Assembly (NCBI RefSeq): GCF_947496385.1
Contig: NZ_CANMCP010000005.1
Coordinates: 62,001-126,000 of the forward strand
Length of the DNA stretch: 64,000 bases
Source of the DNA: an uncultured Croceicoccus sp.
Lineage (GTDB): Bacteria > Pseudomonadota > Alphaproteobacteria > Sphingomonadales > Sphingomonadaceae
Direction: 5' to 3'
Shown: one piece after another, positions 1 through 64,000 of the stretch
Layout of the letters: each line of letters starts with the position of its first letter
Position numbering within the stretch: the first letter of the stretch is position 1
Translations under genes and position numbers: made by a program
Notes under the pieces: generated by a model
Databases searched by the model: none
The model's input: the letters and a program-made list of their open reading frames with translations, nothing else
Told to the model about the DNA's origin: nothing

Positions 1-1
1 C

Positions 2-280
2 GCACAGGAAGGCGAGAGCGCGTATGCCGTGCTCGCCGCGGTACTGCGCGAACATGTCCTGCCCGGCGCGTTCACCGTGCCCGATATTGCCCGCGCGCTC
101 CAAAACGACGGCAGTGTCGAGATGCAGAACATGGGCGGGACCATGCTGACCTTTGCGAAGGAAGGCGATGCGATCCGCGTCACGGACGAGGATGGCGGCA
201 CCGCACTCATCACCGGGGACGCGATCGTCGCCAGCAATGGCGTCGCCATTCCGGTCGATGCCATGCTGAAAACGCCGTAG
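2..280 (+). CDS. Fasciclin (FAS1) domain protein, C-terminal part only
   Basis: The reading frame is open from the left edge, so the gene starts outside the window and about 92 C-terminal residues are visible. They fit the second half of a FAS1 domain: a segment like YAVLAAVLREHVLPG near the edge, then GGTMLTF, and a last strand ending with VASNGVAIPVDAML, the usual place of the 'NGV.H.ID.VL' box. FAS1 proteins are generally exported or membrane-anchored adhesion-type proteins; the signal peptide would lie outside. The gene converges on tamB, with a hairpin between the two stop codons. An internal GTG at 29 is not a credible start because the homology runs through it. The family call is fairly sure, the function is not. 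Confidence 0.75.
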   Translation, partial: AQEGESAYAVLAAVLREHVLPGAFTVPDIARALQNDGSVEMQNMGGTMLTFAKEGDAIRVTDEDGGTALITGDAIVASNGVAIPVDAMLKTP

Positions 281-289
281 CAGCGGCGC

Positions 290-316
290 CGGGTGCGGGG
301 CGATGCTCCGCACCCG
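290..316. terminator. Hairpin between convergent genes
   Basis: A perfect 9-bp inverted repeat (CGGGTGCGG / CCGCACCCG) with a 9-base loop lies between the stop codons of the FAS1 gene and tamB. It has no T-run on either side, so it is only a plausible bidirectional terminator or mRNA-end hairpin. Confidence 0.45.
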
Positions 317-325
317 TGGCCTGCG

Positions 326-3300
326 TCAGTAATCCCGGCTGACCTCGGCCCCGACCGAATTATACCCGATCGACGACACGCTGGCGAGCAGCGAGAGCCA
401 GCCCGTGACCCGGTATTCGAGTGCGCTCGCGCTATAGCCGCGCCCGTCGGTAATCAGCTCGACATAGAGATTGCGCCCGAGATATTCCCCCGCCGCGACG
501 CTGGTGCCCCGGCCCAGCGCCTCATCCGCGCCGACGATGCGCAGCCGGTCGAGGCCGATCGCACTGCGCAAACGGTTGATCGGGTCGAGCCCGCTCCCCC
601 CGCCCTGCAAGGCTGCCACGGCGGAACCGAGCTGCAACGCCTCCGCCGCGGAGATATTCGCAATGGAATCGCCGAACAGCAGGCGGGAGAGCACTTCTTC
701 CTCCGGCAGGGCCGGGACGGAGGAGAAGGCGATCTGCGGCGCGAGCGCGGAGCCGCTGATCGCGATGCGCGCGTCGATATCCTCCACGTCGGCCACGGCG
801 AGCACGTTCAATTGCGGATCGGGCGGATTTTCACCGGTAAACTGAATCCGCCCGCGTTCGAGTTCGAAACGCTGTCCCGAAAACTGATACCCGCCGCGGA
901 CGAGCTCTGCTTCACCGTAAAGGCGCGGCGCCGCGGTGGTGCCGCGAATGCGAACATCGGCCTCCCACTCGCTGTCGAGGCCGAGTCCGGTCACCGTGAA
1001 ACGATCGTCGGCGCGCACGTCGATGAGATAGCGCCACGGCCCCATGCGCGACCGTGCGGCCTGCTGATCCGCGGGGAGGTTGATTTCGCGCGTCGCAACG
1101 CTCGGCAGGCTTTGGGCCGCCGATGCGCGCCCCAATTGCCAGCGCCCGCTTTCCACGCGCAGGCGCCCGGCGATCGTGCCGCGATTGTCGCGCGCCACGA
1201 TACGCATCGGGCCGGTCACCACGGCGCCGATTTCGTCACGGCGAAGCAGCTGTGCCTGCTGTGCCGCGATGCGAATATCCATGCCGACACCGCGCTCCGT
1301 AATATCGGACAGGTCGATCGTGCCGCTACCCGCAACCGTGCCGCCATTGCCCGCGCGCCCCGAAAACCGCCCGATCCGCAGGACGGAGCCATCGAAATTG
1401 CCGCGCAGGGCAAGGCCGTCGATATCGGTGCCGGTGAGCGCGCTCTGCATGCGCAGATCATCGCTGCGGATGGTGCCGCGCAATTGCGGATCGTCGAACG
1501 TGCCGCGCATGTTGGCGGCGATGCGGACCTCTCCGGTAAGGTCGAACAGTTCCACCGCGACCAGGCGCCAGATCGCATCGGCAGGCCCGCGATAGCGCGC
1601 CTGTCCCGTAAGCCGTCCGGCGCGCAACCGGTCGATTACCGCGCCGCTGGCGGGAAGGTCGTCAATCCGCGCCTGCAGCCGCCCGCTGCGGTTGCCGTTC
1701 TCGCGAATGACCGCGCGCGTCTCGAACCGGCCGGCCGACAATTCGGCCACCACCGCCAGGTCGACCGGCCGCGAGGTCAGCACCAGCCCGGACCGCGTCA
1801 AATCGTCGAACAGCAACCGCGCCCGTCCCGTCGGCGCCTCGCCCGGCATGTCGCGATAGGTGACGACGCCCGACGCCGTCCCGCCAAGCCCGAGATCGCT
1901 GATCAGCAGGTCGCCGACCGACATCGGCATGTCCGCAAGCTTCAGCGTGATGGCGTTCACCTCGCCCAGCTGCCCCTCGACCTGAAGTCGTCCGCCGGCA
2001 AAATCGATCTGGCTGCGCTGCAATTCCCATTGCGTGCCGCTCGCCCCGTCACGCCGCAGCAATACGGCGCGGCGCGGCATGGAAATGTCGCGCCCGGCGT
2101 AGCGCCCCCGCGCGCCGACCGCGATCCTTTCGCGCGACACATCGCCTGCCACGCGCAGGGCAAAGCGGCTGCCGCGCCGCCCGGCGATGCGGGCCCGGAA
2201 ATCGCCCGCCCCGTCGCGCAGGCGCCCCTCCGCCGCGAGCCGTCCGATGAAAATGTCCGCGCGCGAGATCCCCTGCGCATTGATGGCGGCATCCAGCGTC
2301 GCATCATCGCCCAGGGTTCCGTCGATCCGGATATTCGCGGTGCGCACCTGTATCGGGACGGCGCCGGCGAACCGCGCATTGCGCAGCCGCAGCGCGGCAT
2401 CGATCCCCTGCCCCGCGGCGTCCGGGGACAGGCCGACCGTTCCCGAAACCCCGCCCCCCGACAGCGCAAGCTCACCGGCGACACCGCCCGGCAACAGGCG
2501 CAATTGGCCGGTGACGTCGGTATCGCTGATGGAGAGGCGCTGCACACCGATCGCCGTCCCGCCACCGCGCATGGCGAGCAGGTCGAGCACCCCGTCGAAC
2601 CTGCCGAGAAGCGATTGCCCCTCCGTCTCGATCCGGAAGCCATCCTCGCTCGGGTTCACGGCCACGCGCACATCGCGCAAGCCCGCCGCGGGATAGGGAT
2701 CGGCAAAGACGAGCACCGCGCTCGGCCCGTTGCCGACGATGCTGCTCTCGATCTCGAACGCGCCGAAACGGACGTGCCTGCCCGTACCGGACACCGTGAC
2801 CGTTCCGTCGAGCGCCCGCCTCCCGGTGAGCGAGAGATCGACATCGCGTGCGTCGATGCGGGCCGTGCGGATGAGGATCGGCGCACCGGCGGCAAGCTCC
2901 ACCCGGCCCGAAAAGGCAATCGGCGGCCCCGCGATATTGCGCAGCGCGGCATTCGTGATCCGCGCCATCCGCCCGTCGAGCGCGGCGTTGAGCGTCCATT
3001 TGCGCGGGCCGCCAAGCGTGGCGGCGATGTCGCCGCGCATGTTCACCGTGCCCAGATTGGCAAGCGGAACGCCGGCGGCGGCAACCGGCCCCGACAGCGC
3101 ATACAACCCCCGCCGCAAATCCCCGCGCAGCGCCAGCCGCGCGTCGATACCCGGCCCGGCGAGGCGCAGGGCATCGGCCGTAAGCTGCCCGTCGGAATGC
3201 ACCAGCGTCCCTGTCAGCACCGCACCGCGAAGCTGCCGGTCGAGCGGAGCGACCCCCGTTGCAATCGCCCCCGCCATCAGCCGCACCGGCACGGTCAGGC

Positions 3301-4528
3301 GCCCGTCTTCCAGCATGCCCGTACCCCGCGCCCGCACCCGCGACAGCCGCAACGCGCCCAGCGTCACGCGATCCGCCGCGGCCTCATACCCGACCGCCGA
3401 TCCGCGAAACGCCCCGTCAAAAACGAGCCGCGCCGTCATCCCGCGCAGGCGAAGATCACCGCCGAGCAGCGCCGGATCGCGCAAACGCAGCCGCGCGATC
3501 ACATCGTCGAAACGGTTCTCGGCAAGGTCGACCGTCCCGCGGACATCGCCGGCAAGGCCGCGCCCCTTGAACCGGGCGGCGCCATCGACGACGCGGTTGC
3601 GCAAGGTCCCTTCGGCGCGCAGCGACACGCCCTCCCCCACAGCGCGCGCGGCCAGGCCGGTGAGCAGGTCGCCCGGATAGATCCGCCCCAGCGCGCCATA
3701 TCGCCCCGCCCGGTTGGACAGGCGGAAGGCCGCGAACGTATCCCCCCCGCGCCGGACAAGCAGGCGCCCGTCCCAGCGCCGCCAGTCGCCATCGCCCGTC
3801 ACCACCGCGCGCAGATCCTCCCGCGCGCCGACCATGCCAGCCAGCACGCCACCTGCCGGCGCGCGATAGTCGATTTCGAGGTCGAAGCGATTGTCCGCCG
3901 GCGCCATGTCCAGCCGCGCGGCCAGCCGGTCCGCACCGCCCAGCGCGCTGTCGATGGCGATCTTCGCGCGCCCGTCCGCGATCCTCGCCCGGCCAAGCAG
4001 GTTGACGCGCCGCGCCTCCCCCGCAATCTGGGGGCCGACGGTCAATGCATCGAATTCCAGCCTGTCGATGCGAATGTCGAAATTCGGCAAAATCGGCGCA
4101 TCCGGGTCGCCGGGGTTGAGCGCGGGCATCCGCATCAACTCGCCCCGCCGGAAGACCAGGCGCCGCACGTCCAGCCCGCTCGTGAACCAGGCGAACGGTT
4201 TCCACGCCAGCTCCACCTCCGGCACGCGGGCAAAGACACCCTCCGGATCGGAAAAGCGCACATCGCGTAGAATCGCCTCGTCAAGGACCGAACCCTCGAT
4301 CCGCCCGACCTCGATGCGAAGCCCGGATGCCGGCGCATAGCGGGACAGCGAATCGGCGATGAAGCGATGGCCGATGGGGCTGTCGATCACGGCGAAAAAC
4401 ACCGCCAGCGCCACGAACATCAACGCGACGCCCGCCGTGATCCGGATGCGCCAGTACCGGGCCCAGTTCCGGCGGGGCTTTTCCGGCGGCGCCTCCCCGG
4501 TCGCGACGCTGTCGAACGCGTCGGTCAA
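326..4528 (-). CDS. tamB: Translocation and assembly module inner-membrane protein TamB
   Basis: A 1400-residue protein, in the usual size range of TamB. It has one N-terminal membrane anchor (about residues 30-48), a very long beta-rich repetitive body made of many short Gly/Asp/Arg-rich strands, and a C-terminal DUF490 domain ending with EYRVTGWLSL and EVSRDY. TamB spans the periplasm as a hydrophobic groove and works with TamA in outer-membrane protein insertion or lipid transport. It directly follows tamA. The start is inferred to be a TTG at 4528 whose last two bases are the first two of the tamA TGA stop (TTGA overlap); no ATG lies between the tamA stop and the membrane anchor. The longer open frame upstream runs antiphase inside tamA and is rejected. 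Confidence 0.93.
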   Translation of the reverse strand: MTDAFDSVATGEAPPEKPRRNWARYWRIRITAGVALMFVALAVFFAVIDSPIGHRFIADSLSRYAPASGLRIEVGRIEGSVLDEAILRDVRFSDPEGVFARVPEVELAWKPFAWFTSGLDVRRLVFRRGELMRMPALNPGDPDAPILPNFDIRIDRLEFDALTVGPQIAGEARRVNLLGRARIADGRAKIAIDSALGGADRLAARLDMAPADNRFDLEIDYRAPAGGVLAGMVGAREDLRAVVTGDGDWRRWDGRLLVRRGGDTFAAFRLSNRAGRYGALGRIYPGDLLTGLAARAVGEGVSLRAEGTLRNRVVDGAARFKGRGLAGDVRGTVDLAENRFDDVIARLRLRDPALLGGDLRLRGMTARLVFDGAFRGSAVGYEAAADRVTLGALRLSRVRARGTGMLEDGRLTVPVRLMAGAIATGVAPLDRQLRGAVLTGTLVHSDGQLTADALRLAGPGIDARLALRGDLRRGLYALSGPVAAAGVPLANLGTVNMRGDIAATLGGPRKWTLNAALDGRMARITNAALRNIAGPPIAFSGRVELAAGAPILIRTARIDARDVDLSLTGRRALDGTVTVSGTGRHVRFGAFEIESSIVGNGPSAVLVFADPYPAAGLRDVRVAVNPSEDGFRIETEGQSLLGRFDGVLDLLAMRGGGTAIGVQRLSISDTDVTGQLRLLPGGVAGELALSGGGVSGTVGLSPDAAGQGIDAALRLRNARFAGAVPIQVRTANIRIDGTLGDDATLDAAINAQGISRADIFIGRLAAEGRLRDGAGDFRARIAGRRGSRFALRVAGDVSRERIAVGARGRYAGRDISMPRRAVLLRRDGASGTQWELQRSQIDFAGGRLQVEGQLGEVNAITLKLADMPMSVGDLLISDLGLGGTASGVVTYRDMPGEAPTGRARLLFDDLTRSGLVLTSRPVDLAVVAELSAGRFETRAVIRENGNRSGRLQARIDDLPASGAVIDRLRAGRLTGQARYRGPADAIWRLVAVELFDLTGEVRIAANMRGTFDDPQLRGTIRSDDLRMQSALTGTDIDGLALRGNFDGSVLRIGRFSGRAGNGGTVAGSGTIDLSDITERGVGMDIRIAAQQAQLLRRDEIGAVVTGPMRIVARDNRGTIAGRLRVESGRWQLGRASAAQSLPSVATREINLPADQQAARSRMGPWRYLIDVRADDRFTVTGLGLDSEWEADVRIRGTTAAPRLYGEAELVRGGYQFSGQRFELERGRIQFTGENPPDPQLNVLAVADVEDIDARIAISGSALAPQIAFSSVPALPEEEVLSRLLFGDSIANISAAEALQLGSAVAALQGGGSGLDPINRLRSAIGLDRLRIVGADEALGRGTSVAAGEYLGRNLYVELITDGRGYSASALEYRVTGWLSLLASVSSIGYNSVGAEVSRDY

Positions 4529-6798
4529 AACGCCTGGCCCAGCGAGACATAGACCGCCACAGGGCCATCGCCCGGGCGCGGATTGATTGGCGTGGCGAGA
4601 TCGACGCGCAGCGGCCCGAAATTCGTGTGATACCGTATGCCGACGCCCGCGCCGAATTGCAGGTCCGACAAGCGCGGCGTGGTGGTGGTATCGACCGCGC
4701 CCGCATCGATGAACGGCACCACGGAAAGCGCGCCGTCGAACAGCCCGGTGCGCACCCGTGCCTCCAGCGCGAATTCGGTCATCGAACGGCCGCCCGTCGG
4801 ATCGCCGATCGTATCCTTCGGGCCGATCTGCTGATAGCCGTAGCCGCGCACCGATCCGCCGCCGCCTGCGTAAAGCCGGCGCGAGGGCGCGATGTCGGAC
4901 AGGTCCAGCCCCGTGATCGTGCCGAAACGCACCCGCCCCGCCCCGACGATGCGGTCGGTAAGAGGCTGGTAAAAACTCCCGTCGAGGATCGCCCGGGCAT
5001 AGAAACCTTGCGATCCCGTTGAATTGTTGCGGCTGAATTCCGGGGAGAGGAGCAGCGATGCACGCCATCCGCGCCGCGGGTCGAGCAGGTCGTCGCTTTC
5101 ATCGAAACCGATCCGCCCCGGCGCCGCCGCCACAAAATAGGTTTCGCGCGGGCCGAGATTGCCGTCGAGCGCGCCTTCGCGTTCCTGCGACGCGACGAGT
5201 TCGAGCCCGGCGGCCCAGACGAAGCGTTTCTGAAAGATCAGCGTCGAAAGCCGCTCGTAGCGCGCGATGGCCGAAATCGTGCGGGCCTCGTACGCGTCGC
5301 GGTCGATCGTGTTGGCAAACAGGTCGAGCGTGAGAACGCGGTCGCGCCCGGTGAAATTGTTGCGGCGGACCGTCGCCCCGATGAGCTGTTCCTGCGTGCC
5401 CGCGATGCCGCGCAGGCGCAGCATGCCTTCGGGCGGGAAGAAATTGCGATGCTCCCAGCTTGCCGCGAGCCGGAAACCCTGCCCCGTGCCGTAACCAATG
5501 GCCCCGGCAATCGTGCGAAGCGGGGCAGGCGTGATATCGACATCGATGTCGGCCACTCCCGGCTCGCCATCGGCGGGCGGAACCACGGCGCGCGGGCGCA
5601 CGGTCAAGGTGGAGGCGAGCCCTGTTTGCAGGATCGCCTCGCGCAGATCTTCCACATCGCTGCCGCGATAGGTTTCGCCGGCCTTGAACCGGGCGATTTG
5701 CGCCAGATGCCGTCCCGAAAGGAAATCGGGATCCGTGCTCGTCACCGTGCCGAACCGGTATTTGCCGCCCGGCGCCACCGGCATGGACAGCGTTCCGCCA
5801 TCCACCGCGTGGTCGATGGTGAGCTGCGGCTCGGCCACCTCGGCAAAGGGATAGCCATTTTGCGTCAGCGCATATTGAAGGTCGATCCGCTCGAAAGTGA
5901 TCGCGTCGAGATCGATGGGATCGCCCGCCTCCACCGCAAAACTGCGACGCAGCATGGCGCTATCCCCCCCGGTCGCGTCGAGCGAACCGAGATCGATCGC
6001 CATGAGGCGGTAACGCGGCCCCGGCTCCAGCACGAAGCGGAACCGCGCATCGGAGCCGCCGTCCGGCGCCGGCGACACGTCGGACCCGTCGTCCACCGGC
6101 GCAGCCTCCGCCGCGCGCCGCCCGGCGAGTTCGCGGCGAATATCGGCATCGTAGAACCCGTAAACGGTGAGCAGCCGCGCCAGCAGATCCTGATCCGCGC
6201 GCGCACGATTGACCACCTGCGCCAGCGTATCGTCATCGTCCGCCAGCGATTCCAGCGTGGACAGCGCCAGAAAACGTTTCGTGAAATTCTCGAACTGTCC
6301 GAATTGTGCGAAGGCATCGGGATAAGCGAGCGTGATCCGGTCGGACAGGGCCGTCCGCACCAGATCGCTTTCCCGCCCGGCAAAATCGCTTTCCATGTCG
6401 GCACTGCGCAGATCGGCGGCGATTTCAGGGCCCGCCGGGTCGAGCAATTCGGCCAGCGCCGGATCGGGCGCGATCGGTTCGATCTCGACCGCCAGCCGTT
6501 CGTCATCGGGCCAGGCCAGCGTATATCCCGTCTCGTCGATCGGGGTGTCGACGACGTCGTCGACCGCGCTTTCGGCTTCGGCATTCGTCGCCCACCCCTC
6601 GGCATCGGCGACCGCGCCATCGGGGATCAGCGCCTCAAGCTCCGGATCGGTCTCCTGCGCGCGTGCGCCGGGCGGCGCCCAGAGTGCCGACGCCCACAGC
6701 ATCGCCGCCCCACCGAGCAGGGCGACACGACGGGATTCAGCGCTTGGCCGCCGCGTATTGCCGCTGGCCGCCGGGCATGCCGTCCTTGTTGCCGCCAT
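4525..6798 (-). CDS. tamA: Outer-membrane assembly factor TamA (Omp85 family)
   Basis: About 757 residues. It has an Ala/Leu-rich signal sequence ending near GARAQ, an acidic linker, POTRA-type repeats in the middle (for example [20 protein letters not shown]), and a C-terminal 16-stranded Omp85 barrel with [18 protein letters not shown] and a terminal Phe (SLGQAF). It partners TamB, whose gene overlaps it by 4 bases. The start is uncertain: between the bpt stop and the hydrophobic core of the signal peptide there is no ATG, GTG or TTG, and the ATG at 6702 would cut the signal in half. The nearest usable start is ATG 6798 (another is 6810), which places the first ~60 bases inside bpt in another frame. 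Confidence 0.9.
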
Positions 6799-7591
6799 GG
6801 GTGCCGCCATCGCCGCGTCGGGGCGCGGAAGCCTCGGCAATGAGAGCGCTCTGACGATCGGCATCGAAACGTTCCCACCCCTGCCGGCCCAGCCGTTCGA
6901 GGGGCCGATAGCGGACCTTGTATTGCATGCGCGGCGAACCCTCGATCCAATAGCCCAGATAGACATAGGGAAGGTCGGATTGGCCTGCGCGCCGGATATG
7001 ATCGAGAATGATATAATTGCCAAGTCCGGTCCGCGCGGGATGGTGCGGGTCGTAGAATGAATAGATCATGGACAGGCCATCGTCCTGACGGTCGGTCAGG
7101 CAGGCCCCGACCAGGCGACCCGGCGTCCCATCCTCGCCCGGCTCGCGATATTCGATGACATAGCTGGTCACGGGCGTCTGTTCCACCATGTCGGCGTAAT
7201 CCATCTCGTCCATGGCGGACATGCCGCCATCGGGATGGCGCACGGACAGGTATTTTTGCAACAGATCATATTGCTCGACCGTGGACCAGGGCCGCGTCGC
7301 CGTCGCGATCAGGTCGCCATTGGCCTTCATCGTGCGTTTCTGCGTGCCGGAGGCGCGAAATTCGCTCGCCACGACGCGCACCGACACGCACGCCGAACAG
7401 CTGGCGCAATTGGGGCGATAGGCGACGTTCTGGCTGCGGCGGAATCCGATCCGGCCAAGGGCATCGTTCAGCGCTTCGGCATCCGGCCCGTCGATCTCGG
7501 TGAAGACCTTGCGTTCCTGGCGATCCGGCAGATAGGGGCACGGCGCCGGAGCGGTCACGAAGAAACGGGGAAATTTTACCGGCGCAGTCAT
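6737..7591 (-). CDS. bpt: Aspartate/glutamate leucyltransferase (Bpt/ATE family)
   Basis: 284 residues. The N-terminal Cys-rich segment [13 protein letters not shown] and the C-terminal acyltransferase motifs ([21 protein letters not shown], then YVYLGYWI and [11 protein letters not shown]) identify the ATE/Bpt family. These enzymes move an amino acid from aminoacyl-tRNA to N-terminal Asp or Glu, marking proteins for the N-end rule pathway; bacterial members of this type use leucyl-tRNA. The ATG at 7591 gives the standard start MTAPVKFP. The last ~30 residues form a Gly/Asp/Lys-rich tail that overlaps the start of tamA. It heads a bpt-tamA-tamB run. Confidence 0.93.
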
Positions 7592-7708
7592 GATGCGATC
7601 ACCTGGCCCTTTCGCTCTTTGACGTTCCAAAACCGATGCACCATGGCCGATTGCCGATGCTGCACCTGCGTAGATGGCAAAGACCCACAGAAGGTTAAAG
7701 TCCATTAA

Positions 7709-7724
7709 CTACGTTTGAACGTAG
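7709..7724. repeat. Short perfect inverted repeat upstream of bpt
   Basis: CTACGT-TTGA-ACGTAG lies 118 bp upstream of the bpt start codon in the 224-bp gap between bpt and ilvA. It could be an operator or a transcript hairpin; nothing in the sequence decides which. Confidence 0.35.
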
Positions 7725-7781
7725 CAAAACCGACCTCTCCCGCAATGGCACACGTTGAAATTTGTTGGATTAAACATGGAA

Positions 7782-7809
7782 CGGGGCCGCGCAAACACGC
7801 GCCGCCCCG
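7782..7809 (-). terminator. GC-rich hairpin just after ilvA
   Basis: An 11-bp stem with one mismatch (CGGGGCCGCGC against GCGCCGCCCCG) and a 6-base loop begins 7 bp past the ilvA stop on the minus strand. There is no clear T-run, so it is a weak candidate for the ilvA terminator. Confidence 0.4.
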
Positions 7810-7815
7810 CCGGTT

Positions 7816-9081
7816 TCAGGCGAGTTCGACCTCGCTCACCACATAGCCTTCGCCCTGAAGCTGCGAGACGAGCGCGTCGATCTGCGCGCGGTCGCGGGCC
7901 TCGCACTCGATATCGGTGATCAGCCCCTTGGCAGGCAGGGTGGTGAAGATGCGCTGGTGATAGATCTCGATGATGTTCACGTTGTGCGCATCGAAGGCGC
8001 GCATCACCTTGAACAAGGCGCCCGGCCGATCCTGCAGCGTGAGACGCAGCCGCGCCAGCCGCCCGGACCGCGCCAGATCGCGCAGCAACACATTGGCGAG
8101 CAGCCGGGTGTCGATATTCCCGCCGCACAGCACGATGCCGATATTGCGCCCGGCGAACAGATCGGGATTCGCGCGCACAGCGGCGAGCCCGGCGGCACCG
8201 GCCCCTTCGACCACCGTCTTCTCGATCTGCAGCAGAAGCGCGGTCGCCGATTCGAGCTGCGGCTCGTCGACCAGCACGATATCGTCGACATTGCGGGCGA
8301 CCACCCTGGACGTCATCTTGCCCGGGTCGCGCACCGCGATCCCTTCGGCCAGCGTGTCGCCGCCGCATTCCATGCTCTTGCCCTTCACCTTCGCATACAT
8401 GGAGGGGTAGAGAGCCGCCTGCACACCGTAGATGGCGATGTCGGGCTTCACCTCCCGCGCGAGGGTGGACATCCCGGAAATCAGCCCGCCGCCGCCGATG
8501 GGCACGCAGAGCGTGTCGATCTCGGGCGCATCCTCCAGCATTTCGAGCGCGACCGTCCCCTGCCCCGCGGCCACGCGCGGATCGTCGAACGGGTGGACGA
8601 AGGTCAGCCCCATATCCTGTTCGAGCTGCCGCGCATGGGCATAGGCCTCGTCGTAGGTTTCCCCTTCGAGCACGACATTGCCGCCCACGGCCTCGGTCTG
8701 CATCACCTTCACCGTGGGGGTGGTGCGCGGCATGACGATCGTGACCGGCACGCCGAGCCGCGTGCCGTGATAGCTCAACCCCTGCGCATGGTTGCCCGCC
8801 GATGCGGCGATGACGCCGCGCGAACGGGCATCGTCCTCCATGAGCAGCAAGGCGTTGAGCGCGCCGCGTTCCTTGTAGGCGGCGGTGAACTGCTGATTCT
8901 CGAACTTGAGCCAGATATTGGCGCCGGTAATGTCGGAGAGCGTCTTGCTGTGCATCGTCGGTGTGCGCACGATCTGCCCGCTGATGCGCGCGGCGGCGGC
9001 GCGGACATCCGCGGCGGTAAACGGGGCCTGATCGGCAGCGGTCGTGCCGCCGGCCTTCGATGCGTTCTGAAGATCTGCCAT
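7816..9081 (-). CDS. ilvA: Threonine ammonia-lyase (threonine dehydratase)
   Basis: 421 residues. The PLP-dependent fold-type II catalytic domain has the PLP lysine at about K70 in TAAYKERGAL, the loop SAGNHAQG and the phosphate-binding GGGGLISG. A C-terminal ACT domain (about 340-421, beginning LRLTLQDRPGALFKVMRAF) gives allosteric control. It deaminates threonine to 2-oxobutanoate, the entry to isoleucine synthesis. The single short ACT domain resembles the shorter TdcB/IlvA class rather than the enterobacterial enzyme with two regulatory domains. The ATG at 9081 gives MADLQNASK; longer versions extend into the promoter region of the divergent amidohydrolase gene. Confidence 0.93.
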   Translation of the reverse strand: MADLQNASKAGGTTAADQAPFTAADVRAAAARISGQIVRTPTMHSKTLSDITGANIWLKFENQQFTAAYKERGALNALLLMEDDARSRGVIAASAGNHAQGLSYHGTRLGVPVTIVMPRTTPTVKVMQTEAVGGNVVLEGETYDEAYAHARQLEQDMGLTFVHPFDDPRVAAGQGTVALEMLEDAPEIDTLCVPIGGGGLISGMSTLAREVKPDIAIYGVQAALYPSMYAKVKGKSMECGGDTLAEGIAVRDPGKMTSRVVARNVDDIVLVDEPQLESATALLLQIEKTVVEGAGAAGLAAVRANPDLFAGRNIGIVLCGGNIDTRLLANVLLRDLARSGRLARLRLTLQDRPGALFKVMRAFDAHNVNIIEIYHQRIFTTLPAKGLITDIECEARDRAQIDALVSQLQGEGYVVSEVELA

Positions 9082-9139
9082 GGTCGCCGGCCCTATCGGA
9101 TATGGCGCGCCGTGCAAATGGCGTTTAAGGCTGTCACTT

Positions 9140-10819
9140 ATGAAGTCTGTCTTTACCCCCGTCCGCCCCGTGCTCTCCGCCCTCGCCATGCTGGCCGTGG
9201 CGGGCGCTCCTGCCCACGCCGATACGCTGATCGACAATGTGGCGGGCATGCGTTTCGAACGCGACGGCACCGTCGAACGCTTTGCCGCGCTGCTGATCGA
9301 CGATGACGGGCGCGTTGCAGGGCTTTACCGCGAGGGCGAGCGGCTCCCGCGGGAGGTGGATTATCGCCTCGATGGCGAGGGCCGCGTGCTGATGCCGTCC
9401 TTCGTCGATGCGCATCTGCATGTCGCCGGGCTGGGACTTGCGACGCTCACACTCGACCTGTCGGACACGAACAGCCTCGCCGAGGCGCAGCAGCGCATCG
9501 CCGCCTATGCCGCCGACAATCCCGACCGGGCATGGATCATCGGGCGCGGCTGGAATCAGGAACGCTGGGGCCTTGGCCGCTTTCCCACCGCCGCCGACCT
9601 CGACGCGGCGGTCGCGGACCGGCCCGTGTGGCTCGAACGGGTGGACGGCCATGCCGGATGGGCGAACACGGCGGCGATGCGGGCCGCGGGCGTCGATGCC
9701 GACACGCCCGACCCCGATGGCGGACGCATCGAACGCATTGCCGGCGGCAAGGCGCCCGCCGGCGTGTTCGTCGACGGGGCCAGCGCCCTCATCGACAAGG
9801 CCCGCCCCTCCATCCGGCCGGAGGATCGCGACCGCGCACTGCAAAATGCGCAGGACCTGCTCATCGCGCGGGGGATCACCGCCGTCGCCGACATGGGCAC
9901 GACGATGCAGGACTGGCACACCTATCGCCGGGCGGGCGATCTTGGCCGGCTGCGGATTCGCATCATGTCCTATGCCCACGGGGTGGAGGACATGGAGGCG
10001 ATCGCCGGGCCCGGCCCCTCGCCCTGGCTGTACCGCGACAGGCTGCACATGGGCGGGGTGAAGCTTTACCTCGACGGGGCGCTGGGTTCGCGCGGGGCAT
10101 GGCTCAGCCAGCCCTATGCCGACGCGCCGAAGCAGACGGGTCTGCCGCTGCTCACCGGCACGCAATTGCGCAATCTGATGAGCCGGGCCGCGATGGACGA
10201 TTTCCAGGTCGCGGTGCACGCCATCGGCGATGCCGCCAATGCGGAGGTGCTCGACGCGATTGCGGAGCTCGACGATACCTACACCGGCGAGCGGCGCTGG
10301 CGCATCGAACATGCACAGATCGTCGCACCGGCCGACATCCCGCGCTTTGCCGCGCTGGGCGCGGTGGCCAGCATGCAGCCGCAGCATCAGACCTCGGACC
10401 GGCTGATGGCGCAGGCGCGGCTGGGGCCGGACCGGCTCGACGGTGCCTATGCCTGGGCCTCGATGGAGCGAGCGGGCGTGCCGGTGGCCTTCGGCTCGGA
10501 CGCGCCGGTCGAAGCGCCGGACGTGTTCGCCGGGCTCGCCGCCGCGATATCGCGCACCGATGCCGATGGGCAGCCGGCGGGCGGATGGTATCCCGACGAG
10601 ACGATCATGCCGGCGCAGGCGCTTGCCGCCTATACCGCGACGGCGGCATGGGCCGGGCGGGCCGAGGGGCGCTTCGGCACGCTGGATACCGGCGAATGGG
10701 CCGATTTCATCCTGCTGAATGAAAATCCGCTGACCGTCTCGCCCGAACGTCTGCGCGCGATGACGGTCGTGGAAACATGGATCGCGGGACAGCGGGTCTA
10801 TACCGCCGATCGCGACTGA
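9140..10819 (+). CDS. Exported metal-dependent amidohydrolase (YtcJ type)
   Basis: 559 residues with a Sec signal peptide (cleavage near AHA-DT, residues 25-27), so it is probably periplasmic. The amidohydrolase_3 features are the HxH metal motif H92/H94 (FVDAHLHVAG), HAIGDAAN, the later His in RIEHAQI, and the Asp of FGSDAPVE. The substrate cannot be told; family members hydrolyse N-acyl or imide bonds. ATG 9140 puts the signal peptide at the very N-terminus. It is divergent from ilvA with 58 bp between start codons and converges on tatC. Confidence 0.85.
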   Translation: MKSVFTPVRPVLSALAMLAVAGAPAHADTLIDNVAGMRFERDGTVERFAALLIDDDGRVAGLYREGERLPREVDYRLDGEGRVLMPSFVDAHLHVAGLGLATLTLDLSDTNSLAEAQQRIAAYAADNPDRAWIIGRGWNQERWGLGRFPTAADLDAAVADRPVWLERVDGHAGWANTAAMRAAGVDADTPDPDGGRIERIAGGKAPAGVFVDGASALIDKARPSIRPEDRDRALQNAQDLLIARGITAVADMGTTMQDWHTYRRAGDLGRLRIRIMSYAHGVEDMEAIAGPGPSPWLYRDRLHMGGVKLYLDGALGSRGAWLSQPYADAPKQTGLPLLTGTQLRNLMSRAAMDDFQVAVHAIGDAANAEVLDAIAELDDTYTGERRWRIEHAQIVAPADIPRFAALGAVASMQPQHQTSDRLMAQARLGPDRLDGAYAWASMERAGVPVAFGSDAPVEAPDVFAGLAAAISRTDADGQPAGGWYPDETIMPAQALAAYTATAAWAGRAEGRFGTLDTGEWADFILLNENPLTVSPERLRAMTVVETWIAGQRVYTADRD

Positions 10820-10862
10820 CCCACGTGCGTGACCCCCGCGCGCGTGGCGCGGCCCGTCCGGT

Positions 10863-11663
10863 TCAGGCTTCCTTCTCGACCTCGGCGGCAGCGGGGGTTT
10901 CGGCCTCGCGCACGCGCTTGCGCTCGCTCCACCGCATGATCAGCAACGAGCTTTCGAACAGGAGATAGAGCGGCAGGGCCAGCACAAGCTGAGAGCCCGG
11001 GTCGGGCGGCGTCACGATCGCCGCCAGCGTCACGATGCCGACGATGACATAGCGCCGCGCCTTCACCAGCTGCGCCCGCGTCACCAGCCCCGCCCGGTTC
11101 AGCAGGAGCAGCAGCACCGGCAGCAGGAAACAGATCCCGAACGCCAGGATGAACTGCATCACCAGCGACAGATAATCCCCGGTGCCGGGCAATGCTTCCA
11201 TCTGCATCCCGCCGGTTTCGCCCGAAAAGCCGATGAACCAGCGAAACGCGGTCGGCATCACCACGAAATAGGCAAGCGACGCCCCCGCCGCGAACAGGAT
11301 CGGCGTCGCGAAGAGGAACGGCAGGAACGCCCGCTTTTCCCGCGCATAAAGCCCCGGCGCGACAAAGGCCCAAAGCTGATTCGCGATGATCGGGAACGAC
11401 AGGCAGAACGCCGCGAACAAGGCCACCTTCAATTCGACGAAGAACGCCTCGTAAAGCTGCGTATAGATGAGCCGCCCCTCGCCCGCCGGGAACGCCTGCG
11501 TCAACGGGCGGACGAGCCAGCCGAAGATCGTGTCGGCAAAGGGCAGGCAAATCGCAAAGGCGATGCCGAGCGCGAGCAGGCACCGGATCAGCCGGTTGCG
11601 CAATTCGATGAGATGGTCGAGCAGCGGCTGCTCGCTCTCGTCTATGTCGGGAATGCGATAGAC
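10863..11663 (-). CDS. tatC: Sec-independent protein translocase TatC
   Basis: 266 residues with six hydrophobic segments. It carries the TatC signatures LLDHLIELRNRLI near the N-terminus, FAAFCLSFPIIANQLWAFVAPGLY, and TPPDPGSQL before the last membrane pair. TatC recognises the twin-arginine signal of folded substrates and forms the receptor with TatB. ATG 11663 starts 8 bases after the tatB stop. The Glu/Ala-rich tail after the sixth helix is ordinary. Confidence 0.96.
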   Translation of the reverse strand, partial: VYRIPDIDESEQPLLDHLIELRNRLIRCLLALGIAFAICLPFADTIFGWLVRPLTQAFPAGEGRLIYTQLYEAFFVELKVALFAAFCLSFPIIANQLWAFVAPGLYAREKRAFLPFLFATPILFAAGASLAYFVVMPTAFRWFIGFSGETGGMQMEALPGTGDYLSLVMQFILAFGICFLLPVLLLLLNRAGLVTRAQLVKARRYVIVGIVTLAAIVTPPDPGSQLVLALPLYLLFESSLLIMRWSERKRVREAETPAAAEVEKEA

Positions 11664-11670
11664 CATGGGT

Positions 11671-12105
11671 TTAGCCCCGCGTTTCGGGCGCGTTCGCATC
11701 GTCCGATGCGGTGCTTCCCGATGCGCTGCTTGCCGATGCAGGCGGCGTCGGGGGTGCGGGCGGGTTGAGCGGCTCCATCTGCGGGCCGGCGTCGTCGTCC
11801 GCCGCGGCGGTGCCGCTCACACCCAGAGGCGCAGGAGGCGGCGTTTCGGACCCCGGATCGCGCGCGGCTTCGGGATGGCGCGCCATGATCTCGGCATTCC
11901 GCCGCTTCCACTCATCCTCCATGTCGGACAGTTCCGCGTCGCGGACCATCGCATCGATCCCGGCGCGAAAATGGCCGGTCACCTTGCGCATCTTCCCGAT
12001 CCAGCGGCCCGCGGTCCGCATGGCGAGCGGCATGTCCTTCGGCCCGATGACGAACACCGCCGCGCCGATGATGATCAGCAGTTCAAAAGCACCGATGTCG
12101 AACAT
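11671..12105 (-). CDS. tatB: Sec-independent protein translocase TatB
   Basis: 144 residues: one N-terminal membrane helix (FDIGAFELLIIIGAAVFVIG), the PKD/MP amphipathic turn, an amphipathic helix to about residue 70, and a disordered tail of about 65 residues rich in Pro, Ala and Ser. FE in the helix and the longer amphipathic region separate it from TatA. It sits between tatA and tatC in the conventional order and pairs with TatC as the signal-peptide receptor. Confidence 0.94.
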   Translation of the reverse strand: MFDIGAFELLIIIGAAVFVIGPKDMPLAMRTAGRWIGKMRKVTGHFRAGIDAMVRDAELSDMEDEWKRRNAEIMARHPEAARDPGSETPPPAPLGVSGTAAADDDAGPQMEPLNPPAPPTPPASASSASGSTASDDANAPETRG

Positions 12106-12132
12106 GGCGGGATCAGCCGTCGCCTCGCCGTA

Positions 12133-12429
12133 TCACGCCTTGGGTTCGGACGCGTTCGGATCGGCGGGTGCGGAAACCGGCGCCGATTCGCCCGGTGCGG
12201 GGGCGGGCGTCGCGGTCGGCGCCGGCGTTACCGGCGGCGCGGGGGTGGGCGCGGCCTCGCTGCGCTGCTCGATCCGCGCGGCGTCCTTGCGCTCTTCCTC
12301 GTTCATGCCTTGCTTGAAGCTTTTGATGCCCTTGCCGAAATCACCCATCATTTCGGATATGCGTCCCCGCCCGAACAGGACGAGGATCAGGACAGCGACG
12401 ATCAGCAATTGCCAGGGACCGACATTCAC
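12133..12429 (-). CDS. tatA: Sec-independent protein translocase TatA
   Basis: 98 residues: a short N-terminus, one membrane helix (LLIVAVLILVLFG), the hinge FGRGRI, and an amphipathic helix ending FGKGIKSFKQGM. About 45 Pro/Ala/Glu residues follow. TatA oligomers form the translocation pathway. It is first of the tatABC genes and follows scpB after 35 bases, so it is probably cotranscribed with the segregation genes. Confidence 0.95.
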   Translation of the reverse strand: MNVGPWQLLIVAVLILVLFGRGRISEMMGDFGKGIKSFKQGMNEEERKDAARIEQRSEAAPTPAPPVTPAPTATPAPAPGESAPVSAPADPNASEPKA

Positions 12430-12464
12430 GATGCATTCTCCACAACGGGTTTCATGGCTGTGAT

Positions 12465-13118
12465 CTAGGCGCTTTCGCCGTCATTATCCAGTGCTGCCGT
12501 GCGGGCATTCGGATCGGTTCGCCCGATATTGCCGTCATCGCCGGCGTCGTCGCGTCCCGCTTCGCGTTCCCCCATCGCCCGCTCCATCGCCTCCTCCACC
12601 GGGTCGAGCAGGCCCGCGGCGCGCAATTCGGCGAGGCCGGGCAGGTCGCGGCGGCTCTGGAGGCCGAAATGCGTCAGGAACGCGGGCGTCGTCGCGTAGA
12701 TCACCGGGCGGCCCGGCACCTCGCGCCGCCCGGCCGCCCGGATCCAGCCTGCCTCCATCAGGACATCGAGCGTGCCCTTCGCCGTCTGCACGCCGCGGAT
12801 CGATTCGATTTCCGCCCGGCTGACCGGTTCGTGATAGGCGACGATGGCGAGGCATTCGGTCGCCGCGCGCGACAGGCGGCGCACTTCCTCGCGTTCGCGG
12901 CGGAGCAGTGAGGCGAGATCGGCGGCGGTCTGAAAATGCCAGTGCTGCCCGCGCCGGACCAGCTCGATCCCGCGCCCTTTGTAATGCGCCTCCAATTCGC
13001 GCAGCGCGGGCGTGACATCCTCGCCGCCCAGATGCTCGGCTATGTCCTGCGCGCTCATCGGCTCCGTTGCGGCGAACAGCACCGCCTCCACCCCGCGCAC
13101 GAGATCGGGCCGTGCCAT
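12465..13118 (-). CDS. scpB: Segregation and condensation protein ScpB
   Basis: 217 residues of two winged-helix domains with the ScpB signatures VEAVLFAATEPMSAQDIA, ECLAIVAYHEPVSRAEIESIRG and GRPVIYATTPAFLTHFGL. ScpB binds the SMC-ScpA complex that condenses and segregates the chromosome. ATG 13118 lies 2 bases after the scpA stop. The C-terminal ~35 residues are an acidic, Arg- and Asp-rich tail. Confidence 0.94.
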   Translation of the reverse strand: MARPDLVRGVEAVLFAATEPMSAQDIAEHLGGEDVTPALRELEAHYKGRGIELVRRGQHWHFQTAADLASLLRREREEVRRLSRAATECLAIVAYHEPVSRAEIESIRGVQTAKGTLDVLMEAGWIRAAGRREVPGRPVIYATTPAFLTHFGLQSRRDLPGLAELRAAGLLDPVEEAMERAMGEREAGRDDAGDDGNIGRTDPNARTAALDNDGESA

Positions 13119-13120
13119 GG

Positions 13121-13921
13121 CTACCGTTCGGCGCTGCGCAGGCGGAGGGGGCCGAACGCCGTATCCTGACGCAGGTCGGCCTTGCCTTGTTTTGCAAGTT
13201 CGAGCGCGGCGGCGAAGCTGCTCGCCAAAGCGGAGCGGCGCAATTGCGGATCGGCATGCGGTGGCAGGAATTGGCGCAGTTCCATCCAGTCGATCGCGAC
13301 GCCCAGCATGGCCGACACCCGCGACAGCGCGCTTTCCAGCGTCATGACCGCGCGGTCCTTCACCATGTGGACGACAGGCGCGGTGCGGGCCTTCACCTGC
13401 CCGTAGGCGTGCACGATGTCGAACCATTCGCATTGCCAGGCCTTGCGCTTCATCACGCGCAGCCCTTCGGGTGCGCCGCGCAGGAAATTGTCGCGCCCCA
13501 GCCGGTCGCGCGCCATGAGCCGCGCCGCCGCCTCCCGCATCGCGGCGAGTCGCTGCAACCGCAACTGGAGCCGCAGGGCCAGCTCCTCGGGACTTGGATC
13601 CTCCTGCTCCGCCTTGGGCAAAAGCAGCGCGGATTTGAGATAGGCCAGCCACGCCGCCATCACGAGATAATCCGCCGCCAGTTCGAGTTTCAGCGCGCCC
13701 GCCGTGTCGATATATTCCAGATATTGATCGGTCAGTTCCAGGATCGAGATCGTGCGCAGATCGACCTTCTGCCGCCGCGCGAGATCGAGCAGCAGGTCGA
13801 GCGGTCCCTCCCAGTTGTCGAGCTCGATATAAAGCCGCGCGGCATCCTCCGCATCGGCGGGCGCCTGCGCGTCCCATCCCGCCTCGCTGAGCAGCGGCGC
13901 CGGGGACGGGGTGTCGTTCAC
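13121..13921 (-). CDS. scpA: Segregation and condensation protein ScpA (kleisin)
   Basis: 266 residues. It has the ScpA N-terminal motif IELDNWEGPLDLLLDLARRQKVDL and the C-terminal region that contacts the SMC head. The start is a GTG at 13921 that overlaps the nagZ stop (GTGA), which agrees with translational coupling. ScpA is the kleisin subunit bridging SMC heads; scpB follows 2 bases later. Confidence 0.93.
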   Translation of the reverse strand: MNDTPSPAPLLSEAGWDAQAPADAEDAARLYIELDNWEGPLDLLLDLARRQKVDLRTISILELTDQYLEYIDTAGALKLELAADYLVMAAWLAYLKSALLLPKAEQEDPSPEELALRLQLRLQRLAAMREAAARLMARDRLGRDNFLRGAPEGLRVMKRKAWQCEWFDIVHAYGQVKARTAPVVHMVKDRAVMTLESALSRVSAMLGVAIDWMELRQFLPPHADPQLRRSALASSFAAALELAKQGKADLRQDTAFGPLRLRSAER

Positions 13922-14946
13922 GCCGCCATGCCGGCCGCGCGAAACAGGGCATCGCGTTTCGCGATCGCGGCGGCGCGCGCGTCCGCGCCGTCGAACGGCG
14001 CCGCCACGCGGGTCGGCGCCATCGCCGCGGACAGCCGTTCGCGCGCCCGCTCCGTCATCGGCGGCAAGGCCTCGGCGATGCCCGCCATGTCGTCCATCCG
14101 GGCCCAGCAATTGAGCACGACATCGCACCCGGCGGCAATCGCAGCGGCGGACCGTTCGGGGATGCTGCCCGAAAGCGCCTCCATATCGATATCGTCCGAC
14201 AGCAGCAGCCCGTCGAAACCGATGCGGCGCCGGATGATATTCTCGATCACGGTCGGCGATTGCGTGGCGGGACGGTCCGCGTCCCATGCGGTAAACACGA
14301 TATGCGCCGTCATGCCGACCGCCGCATTGCGAAGCGCGCGAAACGGATAAATATCGCGTTCCAGCGCGTCATCGTCCACGGTCACGGTGGGCAATTGCTT
14401 GTGGCTGTCGGCGGTGGCGCGCCCATGGCCTGGAATGTGCTTCACGATGCCCTGCACGCCGGCATCGAGCAATCCGTCGAGCACCGCGCGACCAAGCGAG
14501 GCAACCCGCATCGGATCGCGGCCCAGCATGCGGTCGCCAATGACATCGTGCGTGTCGTGCGTACCGACGTCGAGCAGCGGCAGCGCATCGCACGAAACCC
14601 CCGCCTCGGCGAGGTCCAGCCCGATGGCCAGTGCGTTTGCGCGCGCCGCCTCCATCGCGGACATCGGCGCGATGTTGTAAAGCCTGTCGAACACGGCCCC
14701 TGCGGGATAGGCCGGCCAGACCGGCGGCTTCATCCGCGCGACGCGTCCGCCTTCCTGATCGATGGTGATGAAGAGATCGTCGCGCCCGTGCAGGCTGCGC
14801 AGCGCGTCGGTCAACGCACGCATCTGAGCCGGACTTTCGCAATTGCGCCCGAACAGGATATAGCCGGCGGGGTCCGCCTCGCGCAGGAAATCGCGCTCGT
14901 CATCGGTGAGCGCGAGGCCGGAAAGGGCAAAGATTGCAGGCGTCAT
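13918..14946 (-). CDS. nagZ: Beta-N-acetylhexosaminidase NagZ
   Basis: 342 residues, glycoside hydrolase family 3. Visible motifs are FITIDQEGGRVARM, the family signature KHIPGHGRATADSH, and the nucleophile Asp in LLLSDDIDMEAL. NagZ removes N-acetylglucosamine from anhydro-muropeptides in the cytoplasm during cell-wall recycling. ATG 14946 (MTPAIFALSG) is preferred because family homology begins there; an in-frame ATG at 14991 would add 15 residues. It follows the SPOR gene and overlaps scpA. Confidence 0.93.
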   Translation of the reverse strand: MTPAIFALSGLALTDDERDFLREADPAGYILFGRNCESPAQMRALTDALRSLHGRDDLFITIDQEGGRVARMKPPVWPAYPAGAVFDRLYNIAPMSAMEAARANALAIGLDLAEAGVSCDALPLLDVGTHDTHDVIGDRMLGRDPMRVASLGRAVLDGLLDAGVQGIVKHIPGHGRATADSHKQLPTVTVDDDALERDIYPFRALRNAAVGMTAHIVFTAWDADRPATQSPTVIENIIRRRIGFDGLLLSDDIDMEALSGSIPERSAAAIAAGCDVVLNCWARMDDMAGIAEALPPMTERARERLSAAMAPTRVAAPFDGADARAAAIAKRDALFRAAGMAA

Positions 14947-15024
14947 CCGACCGAAATCGCGCAATCGCCGCGCTTTCGCAAGGTCGGACATGCGGCCACC
15001 GGGGAAAACCGGACCGCACGCGCC

Positions 15025-15669
15025 CTATTTCACCTGGCACTCGATCCCGTTGCGGCGCAGATCGCGGCATAGCGCATGGGCCGGACCGCGCGCAGGGGCC
15101 AGCGCCTGAAGCCTGTAGACCGTGCCGATGTCCGCCCGCCCTTCGACGACCCGGTGGCCATGCGCGCGCAGCGGTTCGTAACGCGCGATCAAGCGCTGCC
15201 ACCCCGCCTGCGCGTCGTCCTCGCTCGAAAACGCGCCGATCTGCACCGGGATGCCAGTGGGTGCGCCGGTTGGTTCATCGCTCGATGACGTGTCGCCCGC
15301 AACCGGTGCCGTTTCCCCGCGCGCCAGCGTGCCGCGCTGCTCGACCCCTTCGCCGACGAGATAGGCGGTGTCGCCCGTCCCGCGAAAGCGCAGTCCGCCC
15401 GGATCGTCGGGGCGGATCTTGTACGGCGTATCGGGCGCCGCGATGATCGAACCGTCGGCCTGCGGCGGGGTCGCCATGCGGTCCGACGCGAACCAGAAGA
15501 TCAGCGCGAGCCCGAGGACGACCGCGGCCAGCACCCCCGCAAACGTGCGCACGCGGGGCCAGTCCACGCCCTCGTCCCGGTCCTCTCCGGCGGGTTCCAG
15601 CCACGGCAGATGCGTGTCAGGCTCACCCAATGCGAGCCGCCCGTCATCCGCCCGGTCCTTCGCCGCCAT
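15025..15669 (-). CDS. SPOR-domain membrane protein
   Basis: 214 residues: an acidic cytoplasmic N-terminus, one membrane helix at about residues 44-61, a low-complexity periplasmic linker, and a C-terminal SPOR domain from about residue 138 (GIPVQIGAFSSEDDAQAGW). SPOR domains bind glycan strands lacking stem peptides at the division septum. The gene lies between argS and nagZ; a SPOR protein at this place is common in Alphaproteobacteria, and the pairing with nagZ fits a role in septal wall turnover. Confidence 0.88.
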   Translation of the reverse strand: MAAKDRADDGRLALGEPDTHLPWLEPAGEDRDEGVDWPRVRTFAGVLAAVVLGLALIFWFASDRMATPPQADGSIIAAPDTPYKIRPDDPGGLRFRGTGDTAYLVGEGVEQRGTLARGETAPVAGDTSSSDEPTGAPTGIPVQIGAFSSEDDAQAGWQRLIARYEPLRAHGHRVVEGRADIGTVYRLQALAPARGPAHALCRDLRRNGIECQVK

Positions 15670-15684
15670 GGCCGCCCCCGTCGC

Positions 15685-17445
15685 TTAGAGTTCCTCTGCC
15701 GCCTCGACGCCCAGAATGGCGAGCCCGTTGCGGATCACCTGCGCGACGCGTTCGGCAAGATACAGCCGCGCGCCCGTAAGATCGGCATTGTCGGCGACGA
15801 TGAACCGCTTGTCCATCCGGTCATTGCCGAGGTTCCAGTAGGCGTGCAGCGATCCCGCCAGCTCGGCGAGGAAAAACGCGATGCGGTGCGGTTCGCGCGC
15901 CCGGCCCGCTGCCTCCACCATGCGGGGAAACTGCGCGGTCTGCCTGATGAGCGCCTGCTCCTCCTCGCCCAGCAGGTCGAGATGCGCGTCCGACGGCGCC
16001 ATGCCGGCCCCCGCCCCCTTGCGCAGCGTCGAACAGATGCGCGCATGGGCATATTGGACGTAGAAGACCGGATTGTCCTTCGACGCCTCGACCACCTTGG
16101 CGAAGTCGAAATCCATCTGCGCCTCGGGCTTGCGGGTGAGCATGGTGAAGCGCACCACGTCCTTGCCCACTTCCCTCGCCACCTCGGCGAGGGTGACGAA
16201 ATTGCCCGAACGCTTGGACATTTTCACCGGCTCGCCATTGCGCAGGAGCTGCACCATCTGCACCAGCTTCACGTCGAAAGGTTTGGGCGTGCCGTCCTTC
16301 GCGCCGGTGAGCGCGGCGACCGCGGCCTTGATCCGCTTTACCGTGCCGGCATGGTCCGCGCCCCATATGTCGATCAGCGCGTCGACGCCTTCCGACTTCT
16401 GAAAATGATAGGCGAGGTCGGCGCCGAAATAGGTCCACGCGCCGTTCGACTTCTTGATCGGGCGGTCCTGATCGTCGCCGAATTGGGTGGAGCGGAACAG
16501 CGGCAGTTCGACCGGCTCCCAATCCTCGGGCGTCTTGCCCTTGGGCGCTTCCAATACGCCGTCGTAGACGAGACCTTTTTCGCGCAGGAACTTCTCTGCT
16601 TCTTCGGGCTTTCCGGCGGCCTGCAACTCGGCCTCGGACGAAAACAGGTCGTGATGAATGCCGAGCAGCGCCAGATCCTCGCGAATCATGGTGAGCATGG
16701 CCGCGACCGCCTCTTTCCGAAACAGCGGCAGCCATTCCGATTCGTCCGCGCCGACGAAGGCATCCCCATGCTCGCGGGCAAGCGCCTCGCCCACCGGGAC
16801 GAGGTAATCGCCCGGATACAGCCCCTCGGGAATGGCGCCGATCTCTTCGCCCAGCGCCTCGCGGTAGCGCAGGTGCACGCTCTTCGCCAGGACATCGACC
16901 TGCCCGCCGGCGTCGTTGACGTAATATTCGCGGATGACCGCAAAGCCTGCGAATTCGAGCAGCGCGGCCAGCGCATCGCCGACCACCGCGCCCCGGCAAT
17001 GCCCCATGTGCATCGGCCCCGTCGGATTGGCGGAGACATATTCGATGTTCACCGTCTGTCCGGCGCCCATGTCGGACCGGCCGTAATCGTCGCCCAGTGC
17101 CGCGATGGCGCGCAATTCGCCGAGCCAGGCGTCACTTCCAAGCCGCATGTTGATGAAGCCCGGCCCGGCGATGCTCGCCTCCTCGACGGCGGGATGCGCG
17201 GTCAGCTCGGCGACGATTCCCTCGGCAAGGGCGCGCGGATTGGTCTTGGCCGGCTTGGCCAGAACCATCGCCGCATTGGTCGCCAGATCGCCGTGGGAGG
17301 GATCGCGCGGGGGTTCCACCGCGACATTCGCGCGGGACAGGCCAGCCGGCAGCGTGCCCGCCTCCACCAGTCGGTCGAGCACGGCATCCACCGCATCGGA
17401 CATGACGGCGTGCAGCGTGGCGGTATGGGTATCGTTCGGTGTCAT
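15685..17445 (-). CDS. argS: Arginine--tRNA ligase
   Basis: 586 residues, normal for the family. It has the N-terminal Add1 domain, the HIGH-type motif in TGPMHMGHCRG, a KMSKR-type motif in VKMSKRSGNFVTL, and the C-terminal DALR anticodon-binding domain ending VIRNGLAILGVEAAEEL. It charges tRNA-Arg. It starts the minus-strand run to tatC, with 15 bases between its stop and the SPOR gene start. Confidence 0.96.
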   Translation of the reverse strand: MTPNDTHTATLHAVMSDAVDAVLDRLVEAGTLPAGLSRANVAVEPPRDPSHGDLATNAAMVLAKPAKTNPRALAEGIVAELTAHPAVEEASIAGPGFINMRLGSDAWLGELRAIAALGDDYGRSDMGAGQTVNIEYVSANPTGPMHMGHCRGAVVGDALAALLEFAGFAVIREYYVNDAGGQVDVLAKSVHLRYREALGEEIGAIPEGLYPGDYLVPVGEALAREHGDAFVGADESEWLPLFRKEAVAAMLTMIREDLALLGIHHDLFSSEAELQAAGKPEEAEKFLREKGLVYDGVLEAPKGKTPEDWEPVELPLFRSTQFGDDQDRPIKKSNGAWTYFGADLAYHFQKSEGVDALIDIWGADHAGTVKRIKAAVAALTGAKDGTPKPFDVKLVQMVQLLRNGEPVKMSKRSGNFVTLAEVAREVGKDVVRFTMLTRKPEAQMDFDFAKVVEASKDNPVFYVQYAHARICSTLRKGAGAGMAPSDAHLDLLGEEEQALIRQTAQFPRMVEAAGRAREPHRIAFFLAELAGSLHAYWNLGNDRMDKRFIVADNADLTGARLYLAERVAQVIRNGLAILGVEAAEEL

Positions 17446-17526
17446 GCCCGCGCGGTTAGCGTCTTATCCTCGCGGGGGGAAGCCGGTGATGCGCGAAATC
17501 GCGTTACTGCCGGCCCGGCGCCCGCT

Positions 17527-18186
17527 TTACCGGGTTGCGTTATAGGCGAGCTGCTGCGGCGTGAGCTGAAACCCGACCAGCATTTCGAAGGTGGCGCGCG
17601 CGACGGCGGCCTTCACCTCCGGATCGGCGAGCGGATCGAGTGCGGCATCCTCGTCGCCGGCCTTGCGCCGCCGGGTGATGCGGTCGCGCACATCCTCAGG
17701 GAGCGTGGCGGCGGCGCCGTCGACGAAGGCACCGGCCCGCGCGCTGGCCTGCGCCCGGTCCTGTCCGGCGGCGAAATCGATCGTCACCTCGCCGACCCGT
17801 TTCGTCAGCACCGCGGTCCCGCCGCGCACGACGGTCACGAAATAGGGGAGCGTGACCTGCCGCGCCTGCGCGGTGTCGCTGCGCCGGGCATAGACGTCGA
17901 AGGCCACCTCGGAATAAATCCGCGCGCCGCTATCGTCGCAGGTCACGCGCAGGTTCGTCATTGCCGCCGTCACGTCGAGCGAGGCCGCGGTCATCGCCTG
18001 CGGATCGCGGAACGTGGTGATGTCGCCCGTGTAATCGGGAATGCCGACGGCGGGACAGCGCGACCGCACCGCATTCACACCCACGCCCTGGTCGACGACC
18101 AGCTCACCCTCGGTGCTGCACCCCGCGAGAAGGGCGGCTGTGCCCAGCGTCGCGGCGATGCGGGCGATGCGGTTACGGTATTTCAT
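17527..18186 (-). CDS. Conserved lipoprotein of unknown function
   Basis: 219 residues with a lipoprotein signal peptide; the lipobox LLAGC puts the acylated Cys at residue 23. The mature part begins with a small Cys-containing stretch (RSRCPAVGIPDYTGD), followed by a beta-rich domain, and ends with helical residues. I recognise no enzymatic motif. Similar lipoproteins appear in sphingomonad genomes as hypothetical proteins. It lies 81 bases upstream of argS on the same strand and may or may not share its transcript. Confidence 0.75.
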   Translation of the reverse strand: MKYRNRIARIAATLGTAALLAGCSTEGELVVDQGVGVNAVRSRCPAVGIPDYTGDITTFRDPQAMTAASLDVTAAMTNLRVTCDDSGARIYSEVAFDVYARRSDTAQARQVTLPYFVTVVRGGTAVLTKRVGEVTIDFAAGQDRAQASARAGAFVDGAAATLPEDVRDRITRRRKAGDEDAALDPLADPEVKAAVARATFEMLVGFQLTPQQLAYNATR

Positions 18187-18471
18187 GCGGCAAAACCCTT
18201 ATCTGTTCATGCGCGAACGCCTGTTCCCGCGCGTGCGGAGCGTATGGCCACGATGCCCGCGCCGGATGTTTCCCCGTCGCCCTTAACGGTCATGCGGGGG
18301 AAGGGCAATCGAGACGGCGCATCGCTCCTGCGCGCGGAATCGTTTACCGCCGATTTACGGGCGCGCGGCGTTTCGCGGCGGGCGTCGATGGCGCGGCTTT
18401 GCAAGGGTGAAGAATAACGCGCGCGCTGCTCGCTTTACGAAACGGGGCGCGCGGCGCTATGCAGGGGCGCA

Positions 18472-19452
18472 ATGACCCAGCCCAGCACTCTTGCGCCCGC
18501 GCGCACCGCCGATACCCGCCTCCCGCTCAAGGTGCTCATCGCGGCGCCGCGCGGGTTCTGCGCCGGGGTGGACCGCGCCATCGAAATCGTCGAACGCGCG
18601 CTCACCCGTTATGGCGCGCCGGTCTATGTCCGCCATGAAATCGTCCACAATGCCTTCGTCGTCGACACGCTGCGCGAAAAAGGGGCGGTGTTCGTGGATG
18701 AGCTGGACGAGGTGCCCGACGGCGTGCCGGTCGTCTTTTCCGCGCATGGCGTGCCCAAGGCCGTGCCCGCCAATGCCGAGGATCGGGGCCTCGACTATCT
18801 CGACGCGACATGCCCCCTCGTCAGCAAGGTGCACCGGCAGGCCGAACGGCAGGTGGAGGCAGGGCGCCACATCCTGTTCATCGGCCACCGCGGCCACCCG
18901 GAGGTGATCGGCACGTTCGGGCAGGTGCCCGACGGCTGCATGACTCTCGTCGAAACGGTGGAGGACGTGGCGTCGCTGTCCTTCGACGACGACGCGCCCC
19001 TGGCCTTTCTCACGCAGACGACATTGTCGGTCGACGACACCAACGCCATCGTGGAGGCGTTGCGCGCCCGGTTCCCGCAGATCGTCGGACCCAAGGCCGA
19101 GGACATCTGCTATGCCACCTCCAACCGGCAGGCGGCGGTAAAGGCGATCGCGGCCAAGGTGGACCTGATGCTCGTCATCGGCGCGACCAATTCGTCGAAT
19201 TCGGTCCGCCTTGCCGAGGTCGCCGAACGCATGGGCACCGATGCCCGCCTGATTCAGCGCGGCGCCGATATCGACCCGGCCTGGCTCGATGGGGTGGGCA
19301 CCATCGGCCTCACCGCCGGGGCGAGCGCGCCTGAAGTGCTCGTGCGCGAGGTCATCGACCGGCTCAACGCCTTGCGCGAGGTGGAAGAGGACGTCGTCAC
19401 CACGGCGGAGGAACACATCACATTCAAGCTTCCGCGACAGCTCGCGGACTGA
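18472..19452 (+). CDS. ispH: 4-hydroxy-3-methylbut-2-enyl diphosphate reductase
   Basis: 326 residues. The three Cys that hold the 4Fe-4S cluster are visible: C30 in [13 protein letters not shown]114 in [11 protein letters not shown] and C213 in [10 protein letters not shown]; the substrate-binding SSNSVRL follows. It performs the last step of the methylerythritol phosphate pathway to isopentenyl diphosphate. It is the first gene of ispH-thrB-rnhA, with thrB 4 bases after its stop. Confidence 0.96.
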
Positions 19453-19456
19453 AACC

Positions 19457-20461
19457 ATGGCGGTCTATACCCGCATCGGGGCGGAGGACATGGACGCGCT
19501 GATCCGCGCGTTCGGGGTCGGCACGCTGATTTCCGCCAAGGGCATTGCCGAGGGCGTTTCGAACAGCAACTGGCTGATCGAGACGGATGGCGGACGCGAC
19601 GGGGCGGGCAGTCGCCGCTTCATCCTCACCATGTATGAAGAGCGGACCGAGGCCTCCGACCTGCCGTTCTTTCTCGGCCTGCTCGACCATCTCGCGGCGG
19701 CGGGCTGTCCGGTGCCGCGCACCATCCACGATACAGGGGGCGCGTCGTTCCGCATGTTCCCGGCGCGGATGCGCGACGGCTCCATCGTCGAAAAGGCCGT
19801 CGCGCTGATCGAATTTCTCCCCGGCGTGTCCGCCGACAGTCCGACCCCGGCGCAGGCCCGTTCGGTCGGCATCGCGCTCGCCGGCGTGCATCTTGCCGCG
19901 CGCGATTTCGCGATGCGCCGGGACAACGGGATGGGCCCCGCCGCGTGGCTGCATTTCACGGCCGAGTGCGAGGGGCGATGGGACGAGATCGACCCCGCCC
20001 TTGCCGCCGTCCCCGATCTTGCGCGCGATATCGCGGCCCGCTGGCCCGGCGACCTTCCGCAATCGGTGATCCATGCCGATCTTTTTCCCGATAACGTGCT
20101 GCTCACCGGGGATGGGGTTTCGGGGCTGATCGATTTCTATTTCGCGTGCAACGGGGCGATGGCCTACGACCTTGCCGTGACCCATGCGGCGTGGTGCTTT
20201 TCCCCCGACGGGCGCGAATTCGATGCAGAGCTGAGTGCGGCCCTGCTCGCCGGGTATGAAACGGTGCGCGCGCTCGGCGACGAGGAGCGTGCGGCGCTTC
20301 CGCTGCTGGCGCAGGGGGCGGCGCTGCGTTTCCTGCTCACGCGGGCCTATGACTGGCTCCATACGCCCGCCGATGCGCTGGTGACGAAGAAGGATCCGGT
20401 CGCCTTTCTCAATCGCCTGCAATTCTATGCCCGCCACGGCGACGCGGCCTTCGCGGCATGA
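19457..20461 (+). CDS. thrB: Homoserine kinase (ThrB type II)
   Basis: 334 residues, aminoglycoside phosphotransferase-like fold. The catalytic loop [13 protein letters not shown] and the metal-binding [11 protein letters not shown] are clear, and GISNSNW-like [11 protein letters not shown] is typical of the ThrB II family. It phosphorylates homoserine in threonine synthesis. ATG 19457 gives [12 protein letters not shown]. The stop overlaps the rnhA start by 4 bases (ATGA). It lies in the same window as ilvA, which consumes threonine. Confidence 0.94.
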
Positions 20462-20898
20462 GCGACGTCGAAATCTTCACCGATGGCGCGTGCAAGGGCA
20501 ATCCCGGCCCCGGCGGATGGGGCGCGATTCTGCGCAAGGGCGAAGTGGAAAAGGAAATGTCCGGCGGCGAGGCCGACACCACCAACAACCGGATGGAAAT
20601 GACCGCCGCGATCCGCGCGCTGTCCGCGCTCAAACGGTCGTGCCGCGTCGATCTTTATACCGATAGCAAATATCTGATCGACGGGATCACGAAATGGGTC
20701 TTCGGCTGGCAGAAGAAGGGGTGGAAGACCGCGGCGAAGAAGCCCGTGCTGAACGAGGATCTGTGGCGCGAACTGCTCGACGCGGCGCGCCCGCACACGA
20801 TCGAATGGCACTGGGTCAAGGGGCACGCCGGTCATCCGGAGAACGAACGCGCCGACACGCTCGCCAGCGATGCGGCGGATGCTATCGCCGGGCGTTAG
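20458..20898 (+). CDS. rnhA: Ribonuclease HI
   Basis: 146 residues. All four catalytic acidic residues are present: D9 ([11 protein letters not shown]), E47 (NNRMEMTA), D69 (LYTDSKYL) and D133 (NERADTLA), with the basic protrusion [14 protein letters not shown]. It degrades RNA in RNA-DNA hybrids. The start overlaps thrB by 4 bases, and the stop lies in a short heptamer repeat shared with the convergent oxidoreductase gene. Confidence 0.97.
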
Positions 20899-20912
20899 GC
20901 GTTAGGCGCTAG
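20892..20912. repeat. Three tandem heptamers at a convergent gene end
   Basis: GCGTTAG, GCGTTAG and GCGCTAG stand head to tail. The TAG stop of rnhA falls in the first copy and the TAG stop of the opposite-strand oxidoreductase gene in the third, leaving only 10 bp between the two genes. Confidence 0.7.
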
Positions 20913-21997
20913 GCGAAGCGCGCGGGGGCGTAGGGCGCAGGGTCGAGCGGTTCGTCGCCCCCCTGGCCGAGCAGCAGCGCCGCGGCCAGCGCCGAGCCAG
21001 CGGGCGCGGTCTGTATCCCGAAACCGCCCTGCCCCGCGCACCAGAAAAACCCCTCTGCCAAAGGATCCCAGCCATAGACCGGCAGGCGATCGGGCGCAAA
21101 GCTGCGCAGCCCGGCCCAGCGCCGCTCGACATGTTCGGCGCGCCAGTCGACCACCTGCTCCAGCCGCGCGATGGCGGTCGCGACGTCGATCTCCTCGGGC
21201 GCGGCATCGCACGGCGCGGAGGGCGTTTCGTCATGCGGCGATAGCCAGATGCGTCCGCTTTCCGGCTTGAAATAGAAGCGTTCGTCGATGTCGAGCACGA
21301 GCGGGAGCGTCGCCGGCGCGGGCGGATCGGTCCGCACCTGCGCGACCGTGCGGCGCAGCGGCGCGATGCCCAGCGGCCGCGCCCCCGCGATCCGCGCGAT
21401 CCCGTCGGCCCAAGCGCCAGCCGCATTGACCAGCACACCGGCCCGCATCGTCGTGCCATCCGCCAATACGAGCTGCCATTCCCCCCGCTCCCGCCGGGCG
21501 GAGGAAAGCCGCGCCCGGTTGCGCAGGCCCGCCCCGCCCCGCCGTGCCAGCGCGAGGAAATGCGCGTGCAGCGCGGCCACGTCGATGTCGCAGCAATCCG
21601 GTTCCCACGATGCGGTTGTCCAGCCCTCGCGAACGCCCGGCACGCGCGCCTCGATCTCCTCACGGTTCAGCATCGCGACATCGACACCGAGTGCGGCAAA
21701 ACGCGAAACGAACGCGGCGATGCGGCCTCGGTCCTCCTCCCGCGCCAGCGTCAGCGCGCCGCGCGGGGCGAGGAACCCGTGCCGCCGTAGATACGGCCCC
21801 GACGCGATGGTGAGCGGCGTGATGCCCGGCCCGCCATAGCTTTCGGCCCAGAACGCCGCCGAACGACCCGTCGCGTGATAGCCCGGCTCGTCCTCCGCCT
21901 CGATCATCGTCACGCTGCGATGCGGCGCGAGCCGCGCGGCGAGCGACGCCCCGGCCATACCTGCGCCGGCAATGACGATGTCGAACCGTTCCGTCAT
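20909..21997 (-). CDS. FAD-dependent oxidoreductase (D-amino-acid oxidase fold)
   Basis: 362 residues of the DAO/glycine oxidase family: an N-terminal Rossmann motif (IVIAGAGMAGASLAARLA) followed by a Glu at the end of the second strand, the FAD region YHATGRSAAFW, and a C-terminal FAD contact (LAEGFFWCAGQGGFGIQTAPA). Such enzymes oxidise amino acids or other amines or hydroxy acids with FAD; the substrate cannot be read here. Its ATG overlaps the stop of the upstream hydrolase (ATGA), so the two are probably coupled. Confidence 0.85.
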   Translation of the reverse strand: MTERFDIVIAGAGMAGASLAARLAPHRSVTMIEAEDEPGYHATGRSAAFWAESYGGPGITPLTIASGPYLRRHGFLAPRGALTLAREEDRGRIAAFVSRFAALGVDVAMLNREEIEARVPGVREGWTTASWEPDCCDIDVAALHAHFLALARRGGAGLRNRARLSSARRERGEWQLVLADGTTMRAGVLVNAAGAWADGIARIAGARPLGIAPLRRTVAQVRTDPPAPATLPLVLDIDERFYFKPESGRIWLSPHDETPSAPCDAAPEEIDVATAIARLEQVVDWRAEHVERRWAGLRSFAPDRLPVYGWDPLAEGFFWCAGQGGFGIQTAPAGSALAAALLLGQGGDEPLDPAPYAPARFA

Positions 21998-22956
21998 GAT
22001 GCGGGGGGTGCCGCCTCGTCCAGGAAATCGTCGATCGCGAGAAGCGCCCGATCGCGGATCGCATCGGTCTCGCGGAGGATTTCATGCGCGCAATCCGGCC
22101 CGAACTCGACCAGTCGCGAATCGAGAATCAGGCGATTGGCCCGCCGGATCGCATCCGCCGACACCAGCCGGTCCGCGCCTGTCGCGACGAACATGATCGG
22201 CACCGCGACCCGTCGCAACACCGCCTCCCGCGCGAGCCAGCGCATGGAACCGACCGCGCCTGCGACCCAGCCCCAGCTCCCCGGCCCCATGGCGAGCTCG
22301 GGGCGCTCGCTGCGCCACCACACCTCGTCGGCATAGCGGCTTTCGTCATGGGTCAGGAGGTCGATCCGGTCCTGCGGCAATTCGCCGGGCTTCTCGCTCC
22401 AGCGCCAGGCCGGCGTCGTCGCGCCCCGGACCCAGCGCATCGCGCGCGCCGCAGCATCTGTGATCACCGCGGGCATCTGTTTCCCCGCAAGGCCCAGCAT
22501 CGGGGCGACCAGCACCGCCGCATCGGGCGCGATCCGGCCCTCCGCCATCGCGCGCAGGGCGAGATGCCCGCCCATGGAATGGCCGACCACGACCCGCGGC
22601 CCGCCACCCTGCTCCATCCATTGCGTCCAGAAATCGGCGAGATCGTCGACCCACAGGCCGAAATGATCGACATGGCCGCTCACGCCATCGTCGCCCAGCC
22701 GTCCCGATCCCGCCTGCCCGCGCCAGTCCACCGCCGTCACGCGCCACCCCGCCCGATGCCAGCGGGTCAGCGTTTCGAGATATTTTTCATACGAATCGCC
22801 CCGTCCCGGGAGGAACAGCAACGACCCGCGCGGCGCGGTGCCGGCCCCATGGTCGAGGTCGATCCGCCGCACGCGAAACCCGTCGGGCGCGGTCCATCGC
22901 GTTTCGCGCGCGTGGGCCGGAATTTGTCGGCGGACCGGGTCGGGAGAGGACGTCAT
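21994..22956 (-). CDS. Alpha/beta hydrolase, lysophospholipase-like
   Basis: 320 residues with the serine hydrolase fold. The oxyanion region LLFLPGRGDSYEKYLETL and the nucleophile elbow VVVGHSMGGHLALRAM are clear; an Asp (ATGADRLVSA) and a His near the C-terminus (DCAHEIL) can complete the triad. It resembles monoglyceride lipase and lysophospholipase L2 (PldB). No signal peptide is seen. It is the first gene of a two-gene unit with the FAD oxidoreductase and is divergent from cpaA. Confidence 0.82.
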   Translation of the reverse strand: MTSSPDPVRRQIPAHARETRWTAPDGFRVRRIDLDHGAGTAPRGSLLFLPGRGDSYEKYLETLTRWHRAGWRVTAVDWRGQAGSGRLGDDGVSGHVDHFGLWVDDLADFWTQWMEQGGGPRVVVGHSMGGHLALRAMAEGRIAPDAAVLVAPMLGLAGKQMPAVITDAAARAMRWVRGATTPAWRWSEKPGELPQDRIDLLTHDESRYADEVWWRSERPELAMGPGSWGWVAGAVGSMRWLAREAVLRRVAVPIMFVATGADRLVSADAIRRANRLILDSRLVEFGPDCAHEILRETDAIRDRALLAIDDFLDEAAPPAS

Positions 22957-23048
22957 CTGGCTCGGGCCATCTTTTCGGGCTTGGTTACTATTTGGTAAGC
23001 CATGCCGCCTAAACCGGGCCTCGCAATGGTTAAGACGGGGTTTGGAAC

Positions 23049-23561
23049 ATGGACGATGGGCTGCTCACTTACGCGGCGGTCGCCGCCTTGGCAATCGCGG
23101 TGCTCTATGCCGCTTTTACCGATTACCGGTATCGCAAGATCAAGAACACGCTCTGCCTCGCCATCGTGGTCATGGCGCCGCTGTTCTGGATCGGGAACGG
23201 GCTATCGCTCTGGCCGGGGGTGGCGATTCAACTGATCATGGCGGTGGCCGCGTTCCTGGTGGGGGCGGTGCTGTTCCGGCTGGGCCAGGTGGGCGGCGGC
23301 GATGTCAAGCTGCTCGCCGCGATCGCGCTGTGCATGGAGCCGCGCTGGTATCTCGCGCTCATCGTGTTCACCGCGCTTGCCAACGGGGTGCTGACGCTTT
23401 TCGTATGGCATCGTCATCGCCGCGCCCGGCGCAAGGGCGCGACGACCGGCCGCATGCAGGTGCCCTATGCCATTTCGGTGGCCGCCGCGATGATGGCGGT
23501 GATCGCGGTCCGCTACGGCGCGGGGTTGAGCGAGCTCGGCAGTGCGACGCTCGGGTCTTGA
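23049..23561 (+). CDS. cpaA: Prepilin peptidase CpaA (TadV)
   Basis: 170 residues, mostly membrane helices. The two catalytic Asp of the type IV prepilin peptidase family are present at D25 (FTDYRYRKIKN) and D85 (GGGDVKLLAAI). This short form lacks the methyltransferase domain and processes Flp pilins and pseudopilins of the Tad system. It opens the Tad cluster; 93 bp separate it from cpaB, and that gap holds no pilin ORF. Confidence 0.94.
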   Translation: MDDGLLTYAAVAALAIAVLYAAFTDYRYRKIKNTLCLAIVVMAPLFWIGNGLSLWPGVAIQLIMAVAAFLVGAVLFRLGQVGGGDVKLLAAIALCMEPRWYLALIVFTALANGVLTLFVWHRHRRARRKGATTGRMQVPYAISVAAAMMAVIAVRYGAGLSELGSATLGS

Positions 23562-23654
23562 CCTGATCTTAACCATTTGGGGCGAATTTCACTTCGACAA
23601 ACAGGCGCGGACGGGATTCGCCGGACCTTGCGCATAAATGAGGGCTGATGGGCC

Positions 23655-24689
23655 ATGGACAGGAAAAAGCTGATATTGCTGGCGGTGGCATTGGTGGTGG
23701 CGGTGGGGACCGCGCTGATGGCGCGCAGCCTGTTCGCCGGCAGCACCGCGCCGCAGGTGCAGGCCGCACAGGTTCCGGAAGGGCCGCGCGTGCTGGTCGC
23801 GCAACGCGCCCTGCCCGTCGGCACGATCATCACGGCGGACGCTCTGCAATTCAAGCAGTGGCCCTCCGAAATGGTGCAGGATGCCTATTACATCGATGGC
23901 GAGGCGGATCTGGAAAAACTGCTCGGCACGGTCGTGCGCTATCCGGTGACCGCAGGGCAACCTGTCACGCATGGCGCATTGGTCATGCCGGGCGACAGGG
24001 GCTTTCTCGCCGCGGCACTCGGCCCCGGGATGCGCGCGGTCACCGTGCCGGTCTCGGTCAAGACCGGGGTCGGCGGGTTCGTCTTTCCGGGCGACCGCAT
24101 CGATCTCGTGCTGACGCAGCAGGTCACGGGCGACGGCCCGCCGTTGAAGGTCGCCGAAACGATCCTGCGCAACCTGCGCGTCCTCGCCACGGATCAGTCG
24201 ACGACCACGCGGACGGTCGAGGGGAAGACCGTGGTGCAGGGTTTCCGGACCGTCACGCTCGAGGTGACGCCCCGCATCGCGGAGCAGATCGCGGTGGCGC
24301 AGACGATCGGCGAATTGTCGCTCTCGCTGCGCTCGCTCGCCGATAATCAGGATGAGCTCGACCGCGCAATCGCATCGGGCGAGGTGATCGTGCCCGACGA
24401 TGCGACGCCGGAACAGGAGGAGGCAATCCTGCGCACCGCGATGAACCGCCCGCAGGCCGGCCGCTCCACCGTGCAGACGGGCGCCGACGTATCCCGCTTT
24501 CAACGCCGCACCGTCCCGCCCCGGAAAGGCAATTCGGGCAGCAGCGCCCCTGTCCGCCGGATCGACGCGGACGAGGACCGCAGCCGCAATTCCTCCAGCG
24601 GGTCGCAGACCGCGCAGTCGGGCTATCAGGGGCCGATCGTCCGGATCAGCCGCGGGACCGATACCGTCGCCGTTCCGGTCGGCAAATGA
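23655..24689 (+). CDS. cpaB: Flp pilus assembly protein CpaB (RcpC)
   Basis: 344 residues. It has an N-terminal membrane anchor (ILLAVALVVAVGTALMA), an SAF domain (VLVAQRALPVGTIITADAL at about 50-115), and an RcpC/CpaB domain with GMRAVTVPVSVKTGVGGFVFPGDRID. The tail is Ser/Arg-rich and disordered. CpaB is thought to bind peptidoglycan or assist the secretin in the periplasm. It overlaps cpaC by 4 bases. Confidence 0.94.
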   Translation: MDRKKLILLAVALVVAVGTALMARSLFAGSTAPQVQAAQVPEGPRVLVAQRALPVGTIITADALQFKQWPSEMVQDAYYIDGEADLEKLLGTVVRYPVTAGQPVTHGALVMPGDRGFLAAALGPGMRAVTVPVSVKTGVGGFVFPGDRIDLVLTQQVTGDGPPLKVAETILRNLRVLATDQSTTTRTVEGKTVVQGFRTVTLEVTPRIAEQIAVAQTIGELSLSLRSLADNQDELDRAIASGEVIVPDDATPEQEEAILRTAMNRPQAGRSTVQTGADVSRFQRRTVPPRKGNSGSSAPVRRIDADEDRSRNSSSGSQTAQSGYQGPIVRISRGTDTVAVPVGK

Positions 24690-26353
24690 TCGCGCGAAAA
24701 GGTAAGAACGGGATCATGATCAGGCAGACAAAATCGAAGACCGCGTTCGCGAAACGCCTGTTCGCAGGGGTTGCCCTTGCCGCGACCGCGCTCGCCCCTG
24801 CGGGACCGGGCATGGGCGGTGCGGGCGGCATTGCACGGGCGCAAAGCGTGACCGCACCGGCGGGCGAGATTGTCCTGTCCATCGGGCGGGGGCAGCTGGT
24901 GAACGTCGCGGGACAGATGACGGATATCTTCATCGCGAATGACGCGATCGCGGATGTAAAGGTGAAATCCCGCAACCAGCTTTATGTCTTCGGCAAGGCG
25001 GGCGGGGAAACCACCGTCTATGCCTCCAACGCGGCTGGCGATATCGTGTGGTCCGCCAATGTGCGCGTCGGCTCCAACATCGACAGCATCGACCAGATGC
25101 TTGGGCTGGCCATGCCAGAGGCGCGGATCGCCACGGCCACGATGAACAACACGGTGCTGTTGACAGGGACGGTCGCGTCGCCCGGCGATGCGGCGGAGGC
25201 GGAGCGGCTGGTCGCGGCCTTCGTCGGCGATGGCATCAACGTCATCAGCCGCCTGAAAACCGCCACGCCATTGCAGGTCAGCCTGCATGTCCGCTTTGCC
25301 GAGGTCAGCCGTTCGCTGGTCCGCGAGATGGCGTCGAATCTCGTCACCCGGGACACGACCGGCGGGTTTCAGTTCGGGGTTCAGCGCGGCAGCAACAATG
25401 CCGGTCGCGAGATCATCGACGCCTTCAACTCCGACCGTTTCCCCAGGGTCGACGCATCGGCCATGTACAATCTTCCGAGAGATTCGATCAGCCTGCCATT
25501 CGACCCCACGACCGGGCAATTTGTCGTAAACGGCACGCGGTTCAGTTCGCCGGGCAATCAATCGGAGCAGACCGCGCTCAACCTGGCGGGCAAGCTGCTC
25601 GGGATCGACGTCAATCTGGGCCTCGACCTGGCGGAACGGGTCGGGTTGATCACCACGTTGTCGCAACCGAACCTGACCGCGCTTTCGGGCGAAACGGCCA
25701 CCTTCCTTGCCGGCGGCGAATACCCCATCCCGATCAGCCAGGGCCTGGGCGCGACGAGCGTGCAATATCGCGAATACGGGGTCAGCCTGTCCTATTCGCC
25801 GACTGTGCTCGCCAACGGGCGCATCTCCATTCGCGTTCGGCCCGAAGTGTCCGAACTGTCCTCCCAAGGGGCCATCACCATCGAAGGGTTCCAGATTCCC
25901 GCGCTCACCACGCGGCGGGCGGAAACGACGGTGGAACTGGGCTCGGGCCAAAGCTTCATGATCGCAGGCTTGCTGTCCAACAATTCGCGTCAGACATTGG
26001 AGAAAACGCCGGGTGCGGGCGACCTCCCCATCATCGGAAGCCTGTTCCGCTCCACCGATTTCCGGCGCGGGGAGACCGAGCTTGTCATCGTGGTCACGCC
26101 CTATCTGGTCGAGCCGGTCGATGCGAAGGACATCGTCCTGCCCACCGACGGCTATCGCGCGCCGGACGAGTTGCAGCGCATTCTCGGCAACATGCAGACC
26201 GACGGCGTGTCGGCCGGCGTAACGGGGAGCGAACGCCCCATGCCACGCAGCGAGCCCGCCCCGCCCCTGCGCGCCGATGGTGGCTCAATGGCGCCGCCCG
26301 CCGGTCCGGCCGCGACCGAAACGGGCGACCCCGCCCCCGGCTTTTCGTTTTGA
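24686..26353 (+). CDS. cpaC: Tad outer-membrane secretin CpaC (RcpA)
   Basis: 555 residues: a signal peptide ending near ARAQS, a pilus-secretin N-terminal domain (GRGQLVNVAGQMTDIFIANDAIADV), a BON-like domain, and the secretin homology domain with the conserved GGEYPIPI stretch and VELGSGQSFMIAGLL. It forms the outer-membrane channel for the Flp pilus. The ATGA overlap with cpaB supports the start at 24686. The C-terminus beyond PYLVEPVD is Pro-rich. Confidence 0.95.
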   Translation: MIARKGKNGIMIRQTKSKTAFAKRLFAGVALAATALAPAGPGMGGAGGIARAQSVTAPAGEIVLSIGRGQLVNVAGQMTDIFIANDAIADVKVKSRNQLYVFGKAGGETTVYASNAAGDIVWSANVRVGSNIDSIDQMLGLAMPEARIATATMNNTVLLTGTVASPGDAAEAERLVAAFVGDGINVISRLKTATPLQVSLHVRFAEVSRSLVREMASNLVTRDTTGGFQFGVQRGSNNAGREIIDAFNSDRFPRVDASAMYNLPRDSISLPFDPTTGQFVVNGTRFSSPGNQSEQTALNLAGKLLGIDVNLGLDLAERVGLITTLSQPNLTALSGETATFLAGGEYPIPISQGLGATSVQYREYGVSLSYSPTVLANGRISIRVRPEVSELSSQGAITIEGFQIPALTTRRAETTVELGSGQSFMIAGLLSNNSRQTLEKTPGAGDLPIIGSLFRSTDFRRGETELVIVVTPYLVEPVDAKDIVLPTDGYRAPDELQRILGNMQTDGVSAGVTGSERPMPRSEPAPPLRADGGSMAPPAGPAATETGDPAPGFSF

Positions 26354-26367
26354 AGGGTGACCCAAGC

Positions 26368-27051
26368 ATGATGCCCATGACCACGCCCCACCGCCCGGCC
26401 CGACGCCTGCGCACTCTGGCCTTTCCCCTCTGCATCGCGCTTGTCGCGGCGCTTTCCGGCTGTATCGGCGGGGTGCCGCACAATCGCTCGCTCTATTCCG
26501 TGAAACAGCCCGTGGTCACCGCGCAAACCCATGTCCTCGACGTGCGGACGATGGCCTATGGCCTGCCCCAGTCCGAACAGGCCCGGCTCGACGAATGGCT
26601 CGAAGCGATGGATTTCGGCTATGGGGACAGGGTCTCGGTCGACGGTGCCATCGGCGACGATGCCATCGCCCAGATCGCGGCACTGGTCGAACAGCGGGGC
26701 ATGATGCTGTCGGCCAACGCGCCCGTCACGCAAGGCGGGCTGCCGCCGGGGGTGGTGCGCGTCGTGCTGACCCGCGCTACCGCCGCGGTGCCGGGTTGCC
26801 CGGACTGGTCCGCCGATTCCGATGCGAACCCCTATAACGCGACCTATCCCAATTTCGGGTGCGCGATAAACGGCAACATGGCCGTGATGATCGCCGATCC
26901 GCAAGATCTGCTGCGCGGGCAACGGGCCGGCGGGGGCACCGATATCATGACCGCGGCCAAGCCGATCGAGAGCTATCGCGAACAGCCGCCCAGTTCGCAG
27001 CGCGGCCTGATCGGTGCGCAAACCGCCAGCCAGGGAGGGAACCAGCAATGA
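26368..27051 (+). CDS. cpaD: Tad pilus lipoprotein CpaD
   Basis: 227 residues with a lipoprotein signal (ALSGC, Cys at residue 32) and the CpaD domain, including VVRVVLTRATAAVPGCPDWS and the NYGCA-like NFGCAINGNMAVMIADPQDLL. CpaD is an outer-membrane lipoprotein associated with the secretin. ATG 26368 follows cpaC by 14 bases and gives a complete signal peptide; the stop overlaps cpaE by 4 bases. Confidence 0.92.
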   Translation: MMPMTTPHRPARRLRTLAFPLCIALVAALSGCIGGVPHNRSLYSVKQPVVTAQTHVLDVRTMAYGLPQSEQARLDEWLEAMDFGYGDRVSVDGAIGDDAIAQIAALVEQRGMMLSANAPVTQGGLPPGVVRVVLTRATAAVPGCPDWSADSDANPYNATYPNFGCAINGNMAVMIADPQDLLRGQRAGGGTDIMTAAKPIESYREQPPSSQRGLIGAQTASQGGNQQ

Positions 27052-28316
27052 GCGCGTCCACAGGCAACAAGTCCGATCGCGACAGCTTTGCCGCCTATGT
27101 CTGCGACCAGCCCACGATGGACATCGTGCGCACGGTGATTTCGGATCTCAACATTCCCGAGGACAACATCAACCTGGGCGGGTTGCGCAACGCGGTGCAG
27201 TCGCTTTCGGTGAGCGCGAGCCCGACGATCCTTCTCGTCGACCTGTCCGAATGCGCCGACCCGCTGTCCGACATCAACGCTTTGGCGGAGGTTTGCGAGC
27301 CCGGCACGATGGTCGTCGCGATGGGGAAGGTGAACGATGTCCGCCTCTACCGCGAACTCATCGCCAGCGGGATTCAGGATTACCTGCTCAAGCCGCTATC
27401 GGAACAGATCCTGCGCGAGGCGATGGTGTCCGCGCTCGCCGTGTTCAATTCGCCTCGCAATTCCGCGGCGAACGGCGGCGGAACGGAACGCACCCATGTC
27501 AGCACGGCTGTGGTCGGCACGCGCGGCGGCGTCGGCGCCACCACCATCGCAAGTTCGCTCGCCTGGTTTTTTTCGGACGAGCGGAAACTGCCGACGGCGT
27601 TGCTCGATCTCGACGTCCATTTCGGGACCGGGGCGCTCGTCATGGATCTCGAACCGGGTCGCGGCCTCACCGATGCGATGGACAACCCGAGCCGGATCGA
27701 CGGCCTGTTCATCGAACGCGCGATGGTGCGTGCCAATGAAAACCTATCGGTCCTTTCCGCCGAGGCGGCGATCGGCACGCCGCTGATGACGGATGGCAGC
27801 GCCTTTGTCCGGTTGAGCGAGGAGTTTCGCCAGGCCTTCGACATGACGGTCATCGATCTGCCGCGCAACATGCTCATCAATTTTCCGCATGTTCTGGCCG
27901 AAACGAACGCATTCGTGCTCGTCACGGAACTGACGCTGGCATCCGCGCGCGATGCGATCCGCATCCTGTCCTGGGTCACCTCGAACGCGCAGCACGTGAC
28001 CCCCATCATCGTGTGCAACAAGATGCCCGCCGGCCAGACCGAGATCACGCGCAAGGATTTCGAAGCCTCGATCGAACGCAAGATCGACATCGTCATCGCC
28101 GAAGACGCGAAGGCAGCCGTCAACGCGGCAAAGCAGGGCGAAACCTTCATCGAGGCCAACCGCAACAGCAAGGCAGGCGGCGCGATCGCCGATCTCGCGA
28201 ACCGCATCTATGCGATGTCGGGAGACGGAGAACCCGTGAGCGGAAAATCGGAAAAGAGCGCCCTGAAGGGCATGTTCGACCTTCGCGCCCTTCTCGGCAC
28301 AAAGCAGAAGGCATGA
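27048..28316 (+). CDS. cpaE: Tad localisation ATPase CpaE (TadZ), ParA/MinD-like
   Basis: 422 residues. An N-terminal receiver-like domain (about 12-135) ends with SGIQDYLLKPLS; then comes a ParA/MinD ATPase domain. Its deviant P-loop at about 157-168 reads GTRGGVGATTIA, where the usual GK is GA; loss of this Lys is common in CpaE/TadZ. LLDLDVHFGTG and VIDLPRNM follow. TadZ marks the pole or site of pilus assembly. It is not the motor ATPase: no CpaF-type Walker or secretion-NTPase motifs are present. Confidence 0.93.
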   Translation: MSASTGNKSDRDSFAAYVCDQPTMDIVRTVISDLNIPEDNINLGGLRNAVQSLSVSASPTILLVDLSECADPLSDINALAEVCEPGTMVVAMGKVNDVRLYRELIASGIQDYLLKPLSEQILREAMVSALAVFNSPRNSAANGGGTERTHVSTAVVGTRGGVGATTIASSLAWFFSDERKLPTALLDLDVHFGTGALVMDLEPGRGLTDAMDNPSRIDGLFIERAMVRANENLSVLSAEAAIGTPLMTDGSAFVRLSEEFRQAFDMTVIDLPRNMLINFPHVLAETNAFVLVTELTLASARDAIRILSWVTSNAQHVTPIIVCNKMPAGQTEITRKDFEASIERKIDIVIAEDAKAAVNAAKQGETFIEANRNSKAGGAIADLANRIYAMSGDGEPVSGKSEKSALKGMFDLRALLGTKQKA

Positions 28317-28338
28317 TGCGGCGCGCGGGGGACAAGCC

Positions 28339-29307
28339 ATGGGATTGATGCAGACGCTGATGATTGCGGGTGCGATGCTCGCCCTGTTGCTGCTCGGCTA
28401 TTACGGCGTTTACGAGAACATGCGCTCGCGCAGCCAGACCAGGCGGCTGGACAAGATCCGCGCGCGCCATGCGCTTAATGAAAGCGCCAAGGTGGAGGCG
28501 CAGCTCAAAAAGGCGGTCGCCGCGCGCAAGCCGCGCCGCCGCAAGGGCGGTGCCGATTCCCGGCTCGATGCGCTCGTGCTTCGGCTGGAGAGGACGGGCG
28601 ACAAATGGTCGGTCTCCCAATATCTCTACATTTCGGCCGGGCTGACCGTCATCGTCGCAGCGCTGACCCTGTTGAAAACAGGGGCCGTTTTCCTCTCGCT
28701 GTTTGCAGGGCTGGCGATCGGGTTGGGGCTGCCCCACTGGATCGTGGGGTTCATGATCAAGCGCCGCCTGGATCAGTTCAACACCCGCTTTCCCGATGCG
28801 ATCGAACTGCTCGTCCGCGGGCTGCGCTCCGGTTTGCCGGTTACCGAAACTATGGGTGTCGTCGCGCATGAGGTGCCCGGCCCCGTCGGCGCCGAATTTC
28901 GCGGTGTGGTCGACGGCGTAAAGGTCGGCCGCACGCTCGACGATGCGCTACAGCAGACCGCGAACCGGCTCAACATCCCCGAATTCCAGTTTTTCTGCAT
29001 CAGTCTCGCCATTCAGCGCGAGACGGGCGGCAATCTGGCCGAGACATTGTCGAACCTTGCCGAGGTGCTGCGCAAGCGCGCGCAGATGAAGCTGAAGATC
29101 AAGGCGATGAGTTCGGAATCGAAGGCCTCTGCCTATATCGTCGGCTCGCTACCGTTCATCGTCTTCACGCTCGTCTATCTTCTGAACCCCGACTATCTGG
29201 GCGGATTTTTCGTCGACGACCGGCTGATCGTGGCGGGCATCATCGGTGCCGTGTGGATGAGCATCGGCGCGTTCATCATGTACAAGATGGTCAGTTTCGA
29301 GATCTGA
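28339..29307 (+). CDS. tadB: Tad inner-membrane platform protein TadB
   Basis: 322 residues: an N-terminal membrane helix, a basic cytoplasmic part (KPRRRKGG), two helices, a T2SSF domain (FPDAIELLVRGLRSGLPVTETM to about residue 270) and C-terminal helices. TadB and TadC form the platform that couples the motor to pilin polymerisation. It begins 22 bases after cpaE, the place where cpaF normally stands. Confidence 0.93.
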   Translation: MGLMQTLMIAGAMLALLLLGYYGVYENMRSRSQTRRLDKIRARHALNESAKVEAQLKKAVAARKPRRRKGGADSRLDALVLRLERTGDKWSVSQYLYISAGLTVIVAALTLLKTGAVFLSLFAGLAIGLGLPHWIVGFMIKRRLDQFNTRFPDAIELLVRGLRSGLPVTETMGVVAHEVPGPVGAEFRGVVDGVKVGRTLDDALQQTANRLNIPEFQFFCISLAIQRETGGNLAETLSNLAEVLRKRAQMKLKIKAMSSESKASAYIVGSLPFIVFTLVYLLNPDYLGGFFVDDRLIVAGIIGAVWMSIGAFIMYKMVSFEI

Positions 29308-29320
29308 GGGGGGACGCGGC

Positions 29321-30310
29321 ATGACGAACCAGGGCGATGGCCCCACCCTTCTCGGCTTCGACGTGATCACGGTCGGCACGCTGCTGGTCGCGGTCGCGAC
29401 CTTTGCCGTGATGCTCGCCATCTATGCCGCCGTGACCGTGCGCGACCCGATGGCGAAGCGGGTCAAGTCGCTGAATGCCCGGCGCAACGAATTGAAGGCC
29501 GGGCTGACCGTGATGGCGCACCGGCGGCGCAGCGTGCGGCGCAACACGACCCATACCGACAAGGTGCGCCGCATCCTCGCCAAACTGCGCATGTTGCAGG
29601 ACACGCAGATCAGTGAAATCGAGCAGAAGCTCATGCAGGCGGGCATCCGGCGCAAGGACCTGGCCTATGTCGTCATCGCCTTCCGGGTGATTGCGCCTGT
29701 CGTTCTCGGCCTGCTTGCCGCCTTCATCGTCTACTGGTCCGACACATTTCCCGAATGGGGCAGCTTCAAGCGGTTCATGCTCTTCGCCGCCGCGCTCGGC
29801 ATCGGGTACAAGGCGCCCGACATCTACCTGAAGAACAGTATCACGAAGCGCACCGACGCCATACGCAAGGGGCTTCCCGATGCGCTCGACCTGCTCGTCA
29901 TCTGTGCCGAGGCGGGGTTGACGGTCGATTCCGCGTTTGGCCGCGTGGCGGGCGAACTCGGGCGCGCCTATCCCGAGCTTGCTGACGAATTTTCGCTGAC
30001 CTCGATCGAATTGTCGTTCCTGTCCGAGCGGCGCCAGGCGTTCGAAAACCTCGCCTATCGCGTCGATCTGGAGGCGATCCGCGGTGTCACCACCACCATG
30101 GTCCAGACCGAGCGCTACGGCACCCCGCTCGCCTCCGCGCTGCGCGTGCTTTCGGCGGAATTTCGCAACGAACGGATGATGCGGGCGGAGGAAAAGGCCG
30201 CGCGACTGCCGGCGATCATGACCGTGCCGCTGATCCTGTTCATCCTGCCGGTGCTGTTCATCGTCATTCTCGGGCCGGCGGCCTGTTCCATCTCGGACGC
30301 GATGCTTTAA
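29321..30310 (+). CDS. tadC: Tad inner-membrane platform protein TadC
   Basis: 329 residues with an N-terminal helix, a basic segment, paired helices, and a T2SSF domain with GLPDALDLLVICAEAGLTVDSAF. Its C-terminal part ends LFILPVLFIVILGPA. It is the partner of TadB, 13 bases downstream, and is the last gene of the cluster; it converges on the marR-type gene. Confidence 0.93.
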   Translation: MTNQGDGPTLLGFDVITVGTLLVAVATFAVMLAIYAAVTVRDPMAKRVKSLNARRNELKAGLTVMAHRRRSVRRNTTHTDKVRRILAKLRMLQDTQISEIEQKLMQAGIRRKDLAYVVIAFRVIAPVVLGLLAAFIVYWSDTFPEWGSFKRFMLFAAALGIGYKAPDIYLKNSITKRTDAIRKGLPDALDLLVICAEAGLTVDSAFGRVAGELGRAYPELADEFSLTSIELSFLSERRQAFENLAYRVDLEAIRGVTTTMVQTERYGTPLASALRVLSAEFRNERMMRAEEKAARLPAIMTVPLILFILPVLFIVILGPAACSISDAML

Positions 30311-30313
30311 CGG

Positions 30314-30338
30314 CGCACCGGGTCCGAAGCCCGGCGCG
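30314..30338. terminator. Hairpin between tadC and the MarR gene
   Basis: A stem of CGC + CCGGG with CCCGG + GCG (one internal mismatch) fills the 28-bp space between two convergent stop codons. It lacks a T-run; it may act as a shared transcript end. Confidence 0.4.
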
Positions 30339-30797
30339 TCAATCGCGCCTTGCGCCGATCTCGCGCGCGCGGTCGAACAGCTTGCCCAGTGTGCGCAGAA
30401 GCGTCTCGCGCTCGCTCGCCGACAGCACCTGGAGCAGCGACGCCTCCATCTCCAGCGCGAGCGGCATCACCGCGTCGAAGATCTCGGTGCCCTCCTCCGT
30501 CAGTTCGAGGAGATGGGACCGGCCGTCGTTCGCATTGGGGCTGCGCTTGATGAGCGCACGGTCGCACAACACCTTGCACGCGCGATTGACCGCGACCTTG
30601 TCCATGAACGTCGCTGCGACCAGATCGCGCTGCGTCAACGCGCCCGCATCGCCCAGAATCGCCATGACCCGCCATTCGGATACCCTGAGTCCGAAGCGTC
30701 GACGATATTCGCGCGCAATATTGTCGCTGACCATGTTGGAGGTGACGGACAAGCGATAGGGCAGAAAGTCGGCAAGGCGGGATGAAAGCTGTTTCAT
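30339..30797 (-). CDS. MarR-family transcriptional regulator
   Basis: 152 residues with the MarR winged helix: LRVSEWRVMAILGDAGALTQRDLV (helix-turn-helix), then MDKVAVNRACKVLCDRALIKR (recognition helix) and the wing SPNANDGRSHLLELTEEG. These proteins bind short palindromes as dimers and often respond to small ligands. The gene is divergent from the first TonB-dependent receptor across a 428-bp gap, so both it and the receptor are candidate targets. Confidence 0.9.
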   Translation of the reverse strand: MKQLSSRLADFLPYRLSVTSNMVSDNIAREYRRRFGLRVSEWRVMAILGDAGALTQRDLVAATFMDKVAVNRACKVLCDRALIKRSPNANDGRSHLLELTEEGTEIFDAVMPLALEMEASLLQVLSASERETLLRTLGKLFDRAREIGARRD

Positions 30798-31225
30798 AGC
30801 GTTTCCCTATCGCGCAATCGCCGCTTCGCCAAGCTTCGCCTTGCCATTTACCTTAGTATATTACGCGAATGACCGCCTGTGGCGTATTTAAATATCCGTG
30901 GAACGCCCCTGAACCCGACTTGTCTTTCGCAATGGGCATCGCGCCTGATGATCGAGCGACTTTACGCGCAAAACGCCATTTGCCGCCTTGCACGACGATT
31001 CCACGCAGATGCCCGGCACCCGTCGCGATTGCACGTTGACGGCGCAAAAACGGGATACTGTTGCCCGATAACAACATGGCCAACTTAATCGTTGAATCTG
31101 TGACTTAATTAAATTGCAAAAAAATGACGGTCAGGGGAGCCTCTGAACTCTCCTTTAACGGCGTGAGCCGAGGGGCACGGATTCCTTGGGGGCATCCGAT
31201 GTATGACATTAGAGGGACTGAACAC
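30798..31225. promoter_or_regulatory. Long AT-richer intergenic region, marR-type gene / receptor
   Basis: 428 bp without a credible gene. It is visibly AT-richer than its surroundings and holds two perfect AT palindromes, TATTTAAATA at 30885-30894 (about 90 bp from the marR start) and TTAATTAA at 31105-31112 (about 115 bp from the receptor start). A purine-rich GAGGG sits 9-13 bases before the receptor ATG. I cannot place -35/-10 boxes with confidence. An open frame at 30853-31083 on the minus strand has no protein-like features. Confidence 0.45.
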
Positions 31226-34200
31226 ATGAACGCTTGGACTTTCCGCAAGCAGGCGCTTGCCACCGGTTCGGCGCTGCGCGCGATTGCGCTGATCGGCGCC
31301 GGATCCGCGGCGATCGGCGTGGCCACCGCGCCCGCCCATGCGCAGGATTTCACGCGCGGCTCGATCACCGGCACCGTCGTCGACGAGGCAGGCAACGCGG
31401 TGCAGGGCGCCAATGTCACGCTCACCTCGAACGAGCAGGGCTTCAACAACACCGCGGTCACCGATGCCGATGGTTCGTTCCGGATCAACGGCCTGCCGAC
31501 CGGTTCCTACTCGATCACCGTCACGTCGCAGGGTGCCGTCGTCGTGCGCGATACCGGCGTAGGCGTCGTCGCCGGCCAGAACAGCTCCTATCGCTACATC
31601 GCGGGTGAAAGCACGCTGGGCGAAGAAGTCGCGGGCGGCGAAGGTATCGTCGTCGTTGGCCGCCGTATCCAGGTGAACGATTTTGCCGCGACGCAGACGG
31701 GCGTCACCCTCGACGTCGAAGACCTCGCGCAGACCGTCCCCGTCGGCCGCGATCAGACCTCTCTCATCCTGCTTGCGCCGGGCACCACGCCGGGCGACGA
31801 AGGCTTTGGCAACCTAGCCTCGATCAACGGCGCGACCGTTGCCGAGAACCAGTATTACATCAACGGCCTCAACGTCACCGATTTCCGCAACCTGCTCGGC
31901 AGCTCGATCGTTCCGTTCGAGTTCTACCGTACCACCGACGTCAAGACCGGCGGCTATCAGGCGGAATACGGCCGTGCGCTGGGCGGCGTGATCTCCTCGA
32001 TCACGAAATCCGGCTCCAACGAATTCGCCGGCGGCGCCGTTGTCGTCTTCGAACCGCAGGGCCTGCGCAGCCAGACGCCCAACACTTTTGTCGATGCGGA
32101 TTCCGATCCCGAGACCGAAGGCGACATCATCGGCAATCTGAACTCGCGCGATTACGACCAGTCGCTCGACGGCAACTTCTACCTGTCCGGTCCGATCATC
32201 AAGGATCGCCTGTTCTTCTACGGCCTTTACAACGCGCGCTATCGCGAAAATGCCGACACGTCGTTCTCGGGCGCACGCACGACGACGATCCGCGACGACA
32301 GCCCGTTCTTCGGCGGCAAGCTCGACTTCGTGATCGCCGACGGCCATCGTCTCGAAGGCACCTATTTCCGCGACAAGGTGACGCGCGACATCATCTACAC
32401 CGGCTTCGACACCGAAAACATGGTCGATGGCGAAGTGCAGGGCGGCCTGAGGCAGGAATTCGGCGGCGACAACTTCATCGGTACCTACTCTGGTCAATTT
32501 ACCGACTGGCTGTCGATTTCCGGCTCCTATGGTCAGTACAATGACAATACGACGCAGGTCGCCAGCCCGAACAACGCCTATATCCTCAGCCGGATCGGCA
32601 GCACGCGTGTCGTAGGCGGCACGAGCACCGGGCGAAACAACGACGAGAGCAAGCGCGAATTCTATCGTGCCGACGCCGACATCTATGTCGACTTCTTTGG
32701 CGAGCACCACATCCGCGGCGGTTTCGATCTTGAAAAGCTGTCGGCTGGCGAGAACACGACCTATAACGGTACGGGCTATCGCTATGACGTGCGGTCCAAC
32801 CTCGCGATCCGCTGGTACTACCTCAACGAAGGCGGGTTCAACACCGATCAGCGCGCCTTCTATCTTCAGGACTCGTGGTCGCTGCTCGACAATCGCGTGA
32901 ACCTGCAGCTCGGCGTTCGCAACGACAGCTTCAAGAACTACGGCGTGACGGGTGAGAAGTTCTACGATTCGGGCGATCTTTGGGCACCGCGCCTGGGCGC
33001 ATCGTTCGACGTGTTCGGCGACGGCGCGACCAAGCTGAACGTGTTCTATGGTCAGTATTACCTGCCGATCGCCACGAACACGAACATCCGCCTCGGCGGT
33101 GCCGAGACCTACTATCAGCAGGTCGATTTCTACGGCACCTCGCAGGACCTGAACGGCGATGGCATTCCCGATCAGTATACGCTCGACGAAAATGGCGATA
33201 TCGTCGGCTTCGACGCGAACTTCGGCGGGGGCGTCTGCCCCGAGGGCACGCCCAATGCAGGCGAAGTGTGTAACAACGTCTATAGCGACGGCACCGCCGG
33301 GCCGACCGACACGCTGGTGTCGCAGACCCTGAAGCCGAGCCGGACCGACGAATATATCATCGGCCTGGAGCACCGGATCGGCGATTGGCGCGCGTCCATC
33401 AACTACACTCGTCGCCGCCTGGCCTCGACACTGGAAGACGCCGCGATCGATGCTGCGGTCAATTCCTATTGCGCCGACAACGGTATCGCGGGCTGCGAAG
33501 ATGTATTCACTGGCTACCACCAGTACGTGCTCCTCAATCCGGGCGAAGACGTGACCGTGCGCCTCGACGGCGACTGCTCCATCGAAGGGCAGTGCGATGT
33601 CGTGACCCTCGATGCGGCCTCGCTCGGCTATCCCGAAGCGGTGCGCGATTACGACGCGGTTCAGTTCGAACTGGAGAAGGCGTATAACGGCCTCTACGGT
33701 TTCCGGTTCAACTACACCTACATGGACCTTCGCGGTAACTTCGAAGGTGCGGTGAAGTCGGACAACAACCAGACCGACGCCAGCCTGACGCAGGATTTCG
33801 ACCAGCCGGGCTTCCTCGAAGGTGCGACGGGCCCCCTTGCCAATGGCCGCAAGCACACCTTCAAGCTCTACGGCAATGTCAGCCCGACCGAATGGCTCGA
33901 CCTTGGCGCGAACATGACCGTGTCCAGCCCGCGCAAGTTCAGCTGTATCGGTAACTACTTCGATTCGAACAATTTCGCGGCAGGTTACGGTGCGGCATCC
34001 TACTATTGTACCCAGGATGGCGTCGGCGGCACCCCGGTCGAAAATTCGGGTGGCACGACGTCCTATCTCGTCCCCCGCGGTAGCGCGTTCGAATCCGAAT
34101 GGAGCAAGAATGTCGATCTCAGCATCACGTTCAAGCCGTTCGCCAGCAACCGGAACATCCAGTTCCAGACCGCGGTCTTCAACGTGTTCAACTGGAAGCA

Positions 34201-34345
34201 GGAAACCGACTACAACGAATTCGGCGATCTCGATCTCGACTATACGCCGAACAGCAACCCGAACTATGGCCGCGTGACCGCCTATCAGGCGCCGCGTGCG
34301 GTCCGGTTCACCATGTTCATGCGTTTCGGAGGCGACGCGAAATAA
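31226..34345 (+). CDS. TonB-dependent receptor with N-terminal carboxypeptidase-regulatory-like domain
   Basis: 1039 residues. A signal peptide ends at APAHAQ (about residue 40). Next is a carboxypeptidase regulatory-like (Ig-like) domain, about 42-125, with GSITGTVVDEAGNAVQGANV and GLPTGSYSITV; then a plug domain (SINGATVAENQYYINGLNVTD, GGYQAEYGRALGGVISSITK), and a 22-strand barrel ending RFTMFMRFGGDAK. This is the Oar-like layout. It should take up a ligand at the outer membrane using TonB energy; the ligand is unknown. ATG 31226 is chosen because its first 29 residues align position for position with the leader of the second receptor. Confidence 0.93.
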   Translation: MNAWTFRKQALATGSALRAIALIGAGSAAIGVATAPAHAQDFTRGSITGTVVDEAGNAVQGANVTLTSNEQGFNNTAVTDADGSFRINGLPTGSYSITVTSQGAVVVRDTGVGVVAGQNSSYRYIAGESTLGEEVAGGEGIVVVGRRIQVNDFAATQTGVTLDVEDLAQTVPVGRDQTSLILLAPGTTPGDEGFGNLASINGATVAENQYYINGLNVTDFRNLLGSSIVPFEFYRTTDVKTGGYQAEYGRALGGVISSITKSGSNEFAGGAVVVFEPQGLRSQTPNTFVDADSDPETEGDIIGNLNSRDYDQSLDGNFYLSGPIIKDRLFFYGLYNARYRENADTSFSGARTTTIRDDSPFFGGKLDFVIADGHRLEGTYFRDKVTRDIIYTGFDTENMVDGEVQGGLRQEFGGDNFIGTYSGQFTDWLSISGSYGQYNDNTTQVASPNNAYILSRIGSTRVVGGTSTGRNNDESKREFYRADADIYVDFFGEHHIRGGFDLEKLSAGENTTYNGTGYRYDVRSNLAIRWYYLNEGGFNTDQRAFYLQDSWSLLDNRVNLQLGVRNDSFKNYGVTGEKFYDSGDLWAPRLGASFDVFGDGATKLNVFYGQYYLPIATNTNIRLGGAETYYQQVDFYGTSQDLNGDGIPDQYTLDENGDIVGFDANFGGGVCPEGTPNAGEVCNNVYSDGTAGPTDTLVSQTLKPSRTDEYIIGLEHRIGDWRASINYTRRRLASTLEDAAIDAAVNSYCADNGIAGCEDVFTGYHQYVLLNPGEDVTVRLDGDCSIEGQCDVVTLDAASLGYPEAVRDYDAVQFELEKAYNGLYGFRFNYTYMDLRGNFEGAVKSDNNQTDASLTQDFDQPGFLEGATGPLANGRKHTFKLYGNVSPTEWLDLGANMTVSSPRKFSCIGNYFDSNNFAAGYGAASYYCTQDGVGGTPVENSGGTTSYLVPRGSAFESEWSKNVDLSITFKPFASNRNIQFQTAVFNVFNWKQETDYNEFGDLDLDYTPNSNPNYGRVTAYQAPRAVRFTMFMRFGGDAK

Positions 34346-34380
34346 GCGTTTCCACCAAAGTGCCGGACACCGGACAATGG

Positions 34381-34408
34381 AAAGGGGCGGCTTCGGCTGC
34401 CCCTTTTT
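34381..34408 (+). terminator. Rho-independent terminator after the first receptor
   Basis: AAAGGGGC pairs with GCCCCTTTT, with an inner GC/TTCG-type loop, followed by T5. It lies 36 bp after the receptor stop and 56 bp before the sulfotransferase start, so the latter probably has its own promoter or depends on readthrough. Confidence 0.85.
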
Positions 34409-34464
34409 ATTGACCCCGCCTTGCGCGCCGGCCCATCATTCCCGTTCGCCATGGACCATGCCCG

Positions 34465-37389
34465 ATGCCATCCCCCGAAGTGACAACCGCCGCCGCCGCG
34501 TTTCAGGCCGCCAATCGCGCCGACGACCGCCCGGCGCTGCTCGCCGCGGCGCGTGTGCTCGTGGAGAAGCGCGCACCGATCGGGCCCCAATGGAATTTCG
34601 CGGCGCAGGCGATCATGCGCTGCGGCGATCTCGATCTTGCCCTGCGCGCACTCGATTTGTGGCAGGATCAGGCCGCCCCGCCCCATGCCGCTGCGCATGA
34701 GAAAGCGGTTCTCCTCGCGCAATCGGGGCGTGAGGACGACGCGCTTGCCCTTGTCGCGCAGCTTCCCGAAACGCACCCCACACCCGTTGCCAATGCGTAT
34801 CTGCGCGGATCCATCGCGGCCAATCTGGGGCGCCGGGATGAGGCGGAGCTTCATTATCGCCGTGCCGTGGCCGCCTTGCCCGTCTCGGGTCGGTCGTGGG
34901 TCGGGCTGGCGCAGCTCGACCGGCTCACCCCTGCGGACCGGGCCGCCATCCGCGCCCGGCTCGACGCCCCCGACGCAAGCCGGATCGAAACCGTCGACCG
35001 TGCAGGCCTGCACCATGCGCTCGCCATCGCCGCCGATCGGGAGCAGGACCACGCGAAGGCCTTCAACCATTTCGACTCGGCAACCCGGATTCAGGCCGAG
35101 CTATACCGCTATACGGCCCGAGACGACGAGAATTCCGTGCGAACCGCCCGTATGTGGCACGCACCCGATATCGCCCGCCATGCCATCGCCGGCCCCGCGC
35201 CGGAGCGGCAGCCGATTTTCGTTACCGGCCTCGCGCGAAGCGGCACAACGCTCGTTCAACAATTGCTCGCCGCGCATTCGGAGGTCGATGGCGGCCGGGA
35301 GCTTGGCCTTACCGTGCCGGTGGAGGTGATGACGGGCGGGTTCGCCCCGGCGGATTTCGACCGTTATCGCGCCGGCGGCGGCACGATGGAGGCGTTGCGC
35401 GACACCTATCTCCGCTTCGCTGGTCAACGCATTGCCGGCACCGGGCGCTTCGTCGACAAGACGCTCAACGCCAGCCGGGCGATCGGCCCGCTCGCGGCGA
35501 TGTTTCCCGACGCGCCTTTCGTCTGGTTGCGCCGCGATCCACTCGACAATGCGTGGTCCATCTATCGCGCGTGGTTTTCGAACAATGTGCTATCCGGATG
35601 GTCGCTTGCCGATATCGCGCACCACATGATGGTGGAGGATCGCATGCATGCCCACTGGGCCGATGTGCTCGGCGACCGGATGCTGACCGTGCCGTATGCC
35701 GATCTTGTCGAGCATCCGGAGGAATGGACGCGCCGGATCACCAGCTTTTGCGGACTGGAGTTCGAGCCGGGCCAGATGGACTTTCACCGCCGCGCTGGCG
35801 CGGTCAGCACGGCCAGCGCCCTGCAGGTGCGCGAACCCGTCAATCGCAAGGGTATCGGCGCGTCGGCTCCCTATCGCCGCTGGCTCGACCCGTTCATGCG
35901 CGTGTATCGCGCCGCACCCGTCGATACGCCGCCGGACCCCGCGACGCTGGTGGCCGGATTTAAGGACGGTCTCGCGCGGCAGGATATCCTTGCGATCAAC
36001 CACGCGGCGAAGGGCCTGATCGTGGCGAAGGCACCGATGGGCAATTCCTGGCGCGCCATTGCGCAGGCCTTGTTGCGCAATGGCGAGAAGACCGCCGCGC
36101 GGGACGCGATGCGCCTGCTGGAGGAGAACGGCGGCAATACGCGTGCCTTGCGGATCGAGCGGGCCGCATTCGTCGCCCGCTCCGGATTGCCCGAGGACGC
36201 GCGACAGCTTCTGTCCGAAGGCACCGGCAATGCGCAGGACGCCTCCGCCTCGCTGCAATTCCTCCACGGGTCGATCGCCACCAATCTGGGCGAGGCGGAG
36301 GTGGCCGCCGAACATTTCCGCCGCGCGGCAGGGATGCAGCCGGCATCGGGGCAATGCTGGCTCGGGCTCGCGATGACGGGCGCCGCCGACGATGCCGACC
36401 ATCGGGCGATGGAGGATGCGTCCGCCGCGCTCGCCCATGCGCCGCCGGCCGAACGCTCGGCATGGCACTACGCGCTCGGCCACATGCGCCATCTTGCGGG
36501 TGAGCATGCGCGCGCATTCGATGCCTTTGAAAAGGGTGCGGCCCATATGGCACCGCTGCGCCCGTTCGACCGGGAGGCCGATCGCGCCGATGCCCGCGCG
36601 GCGGTGGATGGCTGGGCCGAGGGGCTGCGCGACACGCGCGGGGCGGATCGGCGCAAACCGGTGCGCGACCCCGTGTTCGTGACGGGCCTGCCGCGGTCCG
36701 GCTCGACACTGGTGGAGCAGATCCTCGCCGCCCATTCCACGGTCGCCGGTGGGGGCGAGCTCGGCCTGCTTCGCCTGCTTGAACAACGGATCGGGGGCAA
36801 GTCGCACGGCGCCTTCGCCCGCTGGGAACGCGATGGCGGCCGGGCCGACGATCTTGTCGCGCATTACGATCATCTCCTGAACGAAAGCGTGACGCGGGAC
36901 GGGCGCGTCATCGAAAAGACGTTGTCGACCTCCCGCCATCTCGGGCTCGTGGCGACATTGTTGCCCGATGCGCCGGTCGTGTGGGTGCGTCGCGATCCGC
37001 TCGACAATGCGTGGTCAGCCTATCGCACATGGTTTGTCGAGGGCGTCGCGTGGAGCTGGAACCAAGCCGATATCGCGGCGCACATGGCGTGCGAGGATGC
37101 GCTCCACGATCGCTGGCAAGACGTTCTGGGCGACAGGATGCTGACCATTGCATACGAAACGCTGGTCGACGATCCCACCACGCAGATCGGCCGTATCCTC
37201 GATCATTGCGGGCTTACGCGGGAGGCTGCGTGCTTTGCCCCGCACGAAACGAAACGCAGCGTCATCACCGCCAGCGCGATGCAGGTGCGTGCGCCCATCA
37301 ACCGCCGCGGCATCGGCGTCGCCGACCCCTATCGCGACCGACTCGCCCCGTTCGAAGCGGCCCGGTTCGGCAACGACACGCTTTTGTGA
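34465..37389 (+). CDS. Double-module TPR-sulfotransferase (internal tandem duplication)
   Basis: 974 residues built of two copies of a TPR + PAPS-dependent sulfotransferase unit. Copy 1: TPR-like helices to ~240, the 5'-phosphosulfate loop at ~252-272 (FVTGLARSGTTLVQQLLAAH) and the 3'-phosphate motif at ~353 (VWLRRDPLDNAWSIYR). Copy 2: TPR-like region ~490-725, loop at ~738 (FVTGLPRSGSTLVEQILAAH), 3' motif at ~839 (VWVRRDPLDNAWSAYR). Both motifs recur with an offset of exactly 486 residues, and the TPR parts also align (RAPIGPQWNFAAQAI with KAPMGNSWRAIAQAL). The fold resembles protein-tyrosine and carbohydrate sulfotransferases. No signal peptide, so presumably cytoplasmic. The acceptor is unknown; it stands between two TonB-dependent receptors. 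Confidence 0.9.
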   Translation: MPSPEVTTAAAAFQAANRADDRPALLAAARVLVEKRAPIGPQWNFAAQAIMRCGDLDLALRALDLWQDQAAPPHAAAHEKAVLLAQSGREDDALALVAQLPETHPTPVANAYLRGSIAANLGRRDEAELHYRRAVAALPVSGRSWVGLAQLDRLTPADRAAIRARLDAPDASRIETVDRAGLHHALAIAADREQDHAKAFNHFDSATRIQAELYRYTARDDENSVRTARMWHAPDIARHAIAGPAPERQPIFVTGLARSGTTLVQQLLAAHSEVDGGRELGLTVPVEVMTGGFAPADFDRYRAGGGTMEALRDTYLRFAGQRIAGTGRFVDKTLNASRAIGPLAAMFPDAPFVWLRRDPLDNAWSIYRAWFSNNVLSGWSLADIAHHMMVEDRMHAHWADVLGDRMLTVPYADLVEHPEEWTRRITSFCGLEFEPGQMDFHRRAGAVSTASALQVREPVNRKGIGASAPYRRWLDPFMRVYRAAPVDTPPDPATLVAGFKDGLARQDILAINHAAKGLIVAKAPMGNSWRAIAQALLRNGEKTAARDAMRLLEENGGNTRALRIERAAFVARSGLPEDARQLLSEGTGNAQDASASLQFLHGSIATNLGEAEVAAEHFRRAAGMQPASGQCWLGLAMTGAADDADHRAMEDASAALAHAPPAERSAWHYALGHMRHLAGEHARAFDAFEKGAAHMAPLRPFDREADRADARAAVDGWAEGLRDTRGADRRKPVRDPVFVTGLPRSGSTLVEQILAAHSTVAGGGELGLLRLLEQRIGGKSHGAFARWERDGGRADDLVAHYDHLLNESVTRDGRVIEKTLSTSRHLGLVATLLPDAPVVWVRRDPLDNAWSAYRTWFVEGVAWSWNQADIAAHMACEDALHDRWQDVLGDRMLTIAYETLVDDPTTQIGRILDHCGLTREAACFAPHETKRSVITASAMQVRAPINRRGIGVADPYRDRLAPFEAARFGNDTLL

Positions 37390-37397
37390 ATTTTTGT

Positions 37398-37415
37398 GAA
37401 ACCTTTTTCGGTTTC
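37398..37415 (+). repeat. Hairpin just after the sulfotransferase gene
   Basis: GAAACC-TTTTTC-GGTTTC begins 9 bp past the stop codon, just after a direct repeat TTTTGTGAA / TTTTTGTGAA that includes the stop. There is no following T-run, so termination is uncertain. The rest of the 262-bp gap up to the second receptor holds no other gene. Confidence 0.4.
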
Positions 37416-37651
37416 GCACTCACTCCCAAGGCGATGCCGCGCATCTGTATCAGAAATGTCACAGATTTTCGCGAAAGGTTTCCGAAGATACCAATAGGTT
37501 TTGCATAACGCCGGCGAGTTTGAGAGTGGCGCCCCCCTGAAAGTTTTGCCCGTCCGGTGCGAGCGAACCACAGCGGTTTCGTTCGGCAGCGCGCCGCCGT
37601 CACCGCGTGACGTGCGGATCGGACGGGCGACCAGCAAAGGGAATGGATTCC

Positions 37652-40600
37652 ATGAAAACCTCTTTTCGAAACAAGCGCTTGCTCGCGGCCAGCTCGGCCC
37701 TGCGTGCGGTTGCCCTGATCGGCGCCGGCAGCGCCGCAGCCCTGTCGGTTCCCGCCTTCGCACAGGCAGGCGACACCGATGGCGTTGTCACCGAGGAGCA
37801 GGTCAGCGCGCCGATCGTGGTGACCGGCTCGCGCATCCGGCGCGCCAATCGCGACACGATCGAGCCTGCGATCGTCGTCGATTCGCAGCAGATCGAGGAA
37901 CGCGGCCAGACCAGCGTCGGCGAAGCACTCGAGGATCTTCCCGCATTCGGCCCCCCGGCGAACAACCCCGTCGGTGGCCAGGGCGGCAGCTTCGGTTCGG
38001 GCCAGACCTTCATCAACTTCTTCGGCCTGGGTTCGCAGCGCACGCTGACGCTGCTCAACAGCCGCCGCTATGTCAGCTCGAACACCGCGTCGATCTTCGG
38101 CCCGGTCGCGGCCGGTTCGCAGGTCGACCTCAACACCATTCCCACGCTGATGGTCGACCGGCTTGAGACGATCGCGGTCGGCGGCGCGCCGATCTACGGC
38201 GCCGATGCCATCGCCGGCACCGTGAACGTCATCCTCAAAGACCGCTTCGAAGGTGTTCGCTTCGACGCGCAGATGGGCATTGCCGAAGAGGGCGACGCCC
38301 GCGAATACCGCCTCGGCGCGCTCACCGGCACGAGCTTTGGCGACGGGCGCGGCAACATTGTTGCGGCCTTCGAATATAACCGCACCGACGGCCTGACCTA
38401 TCGCGATCGTGACCGGACCGCGCGCGGCCTGTTCTATGCGGGTCCGACCGATCCCGATTCGCCTTTCGATAACGTGTTGATCGAAGATCGTCGCATTCCT
38501 GCACTTAGCGAATTCGGCGCTCCGAGCTTTGCTGATTCCGTGCCCGGATTTGGCGGCGAAATCACCGACGCTTCCGGCAACGTGCTCGTCTTCAATGCTA
38601 ATGGCGATCTCGTTCCCCTTGATTTTGGTATGCCTTACCGCGGGATCAACTCTTCGGGCGGCAACGGCTTCAGCCTCGTCGACGTGTCGAACCTGCGTTC
38701 GCCGGTCGAACGTTACCTCGGCGCGATTCAGGGCACCTATGATCTGACCGACAACGTCACCGCATTCTTCGAAGGGCAATACGCCAATTCGAAGGGCACC
38801 GAATTGCGTGCGCAGCCGGTGTACAACACCGCCCTGTTCGATGCCGGTGGCGCGCCCGACGGCAATCTGATCATCCCGATCGACAATCCGTTCCTGTCGG
38901 ACGAGGCGCGCGCCACCATCGCCGCACAGCTTCCCGAAGGTCAGGATTTCTTCTATCTCGGCCGTGCCAACACCGACCTCATTTCCGGTCGCGGTTCGTC
39001 GACGGTGGAAGTGTACCGCTTCGCCGGCGGCCTGCGCGGCGATTTCACGCTGGGCGAACGCGACCTGAACTGGGAAGTGTCCGGCCTGTACGGTCGTTCG
39101 AAGACCGACGGCCGCAGCCGCGAGCTGGTGCAGCAGAACTTCGAAAACGCGCTCGCCGGCTGCCCCGCCGGTGCCGCATCCGCGCCCGTCGACACGGTGA
39201 GCGCGACCTGCGTGCCGTTCAACCCGTTCGGCAACGAGAATTCGCAGGCCGTGGCGGATTACATCACGACCATCGCGAACCCCGTCGCCCTGAACGAACA
39301 GTATGACTTCATCGCCACGGTCGGCGGCGACCTGTTCAACATCTGGAGCGGTCCGGTCGCGTTCTCGCTCGGTTACGAGCACCGCGACGAATCCTCGGAT
39401 TTCGATCCGGGCGAATTCTTCTTCGGTCAGGTGAACCCCGAAGATCCGGACGGCCCCCGCGACCAGTTCGGCCGTTCGATCCCGATCGATGCCGTGTCCG
39501 GTTCGTACAACACGGACGAGGTGTTCGGCGAGGTGCTCGTGCCGCTCGTCACCGCGGCGATGGAAGTCCCGTTCGCCAATCTGATCGAGGTGAAGGGTGC
39601 GGCGCGTTACGTCGACAATTCGTTGACCGGCGGTGATCTCACCTGGACCGCAGGCGGCCGCTGGCAGCCGGTTCGCGACATCACGTTCCGCGGCAATTTC
39701 ACGCGTTCGATCCGCTCGCCCGCGATTACCGAGCTGTTCAACCCGACCAGCGCGATCTTCACGACCGCAGACGATCCGTGCGATGCGCGCTTCATCAATG
39801 CGGGTCCGAACCCGACCCAGCGTGCGGCAAACTGTGCAGCGGCGGGGATTCCGGCGAACTTCACCTCCAATATCGTCGATTTCACGACGCGCGGTTCGCT
39901 TTCGGGCAACACCAATCTGGAGAATGAAAAGGCGGACAGCTGGACCGTGGGCTTCGTGTTCACCCCGACCTTCGCCCGCGGGCTCACGCTCTCGGCCGAC
40001 TGGGTGGACATCTCGCTCGAAGGCGCGATTCAGAGCGTCGATGCCGAGCAGACGCTCGAGGCATGCTATGACGCGACGAGCTTCCCGTCGGATGCTTGCG
40101 GCCGGATCGACCGCGACGCCGCCGGTCAGGTGGAATTCGTGCGCACCGGCTATCTCAACGTCGCAAGCTACGACTACAAGGGTCTGGTGAGCGAAGTGCG
40201 CTGGGTGCAGCCGACCCCGTTCCTCGGCGCGGACAGCCGCGTGACGGTGCGTGGCTCGTACCAGTATATCGATCAGCTCGAAACGCGGGTCGGTTCCGGC
40301 GATCTGGAAACGCTGCGTGGCGGTATCGGCTATTCGAAGCATCAGGGCACGCTGGGCCTGAGCTACGACAACGATGCGTTCGGCATCTTCGGTCAGGGCC
40401 GTTACATCGGCGAGGCCGTGGTCGATCCCGACGCTGCGCCCGAAACGTACGAATTCTTCGAGCGTGACGATGTCATCTTCGTGGATGCCGGCATCAGCTT
40501 CAAGGCTGGCGACGACATGGTGCTGCGCCTCATCGGGGAGAATATCTTCGACACCAGCGCGCCGTTCCCCTCGCCCGCCGGTGGTGGTCTCGTGACCTAT

Positions 40601-40654
40601 TTCGATGGGATCATGGGCCGCTACTTCAAGGTGGCTGCGACCTTCGGCTTCTGA
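37652..40654 (+). CDS. TonB-dependent receptor (plug and barrel, no regulatory-like domain)
   Basis: 1000 residues. A signal peptide ends at VPAFAQ (about 38). A TonB-box-like region leads into APIVVTGSRIRRANRD; the plug carries TLTLLNSRRYVSS and GAPIYGADAIAGTVNVILK, and the barrel ends MGRYFKVAATFGF with a terminal Phe. In the barrel, ITFRGNFTRSIRSPAITELFNP is the usual TonB-receptor motif. The ligand is unknown. ATG 37652 is preceded by AAAGGGA at good spacing and puts the leader in register with the first receptor: residues 15-29 read SALRAVALIGAGSAA here and SALRAIALIGAGSAA there. Confidence 0.93.
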   Translation: MKTSFRNKRLLAASSALRAVALIGAGSAAALSVPAFAQAGDTDGVVTEEQVSAPIVVTGSRIRRANRDTIEPAIVVDSQQIEERGQTSVGEALEDLPAFGPPANNPVGGQGGSFGSGQTFINFFGLGSQRTLTLLNSRRYVSSNTASIFGPVAAGSQVDLNTIPTLMVDRLETIAVGGAPIYGADAIAGTVNVILKDRFEGVRFDAQMGIAEEGDAREYRLGALTGTSFGDGRGNIVAAFEYNRTDGLTYRDRDRTARGLFYAGPTDPDSPFDNVLIEDRRIPALSEFGAPSFADSVPGFGGEITDASGNVLVFNANGDLVPLDFGMPYRGINSSGGNGFSLVDVSNLRSPVERYLGAIQGTYDLTDNVTAFFEGQYANSKGTELRAQPVYNTALFDAGGAPDGNLIIPIDNPFLSDEARATIAAQLPEGQDFFYLGRANTDLISGRGSSTVEVYRFAGGLRGDFTLGERDLNWEVSGLYGRSKTDGRSRELVQQNFENALAGCPAGAASAPVDTVSATCVPFNPFGNENSQAVADYITTIANPVALNEQYDFIATVGGDLFNIWSGPVAFSLGYEHRDESSDFDPGEFFFGQVNPEDPDGPRDQFGRSIPIDAVSGSYNTDEVFGEVLVPLVTAAMEVPFANLIEVKGAARYVDNSLTGGDLTWTAGGRWQPVRDITFRGNFTRSIRSPAITELFNPTSAIFTTADDPCDARFINAGPNPTQRAANCAAAGIPANFTSNIVDFTTRGSLSGNTNLENEKADSWTVGFVFTPTFARGLTLSADWVDISLEGAIQSVDAEQTLEACYDATSFPSDACGRIDRDAAGQVEFVRTGYLNVASYDYKGLVSEVRWVQPTPFLGADSRVTVRGSYQYIDQLETRVGSGDLETLRGGIGYSKHQGTLGLSYDNDAFGIFGQGRYIGEAVVDPDAAPETYEFFERDDVIFVDAGISFKAGDDMVLRLIGENIFDTSAPFPSPAGGGLVTYFDGIMGRYFKVAATFGF

Positions 40655-40678
40655 TCCTTCAAAAGCCTGCGCATAAGG

Positions 40679-40710
40679 AAACGGGCCCGGCCATAAGCCG
40701 GGCCCGTTTT
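40679..40710 (+). terminator. Strong terminator between second receptor and clpB
   Basis: A perfect 13-bp stem (AAACGGGCCCGGC / GCCGGGCCCGTTT) with a 5-base loop, ending in T4. It can serve the receptor and, weakly, the convergent clpB. Confidence 0.9.
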
Positions 40711-40732
40711 CGTATCGGGCTCTCTTTTCGAA

Positions 40733-43312
40733 TTACGCGACGCGCATCTGCAATTCGCCGTCGCCCTCGTCGATATGGACGGTGCTGCCATCGGCAATCT
40801 CGCCGCGCAGCAGCCGGTCGGCGAGCGGATCCTGCAAATGCCGCTGTACCGCGCGTTTCAACGGGCGCGCGCCATAGACCGGATCGTAACCGACCCGTCC
40901 GAGCCAGCGTTTCGCCGCATCGGTGAGGTCGAGCGTGATCTTGCGATCCTTGAGCAATTTCTGCACCCGGCCCACCTGAATATCGACGATCGGCGCCATG
41001 TGCTCCTCGGCCAGACGGTGGAACAGGATGATCTCGTCCAGCCGGTTCAGGAATTCGGGACGGAAATGCCCACGCACCACGTCCATCACCTGCGGTTCGA
41101 CATCGGCGACGGTCTGCCCGTCCTCCATGTTCGCGAGATACTGGCTGCCGAGGTTGGAGGTGAGGATGATCAGCGTATTGCTGAAATCCACCTGCCGCCC
41201 CTGCCCATCGGTCAGCCGCCCGTCGTCGAGCACCTGCAGCAGCACGTTGAACACGTCGGCGTGCGCCTTTTCCACCTCGTCGAACAGCACAACCTGATAC
41301 GGGCGGCGGCGCACCGCCTCGGTCAGGACGCCGCCCTCGTCATAGCCGACATAGCCCGGCGGCGCCCCGATCAGGCGGGACACGGCGTGCTTCTCCATGA
41401 ACTCGCTCATGTCGATGCGGACCATCGCATTGTCGTCGTCGAACAGGAACCCGGCCAGCGCCTTCGTCAATTCGGTCTTCCCGACGCCGGTGGGCCCGAG
41501 GAAGAGGAAGCTGCCGAGCGGACGATTCGGATCCTGAAGCCCGGCACGGGCGCGCCGCACCGCCTTCGACACCGCCTCGACCGCCTGGCTCTGGCCGATG
41601 ACCCGCTTGCCCAGCGCGCCTTCCATGTTGAGCAGCTTTTCGCGCTCGCCTTCCATCATCCGGTCGACGGGCACGCCGGTCCAGCGGCTGACGACGCCGG
41701 CGATGTCGTCCTCCGTCACCACCTCGCGCAGCATCGCGTTTTCGGACTGCGCCTTGGCCTCTTCCAATTGCCGGTCGAGTTCGGGGATGCGGCCGTAGGA
41801 CAGCTCGCCCGCCTTCGCGAGATCGCCGGCCCGCTGCGCCTGTTCCAGCTCGATCCGCGCGGCGTCAAGCTGCTCCTTGATGCGGCCCTCCGCGGCGATC
41901 TTGTCGCGCTCGTTCTGCCAGCGGGTGGTCAGTTCGCTCGACTGCTGCTCGAGATTGGCGAGTTCCTCGCGCAGTGCCTTGAGTCGGTCCTGCGACGCGG
42001 CATCGGTTTCGCGTTGGAGCGCCTGCTCCTCGATCTTGAGCTGGATGATGCGGCGGTCGAGGTTCTCAATCTCCTCGGGCTTGCTCTCCACCTCCATGCG
42101 GATGCGGCTCGCCGCCTCGTCCATGAGGTCGATCGCCTTGTCGGGGAGGAAACGATCTGCGATATAGCGGTTCGACAGCGTCGCCGCCGCCACCAGCGCA
42201 TTGTCCGAAATGGTGACGCCGTGGTGCAGCTCGTATTTCTCCTTGAGCCCGCGCAGGATCGACACCGTGTCCTCCACCGTGGGTTCGTCGACGAAAACCG
42301 GCTGAAACCGGCGCTGGAGCGCGGCATCCTTCTCGACATATTTCTGATATTCGTCGAGCGTCGTCGCGCCGATGCAGTGCAGCTCACCGCGGGCCAGCGC
42401 GGGTTTCAGGAGGTTGCCCGCATCCATCGCCCCTTCCGACTTGCCCGCCCCGATGAGCGTGTGCATCTCGTCGATGAACAGGATGATGTGGCCCTCCGCG
42501 CCCTTCACCTCGTCGAGCACGGCTTTCAACCGCTCCTCGAACTCGCCGCGATATTTCGCACCCGCGATCAGGCTGCCCATGTCGAGCGACATCAGCGTGC
42601 GGTCCTTCAGGCTGTCGGGCACATCGCCATTCGCGATGCGCAGCGCGAGGCCTTCGGCAATGGCGGTCTTGCCGGTGCCGGGTTCGCCGATCAGGACGGG
42701 ATTGTTCTTCGTCCGGCGGGCAAGGATCTGAACAGTGCGGCGGATTTCCTCATCCCGGCCGATCACGGGGTCGAGCTTGCCGGCACGCGCCGCCTCGGTC
42801 AGGTCGCGGGCGTATTTCTTCATTGCGTCGTAGCTTTCCTCGGCGCTCGCGCTGTCGGCGGTGCGGCCGCCGGTCGCCTCCTGGATTGCGGCCTCCAGCG
42901 CCTGCGCATCGACATTCGCGGATTTCAGCGCCTGCCCCGCCGCATTCGATTGCGACAATGCGAGCGCCTGCAACACGCGTTGCACCGGCACGAAGCTGTC
43001 GCCGGCCTTCTGGCTGAGCTGCTCCGCCTGATCGAGGACGCGAACCGCATCATTGTCCAGCCCCGGCGTCGCCTGCGCGCCGCTTCCCGACACGGCGGCG
43101 ATTTTTGCCAACGCCGCATCGGCCTGCGCTTCGGCCTGCTTCGCATTGCCGCCGGCGCGCTGAATCAACTGCGCCGCCATGCCCTCGTTATCTTCGAGCA
43201 AGGCCTTCAAAATATGGGCGGGCGAGATCCGCTGATGATTGTTGCGGATCGCCACGGTCTGCGCCGCCTGCAGAAAGCCTTTGGCGCGATCGGTAAATTT
43301 TTCGAGATTCAT
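40733..43312 (-). CDS. clpB: Disaggregase chaperone ClpB
   Basis: 859 residues. Order of parts: Clp-N repeats ([26 protein letters not shown]), AAA1 with Walker [14 protein letters not shown], the long coiled-coil M domain (about 400-520), AAA2 with [16 protein letters not shown] and [17 protein letters not shown], and a C-terminal domain. It rescues aggregated proteins with DnaK. ATG 43312 gives the canonical MNLEKF start. A CTTGAAA element about 90 bp upstream resembles a heat-shock -35 box, but I cannot find a matching -10. Confidence 0.97.
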
Positions 43313-43344
43313 CACACAATCCTTGTCGTTACGGACAGGAGATA

Positions 43345-43364
43345 GTGTTGCATTTATACAACAC
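43345..43364. repeat. Inverted repeat in the clpB leader
   Basis: GTGTTG-CATTTATA-CAACAC, a perfect 6-bp inverted repeat around an AT-rich 8-base centre, ends 33 bp upstream of the clpB start and lies in the divergent region shared with the M16 peptidase gene. It could be an operator or a leader hairpin. Confidence 0.5.
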
Positions 43365-43552
43365 AAGGGCCTTGCCTGCGCGCGTTGAAGATTTTGTCGC
43401 GACCCGCCGATTTCAAGGGGCGGTATCTACCGCGAACGGACCGATCTTCGCCTTCGGGACGGCGTTCTAAGGCTGGCGTTTCCGGTTGAAACTGATACCG
43501 AATAGCGCGCTCGCGCCGTCTGGCGCCACGATCGATTGAGGGGGATTTATCC

Positions 43553-46459
43553 ATGCGTATCATCACCGCCTGCCTTGCCGCCGTATCCTCGCTCGCGCTG
43601 TCGGCCTGTGCCGTGCAGAATGCGAGCGCGCCCGTCGCCGCAAATGCGCCCGCCCCGGCCATGGCCCCTTCGATGGCAGAGCCCGCCTCGCTCGACGCGC
43701 TGGTCGCCGAGGTCGATATTCCCTATGATCGCTTCACGCTCGACAACGGCCTGACCGTGCTGGTGCATGAGGATCGAAAGGCGCCGCTGGTGGCCGTTTC
43801 GGTCTGGTACGGCGTGGGATCGAAACATGAGCCCGAGGGCAAGACCGGTTTTGCCCATCTGTTCGAGCACCTGATGTTCAACGGGTCGGAAAACGCGCCG
43901 GGCGATTTCTTTCAACCGTTGCAGGATGCCGGCGCGACCGATTTCAACGGCACGACCTGGTTCGACCGCACCAACTATTTCGAGACCGTGCCGACCGGCG
44001 CGCTCGACCGTGCGCTGATGCTGGAAAGCGACCGCATGGGTTATCTGCTCGGCGCGGTGACGCAGGAAAAGCTCGATAACCAGATCGGCGTGGTTCAGAA
44101 CGAAAAGCGGCAGGGCGACAATCAACCCTACGGCATGGTCGAATATCTGGAGCTTGAAACGCTCTATCCCGAAGCGCACCCCTATGCCCATTCTACGATC
44201 GGTTCGATGGAAGACCTGTCGTCCGCCACGCTCGACGATGTGAAGGACTGGTTCCGCGATCATTACGGGCCGAACAATGCGGTGCTGGTGCTGTCGGGCG
44301 ATATCGACACCGCGACGGCGCGGGCGAAGGTGTCGAAATGGTTCGGCGCCATCCCCGCCGGCCCGGCCATCGCGCCGGTCGCCGCGCCGGTGCCGACGCT
44401 TCCCGCCGATGTCGAACGCACGCTCACCGACCAGGTCGCGACGACGCGCGTCTATCGCATCTGGGCGACGCCGGGGCTCGACAATCCGGATTACCTGCCG
44501 CTCAACGCCGCCGCGTCCGTGCTGGGGGGGCTGGCGAGTTCGCGGCTCGACAACACGCTGGTCCGGGATGAGGAGATTGCTGTCCGCGTCGTCGCCAGCA
44601 ACAGCGCCTTTGCGCAGGGCGGGCAGTTCACCGTCTATGCCGACGTGAAGGACGGCGTCGATCCGCAGGTGGTCGCCGACGCGCTCGACCGCGAAATCGC
44701 CCGCATGATCGCGCAGGGCCCGACCGAGGATGAATTGCTGCGGGCGAAGACCGCCTATGCCGCGTCGCAGATCCGCGGCCTCGACAATCTCGGCGGGTTT
44801 GCGGGCAAGGCACCGACCTTGGCGCAGAGCCTCCTCTACCAAGGCTCGCCCGACGCCTATAAACAGGAGTTGCAGCGCGCCGCCGACTTGACCCCGGCGC
44901 AGGTTCGTACCGCGGCGCAAACATGGCTGTCCCGCCCCGTCTTCCGCCTCACGGTGGAGCCGGGCGAACGGAACGAGGAAGGCGCGACGCCCGGAAGCTA
45001 CCGCACCGGTACCGACGGCGCACTGCGCGGCCCGGCCTTCTTCATGCAGCCGGGCAGCGACCCTGCCGCCGCCATGACCCGGGCAGAGGCGGACCGCTCG
45101 CAATTGCCGGAGATCGAGCAGCTCGCCGCACTCGATTTCCCGGAGATACAGCGTGCCACATTGTCGAACGGTATCGAGGTCTATTTCGCGCAGCGCGACG
45201 CGATCCCGACCGTGTCGATCCGGCTCGCCTTCGATGCGGGCTATGCCGCCGATCCGCGCGATGCGCTGGGCACGCAATCGCTGATGCTGTCGTTGATGGA
45301 CGAGGGTACGCGCACGCTCGATTCAGAGCAGCTGGCCATTGCGAAGGAGCGGCTCGGCGCCGCGATCGGTTCGGGCGCGAGCCTCGACGAAACCTATTTT
45401 CAGCTCGACGCCCTGGCGCCCAATCTCCTGCCCTCGCTCGAACTGCTGTCGGACTATGTACGCAACCCCGCCTTCGCGCAGGACGATCTCGACCGGGTGC
45501 GTGCGCAGCAATTGAACCGGCTCGACAATGAGCTGACCTCGCCCGGCTCCATTGCGCAGCGGGCCTTGTTCCCGCTCCTTTACGGGCCGCACCATCCCTA
45601 TGGCATCCCGCCGTCGGGCCTCGGCAATCGCGCCGCGGTGGAGGCGGTTTCGCAAAGCCAGATCGCGGGCTTCCACGACAAATGGCTGCGCCCCGATCTG
45701 GCGAAGATCTTCGTCGTCGGCGACAGTTCGCTCGGTGAAATCACCCGGCTGCTGGAGGCGAGTTTCGGCGATTGGCAGGCTCCGGCGACCCCTGCCCCGA
45801 CGAAGGATTTCAACGTCGATGTCCCGGCACAGCAATCGCGCATCGTGTTGATCGACCGGCCCAATTCGCCGCAATCGATCGTGCTGGGCGCACGCGTGCT
45901 GGATCAGAAGGGCACCGACGATCTCGTGCCGCTGGGCAGCGCCAATTACGTGTTCGGCGGCAATTTCCTCTCTCGCATCAACATGAACCTGCGCGAGACG
46001 AAGGGCTGGTCCTATGGCGTGCGGAGCATCGTGTCGCGCCCGGTCGATCGCTCCTCCTTCATGATCTATGCCCCGGTGCAGGCGGACCGGACGGGCGATT
46101 CCATCGCGGAATTGCGCCGCGACCTCTCCGCCTTCACCGCCGACAAGGGCGTGAGCGCGTCCGAGCTCAGCGCCCTGGTCAACTCCAACATCCGCGAATT
46201 GCCCGGTTCGTTCGAAACGCAGGGCGACGTGCTGGGCGGCATCACGAGCATCGTGCGCAATGGGTGGAGCGACGATTATTACGAAACGCTGGCCGACCGG
46301 TATCGCGGCCTGACCGCGGCGCAGCTCGATGCCGAGGCCCGCTCCGCCTTTCGCGGGGATGATCTCGTCTTCGTGGTGGTCGGCGATGCGGACGTGGTGG
46401 AGCCGCAGCTGCAATCGCTCGGCCTCCCGGTGGAGGTCCGCACCCCTTCGGGCGAATAG
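43553..46459 (+). CDS. M16 family zinc metallopeptidase lipoprotein
   Basis: 968 residues with a lipoprotein signal (LALSAC, Cys at 19). It has two M16 halves. The first contains the inverted zinc motif HxxEH at H102-H106 (GFAHLFEHLMFN), with the distal Glu expected in the following helices (VVQNEKRQGDNQPYG). The second half, from about 535, lacks this motif and is the usual non-catalytic partner; it keeps the R/Y-type region NMNLRETKGWSYGVRS. It probably degrades peptides in the periplasm or at a membrane. It is divergent from clpB. Confidence 0.92.
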   Translation: MRIITACLAAVSSLALSACAVQNASAPVAANAPAPAMAPSMAEPASLDALVAEVDIPYDRFTLDNGLTVLVHEDRKAPLVAVSVWYGVGSKHEPEGKTGFAHLFEHLMFNGSENAPGDFFQPLQDAGATDFNGTTWFDRTNYFETVPTGALDRALMLESDRMGYLLGAVTQEKLDNQIGVVQNEKRQGDNQPYGMVEYLELETLYPEAHPYAHSTIGSMEDLSSATLDDVKDWFRDHYGPNNAVLVLSGDIDTATARAKVSKWFGAIPAGPAIAPVAAPVPTLPADVERTLTDQVATTRVYRIWATPGLDNPDYLPLNAAASVLGGLASSRLDNTLVRDEEIAVRVVASNSAFAQGGQFTVYADVKDGVDPQVVADALDREIARMIAQGPTEDELLRAKTAYAASQIRGLDNLGGFAGKAPTLAQSLLYQGSPDAYKQELQRAADLTPAQVRTAAQTWLSRPVFRLTVEPGERNEEGATPGSYRTGTDGALRGPAFFMQPGSDPAAAMTRAEADRSQLPEIEQLAALDFPEIQRATLSNGIEVYFAQRDAIPTVSIRLAFDAGYAADPRDALGTQSLMLSLMDEGTRTLDSEQLAIAKERLGAAIGSGASLDETYFQLDALAPNLLPSLELLSDYVRNPAFAQDDLDRVRAQQLNRLDNELTSPGSIAQRALFPLLYGPHHPYGIPPSGLGNRAAVEAVSQSQIAGFHDKWLRPDLAKIFVVGDSSLGEITRLLEASFGDWQAPATPAPTKDFNVDVPAQQSRIVLIDRPNSPQSIVLGARVLDQKGTDDLVPLGSANYVFGGNFLSRINMNLRETKGWSYGVRSIVSRPVDRSSFMIYAPVQADRTGDSIAELRRDLSAFTADKGVSASELSALVNSNIRELPGSFETQGDVLGGITSIVRNGWSDDYYETLADRYRGLTAAQLDAEARSAFRGDDLVFVVVGDADVVEPQLQSLGLPVEVRTPSGE

Positions 46460-46479
46460 GCCGGCACGCAGGCACAAGG

Positions 46480-46514
46480 AAAGGGCGCCGGAACTTGCTT
46501 CCGACGCCCTTTTT
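46480..46514 (+). terminator. Rho-independent terminator after the M16 gene
   Basis: AAAGGGCGCCGGA pairs with TCCGACGCCCTTT with one mismatch and a 7-base loop, then T5. It lies 20 bp after the M16 stop and 33 bp before the end of the convergent gatB. Confidence 0.88.
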
Positions 46515-46546
46515 CGTGGTCTCGCGTTTTTGCGGTTCGCGGGGGT

Positions 46547-48043
46547 TTAGCCCAGCTTCTGCTTCAGGATGTCGTTGACGACCTGCGGATTGGCCTTGCC
46601 CTGCATCGCCTTCATCGTCTGTCCGACGAAGAAGCCGAAGAGCCGGTCCTTGCCGCCGCGATAGGCTTCGACCTTGTCCGGGTTGTCGGCCAGTACCGTG
46701 TCCACCGCCGCCTCGATCGCGCCGGTGTCGCTCTCCTGCTTCAGCCCCTCACGCTCGACGATTTCGCCGGCGCCGTCGCCGGTTTCCAGCATGATTTCGA
46801 GCACCTGCTTCGCAATGGAGCCGGAAATCGTGCCATCCCCGATCAGCGCGAGCAGTTCGCCACCCTTTTCCGGCGTGACCGGGCTGTCGGACAGATCCTT
46901 GCCCAGCTTGTTGAGTGCGCCAAACAATTCGCTCATCAACCAGTTCGACGCCTGCTTCGCCACGTCGGCTTGTGCCTTGCCCTGCTGCTCGGCCGCGGTG
47001 GTCAGCAGCTTTTCGAACCAGCGCGCGGTTTCGACCTCCGCCGTCAGCACCGCCGCATTATAGGGCGGCACGCCAAGCTCATTCTCGTACCGCAGACGCT
47101 TCGCATCGGGCAGTTCGGGCAGGCTGTCGCGGCACGCGGCAAGAAACGCATCGTCCAGTTCGAGCGGCAACAGGTCCGGATCGGGGAAGTAGCGATAATC
47201 GTGCGCGTCTTCCTTGCTCCGCATCGATCGCGTCGTGCCAGTGTCGGGATCGAACAGGCGGGTTTCCTGCACGACCTTGCCGCCATCCTCGATCAGCTCG
47301 ACCTGCCGGTTGGCCTCGTATTCGATGGTCGCCATGACGAAGCGCACCGAATTGACGTTCTTCGTCTCGGTCCGCGTGCCGAATTCCTCGCCTGGGCGGC
47401 GCACCGACACGTTCACGTCGGCGCGCATGGAGCCTTCCTCCATATTGCCGTCGCACGAGCCGACATAGCGCAGGATCGTGCGCAGCTTGCGGACATAGGC
47501 GCCGGCCTCCGCGGGCGAGCGCATGTCAGGCTTCGAAACGATCTCCATCAGCGCGACGCCGCTCCGGTTGAGGTCGACATAGGACATCGTGGGATGCTGA
47601 TCATGCATCAGCTTGCCGGCGTCCTGCTCGACATGGATGCGCTCCACCCCGATGCGCTTGGTGGTGTTTTCGGGGTCTTTTTCATCGAGCACGATGTCGA
47701 GATGCCCCTCACCCACCAACGGATGATAGAGCTGGCTGATCTGGTAGCCCTGCGGGAGATCGGCGTAGAAGTAATTCTTCCGGTCGAAACGCGACCATGC
47801 GTTGATCTGCGCATCGATGGCCATGCCCGTGCGCACCGCCTGCCGGATGCATTCGCGGTTCGGCACCGGCAACATGCCCGGCATCGCCGCATCGACGAGG
47901 CTGACCTGCGTGTTCGGCTCCGCGCCGAACGCCGTCGCCGCGCCCGAAAACAGCTTCGCCTTCGACGTCACCTGCGCATGAACCTCGAGGCCGATGACGA
48001 CCTCCCACTCACCCGTGGCGCCGTGAATCGTATAGGTGCTCAT
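46547..48043 (-). CDS. gatB: Asp-tRNA(Asn)/Glu-tRNA(Gln) amidotransferase subunit B
   Basis: 498 residues: catalytic GatB core ([50 protein letters not shown]) and the C-terminal GatB/Yqey tail domain that holds tRNA (from about 350). It activates the mischarged aminoacyl-tRNA for amidation. ATG 48043 overlaps the gatA stop by 4 bases. Confidence 0.96.
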
Positions 48044-49527
48044 GCTTTCCACCATGTGTCGGGCTTGGCCGTGAAACCGGCGCGCTGTTCGATGGCGAGC
48101 CCGGCGTTCAGCACGCCCTGCTCGTCAAACCCCTTGCCGATAATCTGTAGCCCGAGCGGCAGACCATCGCGGTTCAGCCCGGCCGGCACCGACATCGCCG
48201 GCAATCCCGCGAGCGAGGCAGGCACCGCGAACACGTCGTTGAGATACATGGAGAGCGGGTCCGAAACCTTGTCGCCGAGCGGAAATGCCGCCGAAGGGCA
48301 CGTCGGCGCGAGGATCACGTCGCAGCTTTCCCAGGCCTTGGCGAAATCGTCGGCGATCAGCTGCCGCACCTTCTGCGCCTGCGTGTAATACGCATCGTAG
48401 AACCCGGCGCTCAACACATAGGTGCCGATCATGATGCGGCGCTTCACTTCCTTGCCGAAACCGGCGGCACGGGTCGCGGCATACATGTCCTGCAACCCCG
48501 CCCCGTCGGGAAGGTCGCGCAAACCGTAACGCACCCCGTCATAGCGCGCGAGGTTGGAGGACGCCTCCGCCGGCGCGATAATGTAATAGGCCGGCAGTGC
48601 ATATTTCGTATGCGGAAGCGAGATATCGACGATGGTCGCGCCCGCATCCTTGAGCCATGCGATCCCGTCGTCCCAGCTTTTCGCAACGTCGGCATCCATG
48701 CCATCCATGCGGTATTCGCGGGGAATGCCGACGCGCTTGCCCGAAAGGTCGGGGTTTAGGCCTGCCTCCCATTCCGGCACCGGCGCGTCGAGGCTGGTCG
48801 AATCCTTGGGATCGAAACCGGCCATCGCCTCCAGCATGATGGCGCAATCGCGGGTGTCGCGCGCCATCGGCCCGGGCTGATCCAGGCTGGATGCGAACGC
48901 CACCACGCCCCAGCGCGAGCAGCGGCCATAGGTCGGCTTGATCCCCGTGATGCCGGTAAAGGCGGCAGGCTGCCGAATGGAGCCGCCGGTGTCGGTGCCG
49001 GTCGCCGCGGGGCACAGCCGCGCCGCGACCGCCGCGCTCGACCCGCCGGACGAACCGCCGGGGGCGAGCGGCGCGTCGCTGCCCTTCGCGCGCCACGGGT
49101 TGACGACATTGCCGAATGCGCTCGTCTCGTTCGACGAACCCATCGCGAACTGGTCGAGGTTGAGCTTGCCCAGCATGCCCGCGCCCGCATCCCACAGCTT
49201 TGCGGAAACGGTCGATTCGTATGGCGGCACGAACCCTTCGAGGATGTGGCTCGCCGCGGTCGTCGGCGTGCCGTCGGTCGCGAACAGATCCTTCATCCCG
49301 ATGGGCACGCCGCCCATCTTGCCGATGTCCTGCCCCTTGGCCCGGCGCGCGTCGACATTGCGCGCCGCGTCGAGCGCGCTGTCCGGCGTGGTCACGATGA
49401 AGGCGTTGAGATCGGACGCGGCGGCGACGGCGGCGTTGAACGCCTCGGCCACCTCGACCGCGGTGAAATCGCCATTGGCGACGCCGTCGCGAATCTGCGC
49501 GACGCCCATTTCGGTATGTTCGGTCAT
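48040..49527 (-). CDS. gatA: Asp-tRNA(Asn)/Glu-tRNA(Gln) amidotransferase subunit A
   Basis: 495 residues of the amidase signature family with the complete Ser-cisSer-Lys triad: K79 ([10 protein letters not shown]), S159 ([10 protein letters not shown]) and S183 ([12 protein letters not shown]). It releases ammonia from glutamine. The ATG starts on the last base of the gatC stop (TAATG). Order gatC-gatA-gatB is conventional. Confidence 0.96.
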
Positions 49528-49829
49528 TATTCGATCACCTTCGGCACGCCGAAAAACCCGTGTTCGGGGGCCGGCGCATTGGCGAGCACCTTGTCGCGCA
49601 CGCCGCCGCCCGTCTTGGGATCGGCATTCACTTCATCCTCGCGCAGGCGCAGCGCATTGGGCACGACCGTCGCCATCGGCTCCACGCCGGTGACATCGAC
49701 CTCGCCCAGCTGTTCGACCCAGCCGAGGATGTTGTTGAGTTCGGGGACCATGGCCTCGACCTCCGCATCGCTCATGGCGATGCGGGCGAGGCTGGCGATC
49801 TTGGTGACCGTTGCTTTATCGACTGACAT
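49527..49829 (-). CDS. gatC: Asp-tRNA(Asn)/Glu-tRNA(Gln) amidotransferase subunit C
   Basis: 100 residues with the GatC pattern: [20 protein letters not shown], a middle [21 protein letters not shown], and the C-terminal [12 protein letters not shown]. It wraps around GatA and GatB and stabilises them. ATG 49829 (MSVDKATV) is preferred over an upstream start 12 codons earlier because family homology begins there. Confidence 0.95.
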
Positions 49830-49894
49830 GACACGCGCGTTAGCCAGACAGCCGCCGCTTGCCAAGCGGCTGTGTGGCCGGCGGCGTGTAAAAA

Positions 49895-50443
49895 TTACTC
49901 CGCCGGGGCAGGCTGCTCCGGCAGAGGCGCGGGCAGCGGGGCCCCGCCGGGACCACCCGGGCCGCCAAGACCCATGGCACGAAGCTGCTCCTGCATCGCC
50001 TGAATCTCGGCCTGGCTACGGAATTCGAGCAGTTCGACGGTGAATTCGAGGTCGCTGTTGGGCGGGATCACGCCGCCGCCCGCGCCCTCTTCGCCATAGG
50101 CGAGATCGGAGGGGATAGTGACCACATAGCGCCCACCGGTCTGCATCCGGGTGAGCGCGTCGGCAAAGCCGGGCACCACGCCGCCGACCGGCATCGCGGC
50201 CTGCTCGCCGCTGTCGAAGACCGTACCGTCGGGCAGGCGCCCTTCGTAATTCACCAGCACGATATCGTCCATCGACGGGCTCGGCCCCTCGCCCGCGGCG
50301 AGCGTATCGACCGTCACGCCTTCGTAGCGGGAGGCCCACGCCACGCCGGCGGCGAGCAGGACGGCGATCGCGATCCCGATCCAGAGCTTGGTGAGGATGC
50401 CCTTGCCGATGGGCTGCAACGGTACGCGGGTGACTTCGGCCAT
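49895..50443 (-). CDS. Membrane-anchored FKBP-type peptidyl-prolyl isomerase
   Basis: 182 residues: an N-terminal membrane helix (about 20-38, [18 protein letters not shown]), then an FKBP domain with [70 protein letters not shown] split over the domain, and a Gly/Pro-rich tail. It should act in the periplasm on proline bonds. ATG 50443 has a GGGGAAG just upstream; an ATG at 50455 is the alternative. Confidence 0.9.
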
Positions 50444-50501
50444 GATCTTCCCCATTCTTGAACGACGGTCGGTTTGCGAAGGCCCCGCCATGGAGGGCAG
50501 C

Positions 50502-50531
50502 AAAAAGGGCGCCGGAAATATCTGGCGCCCT
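50502..50531 (-). terminator. Rho-independent terminator after rpsU
   Basis: Read on the minus strand, AGGGCGCC pairs with GGCGCCCT around a 10-base loop and is followed by a T5 run. It separates rpsU from the FKBP gene. Confidence 0.88.
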
Positions 50532-50602
50532 GATGGCTCATGCAGGCGGCGGCGACAAGAGGCTTTGTGCCCTGCCGCGTGCCCTCATGCAAAGGCTATG
50601 GC

Positions 50603-50809
50603 TTAACGCACGCCATCGCGTTCGGCACGCTTGCGCTCGAGCTTGCGGGCGCGGCGCACGGCGGCGGCCTTTTCGCGCGCACGCTTCTCGCTGGGCTTTT
50701 CGTAGTGGCGGCGCAATTTCATTTCGCGATACACGCCTTCCCGCTGAAGCTTCTTCTTCAACGCACGAAGGGCTTGGTCGACATTGTTATCGCGAACCAT
50801 GATTTGCAT
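50603..50809 (-). CDS. rpsU: 30S ribosomal protein S21
   Basis: 68 residues, typical of bS21: [21 protein letters not shown], then [20 protein letters not shown] and an Arg/Lys-rich end. It helps the 30S subunit pair with mRNA leaders. MQIMVRDNN is the usual alphaproteobacterial N-terminus. It appears to be a single-gene unit with its own terminator. Confidence 0.97.
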
Positions 50810-51154
50810 ATTCTGAAACTACCTCACATCTGTTGTCAGTTCGGCCAATGATGCCAACGCCGGTCGGACCGGTCCGCATGCACCTCGACTCGATGAAAAA
50901 CGAATCACATTGCCAGAAGAGCCCGAATTCAACGAAAAACCGGCCATAGCTGGCGGCGCCGCTACCACCCGCAATGCGGAAAAGCAAGCGCCGGAACCTG
51001 TACCATATACCACGCAACGCCCCGTCGCGCAAACCGTCGCGCAAATCCGGGCCAGTACGAGCCGCAATCAACGGGAGCGCCGCTTTTTTCCGGCCTTTGC
51101 CGGCGCGCGGCGACACGCCCCTTTCGCATTCGCGCGGCAACGCGTAAGGCGCTC
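50810..51154. promoter_or_regulatory. Divergent intergenic region rpsU / crcB
   Basis: 345 bp with no credible gene. It includes a perfect 12-bp palindrome CGGACCGGTCCG at 50865-50876, about 55 bp upstream of rpsU. I looked for a fluoride riboswitch next to crcB and did not recognise one. Promoter boxes cannot be fixed by eye. Confidence 0.4.
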
Positions 51155-51583
51155 ATGATAATGAACCAGACCACCATGAACCACCCATCGCCCCTTTTCG
51201 CATCGTTTCTCGTCGCCGCAGGTGGCGGGACCGGTGCCGTGCTGCGCTATCAGCTCGGCCGCGCGATCACCGGCCTCTTCCCCGCGTCGAGCGGGAGCTT
51301 CCCCTGGCCGACACTCGCCGCGAATGTCTTCGGCAGCCTCGCCATGGGGGCGTTGATCGGCTGGCTCGCCCGGCATGGCGGTGGGGGGAGCGAGGCCTGG
51401 CGCCTTCTGCTGGGCATAGGCCTGCTCGGCGGTTTCACCACGTTTTCCTCGTTCAGCCTCGAACTGGTCATGCTGTGGGAACGCGGCGCGGCGCTCGCGG
51501 CACTGAGCTATGCGCTGGTCTCGGTGATCGCCGGGGTCGCGGGATTGTTCATCGGGCTTTCGATCATGCGGGTGGCGGCATGA
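51155..51583 (+). CDS. crcB: Fluoride ion channel CrcB/Fluc
   Basis: 142 residues, four membrane helices. Family features: GGGTGAVLRYQLGR near the N-terminus, the TLAANVFGSLAMGAL helix with its pore Asn, and GLLGGFTTFSSFSLE with the Phe box and sodium-site turn. It exports fluoride as a dual-topology dimer. Start 51155 has AAGG upstream; ATG 51161 and 51176 are alternatives. Its stop overlaps the next gene (ATGA). Confidence 0.94.
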   Translation: MIMNQTTMNHPSPLFASFLVAAGGGTGAVLRYQLGRAITGLFPASSGSFPWPTLAANVFGSLAMGALIGWLARHGGGGSEAWRLLLGIGLLGGFTTFSSFSLELVMLWERGAALAALSYALVSVIAGVAGLFIGLSIMRVAA

Positions 51584-52818
51584 GCGCGCCTGAAAATCCT
51601 GGCGAAAAGAGCAGCGACAATGTCCGGCAATTCGTGGTCAGCCGCGACGATGCGGGCATCCGGCTCGACCGCTGGTTCAAGCGCAACCTGCCGCAGATCG
51701 GCTTTGCCACCATCTCGCGCTGGGCGCGGACCGGGCAGATCCGGGTCGATGGCGGGCGGGTCAAGCCTGACGACAGGCTCGAACCGGGACAGCAGATCCG
51801 CGTGCCACCCGGCGGCGAGACGACCACAGGGGCCCCGCGCGAGCGGCGCCCGCTGACGGAGGAGCAGCTGGAGCAGGCGGACGCAATGCTGCTCCACCGC
51901 GACCGCGCGGCCATCGTGCTGAACAAGCCGCCCGGCCTCGCGACGCAAGGCGGCACGGGCACGCATCAACATGTCGACGGCCTGCTCGACGCCTATGCGA
52001 CGGGCGGGGCCAAGGCGCCGCGGCCCCGGCTCGTCCACCGGCTCGATAAGGATACGTCGGGCGTCCTGCTGATCGCCGCGACGCCCGGCAGTGCCGCGTT
52101 CTTTTCCAAGCGATTTTCGGGACGGTCGGCGAAGAAGATCTACTGGGCGCTGGTGGTCGGCGTGCCGAAGGTGCCGCACGGGGTGATCGACCTCGCACTT
52201 GCCAAGCAGCCCGGCACCGGCGGCGAGAAGATGATGCCGGACGAAGGCGGACAGCCGGCCAAGACCCGTTATCGCGTGGTCGAACGGGCCGGCAATCGCG
52301 CCGCCTGGGTGGAGCTGGAGCCGCTGACCGGCCGCACGCACCAGCTTCGCGTTCATCTCGCCGCGATCGGCCATCCCATCGTCGGCGACGGCAAATATGG
52401 CGCGCAGGAGGCATTCCTCACCGGATCGATCAGCCGCAAGATGCATCTTCACGCCCGGCGCCTGATCATCGACCATCCCGATGGCGTGGCGCTCGACGTG
52501 ACGGCGCCGTTGCCCGAACATTTCGCGGCCAGCATGGAGCAGCTGGGCTTCGATCCCGCGCTCAGCGACGCCGAGCCGGAGACCGGCCCGCCCCCGCCGC
52601 CGCGCGAGATTCTCAAGCAGCAGGCCCGCCGCCACGCAAAGCAGGTGCGCAAGGACAAACGCGGCGAACGGCGCGAACGTGCCGGCGTGAAGAGCAGTTC
52701 GGGCGGCAAGCCGAAATCCCGCCCCGGCAAGACGGCCGGCCCGGCACGCCCCGGCCCAAAACGCAACGGCCCCGGCCCCCAGGGCCGCAAGCCGGGTGGA
52801 AAGCCGAAGAAGCCATGA
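51580..52818 (+). CDS. RluA-family pseudouridine synthase with long basic tail
   Basis: 412 residues: an N-terminal S4 RNA-binding domain (about 28-80), then the RluA-type catalytic domain with Asp156 in RLVHRLDKDTSGVLLIA, LVVGVPKVPHG and EPLTGRTHQLRVHLA. It isomerises uridines, probably in 23S rRNA (RluC/RluD type; the sites cannot be told). After about residue 340 comes a ~75-residue tail rich in Lys, Arg, Pro and Gly, likely disordered and RNA-binding. It overlaps both neighbours by 4 bases. Confidence 0.92.
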   Translation: MSAPENPGEKSSDNVRQFVVSRDDAGIRLDRWFKRNLPQIGFATISRWARTGQIRVDGGRVKPDDRLEPGQQIRVPPGGETTTGAPRERRPLTEEQLEQADAMLLHRDRAAIVLNKPPGLATQGGTGTHQHVDGLLDAYATGGAKAPRPRLVHRLDKDTSGVLLIAATPGSAAFFSKRFSGRSAKKIYWALVVGVPKVPHGVIDLALAKQPGTGGEKMMPDEGGQPAKTRYRVVERAGNRAAWVELEPLTGRTHQLRVHLAAIGHPIVGDGKYGAQEAFLTGSISRKMHLHARRLIIDHPDGVALDVTAPLPEHFAASMEQLGFDPALSDAEPETGPPPPPREILKQQARRHAKQVRKDKRGERRERAGVKSSSGGKPKSRPGKTAGPARPGPKRNGPGPQGRKPGGKPKKP

Positions 52819-53471
52819 ACCGGGTGGCGATATTCGATTGCGACGGCACGCTCGTCGATGGACAGGCGAATGTCTGCGACGCGATGGAGGAAGCCTTTGC
52901 CGCCTCCGGGTTGCAGGCGCCCGACCGGCTTGCCATCCGCCGCGCCGTCGGGCTGTCCCTGCCGCAGGCCATGGCGCAGCTCGTTCCAGGAGGCGACGCG
53001 GTGCAGCATGAAATGCTGGCCGAACGGTATCGGCTCGCCTTTCGCACCCATCGCGAGCGGGGGCTGGTCAACGAACCGCTGTATGACGGGATGGCGATGT
53101 TGCTGCGCCATCTGCACGCGGCAGGCTGGACGCTGGCCGTTGCCACCGGCAAATCGGACCGCGGCCTTGCCCATTGCCTCGACCATCATGGCATCGCCGA
53201 TCTGTTCGAAAGCCTGCAGACCGCCGACCGGCACCCATCGAAGCCGCATCCGTCCATGATCGAACGTATTCTGGACGATACGGGCGTCGATGCGGACCAT
53301 GCGGTGATGATCGGTGATACCAGCTTCGACATGCTGATGGCCGATGCCGCCGGCGTTCGCGGCATCGGGGTCGCGTGGGGCTATCATGCGCCGGACGAAT
53401 TGATGGCGGCCGGTGCCGATGCGGTGGCGAACGACATGGACGATCTTCAAAAACTGCTGGGCGCGGCGTGA
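52815..53471 (+). CDS. HAD-superfamily hydrolase (phosphoglycolate phosphatase-like)
   Basis: 218 residues with HAD motif I at D8-D10 (FDCDGTLVDG), motif II Thr in LAVATGKSD, the Lys of motif III near HPSKPHP, and motif IV MIGDTSFDMLMA. The cap is of the C1 helical type. It resembles Gph/PpaX phosphatases; the substrate is uncertain. ATGA overlap with the pseudouridine synthase gene and GTGA overlap with the small gene after it. Confidence 0.9.
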   Translation: MNRVAIFDCDGTLVDGQANVCDAMEEAFAASGLQAPDRLAIRRAVGLSLPQAMAQLVPGGDAVQHEMLAERYRLAFRTHRERGLVNEPLYDGMAMLLRHLHAAGWTLAVATGKSDRGLAHCLDHHGIADLFESLQTADRHPSKPHPSMIERILDDTGVDADHAVMIGDTSFDMLMADAAGVRGIGVAWGYHAPDELMAAGADAVANDMDDLQKLLGAA

Positions 53472-53683
53472 GCGATCCTGCGGCGCGGCGGTTCTTCGTG
53501 ATACAGGCGGTGCGGGTGGCAGGCGTCGTGGTGGCCGTGTGGGGCTTGTCGGCCAGCTATGGCCGGGCGCCCTGGCTGGGCGGCGCGCCTGCGTGGGTCG
53601 GCGCGGTGATGCTGGCGGCGGGAACGGCGGTGGCGCTGATCGGGCCGCGGCTGCTGGCGCGCAAATGGCGGAGCGGATCGTGA
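53468..53683 (+). CDS. Small two-helix membrane protein of unknown function
   Basis: 71 residues from a GTG start: SDPAARRFFVIQAVRVAG begins, followed by two hydrophobic segments (about 12-30 and 40-58) and a basic C-terminus ARKWRSGS. GTGA overlap with the HAD gene and GTGA overlap with the ATP12 gene argue that it is translated. I recognise no family. Sitting directly before an F1-ATPase assembly factor, it may belong to the same function, but this is inference only. Confidence 0.7.
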   Translation: MSDPAARRFFVIQAVRVAGVVVAVWGLSASYGRAPWLGGAPAWVGAVMLAAGTAVALIGPRLLARKWRSGS

Positions 53684-54378
53684 AGCGATTTTACAGCGAT
53701 GTGCATGTCGATGCGCAGGACGGCGGCTGGCAGGTCCGGCTCGATATGCGGCCACTGAAAACCGCGGGCGGCGCGCCGCAGATCGTGCCGGCTCGCGATC
53801 TCGCCGAGGCGCTCGCCGATGAATGGCGCGCGCAGGAGGACGAGATCGACCCTGCGGGCTTTCCCTTGCGCGACATGGCGGATTACGCGATCGACCGCGT
53901 CGCACCCGACCGGCGGGCGACCATCGCCAAGCTGCTCAGCTATGCCGAAACCGACACGCTGTGCTATCGCGCGGACGAAGGCGATGCCTTGCGCACGCGG
54001 CAGGACGAGGCGTGGGAGCCGCTTCTGACCGAAGCGGAGCGGCGGTATGAGGTGCACTTCGAACGGATAGGCGGCATCGTCCACCGACGGCAGCCCGACG
54101 CGACCATGACCCGCCTGCGGGACGAGCTCGACGGGTTCGGGCCGTTCGTGCTGACCGGCCTGCTCAATCTTGCCGGGCTTGCCTGCTCGCTCACCGTGGC
54201 GATGGCGGCCCAGGCGGACGACGCCGATGCCGACGCGCTCTGGGCCATCGCCAATCTGGAAGAGGATTGGCAGGCGGTGCAGTGGGGCTGGGATTCAGAG
54301 GCGCTCGAAAACCGCAATCGCCGCCTTGCCGGCTTTGCACTGGCGCTGCGTTTCGCGCAATTGTCGCGCGGCGGCTAA
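53680..54378 (+). CDS. ATP12-family F1-ATPase assembly chaperone
   Basis: 232 residues. KRFYSDVHVDAQDGGWQVRLDMRPLKTAGG at the start, split by Arg and Gly turns, and LEEDWQAVQWGWDSEAL near the end are typical of the ATP12 (ATPAF2) family, which in mitochondria and Alphaproteobacteria binds the F1 alpha subunit. A GTG at 53680 overlapping the preceding stop gives the conventional first residues (M)KRFY; ATG 53665, 5 codons earlier, is the alternative. Confidence 0.9.
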   Translation: MKRFYSDVHVDAQDGGWQVRLDMRPLKTAGGAPQIVPARDLAEALADEWRAQEDEIDPAGFPLRDMADYAIDRVAPDRRATIAKLLSYAETDTLCYRADEGDALRTRQDEAWEPLLTEAERRYEVHFERIGGIVHRRQPDATMTRLRDELDGFGPFVLTGLLNLAGLACSLTVAMAAQADDADADALWAIANLEEDWQAVQWGWDSEALENRNRRLAGFALALRFAQLSRGG

Positions 54379-54386
54379 GCGCGCGC

Positions 54387-54403
54387 TCCGGCGGTGCGCC
54401 GGA
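54387..54403. repeat. Hairpin between convergent ATP12 and Mla operon ends
   Basis: TCCGGCG-GTG-CGCCGGA, a perfect 7-bp stem with a 3-base loop, in the 46-bp gap between two stop codons. No T-run follows. Confidence 0.45.
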
Positions 54404-54424
54404 TCCCCGCCCGCGGCGATAGGC

Positions 54425-55018
54425 CTATTGCGCGATCCAGTTTGCGATTTCCATCGCCACCGTATTGGCCGCCTGGTTCAAAGCAGGCGCAACCGCCGCG
54501 GCATCGGGCGCGATGCCGGGCACCGTGCTCGAAAACCGGCGTGAAACGACCTCGCGCCCTTCCTCGATCCGGATGGCGTCATAGGTGACGGTCACGCTGC
54601 TATCGCGGGCGTCATAGCCCATCTCGATCAGCCGGCCGTGGAGGCGGATGCGCGGCTCGGCGCCGGGCTCGATCCCCTCGAACACGAGCCGGCCGGTCTG
54701 TGCGCGCAATGTCTCGGCCAGGAGATGCTGCATCAGCCGCGTCGGCTTATCCACCAGGAACGCGTTTTCGAGATAGGCGATGCCCGTCTCGTCGATCCGC
54801 ACCGGCACGCGTTTGGCATTCAGCCTGTCTTCGGTTTCCGCCTCCATCACGGCGATGGCCGTGCTGGCCGTGCCAGTGGTGCTGCTCGCGCCTGCCGGGG
54901 TAACCGCCTGCGACGTGAGGCCGATGAGCTGTTCGGGCGCATCGCCGCCGCCGATGCTGACGCAGGCCGGCAGGAGGCCGAACAGGGCCAGCGGGGCGGC
55001 GATACGGGTGATACGCAT
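54425..55018 (-). CDS. ABC-transport auxiliary lipoprotein of the Mla-type system
   Basis: 197 residues with a lipoprotein signal (LLPAC) and the ABC_trans_aux/PqiC-like domain: VPVRIDETGIAYLENAFLVDK and RLVFEGIEP, ending with TVAMEIANWI. Such lipoproteins are the outer-membrane or periplasmic partner of MCE transporters. ATG 55018 has a GAGG 8 bases upstream; a TTG overlapping the mlaD stop and an ATG at 55027 are also possible. Last gene of the operon. Confidence 0.87.
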   Translation of the reverse strand: MRITRIAAPLALFGLLPACVSIGGGDAPEQLIGLTSQAVTPAGASSTTGTASTAIAVMEAETEDRLNAKRVPVRIDETGIAYLENAFLVDKPTRLMQHLLAETLRAQTGRLVFEGIEPGAEPRIRLHGRLIEMGYDARDSSVTVTYDAIRIEEGREVVSRRFSSTVPGIAPDAAAVAPALNQAANTVAMEIANWIAQ

Positions 55019-55029
55019 GGGAGGCATCC

Positions 55030-55974
55030 TCAATTGTCGGGTTCGTATGTGGGCAGTTTCTGCCCGCCGATCAGTCCGGTCGCCCCCTGATCGTCAAGCT
55101 TTTCGGTAATCGTGCGCAGCGAGCGTGTCGTCGTGCGCAATTCGCGGATCGCGGCCTCCGCCTCCGGCAGGGTGCCGGTGGTAATCTGGCGCGCGGCGGG
55201 ACGAATATCGGCGAGCGTCGCCTCCAGCTCCTCCATCGCACCATTCGCGGTGCGCAGCGTCACGCGCAATTCGTCCGCGATCGATCCGCCTTCCTGATTG
55301 ATGACCTTGTCGGTGGATGCGGCGACCTTTTCGAACTGCGCCAGCGTCATGTTCGCCTGGCGCAGCGTCGCCTGCAATTCGGCCATGGTCTGATCGATGC
55401 GCGGGCTCGTATCGGCGAGCGTGTCGGTCAGCCGCTCGGTATTCTGCAGAATGCCGGTCAGCGCCTGCTGATTATCGTCCGACAATGTCATCGTCAGCCG
55501 CTCGGTCAATGTCGAGAGCCGTTCGAGCAGAAGCGGCGCATTCGACAGGATCTCGCCAATCCCGCCGCGACGGGTCGGAATGACGGGCACGCCTTCGGGC
55601 CCGATCTCGGTAATGGGCGGGGCGCCGCGGACCGCGCCTTCCATCTGGATCGTGGACACGCCGGTAAAGCTACCCTGCATCGTGGCGGTGGTGCCCTGAA
55701 GAATGGGGACACTTTCGTCGATCTCGATCCGCACGCGCACGAATTCGGGATCCTTGTCCCAGAGGCGAATCTGCTTCACCTGCCCCACCGGCACGCCGGA
55801 ATAGGCCACCTGCGATCCGCGGGCGAGGCCGCTGACCGACTGGCTGAAGAAGATGTCGTATTCCTGCTGCGCCCCTTCGTTCAACCGGGCGAGCCAGATG
55901 ATGAACCCCGCCAGCAAGGCGAGCAGGATGAGCGTGACCGCCCCGACCCAGATATGATTTGCGCGCGTTTCCAT
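55030..55974 (-). CDS. mlaD: MCE-family substrate-binding protein MlaD
   Basis: 314 residues: one N-terminal membrane helix (about 9-29), an MCE domain (about 38-118, including GLARGSQVAYSGVPVGQVKQI and TTATMQGSFTGVSTIQM), then a long helical region to about 290. The extended helical tail is longer than in E. coli MlaD (~180 residues) and recalls the tube-forming MCE proteins. It shuttles phospholipids between the membranes. 9 bases separate it from mlaF. Confidence 0.92.
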   Translation of the reverse strand: METRANHIWVGAVTLILLALLAGFIIWLARLNEGAQQEYDIFFSQSVSGLARGSQVAYSGVPVGQVKQIRLWDKDPEFVRVRIEIDESVPILQGTTATMQGSFTGVSTIQMEGAVRGAPPITEIGPEGVPVIPTRRGGIGEILSNAPLLLERLSTLTERLTMTLSDDNQQALTGILQNTERLTDTLADTSPRIDQTMAELQATLRQANMTLAQFEKVAASTDKVINQEGGSIADELRVTLRTANGAMEELEATLADIRPAARQITTGTLPEAEAAIRELRTTTRSLRTITEKLDDQGATGLIGGQKLPTYEPDN

Positions 55975-55983
55975 CGCGATGTC

Positions 55984-56898
55984 CTATGCCTTGTCCATGG
56001 TCGGGTTGTCCACTTGCGCGTGTTCGTCGGCGAGGCCGCGCGCCTGCGTTTCCTCGCGCAGGTCGGTGGCCTGGGCGGCGCGTCCGCGCGGACCGTTGAA
56101 ATATTCCTGAATCCACGGATGATTGGTTTCGAGCAGTTCGGGGATCGTGCCGACCGCCGTCACCTTCTTGTCCGCGAGCACCGCCACGCGGTCGCAAATG
56201 GCGTAAAGCGTGTCGAGATCGTGGGTGATGAGAAACACGGTCAGGCCCAGAGTATCGGTCAATTCCCGCGTCAACGTGTCGAACGCGGCCGCGCCGATCG
56301 GGTCCAGCCCGGCCGTCGGCTCGTCGAGGAACAGGAGTTCGGGATCGAGCGCGAGCGCACGGGCCAGGCCGGCGCGTTTCTTCATGCCGCCCGACAATTC
56401 GGAGGGAAACTTGCTCGTCGCTTCCTCGGGCAGGCCGGACAGCCGCACCTTGTAGCGGGCGATTTCATGGCGCAACTCCGGCGTCAGCTCGGGAAAGAAC
56501 TGCCGGAGCGGCACCTCGACGTTCTCCGCCACCGTCAGCGTGGAGAAGAGCGCGCCGCCCTGGAACAATACGCCCCAGCGCGAGCGGATGTCGATGTCTG
56601 CGTCCTCCTCCGCCTCCGTGATGGAGCGGCCCAGCACCTCGATCGAGCCTTCGTCGGGCACCTGCAACCCGATGATCGAGCGCATCAGCACCGATTTGCC
56701 CGTGCCCGATCCGCCGACCACGCCGATGATCTCGCCGCGCCGGACGTTGAGGTCGAGATTGTCGTGAACCGTCTGCGAACCGAACTTGTTGACCAGCCCC
56801 TTCACCACGATGGGGTATTCGCCGGTGAACATCGGCGGGACGTATTCCGCCTCGTTCATGGCGCGCTTCATCAACTTTCTGGCGCGTGCGCTGCTCAT
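55984..56898 (-). CDS. mlaF: Mla-type ABC transporter ATPase MlaF
   Basis: 304 residues. Walker A at about 62-70 (GGSGTGKSVL), Q-loop VLFQGGALFSTLTV, signature LSGGMKKRAGLARAL, Walker B LLFLDEPTAGLDP, switch His in LITHDLDTL. It powers phospholipid transport with the permease and MlaD. A C-terminal extension of ~40 residues follows the ATPase core. It starts 4 bases after the mlaE stop. Confidence 0.94.
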   Translation of the reverse strand: MSSARARKLMKRAMNEAEYVPPMFTGEYPIVVKGLVNKFGSQTVHDNLDLNVRRGEIIGVVGGSGTGKSVLMRSIIGLQVPDEGSIEVLGRSITEAEEDADIDIRSRWGVLFQGGALFSTLTVAENVEVPLRQFFPELTPELRHEIARYKVRLSGLPEEATSKFPSELSGGMKKRAGLARALALDPELLFLDEPTAGLDPIGAAAFDTLTRELTDTLGLTVFLITHDLDTLYAICDRVAVLADKKVTAVGTIPELLETNHPWIQEYFNGPRGRAAQATDLREETQARGLADEHAQVDNPTMDKA

Positions 56899-56902
56899 CG
56901 CA

Positions 56903-58024
56903 TCAATCCCAACCCAGATTGCTGAAGAATACGGCGAAGAATGCGTCGAGCACGATCACCATGAAGATGCCCTGCACCACCGCGATCGTCGTGCGCAGGC
57001 CGACATCCTCGGCATTGCCCTTCACCTGCATCCCCTGATAGCAGCCGGCGATGCCGATGATGAGGCCAAAGACCGGCGCCTTGATCAGGCTGATATAAAG
57101 GTCGGTGATCGGCACCACCTCGCGCACACGCAGGAGGAAGGTCCAGAACGGAATGTCGAGCGCGAAATTGGCGATGAACGCCCCGCCGATGATCGCCAGC
57201 ACCGAGGAATAGAAGCCCAGCACCGGCATCAGGAACACCACTGCGAGGATGCGCGGCATCACCAGCCGCTCCATCGGCGAGACACCGATGGTCCGCATCG
57301 CGTCCACCTCCTCGGTCAGGCGCATCGTGCCGATCTGCGCGGCAAAGGCGCTCCCCGAGCGGCCCGCCACCATGATCGCGGTCATCAACACGCCGAGCTC
57401 GCGCAGCGACAGCCGCCCGGTCAGGTTGATGGTGTAGATTTCGGCGCCGAACTGCTGCAACTGCACCGCGCCCTGCTGCGCGATGACGATGCCGATGAGG
57501 AAGCTCATCAGTCCGACGATGGGCAATGCGGCGACGCCGACCACCTCGAACTGACGGACCATCGCGGTAAAGGGAAACCGGCGCGGATGGCGGATCAGCG
57601 TGAAAGACGAGGACACCACCGCGCCGAAGAAACCGACGACGCCCTTGATCCCGCTGCCGAAATTGTCGACCGCCTCGCCGACGGCGGCGGGCACGCGTTC
57701 GACCGGGCCGGGCCGCGGCGGCGCGATCGCCGCCTCGCTCTTGGCGTCCTGCACGGCGGAGATCAGCCGTTCGGCCTTTTCACTGACCCCGCGCAATTCG
57801 GCATCGAAATGCCCCGCGGCGCGCGACACGGTCCAGGCGCCGACGGTGTCGATCTCGGTAATGTCGGCAATGTCGATGACGTCGAGCGGTTCGTCGATTT
57901 CGCGGAGCCGATGATCGAGCGGCCCCACCGACGATACCGTCAGCGGCCCACTGATTTTCAACGTGCGGCCACCCTCCGCATCGATCGTATCGAAATCTGC
58001 CCATTCGCGCATGGCCATGCTCAT
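56903..58024 (-). CDS. mlaE: MlaE permease fused to an N-terminal STAS (MlaB-like) domain
   Basis: 373 residues. The first ~95 form a STAS-like domain (LKISGPLTVSSVGPLDHRL, LDVIDIADITEIDTVGAWTV), which in E. coli is the separate protein MlaB that holds MlaF. A linker leads to the MlaE permease with LPIVGLMSFLIGIVIAQQGAVQL, VLMTAIMVAGRSGSAFAAQIGTM and EEVDAMRTIGVSP. No separate mlaB is present, so the fusion takes its role. ATG 58024 is chosen; ATGs 2 and 4 codons later are possible, and the longer frame to 58072 adds a basic stretch of unclear reality. Confidence 0.92.
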   Translation of the reverse strand: MSMAMREWADFDTIDAEGGRTLKISGPLTVSSVGPLDHRLREIDEPLDVIDIADITEIDTVGAWTVSRAAGHFDAELRGVSEKAERLISAVQDAKSEAAIAPPRPGPVERVPAAVGEAVDNFGSGIKGVVGFFGAVVSSSFTLIRHPRRFPFTAMVRQFEVVGVAALPIVGLMSFLIGIVIAQQGAVQLQQFGAEIYTINLTGRLSLRELGVLMTAIMVAGRSGSAFAAQIGTMRLTEEVDAMRTIGVSPMERLVMPRILAVVFLMPVLGFYSSVLAIIGGAFIANFALDIPFWTFLLRVREVVPITDLYISLIKAPVFGLIIGIAGCYQGMQVKGNAEDVGLRTTIAVVQGIFMVIVLDAFFAVFFSNLGWD

Positions 58025-58144
58025 GGGCGAAATCACGGCCCGCGACAAGCGTTTCGTAAAGGCGCCACGCAAGGTCGGTCCATTTCCGGATTTTCTTCAC
58101 GCCGCATTTCGGCCCCGCCTGATCGGTCGCTGCGCGTGCCCGTG

Positions 58145-58157
58145 CCCCCCCCCCCCC
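58145..58157. repeat. Homopolymer run of 13 C between mlaE and valS
   Basis: Thirteen consecutive C on the plus strand, 120 bp upstream of mlaE and 70 bp upstream of valS in their divergent promoter region. It is by far the longest single-base run I noticed. Runs of this length slip easily during replication and also during sequencing. Confidence 0.85.
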
Positions 58158-58227
58158 ATGCACCATGTGCGCCGCGCGTTGCGCTATACCCTTGCCCCCC
58201 TCGCCCGCCGCTGGCAAAGCGCGGGCC

Positions 58228-60990
58228 ATGACGACGCACGAAACCGACACGCCCGCCCACACCGATCAGGCCGATGGCGGCGCCCTGCCCAAGACGTTCG
58301 ACCCCGCCGGGATCGAGGCGCGATGGTACGCGCATTGGGAAGAAACCGGCCTGTTCCGGCCCGAGCGCCCGGATGCAGAGCCCTTCACCATCGTCAACCC
58401 GCCGCCCAATGTGACGGGATCGCTGCATATCGGCCACGCGCTCGACAATACGTTGCAGGACATCATGGTCCGCTACGAACGGCTGCGCGGCAAGGATGCG
58501 CTCTGGGTCGTGGGGACCGACCATGCCGGCATCGCGACGCAGATGCTGGTGGAGCGCAAGCTGGAGGCCGAGGGCGACAAGCGCACCAACCACTCGCGCG
58601 AGGATTTCATCGCGAAGGTATGGGAGTGGAAGGAAGAAAGCGGCGGCACCATCACCCGGCAATTGCGGCGGCTGGGCTGTTCCATGGACTGGAGCCGGGA
58701 GCAGTTCACGATGGACCCGCATTTTACGCAAGCGGTGCTCAAGGTGTTCGTCGACCTGCACGAACGCGGGCTGATCTACCGTGACAAGCGGCTGGTGAAC
58801 TGGGATCCGAAGCTCAAGACCGCGATCTCCGACCTCGAGGTCGAGACGAAGGACGTCGCCGGCGGTTTCTGGCACTTCCGCTATCCGCTGGCCGATGGCG
58901 CGGTGCTTGCCGACGGGCGCGATTATATCGAGGTGGCGACGACCCGGCCCGAAACCATGCTCGCCGACATGGCCGTCGCGGTGCACCCCGATGACGACCG
59001 CTATGCCAGCGTGGTGGGCAAGGAGATCGTCCTGCCGATCACCGGGCGGCGCATTCCCATCGTCGCCGACGAACATGCCGACCCGGAACTCGGCAGCGGG
59101 GCTGTGAAGATCACGCCGGGCCACGATTTCAACGATTTCGAGGTCGGCAAGCGCGCCGGCTTCAAGCCCGTCGACATGCTCAACATGCTCGATGGCGAGG
59201 GCAATGTGGTGCAGACCGCCGACGGGCGCGTACCGGACGAATTCATCGGCCTGCACCGGTTCCGCCGCGATGGCACCGATGGCGCGCGCGAGGCGGTGGT
59301 GCAGCGGATGAAGGCCGACGGGTTCCTCCTCCCCCATGTCACGAAGGACGCCGACGGCAACGAGACCCAGCACGATGCCGAACCGCGCAACATCGCCACC
59401 CCCTATGGCGATCGTGGCGGCGTGGTGATCGAACCGTGGCTGACCGATCAATGGTATGTCGATGCCGCGACGCTGGCCAAACCCGCGATCGAGGCGGTGC
59501 GTTCGGGCGCGATCGAGATCGTCCCGAAGACATGGGAAAAGACCTATTTCAACTGGATGGAGAACATTCAGCCCTGGTGCGTCTCGCGCCAGCTGTGGTG
59601 GGGGCACCGCATTCCGGCGTGGTACGACGCGGACGGCACGCCCTATGTCGCCATGACCGAGGAAGAGGCGCAGACAAAGGCGGGCGCAGGCGTCGCGCTG
59701 ACCCGCGACAATGACGTGCTCGACACCTGGTTCTCCTCCGCGCTGTGGCCGTTCGCGACGCTGGGCTGGCCGGAAAAGACGGATCTTCTCGCCAAGCATT
59801 ACCCGAATGACCTGCTGATCTCCGGCTTCGACATCTTGTTCTTCTGGGACGCGCGCATGGCGATGCAGGGGATCGAATTCATGGGCGAAGCCCCGTGGAA
59901 ACGGCTTTATCTCCATGGCCTCGTCCGCGCCGCGGATGGCGCGAAAATGTCGAAGTCGAAGGGCAATGTCGTCGATCCGCTCGGCCTGATCGAGCAGTAT
60001 GGCGCCGATGCGCTGCGCTTTTTCATGGCGGCGATGGAGAGCCAGGGCCGCGACGTGAAGATGGATGAAAAGCGCGTCGAGGGCTATCGCAATTTCGCGA
60101 CGAAGCTTTGGAATGCAACGCGTTTCTGCCAGGCGAACGGCATTGGCGCATCGCAAAGCGTCGCTGCGCCGCCTGCGACCAGTGCGGTCAATCGCTGGAT
60201 CGTGGGTGCGGTCATCGCGGCGCAGGGCGAGCTGGACCGGGCGCTGGGCGATCTGCGCTTCGATGCGGCGGCCAATGCGATCTACCATTTCGTGTGGGAC
60301 GATTTCTGCGACTGGTATGTGGAGCTGATCAAGCCTGCGCCGGGCGCGGAGATGAATGCCGAAACGCGCGCCGTCGCGGGATGGGTGCTCGACCAGATTT
60401 TCGTGATGCTGCACCCGTTCATGCCCTTCATCACCGAGGAATTGTGGCATGCGCAGGGGGAGCGCCCCTACGAATTGATCGTGGCGCAATGGCCCCGGCC
60501 CGATGCCGCCGTCGATGCCAACGCGAAGGCCGAGGTCGAATGGCTGATCGCTCTTGTCGGCAATCTGCGCGCGGCGAAGAACGAGCTGGGCATCGCGCCG
60601 GGCGCCCGGCTCGACGCCTATCTTGCCGAGCCGTCCGCCGCCGGTCGCCGCGCGATCGAGCGTAACGCCGCCGCGATCGAACGGGTCGCGCGGCTGTCGT
60701 CGGTGCAGTTCGCGCCCGCCCCCGATGGCCCCGCAATGCAGGTCGGCGCAGGCGAGGATGTGTTCGTCATCCCCCTCGAAGGGGTGATCGACATTGCGGC
60801 GGAACGTGCGCGCCTCGAAAAGGCGAAGGCCGCCGCGCAGAAGGAAGCCGACAGCCTCGCCAAGCGGCTCGACAATCCGAAATTCGTGGAAAAGGCAAAG
60901 CCCGAAGCGGTCGAAAAGGCCCGCGCCGATCACGCGCATCACATGGCGGAGGCGGAGCGGCTCGACGCGGCGCTGGCGCGGCTTGGATAA
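58228..60990 (+). CDS. valS: Valine--tRNA ligase
   Basis: 920 residues. HIGH motif at 67-70 ([12 protein letters not shown]), editing domain in the middle, KMSKS motif at 573-577 ([14 protein letters not shown]), anticodon-binding domain, and a C-terminal coiled coil rich in Ala, Lys and Glu (from about 855, [15 protein letters not shown]). It charges tRNA-Val and edits mischarged Thr. ATG 58228 gives MTTHETD. It is read away from the Mla operon and is followed by queE. Confidence 0.97.
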
Positions 60991-61016
60991 GGCCGGGCGC
61001 GCATGATGACACGCAT

Positions 61017-61760
61017 ATGCTGACCCTCGCGACCGTCACGCCGGGCGAACCCGAAATCTTCGCCTCGTTACAGGGCGAAGGCCCGTCGATGGGGCGGCCC
61101 AGCGTATTCGTGCGCGTGTCGCGGTGCAATCTCGCCTGCGTATGGTGCGACACGGCCTATACCTGGCATTTTACCGGGGACGAACGCCCGCATCGCGGGG
61201 GCGAGACATTTGCGCGGACCGCCAATCAGCTCGCCCTGCCGGAGGCGGAGGTCGCGCGCCGCGTGTTGCGCGCCGGCGCGGACCGGCTGGTGCTGACCGG
61301 CGGCGAGCCCTTGCTGCAGGGGGCGGCGCTGGCGCGGATGGTGGGCCTTGTGAAAGAAACGCGGCCCGATTTCCACGTCGAGGTCGAAACGAACGGCACC
61401 GTCGCCGCGCCCGCCGCGCTCGACCCGCTGATCGACCAATATAACGTCAGCCCGAAACTCGCGCATAGCGGCAATCCCGCCAGCCTTGCGCTCCTGCCCG
61501 ACCGGATCGCGGCCTATGCCGCCGACGCGCGGGCCTTCTTCAAATTCGTGGTCGCGGACGAGGACGATGCCCGCACGGTGCTGAGCCTGCGCGACGCATT
61601 CGGCATGGCGGCCGACCGGCTTTTCCTGATGCCGGAGGGGACGGAGAGCGCGACATTGCGCGAACGGATGCAATGGCTGGCACCGTTCTGTCAGCAGCAC
61701 GGCCTCCGCCTGTCGGACAGGCTGCACATTCACCTCTACGGCGATACGCGCGGGACCTGA
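61017..61760 (+). CDS. queE: 7-carboxy-7-deazaguanine synthase
   Basis: 247 residues of the radical SAM superfamily with the CX3CX2C cluster motif at C37, C41 and C44 (RCNLACVWCDT), the substrate region SLQGEGPSMGRPSVFVRVS, and GGEPLLQ for SAM binding. It converts carboxy-tetrahydropterin to carboxy-deazaguanine in queuosine precursor synthesis. No other que gene is in the window. 26 bases separate it from valS. Confidence 0.92.
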   Translation: MLTLATVTPGEPEIFASLQGEGPSMGRPSVFVRVSRCNLACVWCDTAYTWHFTGDERPHRGGETFARTANQLALPEAEVARRVLRAGADRLVLTGGEPLLQGAALARMVGLVKETRPDFHVEVETNGTVAAPAALDPLIDQYNVSPKLAHSGNPASLALLPDRIAAYAADARAFFKFVVADEDDARTVLSLRDAFGMAADRLFLMPEGTESATLRERMQWLAPFCQQHGLRLSDRLHIHLYGDTRGT

Positions 61761-61785
61761 GCGCGGGCGCGTCCTATCGCGGTCC

Positions 61786-63459
61786 CTATCGCGATTGCGC
61801 GCGCCAGCGTCCCACGATGCGCTCCACAGCCTCGCTTTCGCCGCCGGTCTCGTTCCACAATGCGGCAAAGCTGGGATCGTCGGACGCGGGGCGCTTTTCC
61901 TCCTCCAGATCGTCGAAGGTCACGCGCATCGGGATCGCCGTGCCCTCGCCGCACACGATGCATTCCCGGTTGCGCAGCGCCGGAATCGCGGCGAGGAAGC
62001 CGCGCGCACCCTCCGGCATGGCGGCCTTCACGAAATCCTGGTCCCGCTCGTTATTGAGCCGCATCGACAGGATGGTCCCGCATTGCGAAAGCACCCCTTC
62101 GGCAAGATCCGACGGACGCTGCGTAATGAGGCCGAGCGAGATGCCGTATTTGCGCCCTTCCTTCGCAATGCGCGACAGGATGCGCCCGACCGACGAACCG
62201 TCCGCATTGCGTTCGTTCGGCACGTATCGGTGCGCCTCCTCGCATACCAGGAGGATCGGACGTGTCTTTTCATCGCGGCCCCAGATGGCGAAATCGAACA
62301 CCAGCCGCGACAACACCGCCACCACCGTGCTGGTGATTTCGGACGGCACGCCCGATACGTCGATGATCGAAATGGGCTTGCCCTCGCCCGGCATGCGGAA
62401 AATGCGTTGCAGGAACCCGGCCATCGTATCGGCCACCAGCATGCCGGAAAACATGAACTGATACCGCGGATCGGTCTTGATCTCGTCGATCTTGCTTTTC
62501 ACCCGCATGAAGGGGGCGGTGTTGGTCGCCTTGTCGAGCTTGCCCATTTCGGCGGTGATCGCGCCGGTCAGGTCGGACAGGAGGTAGGGGATCGGCGCGT
62601 CCACGGTCAGCTTGCCGATCTGTTCGGCGAGCCTGTTCTTCGACCGGGCATGCAGCAGGCATTTGGCGAGGATGTCCATGTCCGCCTGCCGGTCGGGGCC
62701 TTCGTTGGTGATGAAAACCTCGCAATGTTCCTCGAAATTCATGAGCCAGTACGGCATGCGCAGGTTCGTCACGTCGAGGATTTCGCCATTGCCCGCAAAG
62801 GCCGCGGAATATTCGCCGTGCGGGTCGATCATCACGACATGCCCCTCCGGCGCCATCTGGCAAATGCGGTGGAGGATGAGCGCCGCACTCGTCGATTTGC
62901 CCGTGCCGGTGGAGCCGAGTAGCGCGAAATGCTTGCCCAGCATCGCGTCGACATAGAGGCCCGCGCGGATATTGCGGGTGGGAAACACCTTGCCGATCTG
63001 GATATTGGGGCGCCCGTCACTGGCGTAAATCTGCTCCAGATCGGAATTGGTCGCGGGGTATACCTCTGCACCGGGGACGGGATACTGGCTGATGCCGCGG
63101 CGGAAACCGCGGATCCGGTTGGTGACCCTTTCGTGCTGCCCCTCCCCCAGAAAGTCGATCTCGGCGATGATCCGCCCGGTCGCGAGGTCCTGTTTCTGTG
63201 TGCGGACATTGGCCAGAAGCCAGTTCGACCCGGCCCGCACCTTGATCTGGCTCCCGACAAGGCCGGCAAGCTGCACCGTCGGGTCCTCGTCGCAGGCGCA
63301 GGCCTTCAACGCCTCCGGATCGAGCACGGCGCGCGACGAATCGCCGGCGATGTCGCACACCATGCCGATCGGCCGGGACGCGGCGCCGGATGGCGTCACG
63401 GCGGCATCCGGCGAGGCCGCGGCGGAATCGGCGACGAATTGCGAGACCATGTCGTTCAT
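61786..63459 (-). CDS. HerA-type (DUF87) ATPase
   Basis: 557 residues. An N-terminal beta-barrel HAS-like domain (about 25-155) is followed by an ATPase core with Walker A at 182-190 (GSTGTGKST, K188), MIDPHGEYSAAF, Walker B RPILLVCEEAHRYVP and a sensor/Arg region GLITQRPSDLAEGVLSQCGT. The family includes hexameric DNA translocases acting with NurA nucleases. Here no nurA, SIR2 or other effector gene adjoins it: queE converges on one side and a TIGR02186 gene lies on the other. The cellular role is unknown. Confidence 0.88.
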   Translation of the reverse strand: MNDMVSQFVADSAAASPDAAVTPSGAASRPIGMVCDIAGDSSRAVLDPEALKACACDEDPTVQLAGLVGSQIKVRAGSNWLLANVRTQKQDLATGRIIAEIDFLGEGQHERVTNRIRGFRRGISQYPVPGAEVYPATNSDLEQIYASDGRPNIQIGKVFPTRNIRAGLYVDAMLGKHFALLGSTGTGKSTSAALILHRICQMAPEGHVVMIDPHGEYSAAFAGNGEILDVTNLRMPYWLMNFEEHCEVFITNEGPDRQADMDILAKCLLHARSKNRLAEQIGKLTVDAPIPYLLSDLTGAITAEMGKLDKATNTAPFMRVKSKIDEIKTDPRYQFMFSGMLVADTMAGFLQRIFRMPGEGKPISIIDVSGVPSEITSTVVAVLSRLVFDFAIWGRDEKTRPILLVCEEAHRYVPNERNADGSSVGRILSRIAKEGRKYGISLGLITQRPSDLAEGVLSQCGTILSMRLNNERDQDFVKAAMPEGARGFLAAIPALRNRECIVCGEGTAIPMRVTFDDLEEEKRPASDDPSFAALWNETGGESEAVERIVGRWRAQSR

Positions 63460-63555
63460 TGGGCGATACCATTCTCGATAGACTGAAACATTCGTCCACG
63501 AGTGCTATCGCCGCAGGGTTAACGCCCTCTAAACACCGCGCCGGATCGCGGCGCG

Positions 63556-64000
63556 TCAGGCCATCGCGAACAGGCGCCCGGCGCCCCACCCCATCAGCAC
63601 CGACAACACCATGGCCGTCAGACCGTAGAGAAACGCCTGCCGGATGGAGAACAGCTCGATCCCGCGTTCGAAGCCGCGCTTGACCACGGTGACTTCGCTC
63701 GTGGCGGACGCGACCACGCGGCCATCGGCAATGGCGAAGGTTTCGGCCGTATATTCGCCGGTGATCACGCTCGACGGGAGGGGGATGCGCGCCTGATACA
63801 GGACATCCCCGCTGATGGTGACGCCATCGTCGTCCTGCCGGTAAAGGCCGGAGGCGACGCGCTTTTCCACCAAACCGGCGGCAAAGCGCACCTGCTCGTC
63901 CGGGTCGATCGTGCCGATAGGCGACAATTGCAGCCAGCGCAGCCCAAGCTCGTAAATCGCGGCGGTCCGCTCATCGACGATCCGGTCGACAGGCCGCGAC
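63556..64000 (-). CDS. TIGR02186-family membrane protein, C-terminal part
   Basis: The frame is open to the right edge, so the N-terminus is missing; about 147 residues are seen. They contain RTAAIYELGLRWLQLSPIGTI, RVASGLYRQDDDGVTISGDVLYQARIPLP, a periplasmic beta domain, and a C-terminal membrane helix (FLYGLTAMVLSVLMGWGAGRL). This matches the alphaproteobacterial putative transmembrane protein family TIGR02186 (Alph_Pro_TM), often found beside TauE/SafE-type sulfite or organosulfur exporters; such a partner would lie beyond this window. A GTG/ATG inside is not the true start. Confidence 0.8.
   Translation of the reverse strand, partial: SRPVDRIVDERTAAIYELGLRWLQLSPIGTIDPDEQVRFAAGLVEKRVASGLYRQDDDGVTISGDVLYQARIPLPSSVITGEYTAETFAIADGRVVASATSEVTVVKRGFERGIELFSIRQAFLYGLTAMVLSVLMGWGAGRLFAMA

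Follow-up and report, generated by a model that had tools for sequence, protein, structure and literature searches.

Animal protein-tyrosine sulfotransferases (TPSTs) carry a Golgi membrane anchor, according to the available text of PMC9372746, and TPST2 is a functional dimer (PMC6637879, accessible portion). Three elements are described there as essential for enzymes of the TPST type: an arginine of the 5' phosphosulfate loop, a catalytic glutamate or histidine base, and a serine of the 3' motif. RaxST, the tyrosylprotein sulfotransferase of Xanthomonas, is a bacterial enzyme that acts in the cytoplasm before secretion and has the same essential arginine, Glu/His base and serine. It belongs to a raxX-raxST-raxA-raxB neighbourhood, and no TPR arm is mentioned for it in the available portions of the two papers (PMC6637879, PMC9372746). 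Bacterial TPST genes are sparsely distributed and often adjoin genes for extracytoplasmic proteins, an unpublished observation reported in the accessible part of PMC9372746, so a general link of bacterial TPSTs to exported proteins is already in print. As far as the available text of the open-licence papers searched goes, no mention of receptor-linked or double TPR-sulfotransferases was found.

The window, i.e. the whole stretch of 64,000 nucleotides of Croceicoccus DNA analysed here, contains a single frame of 974 codons without stop at 34465-37389 on the plus strand. The ORF, Pfam, a genus search and the alignment of both halves identify its product as a fused, two-module TPR-sulfotransferase of 974 aa. 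The original prediction of two complete modules in this ORF is borne out: Sulfotransfer_3 (PF13469) matches the whole protein twice (253.7 bits versus a curated cut-off of 27, 2.8e-75) and also the isolated halves (first, 135.6 bits, 4e-39; second, 120.6 bits, 1.5e-34), and the halves align with each other over 477 columns at 40% identity and 273 bits, whereas 50 shuffled versions of the second half gave no more than 21.9 bits. The first module (residues 1-486; 34465..35922, plus strand) has TPR-like helices at about residues 4-239 and a sulfotransferase fold at about 249-442. The second module (residues 487-974; 35923..37386, plus strand) has TPR-like helices and a sulfotransferase domain at about 736-924. 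The junction between them was placed by alignments at about residues 476-499 (35890..35961, plus strand); another fusion, the 996-codon gene of genome G147 (a draft assembly of about 180 contigs), is longer by about 30 residues at this point, and the Croceicoccus fusions show no clear extra linker. With respect to the TPR regions, TPR_8 passes its Pfam cut-off for the whole protein (26.9 versus 25.7 bits) with no single stretch passing, and the isolated halves score below the TPR cut-offs; TPR-like helix pairs precede the sulfotransferase domains in both predicted models, that of the first module and that of the full-length protein. The single-module Sulfotransfer_3 TPR-sulfotransferases of the same GTDB family share this architecture per module but have one module each; in the close clade, most of their called ORFs measure 473-517 aa, and for more distant clades the range is 520-711 aa.

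The nucleotide-binding motifs repeat at an offset of 486 residues between modules. The pairs R258/R744, E279/E765, K332/K818, R357/R843 and S365/S851 confirm this offset and the motif coordinates that had been predicted. R258, G260, T262, E279, K332 and R357 are invariant in 70/70 rows of an alignment that includes both window halves; therefore, the second half has counterparts of all six, in agreement with the claim that both copies keep the key active-site residues. S365 is conserved in 67/70 rows. In pairwise alignments, E279 and E765 stand opposite the second glutamate of the TPST GEET motif, which we take to be the catalytic base E99 of TPST2. The arginine, a glutamate between the motifs and the serine, listed as essential in the available portion of PMC6637879, are found in both halves, and these are also the residues of RaxST. 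Judged by these residues, both heads are likely to be active.

The closest solved relatives by sequence of both sulfotransferase domains are protein-tyrosine sulfotransferases. The predicted model of the first module (pLDDT 86.1, pTM 0.84, from an alignment of 10 rows, the second half among them) shows a TPST-like fold: its 13 top Foldseek matches are TPST1, TPST2 and a tick TPST (PDB 3ap1, 5wrj, 8w5z), with TMt values of 0.56-0.66. The likeness consists in the arginine of the 5' loop, the glutamate aligned at the catalytic place and the serine of the 3' motif; identity in the Foldseek rows is 21-26%. However, the matched animal chains lack a TPR arm, whereas the window protein combines two heads with TPR arms in one chain. 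Lower in the same list are O-GlcNAc transferase and SPINDLY, in which a TPR superhelix also stands ahead of a protein-modifying transferase; their catalytic domain is unrelated and the likeness is one of analogy only. The second half was modelled solely as part of the full-length protein (pLDDT 73.8, pTM 0.49), and this model does not fix the mutual packing of the modules. Its structure matches are TPR proteins at ranks 1-7 and TPSTs from rank 8. The underlying alignment has little depth in the first half, and all invariant columns of the rows from viral contigs fall on the second. A fused pair would be compatible with the dimeric state of TPSTs, but the full-length model has a pTM of 0.49.

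The explanation that we prefer, at roughly even confidence, is a receptor-linked enzyme produced at low dose in which two active protein sulfotransferases of the TPST type are covalently joined as a heterodimer. A TPR-sulfotransferase gene behind a TonB-receptor-like gene would have been duplicated in tandem, and the two copies would have diverged for long before the boundary between them was lost. The product would be a covalent heterodimer of two PAPS-dependent TPST-like sulfotransferases in which the TPR arm of each module may hold a protein partner. The likeliest substrate would be an exported protein, either the adjacent receptor or some other, that receives its sulfate in the cytoplasm prior to export, and the enzyme gene would be read at low dose through the terminator behind the more abundant receptor message. 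The same genome also encodes an APS kinase domain, which could supply PAPS.

In contrast to raxST, the window gene adjoins receptor genes. Neither raxX nor raxA nor raxB is among its identified neighbours, which are a receptor on each side and then ClpB, MarR and pilus-type genes. Directly upstream is a gene for an outer-membrane protein of 1073 aa (31124..34345, plus strand), presumably Oar-like. We call it TonB-receptor-like rather than a plain TonB-dependent receptor because its own Pfam matches are of the CarboxypepD_reg type only, NCBIfam gives a weak TonB-hemin match far below the cut-off (26 versus 316.85 bits), and nothing relevant was matched in PDB. This protein is 59-68% identical to those of G124, G147, G116, G253, G082 and G206 and 38-50% identical to four further relatives (alignment A4). 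Among six relatives tested with Pfam, Plug scores above the cut-off in two, OMP_b-brl_4 in three, and either or both in four. A second TonB-dependent receptor, with Plug and barrel, lies downstream of the fusion (37607..40654, plus strand). It adjoins the fusion in three Croceicoccus genomes, whereas a different gene follows downstream in the other five pair loci; locus L055 has a 36% relative of it on the far side of its first receptor.

The association with the upstream receptor is constant in loci with a pair of enzyme genes or a fusion, since the receptor-like gene is directly upstream on the same strand in 8/8. In a wider enzyme clade of 53 rows, where loci were chosen by similarity to the window protein and not randomly, a receptor of this kind is the immediate neighbour in 22/45 loci (in 15 it is upstream and on the same strand, in 7 it is convergent); the remaining 23, of which two lie at contig ends, lack one in that position. 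For more distant TPR-sulfotransferases, whose loci were chosen in the same way, a Plug-domain receptor adjoins in 14 of the 15 neighbour-tested loci, the tested neighbour in L105 being MutS. The receptor and first-module trees agree in part: both contain the grouping of L052 with L056 and place L053 near Croceicoccus, while G147 is placed elsewhere. A single clade of the eight pair-locus receptors was rejected (p 0.026) because G206 nests inside. Proteins whose neighbouring genes become fused often act together, and this suggests that paired TPR-sulfotransferases form a functional unit with the receptor encoded ahead of them.

If true, receptor sulfation would add a new means of changing uptake through the outer membrane. 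In its most specific form, a two-headed enzyme with conserved read-through dosing would sulfate tyrosines of its own TonB-type outer-membrane receptor before export by means of two specialised active sites, the single chain having been reached twice by convergence; we consider this form quite improbable. The pair-locus receptors share four conserved tyrosines with acidic surroundings. Each of them also occurs in 7-15 of 16 other receptors, and none of the four is particular to pair loci, so they were discarded as a mark of these receptors.

Both heads of the same fusion could instead sulfate a small molecule or glycan, for instance a receptor-linked ligand or a surface polymer, and not a protein. 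Sulfotransfer_3 is a broad family, in line with such a substrate; unrelated enzymes, such as LigAB dioxygenases, DUF72 or a CMAS methyltransferase, are encoded in the vicinity of some single relatives, and the nodulation protein NoeE gives a weak match (42.6 bits versus a cut-off of 500). However, the closest solved relatives are the protein-tyrosine enzymes mentioned above, a glutamate standing where the catalytic residue aligns, the fold list includes the TPR-carrying protein modifiers of the O-GlcNAc transferase type, and sister enzymes adjoin PEP-CTERM proteins in 6/6 loci tested. A small-molecule or glycan substrate has a minor but appreciable probability. The sister enzymes concerned are single-module proteins of one subclade whose genes are divergent from that of a PEP-CTERM protein of 404-430 aa (L059 9012-10262, L061, L072, L073, L078 and L080), some of the neighbours giving weak metallopeptidase matches; two more rows of this subclade lie at contig ends. 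Sister enzyme and PEP-CTERM protein are possibly an enzyme-substrate pair.

Returning to the preferred heterodimer, its expression at low dose is suggested by the sequence between receptor and enzyme genes, where folding and junction comparison reveal a terminator-like hairpin with a T-run (34384..34411, plus strand). The window hairpin, which an automatic terminator scan did not pick up, folds at -27.8 kcal/mol (z -7.7). GC-rich hairpins with a T-run, starting 24-39 bases past the receptor stop, are present in all 15 same-strand receptor-enzyme junctions (the window, L050-L058, L063, L066, L067, L071 and L079), a count that is not blind as the rule was set after the hairpins had been viewed. 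The same rule, applied to the controls, detected none in four gaps between paired enzyme genes, none in 14 stretches after the last enzyme gene, and 23 in 2800 random windows of 120 bases. Hairpins also stand behind 7/7 convergent receptors and 5/10 receptors that precede more distant enzymes; therefore, the hairpin belongs to the receptor gene. In G116 the T-run extends to the called enzyme start, which leaves little room for a promoter there. A weak promoter-like match (9/12) follows the window hairpin at 34410..34439 (plus strand), one found versus 0.3 expected, and may be due to chance. From this arrangement we infer that the enzyme is probably made at low dose through terminator read-through.

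The origin of the fusion can be followed in relatives in which the modules are separate. In G253, G124, G082 and G116, the counterpart of the first half is a separate gene followed directly by a second TPR-sulfotransferase gene on the same strand. The gap between both genes is 69 bases in G253 and 37 bases in G124, the genes of G116 overlap by ATGA, and those of G082 overlap, as called, by 74 bases with uncertain starts. The first half of the window protein is 58% identical to the first gene of G124 and the second half 48% identical to a single gene of G206, while the halves are 40% identical to each other. Because both halves resemble a separate gene of another genome more than they resemble each other, the ORF is not an internal copy of one gene, and a recent internal duplication is ruled out. 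The fusion of two adjacent, long-diverged paralogous TPST-like genes in a receptor-linked cassette is real. The 'fused dimer' of the original prediction fits insofar as a pair has been joined; it is, however, not one unit repeated but a fusion of adjacent diverged paralogues. Neither the receptor linkage nor the hairpin formed part of that prediction.

The genus and family searches listed over 80 matches; the regions around 60 of these were fetched, and 11 further regions were added. L088, whose enzyme has an in-frame stop, and L099 and L101, without called enzyme ORF, were omitted from the trees, and L091_1, L095, L096, L098, L102, L103, L104, L105, L107, L108, L109, L110, L111 and L114 also from the 56-row tree. 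L088 (G330:C1:1025584-1027071) is an enzyme relative with one in-frame TAA and the same kind of receptor in its locus.

First modules form one clade of eight rows, three of them from near-identical Croceicoccus, with support of 100/100 in the 70-row tree and in the 56-row tree alike. In the latter, this clade is nested in a 21-row group (98/98) of receptor-linked enzymes. Its members are exclusively the first of a pair (8/8), fused in four genomes and side by side in four. Searching 397 family genomes with the first half (best four candidates per genome scored), six genomes reached at least 480 bits, all with paired or fused genes, and the window genome and G002 complete the 8/8; the next match is G147's own second module, at 373 bits. 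A member of the first-module clade without partner was not found in the 397 family and 14 genus genomes searched. Second modules, by comparison, were rejected as one clade (AU p 1.8e-5), and the second gene of G253 is equally near the first and second halves of the window protein (40% each). The partner would thus have been exchanged or reshuffled, which weakens the idea of a fixed heterodimer. In our reading of these trees, one tandem copy took on a specialised role while its partner was replaced or reshuffled. G206 (L058 7715-12449) has a single second-type enzyme and no first module, and groups with Croceicoccus both by receptor (100/99) and by enzyme (97/94), which reads as an apparent loss. 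Since its receptor stands with one second-type enzyme, the pair is not indispensable.

In the trees, the fusions of Croceicoccus and G147 do not group together. Constraining them to one fused clade was rejected for the receptor (AU p 4.8e-6) and for receptor plus first module (p 1.9e-4) but not for single enzyme modules (p 0.076 for the first, 0.17 for the second), all these values being optimistic, as the constrained groups were chosen after viewing the trees. Two separate fusions are favoured, the second of them represented by one draft assembly, and an ancestral fusion that was split several times afterwards is possible. The fusion could also be neutral, the stop between neighbouring genes having been lost without functional consequence. 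Few changes would suffice for this, because the genes of G116 overlap and those of G124 are separated by 37 bases only. However, three Croceicoccus genomes have kept the fusion at dS of about 0.11-0.35, and there were apparently two independent origins; a neutral origin of this kind has a minor but appreciable probability.

Purifying selection acts on both halves. Three comparisons by the Nei-Gojobori method gave dN/dS values of 0.17-0.19 in the first half and of 0.20-0.25 in the second; for the 46-codon junction it is 0.29 and 0.33, and 1.1 in one comparison with very few changes. This selection, together with the presence in both heads of the six residues that are invariant in 70/70 rows, argues against one head being a pseudoenzyme, i.e. 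a non-catalytic structural or substrate-holding partner whose fusion would fix a one-to-one ratio. Such a role would be in keeping with the slightly higher dN/dS of the second half and with two substitutions: three Croceicoccus and G124 have Ala instead of the near-invariant Pro257 in the 5' loop of their first modules (4/70 rows), and the place of Asp331 is occupied by Glu in the second module of the window, uniquely among 70 rows. We regard a pseudoenzyme head as improbable and retain two active heads in the preferred reading.

The original prediction that the double form is unusual was correct. A full-length double ORF is present in 3/14 Croceicoccus genomes (E 1e-100 or better), namely the window's own, G009 (95% identical, single-contig assembly) and G002 (89% identical), the latter two also with 974 codons; a Croceicoccus hydrothermalis protein is 88% identical to the fused enzyme. 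Among the Sulfotransfer_3 matches listed for 60 order genomes, the window frame alone has two matches, and the next longest frame is of 821 codons. At class level, 3/385 genomes reach E 1e-60, the window's own included, with the best two candidates per genome scored, as also in the family search of 397 genomes. Double modules were conceivable as the rule in related genomes, but pairs, single genes and few fusions were found, and the searches of genus, family and order rule out the double form as an ordinary arrangement; it is uncommon. A sequencing or assembly error that joined two genes has practically no probability, since the uninterrupted 974-codon frame stands in three concordant assemblies, one of them single-contig, and nothing speaking for an error was found in Croceicoccus, the one draft of about 180 contigs behind the G147 fusion being the sole point in its favour.

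Among Croceicoccus genomes, the region that corresponds to window positions 30339-43366, beside ClpB and, where the far end is in view, bounded there by MarR, varies as an island (L069, L110-L119), and other Croceicoccus genomes examined have differing sets of receptors and sulfotransferases on the ClpB side. Clusters of Sulfotransfer_3 matches also occur in the order genome G798, with at least five, at least three and at least four matches on contigs C56, C71 and C91, respectively.
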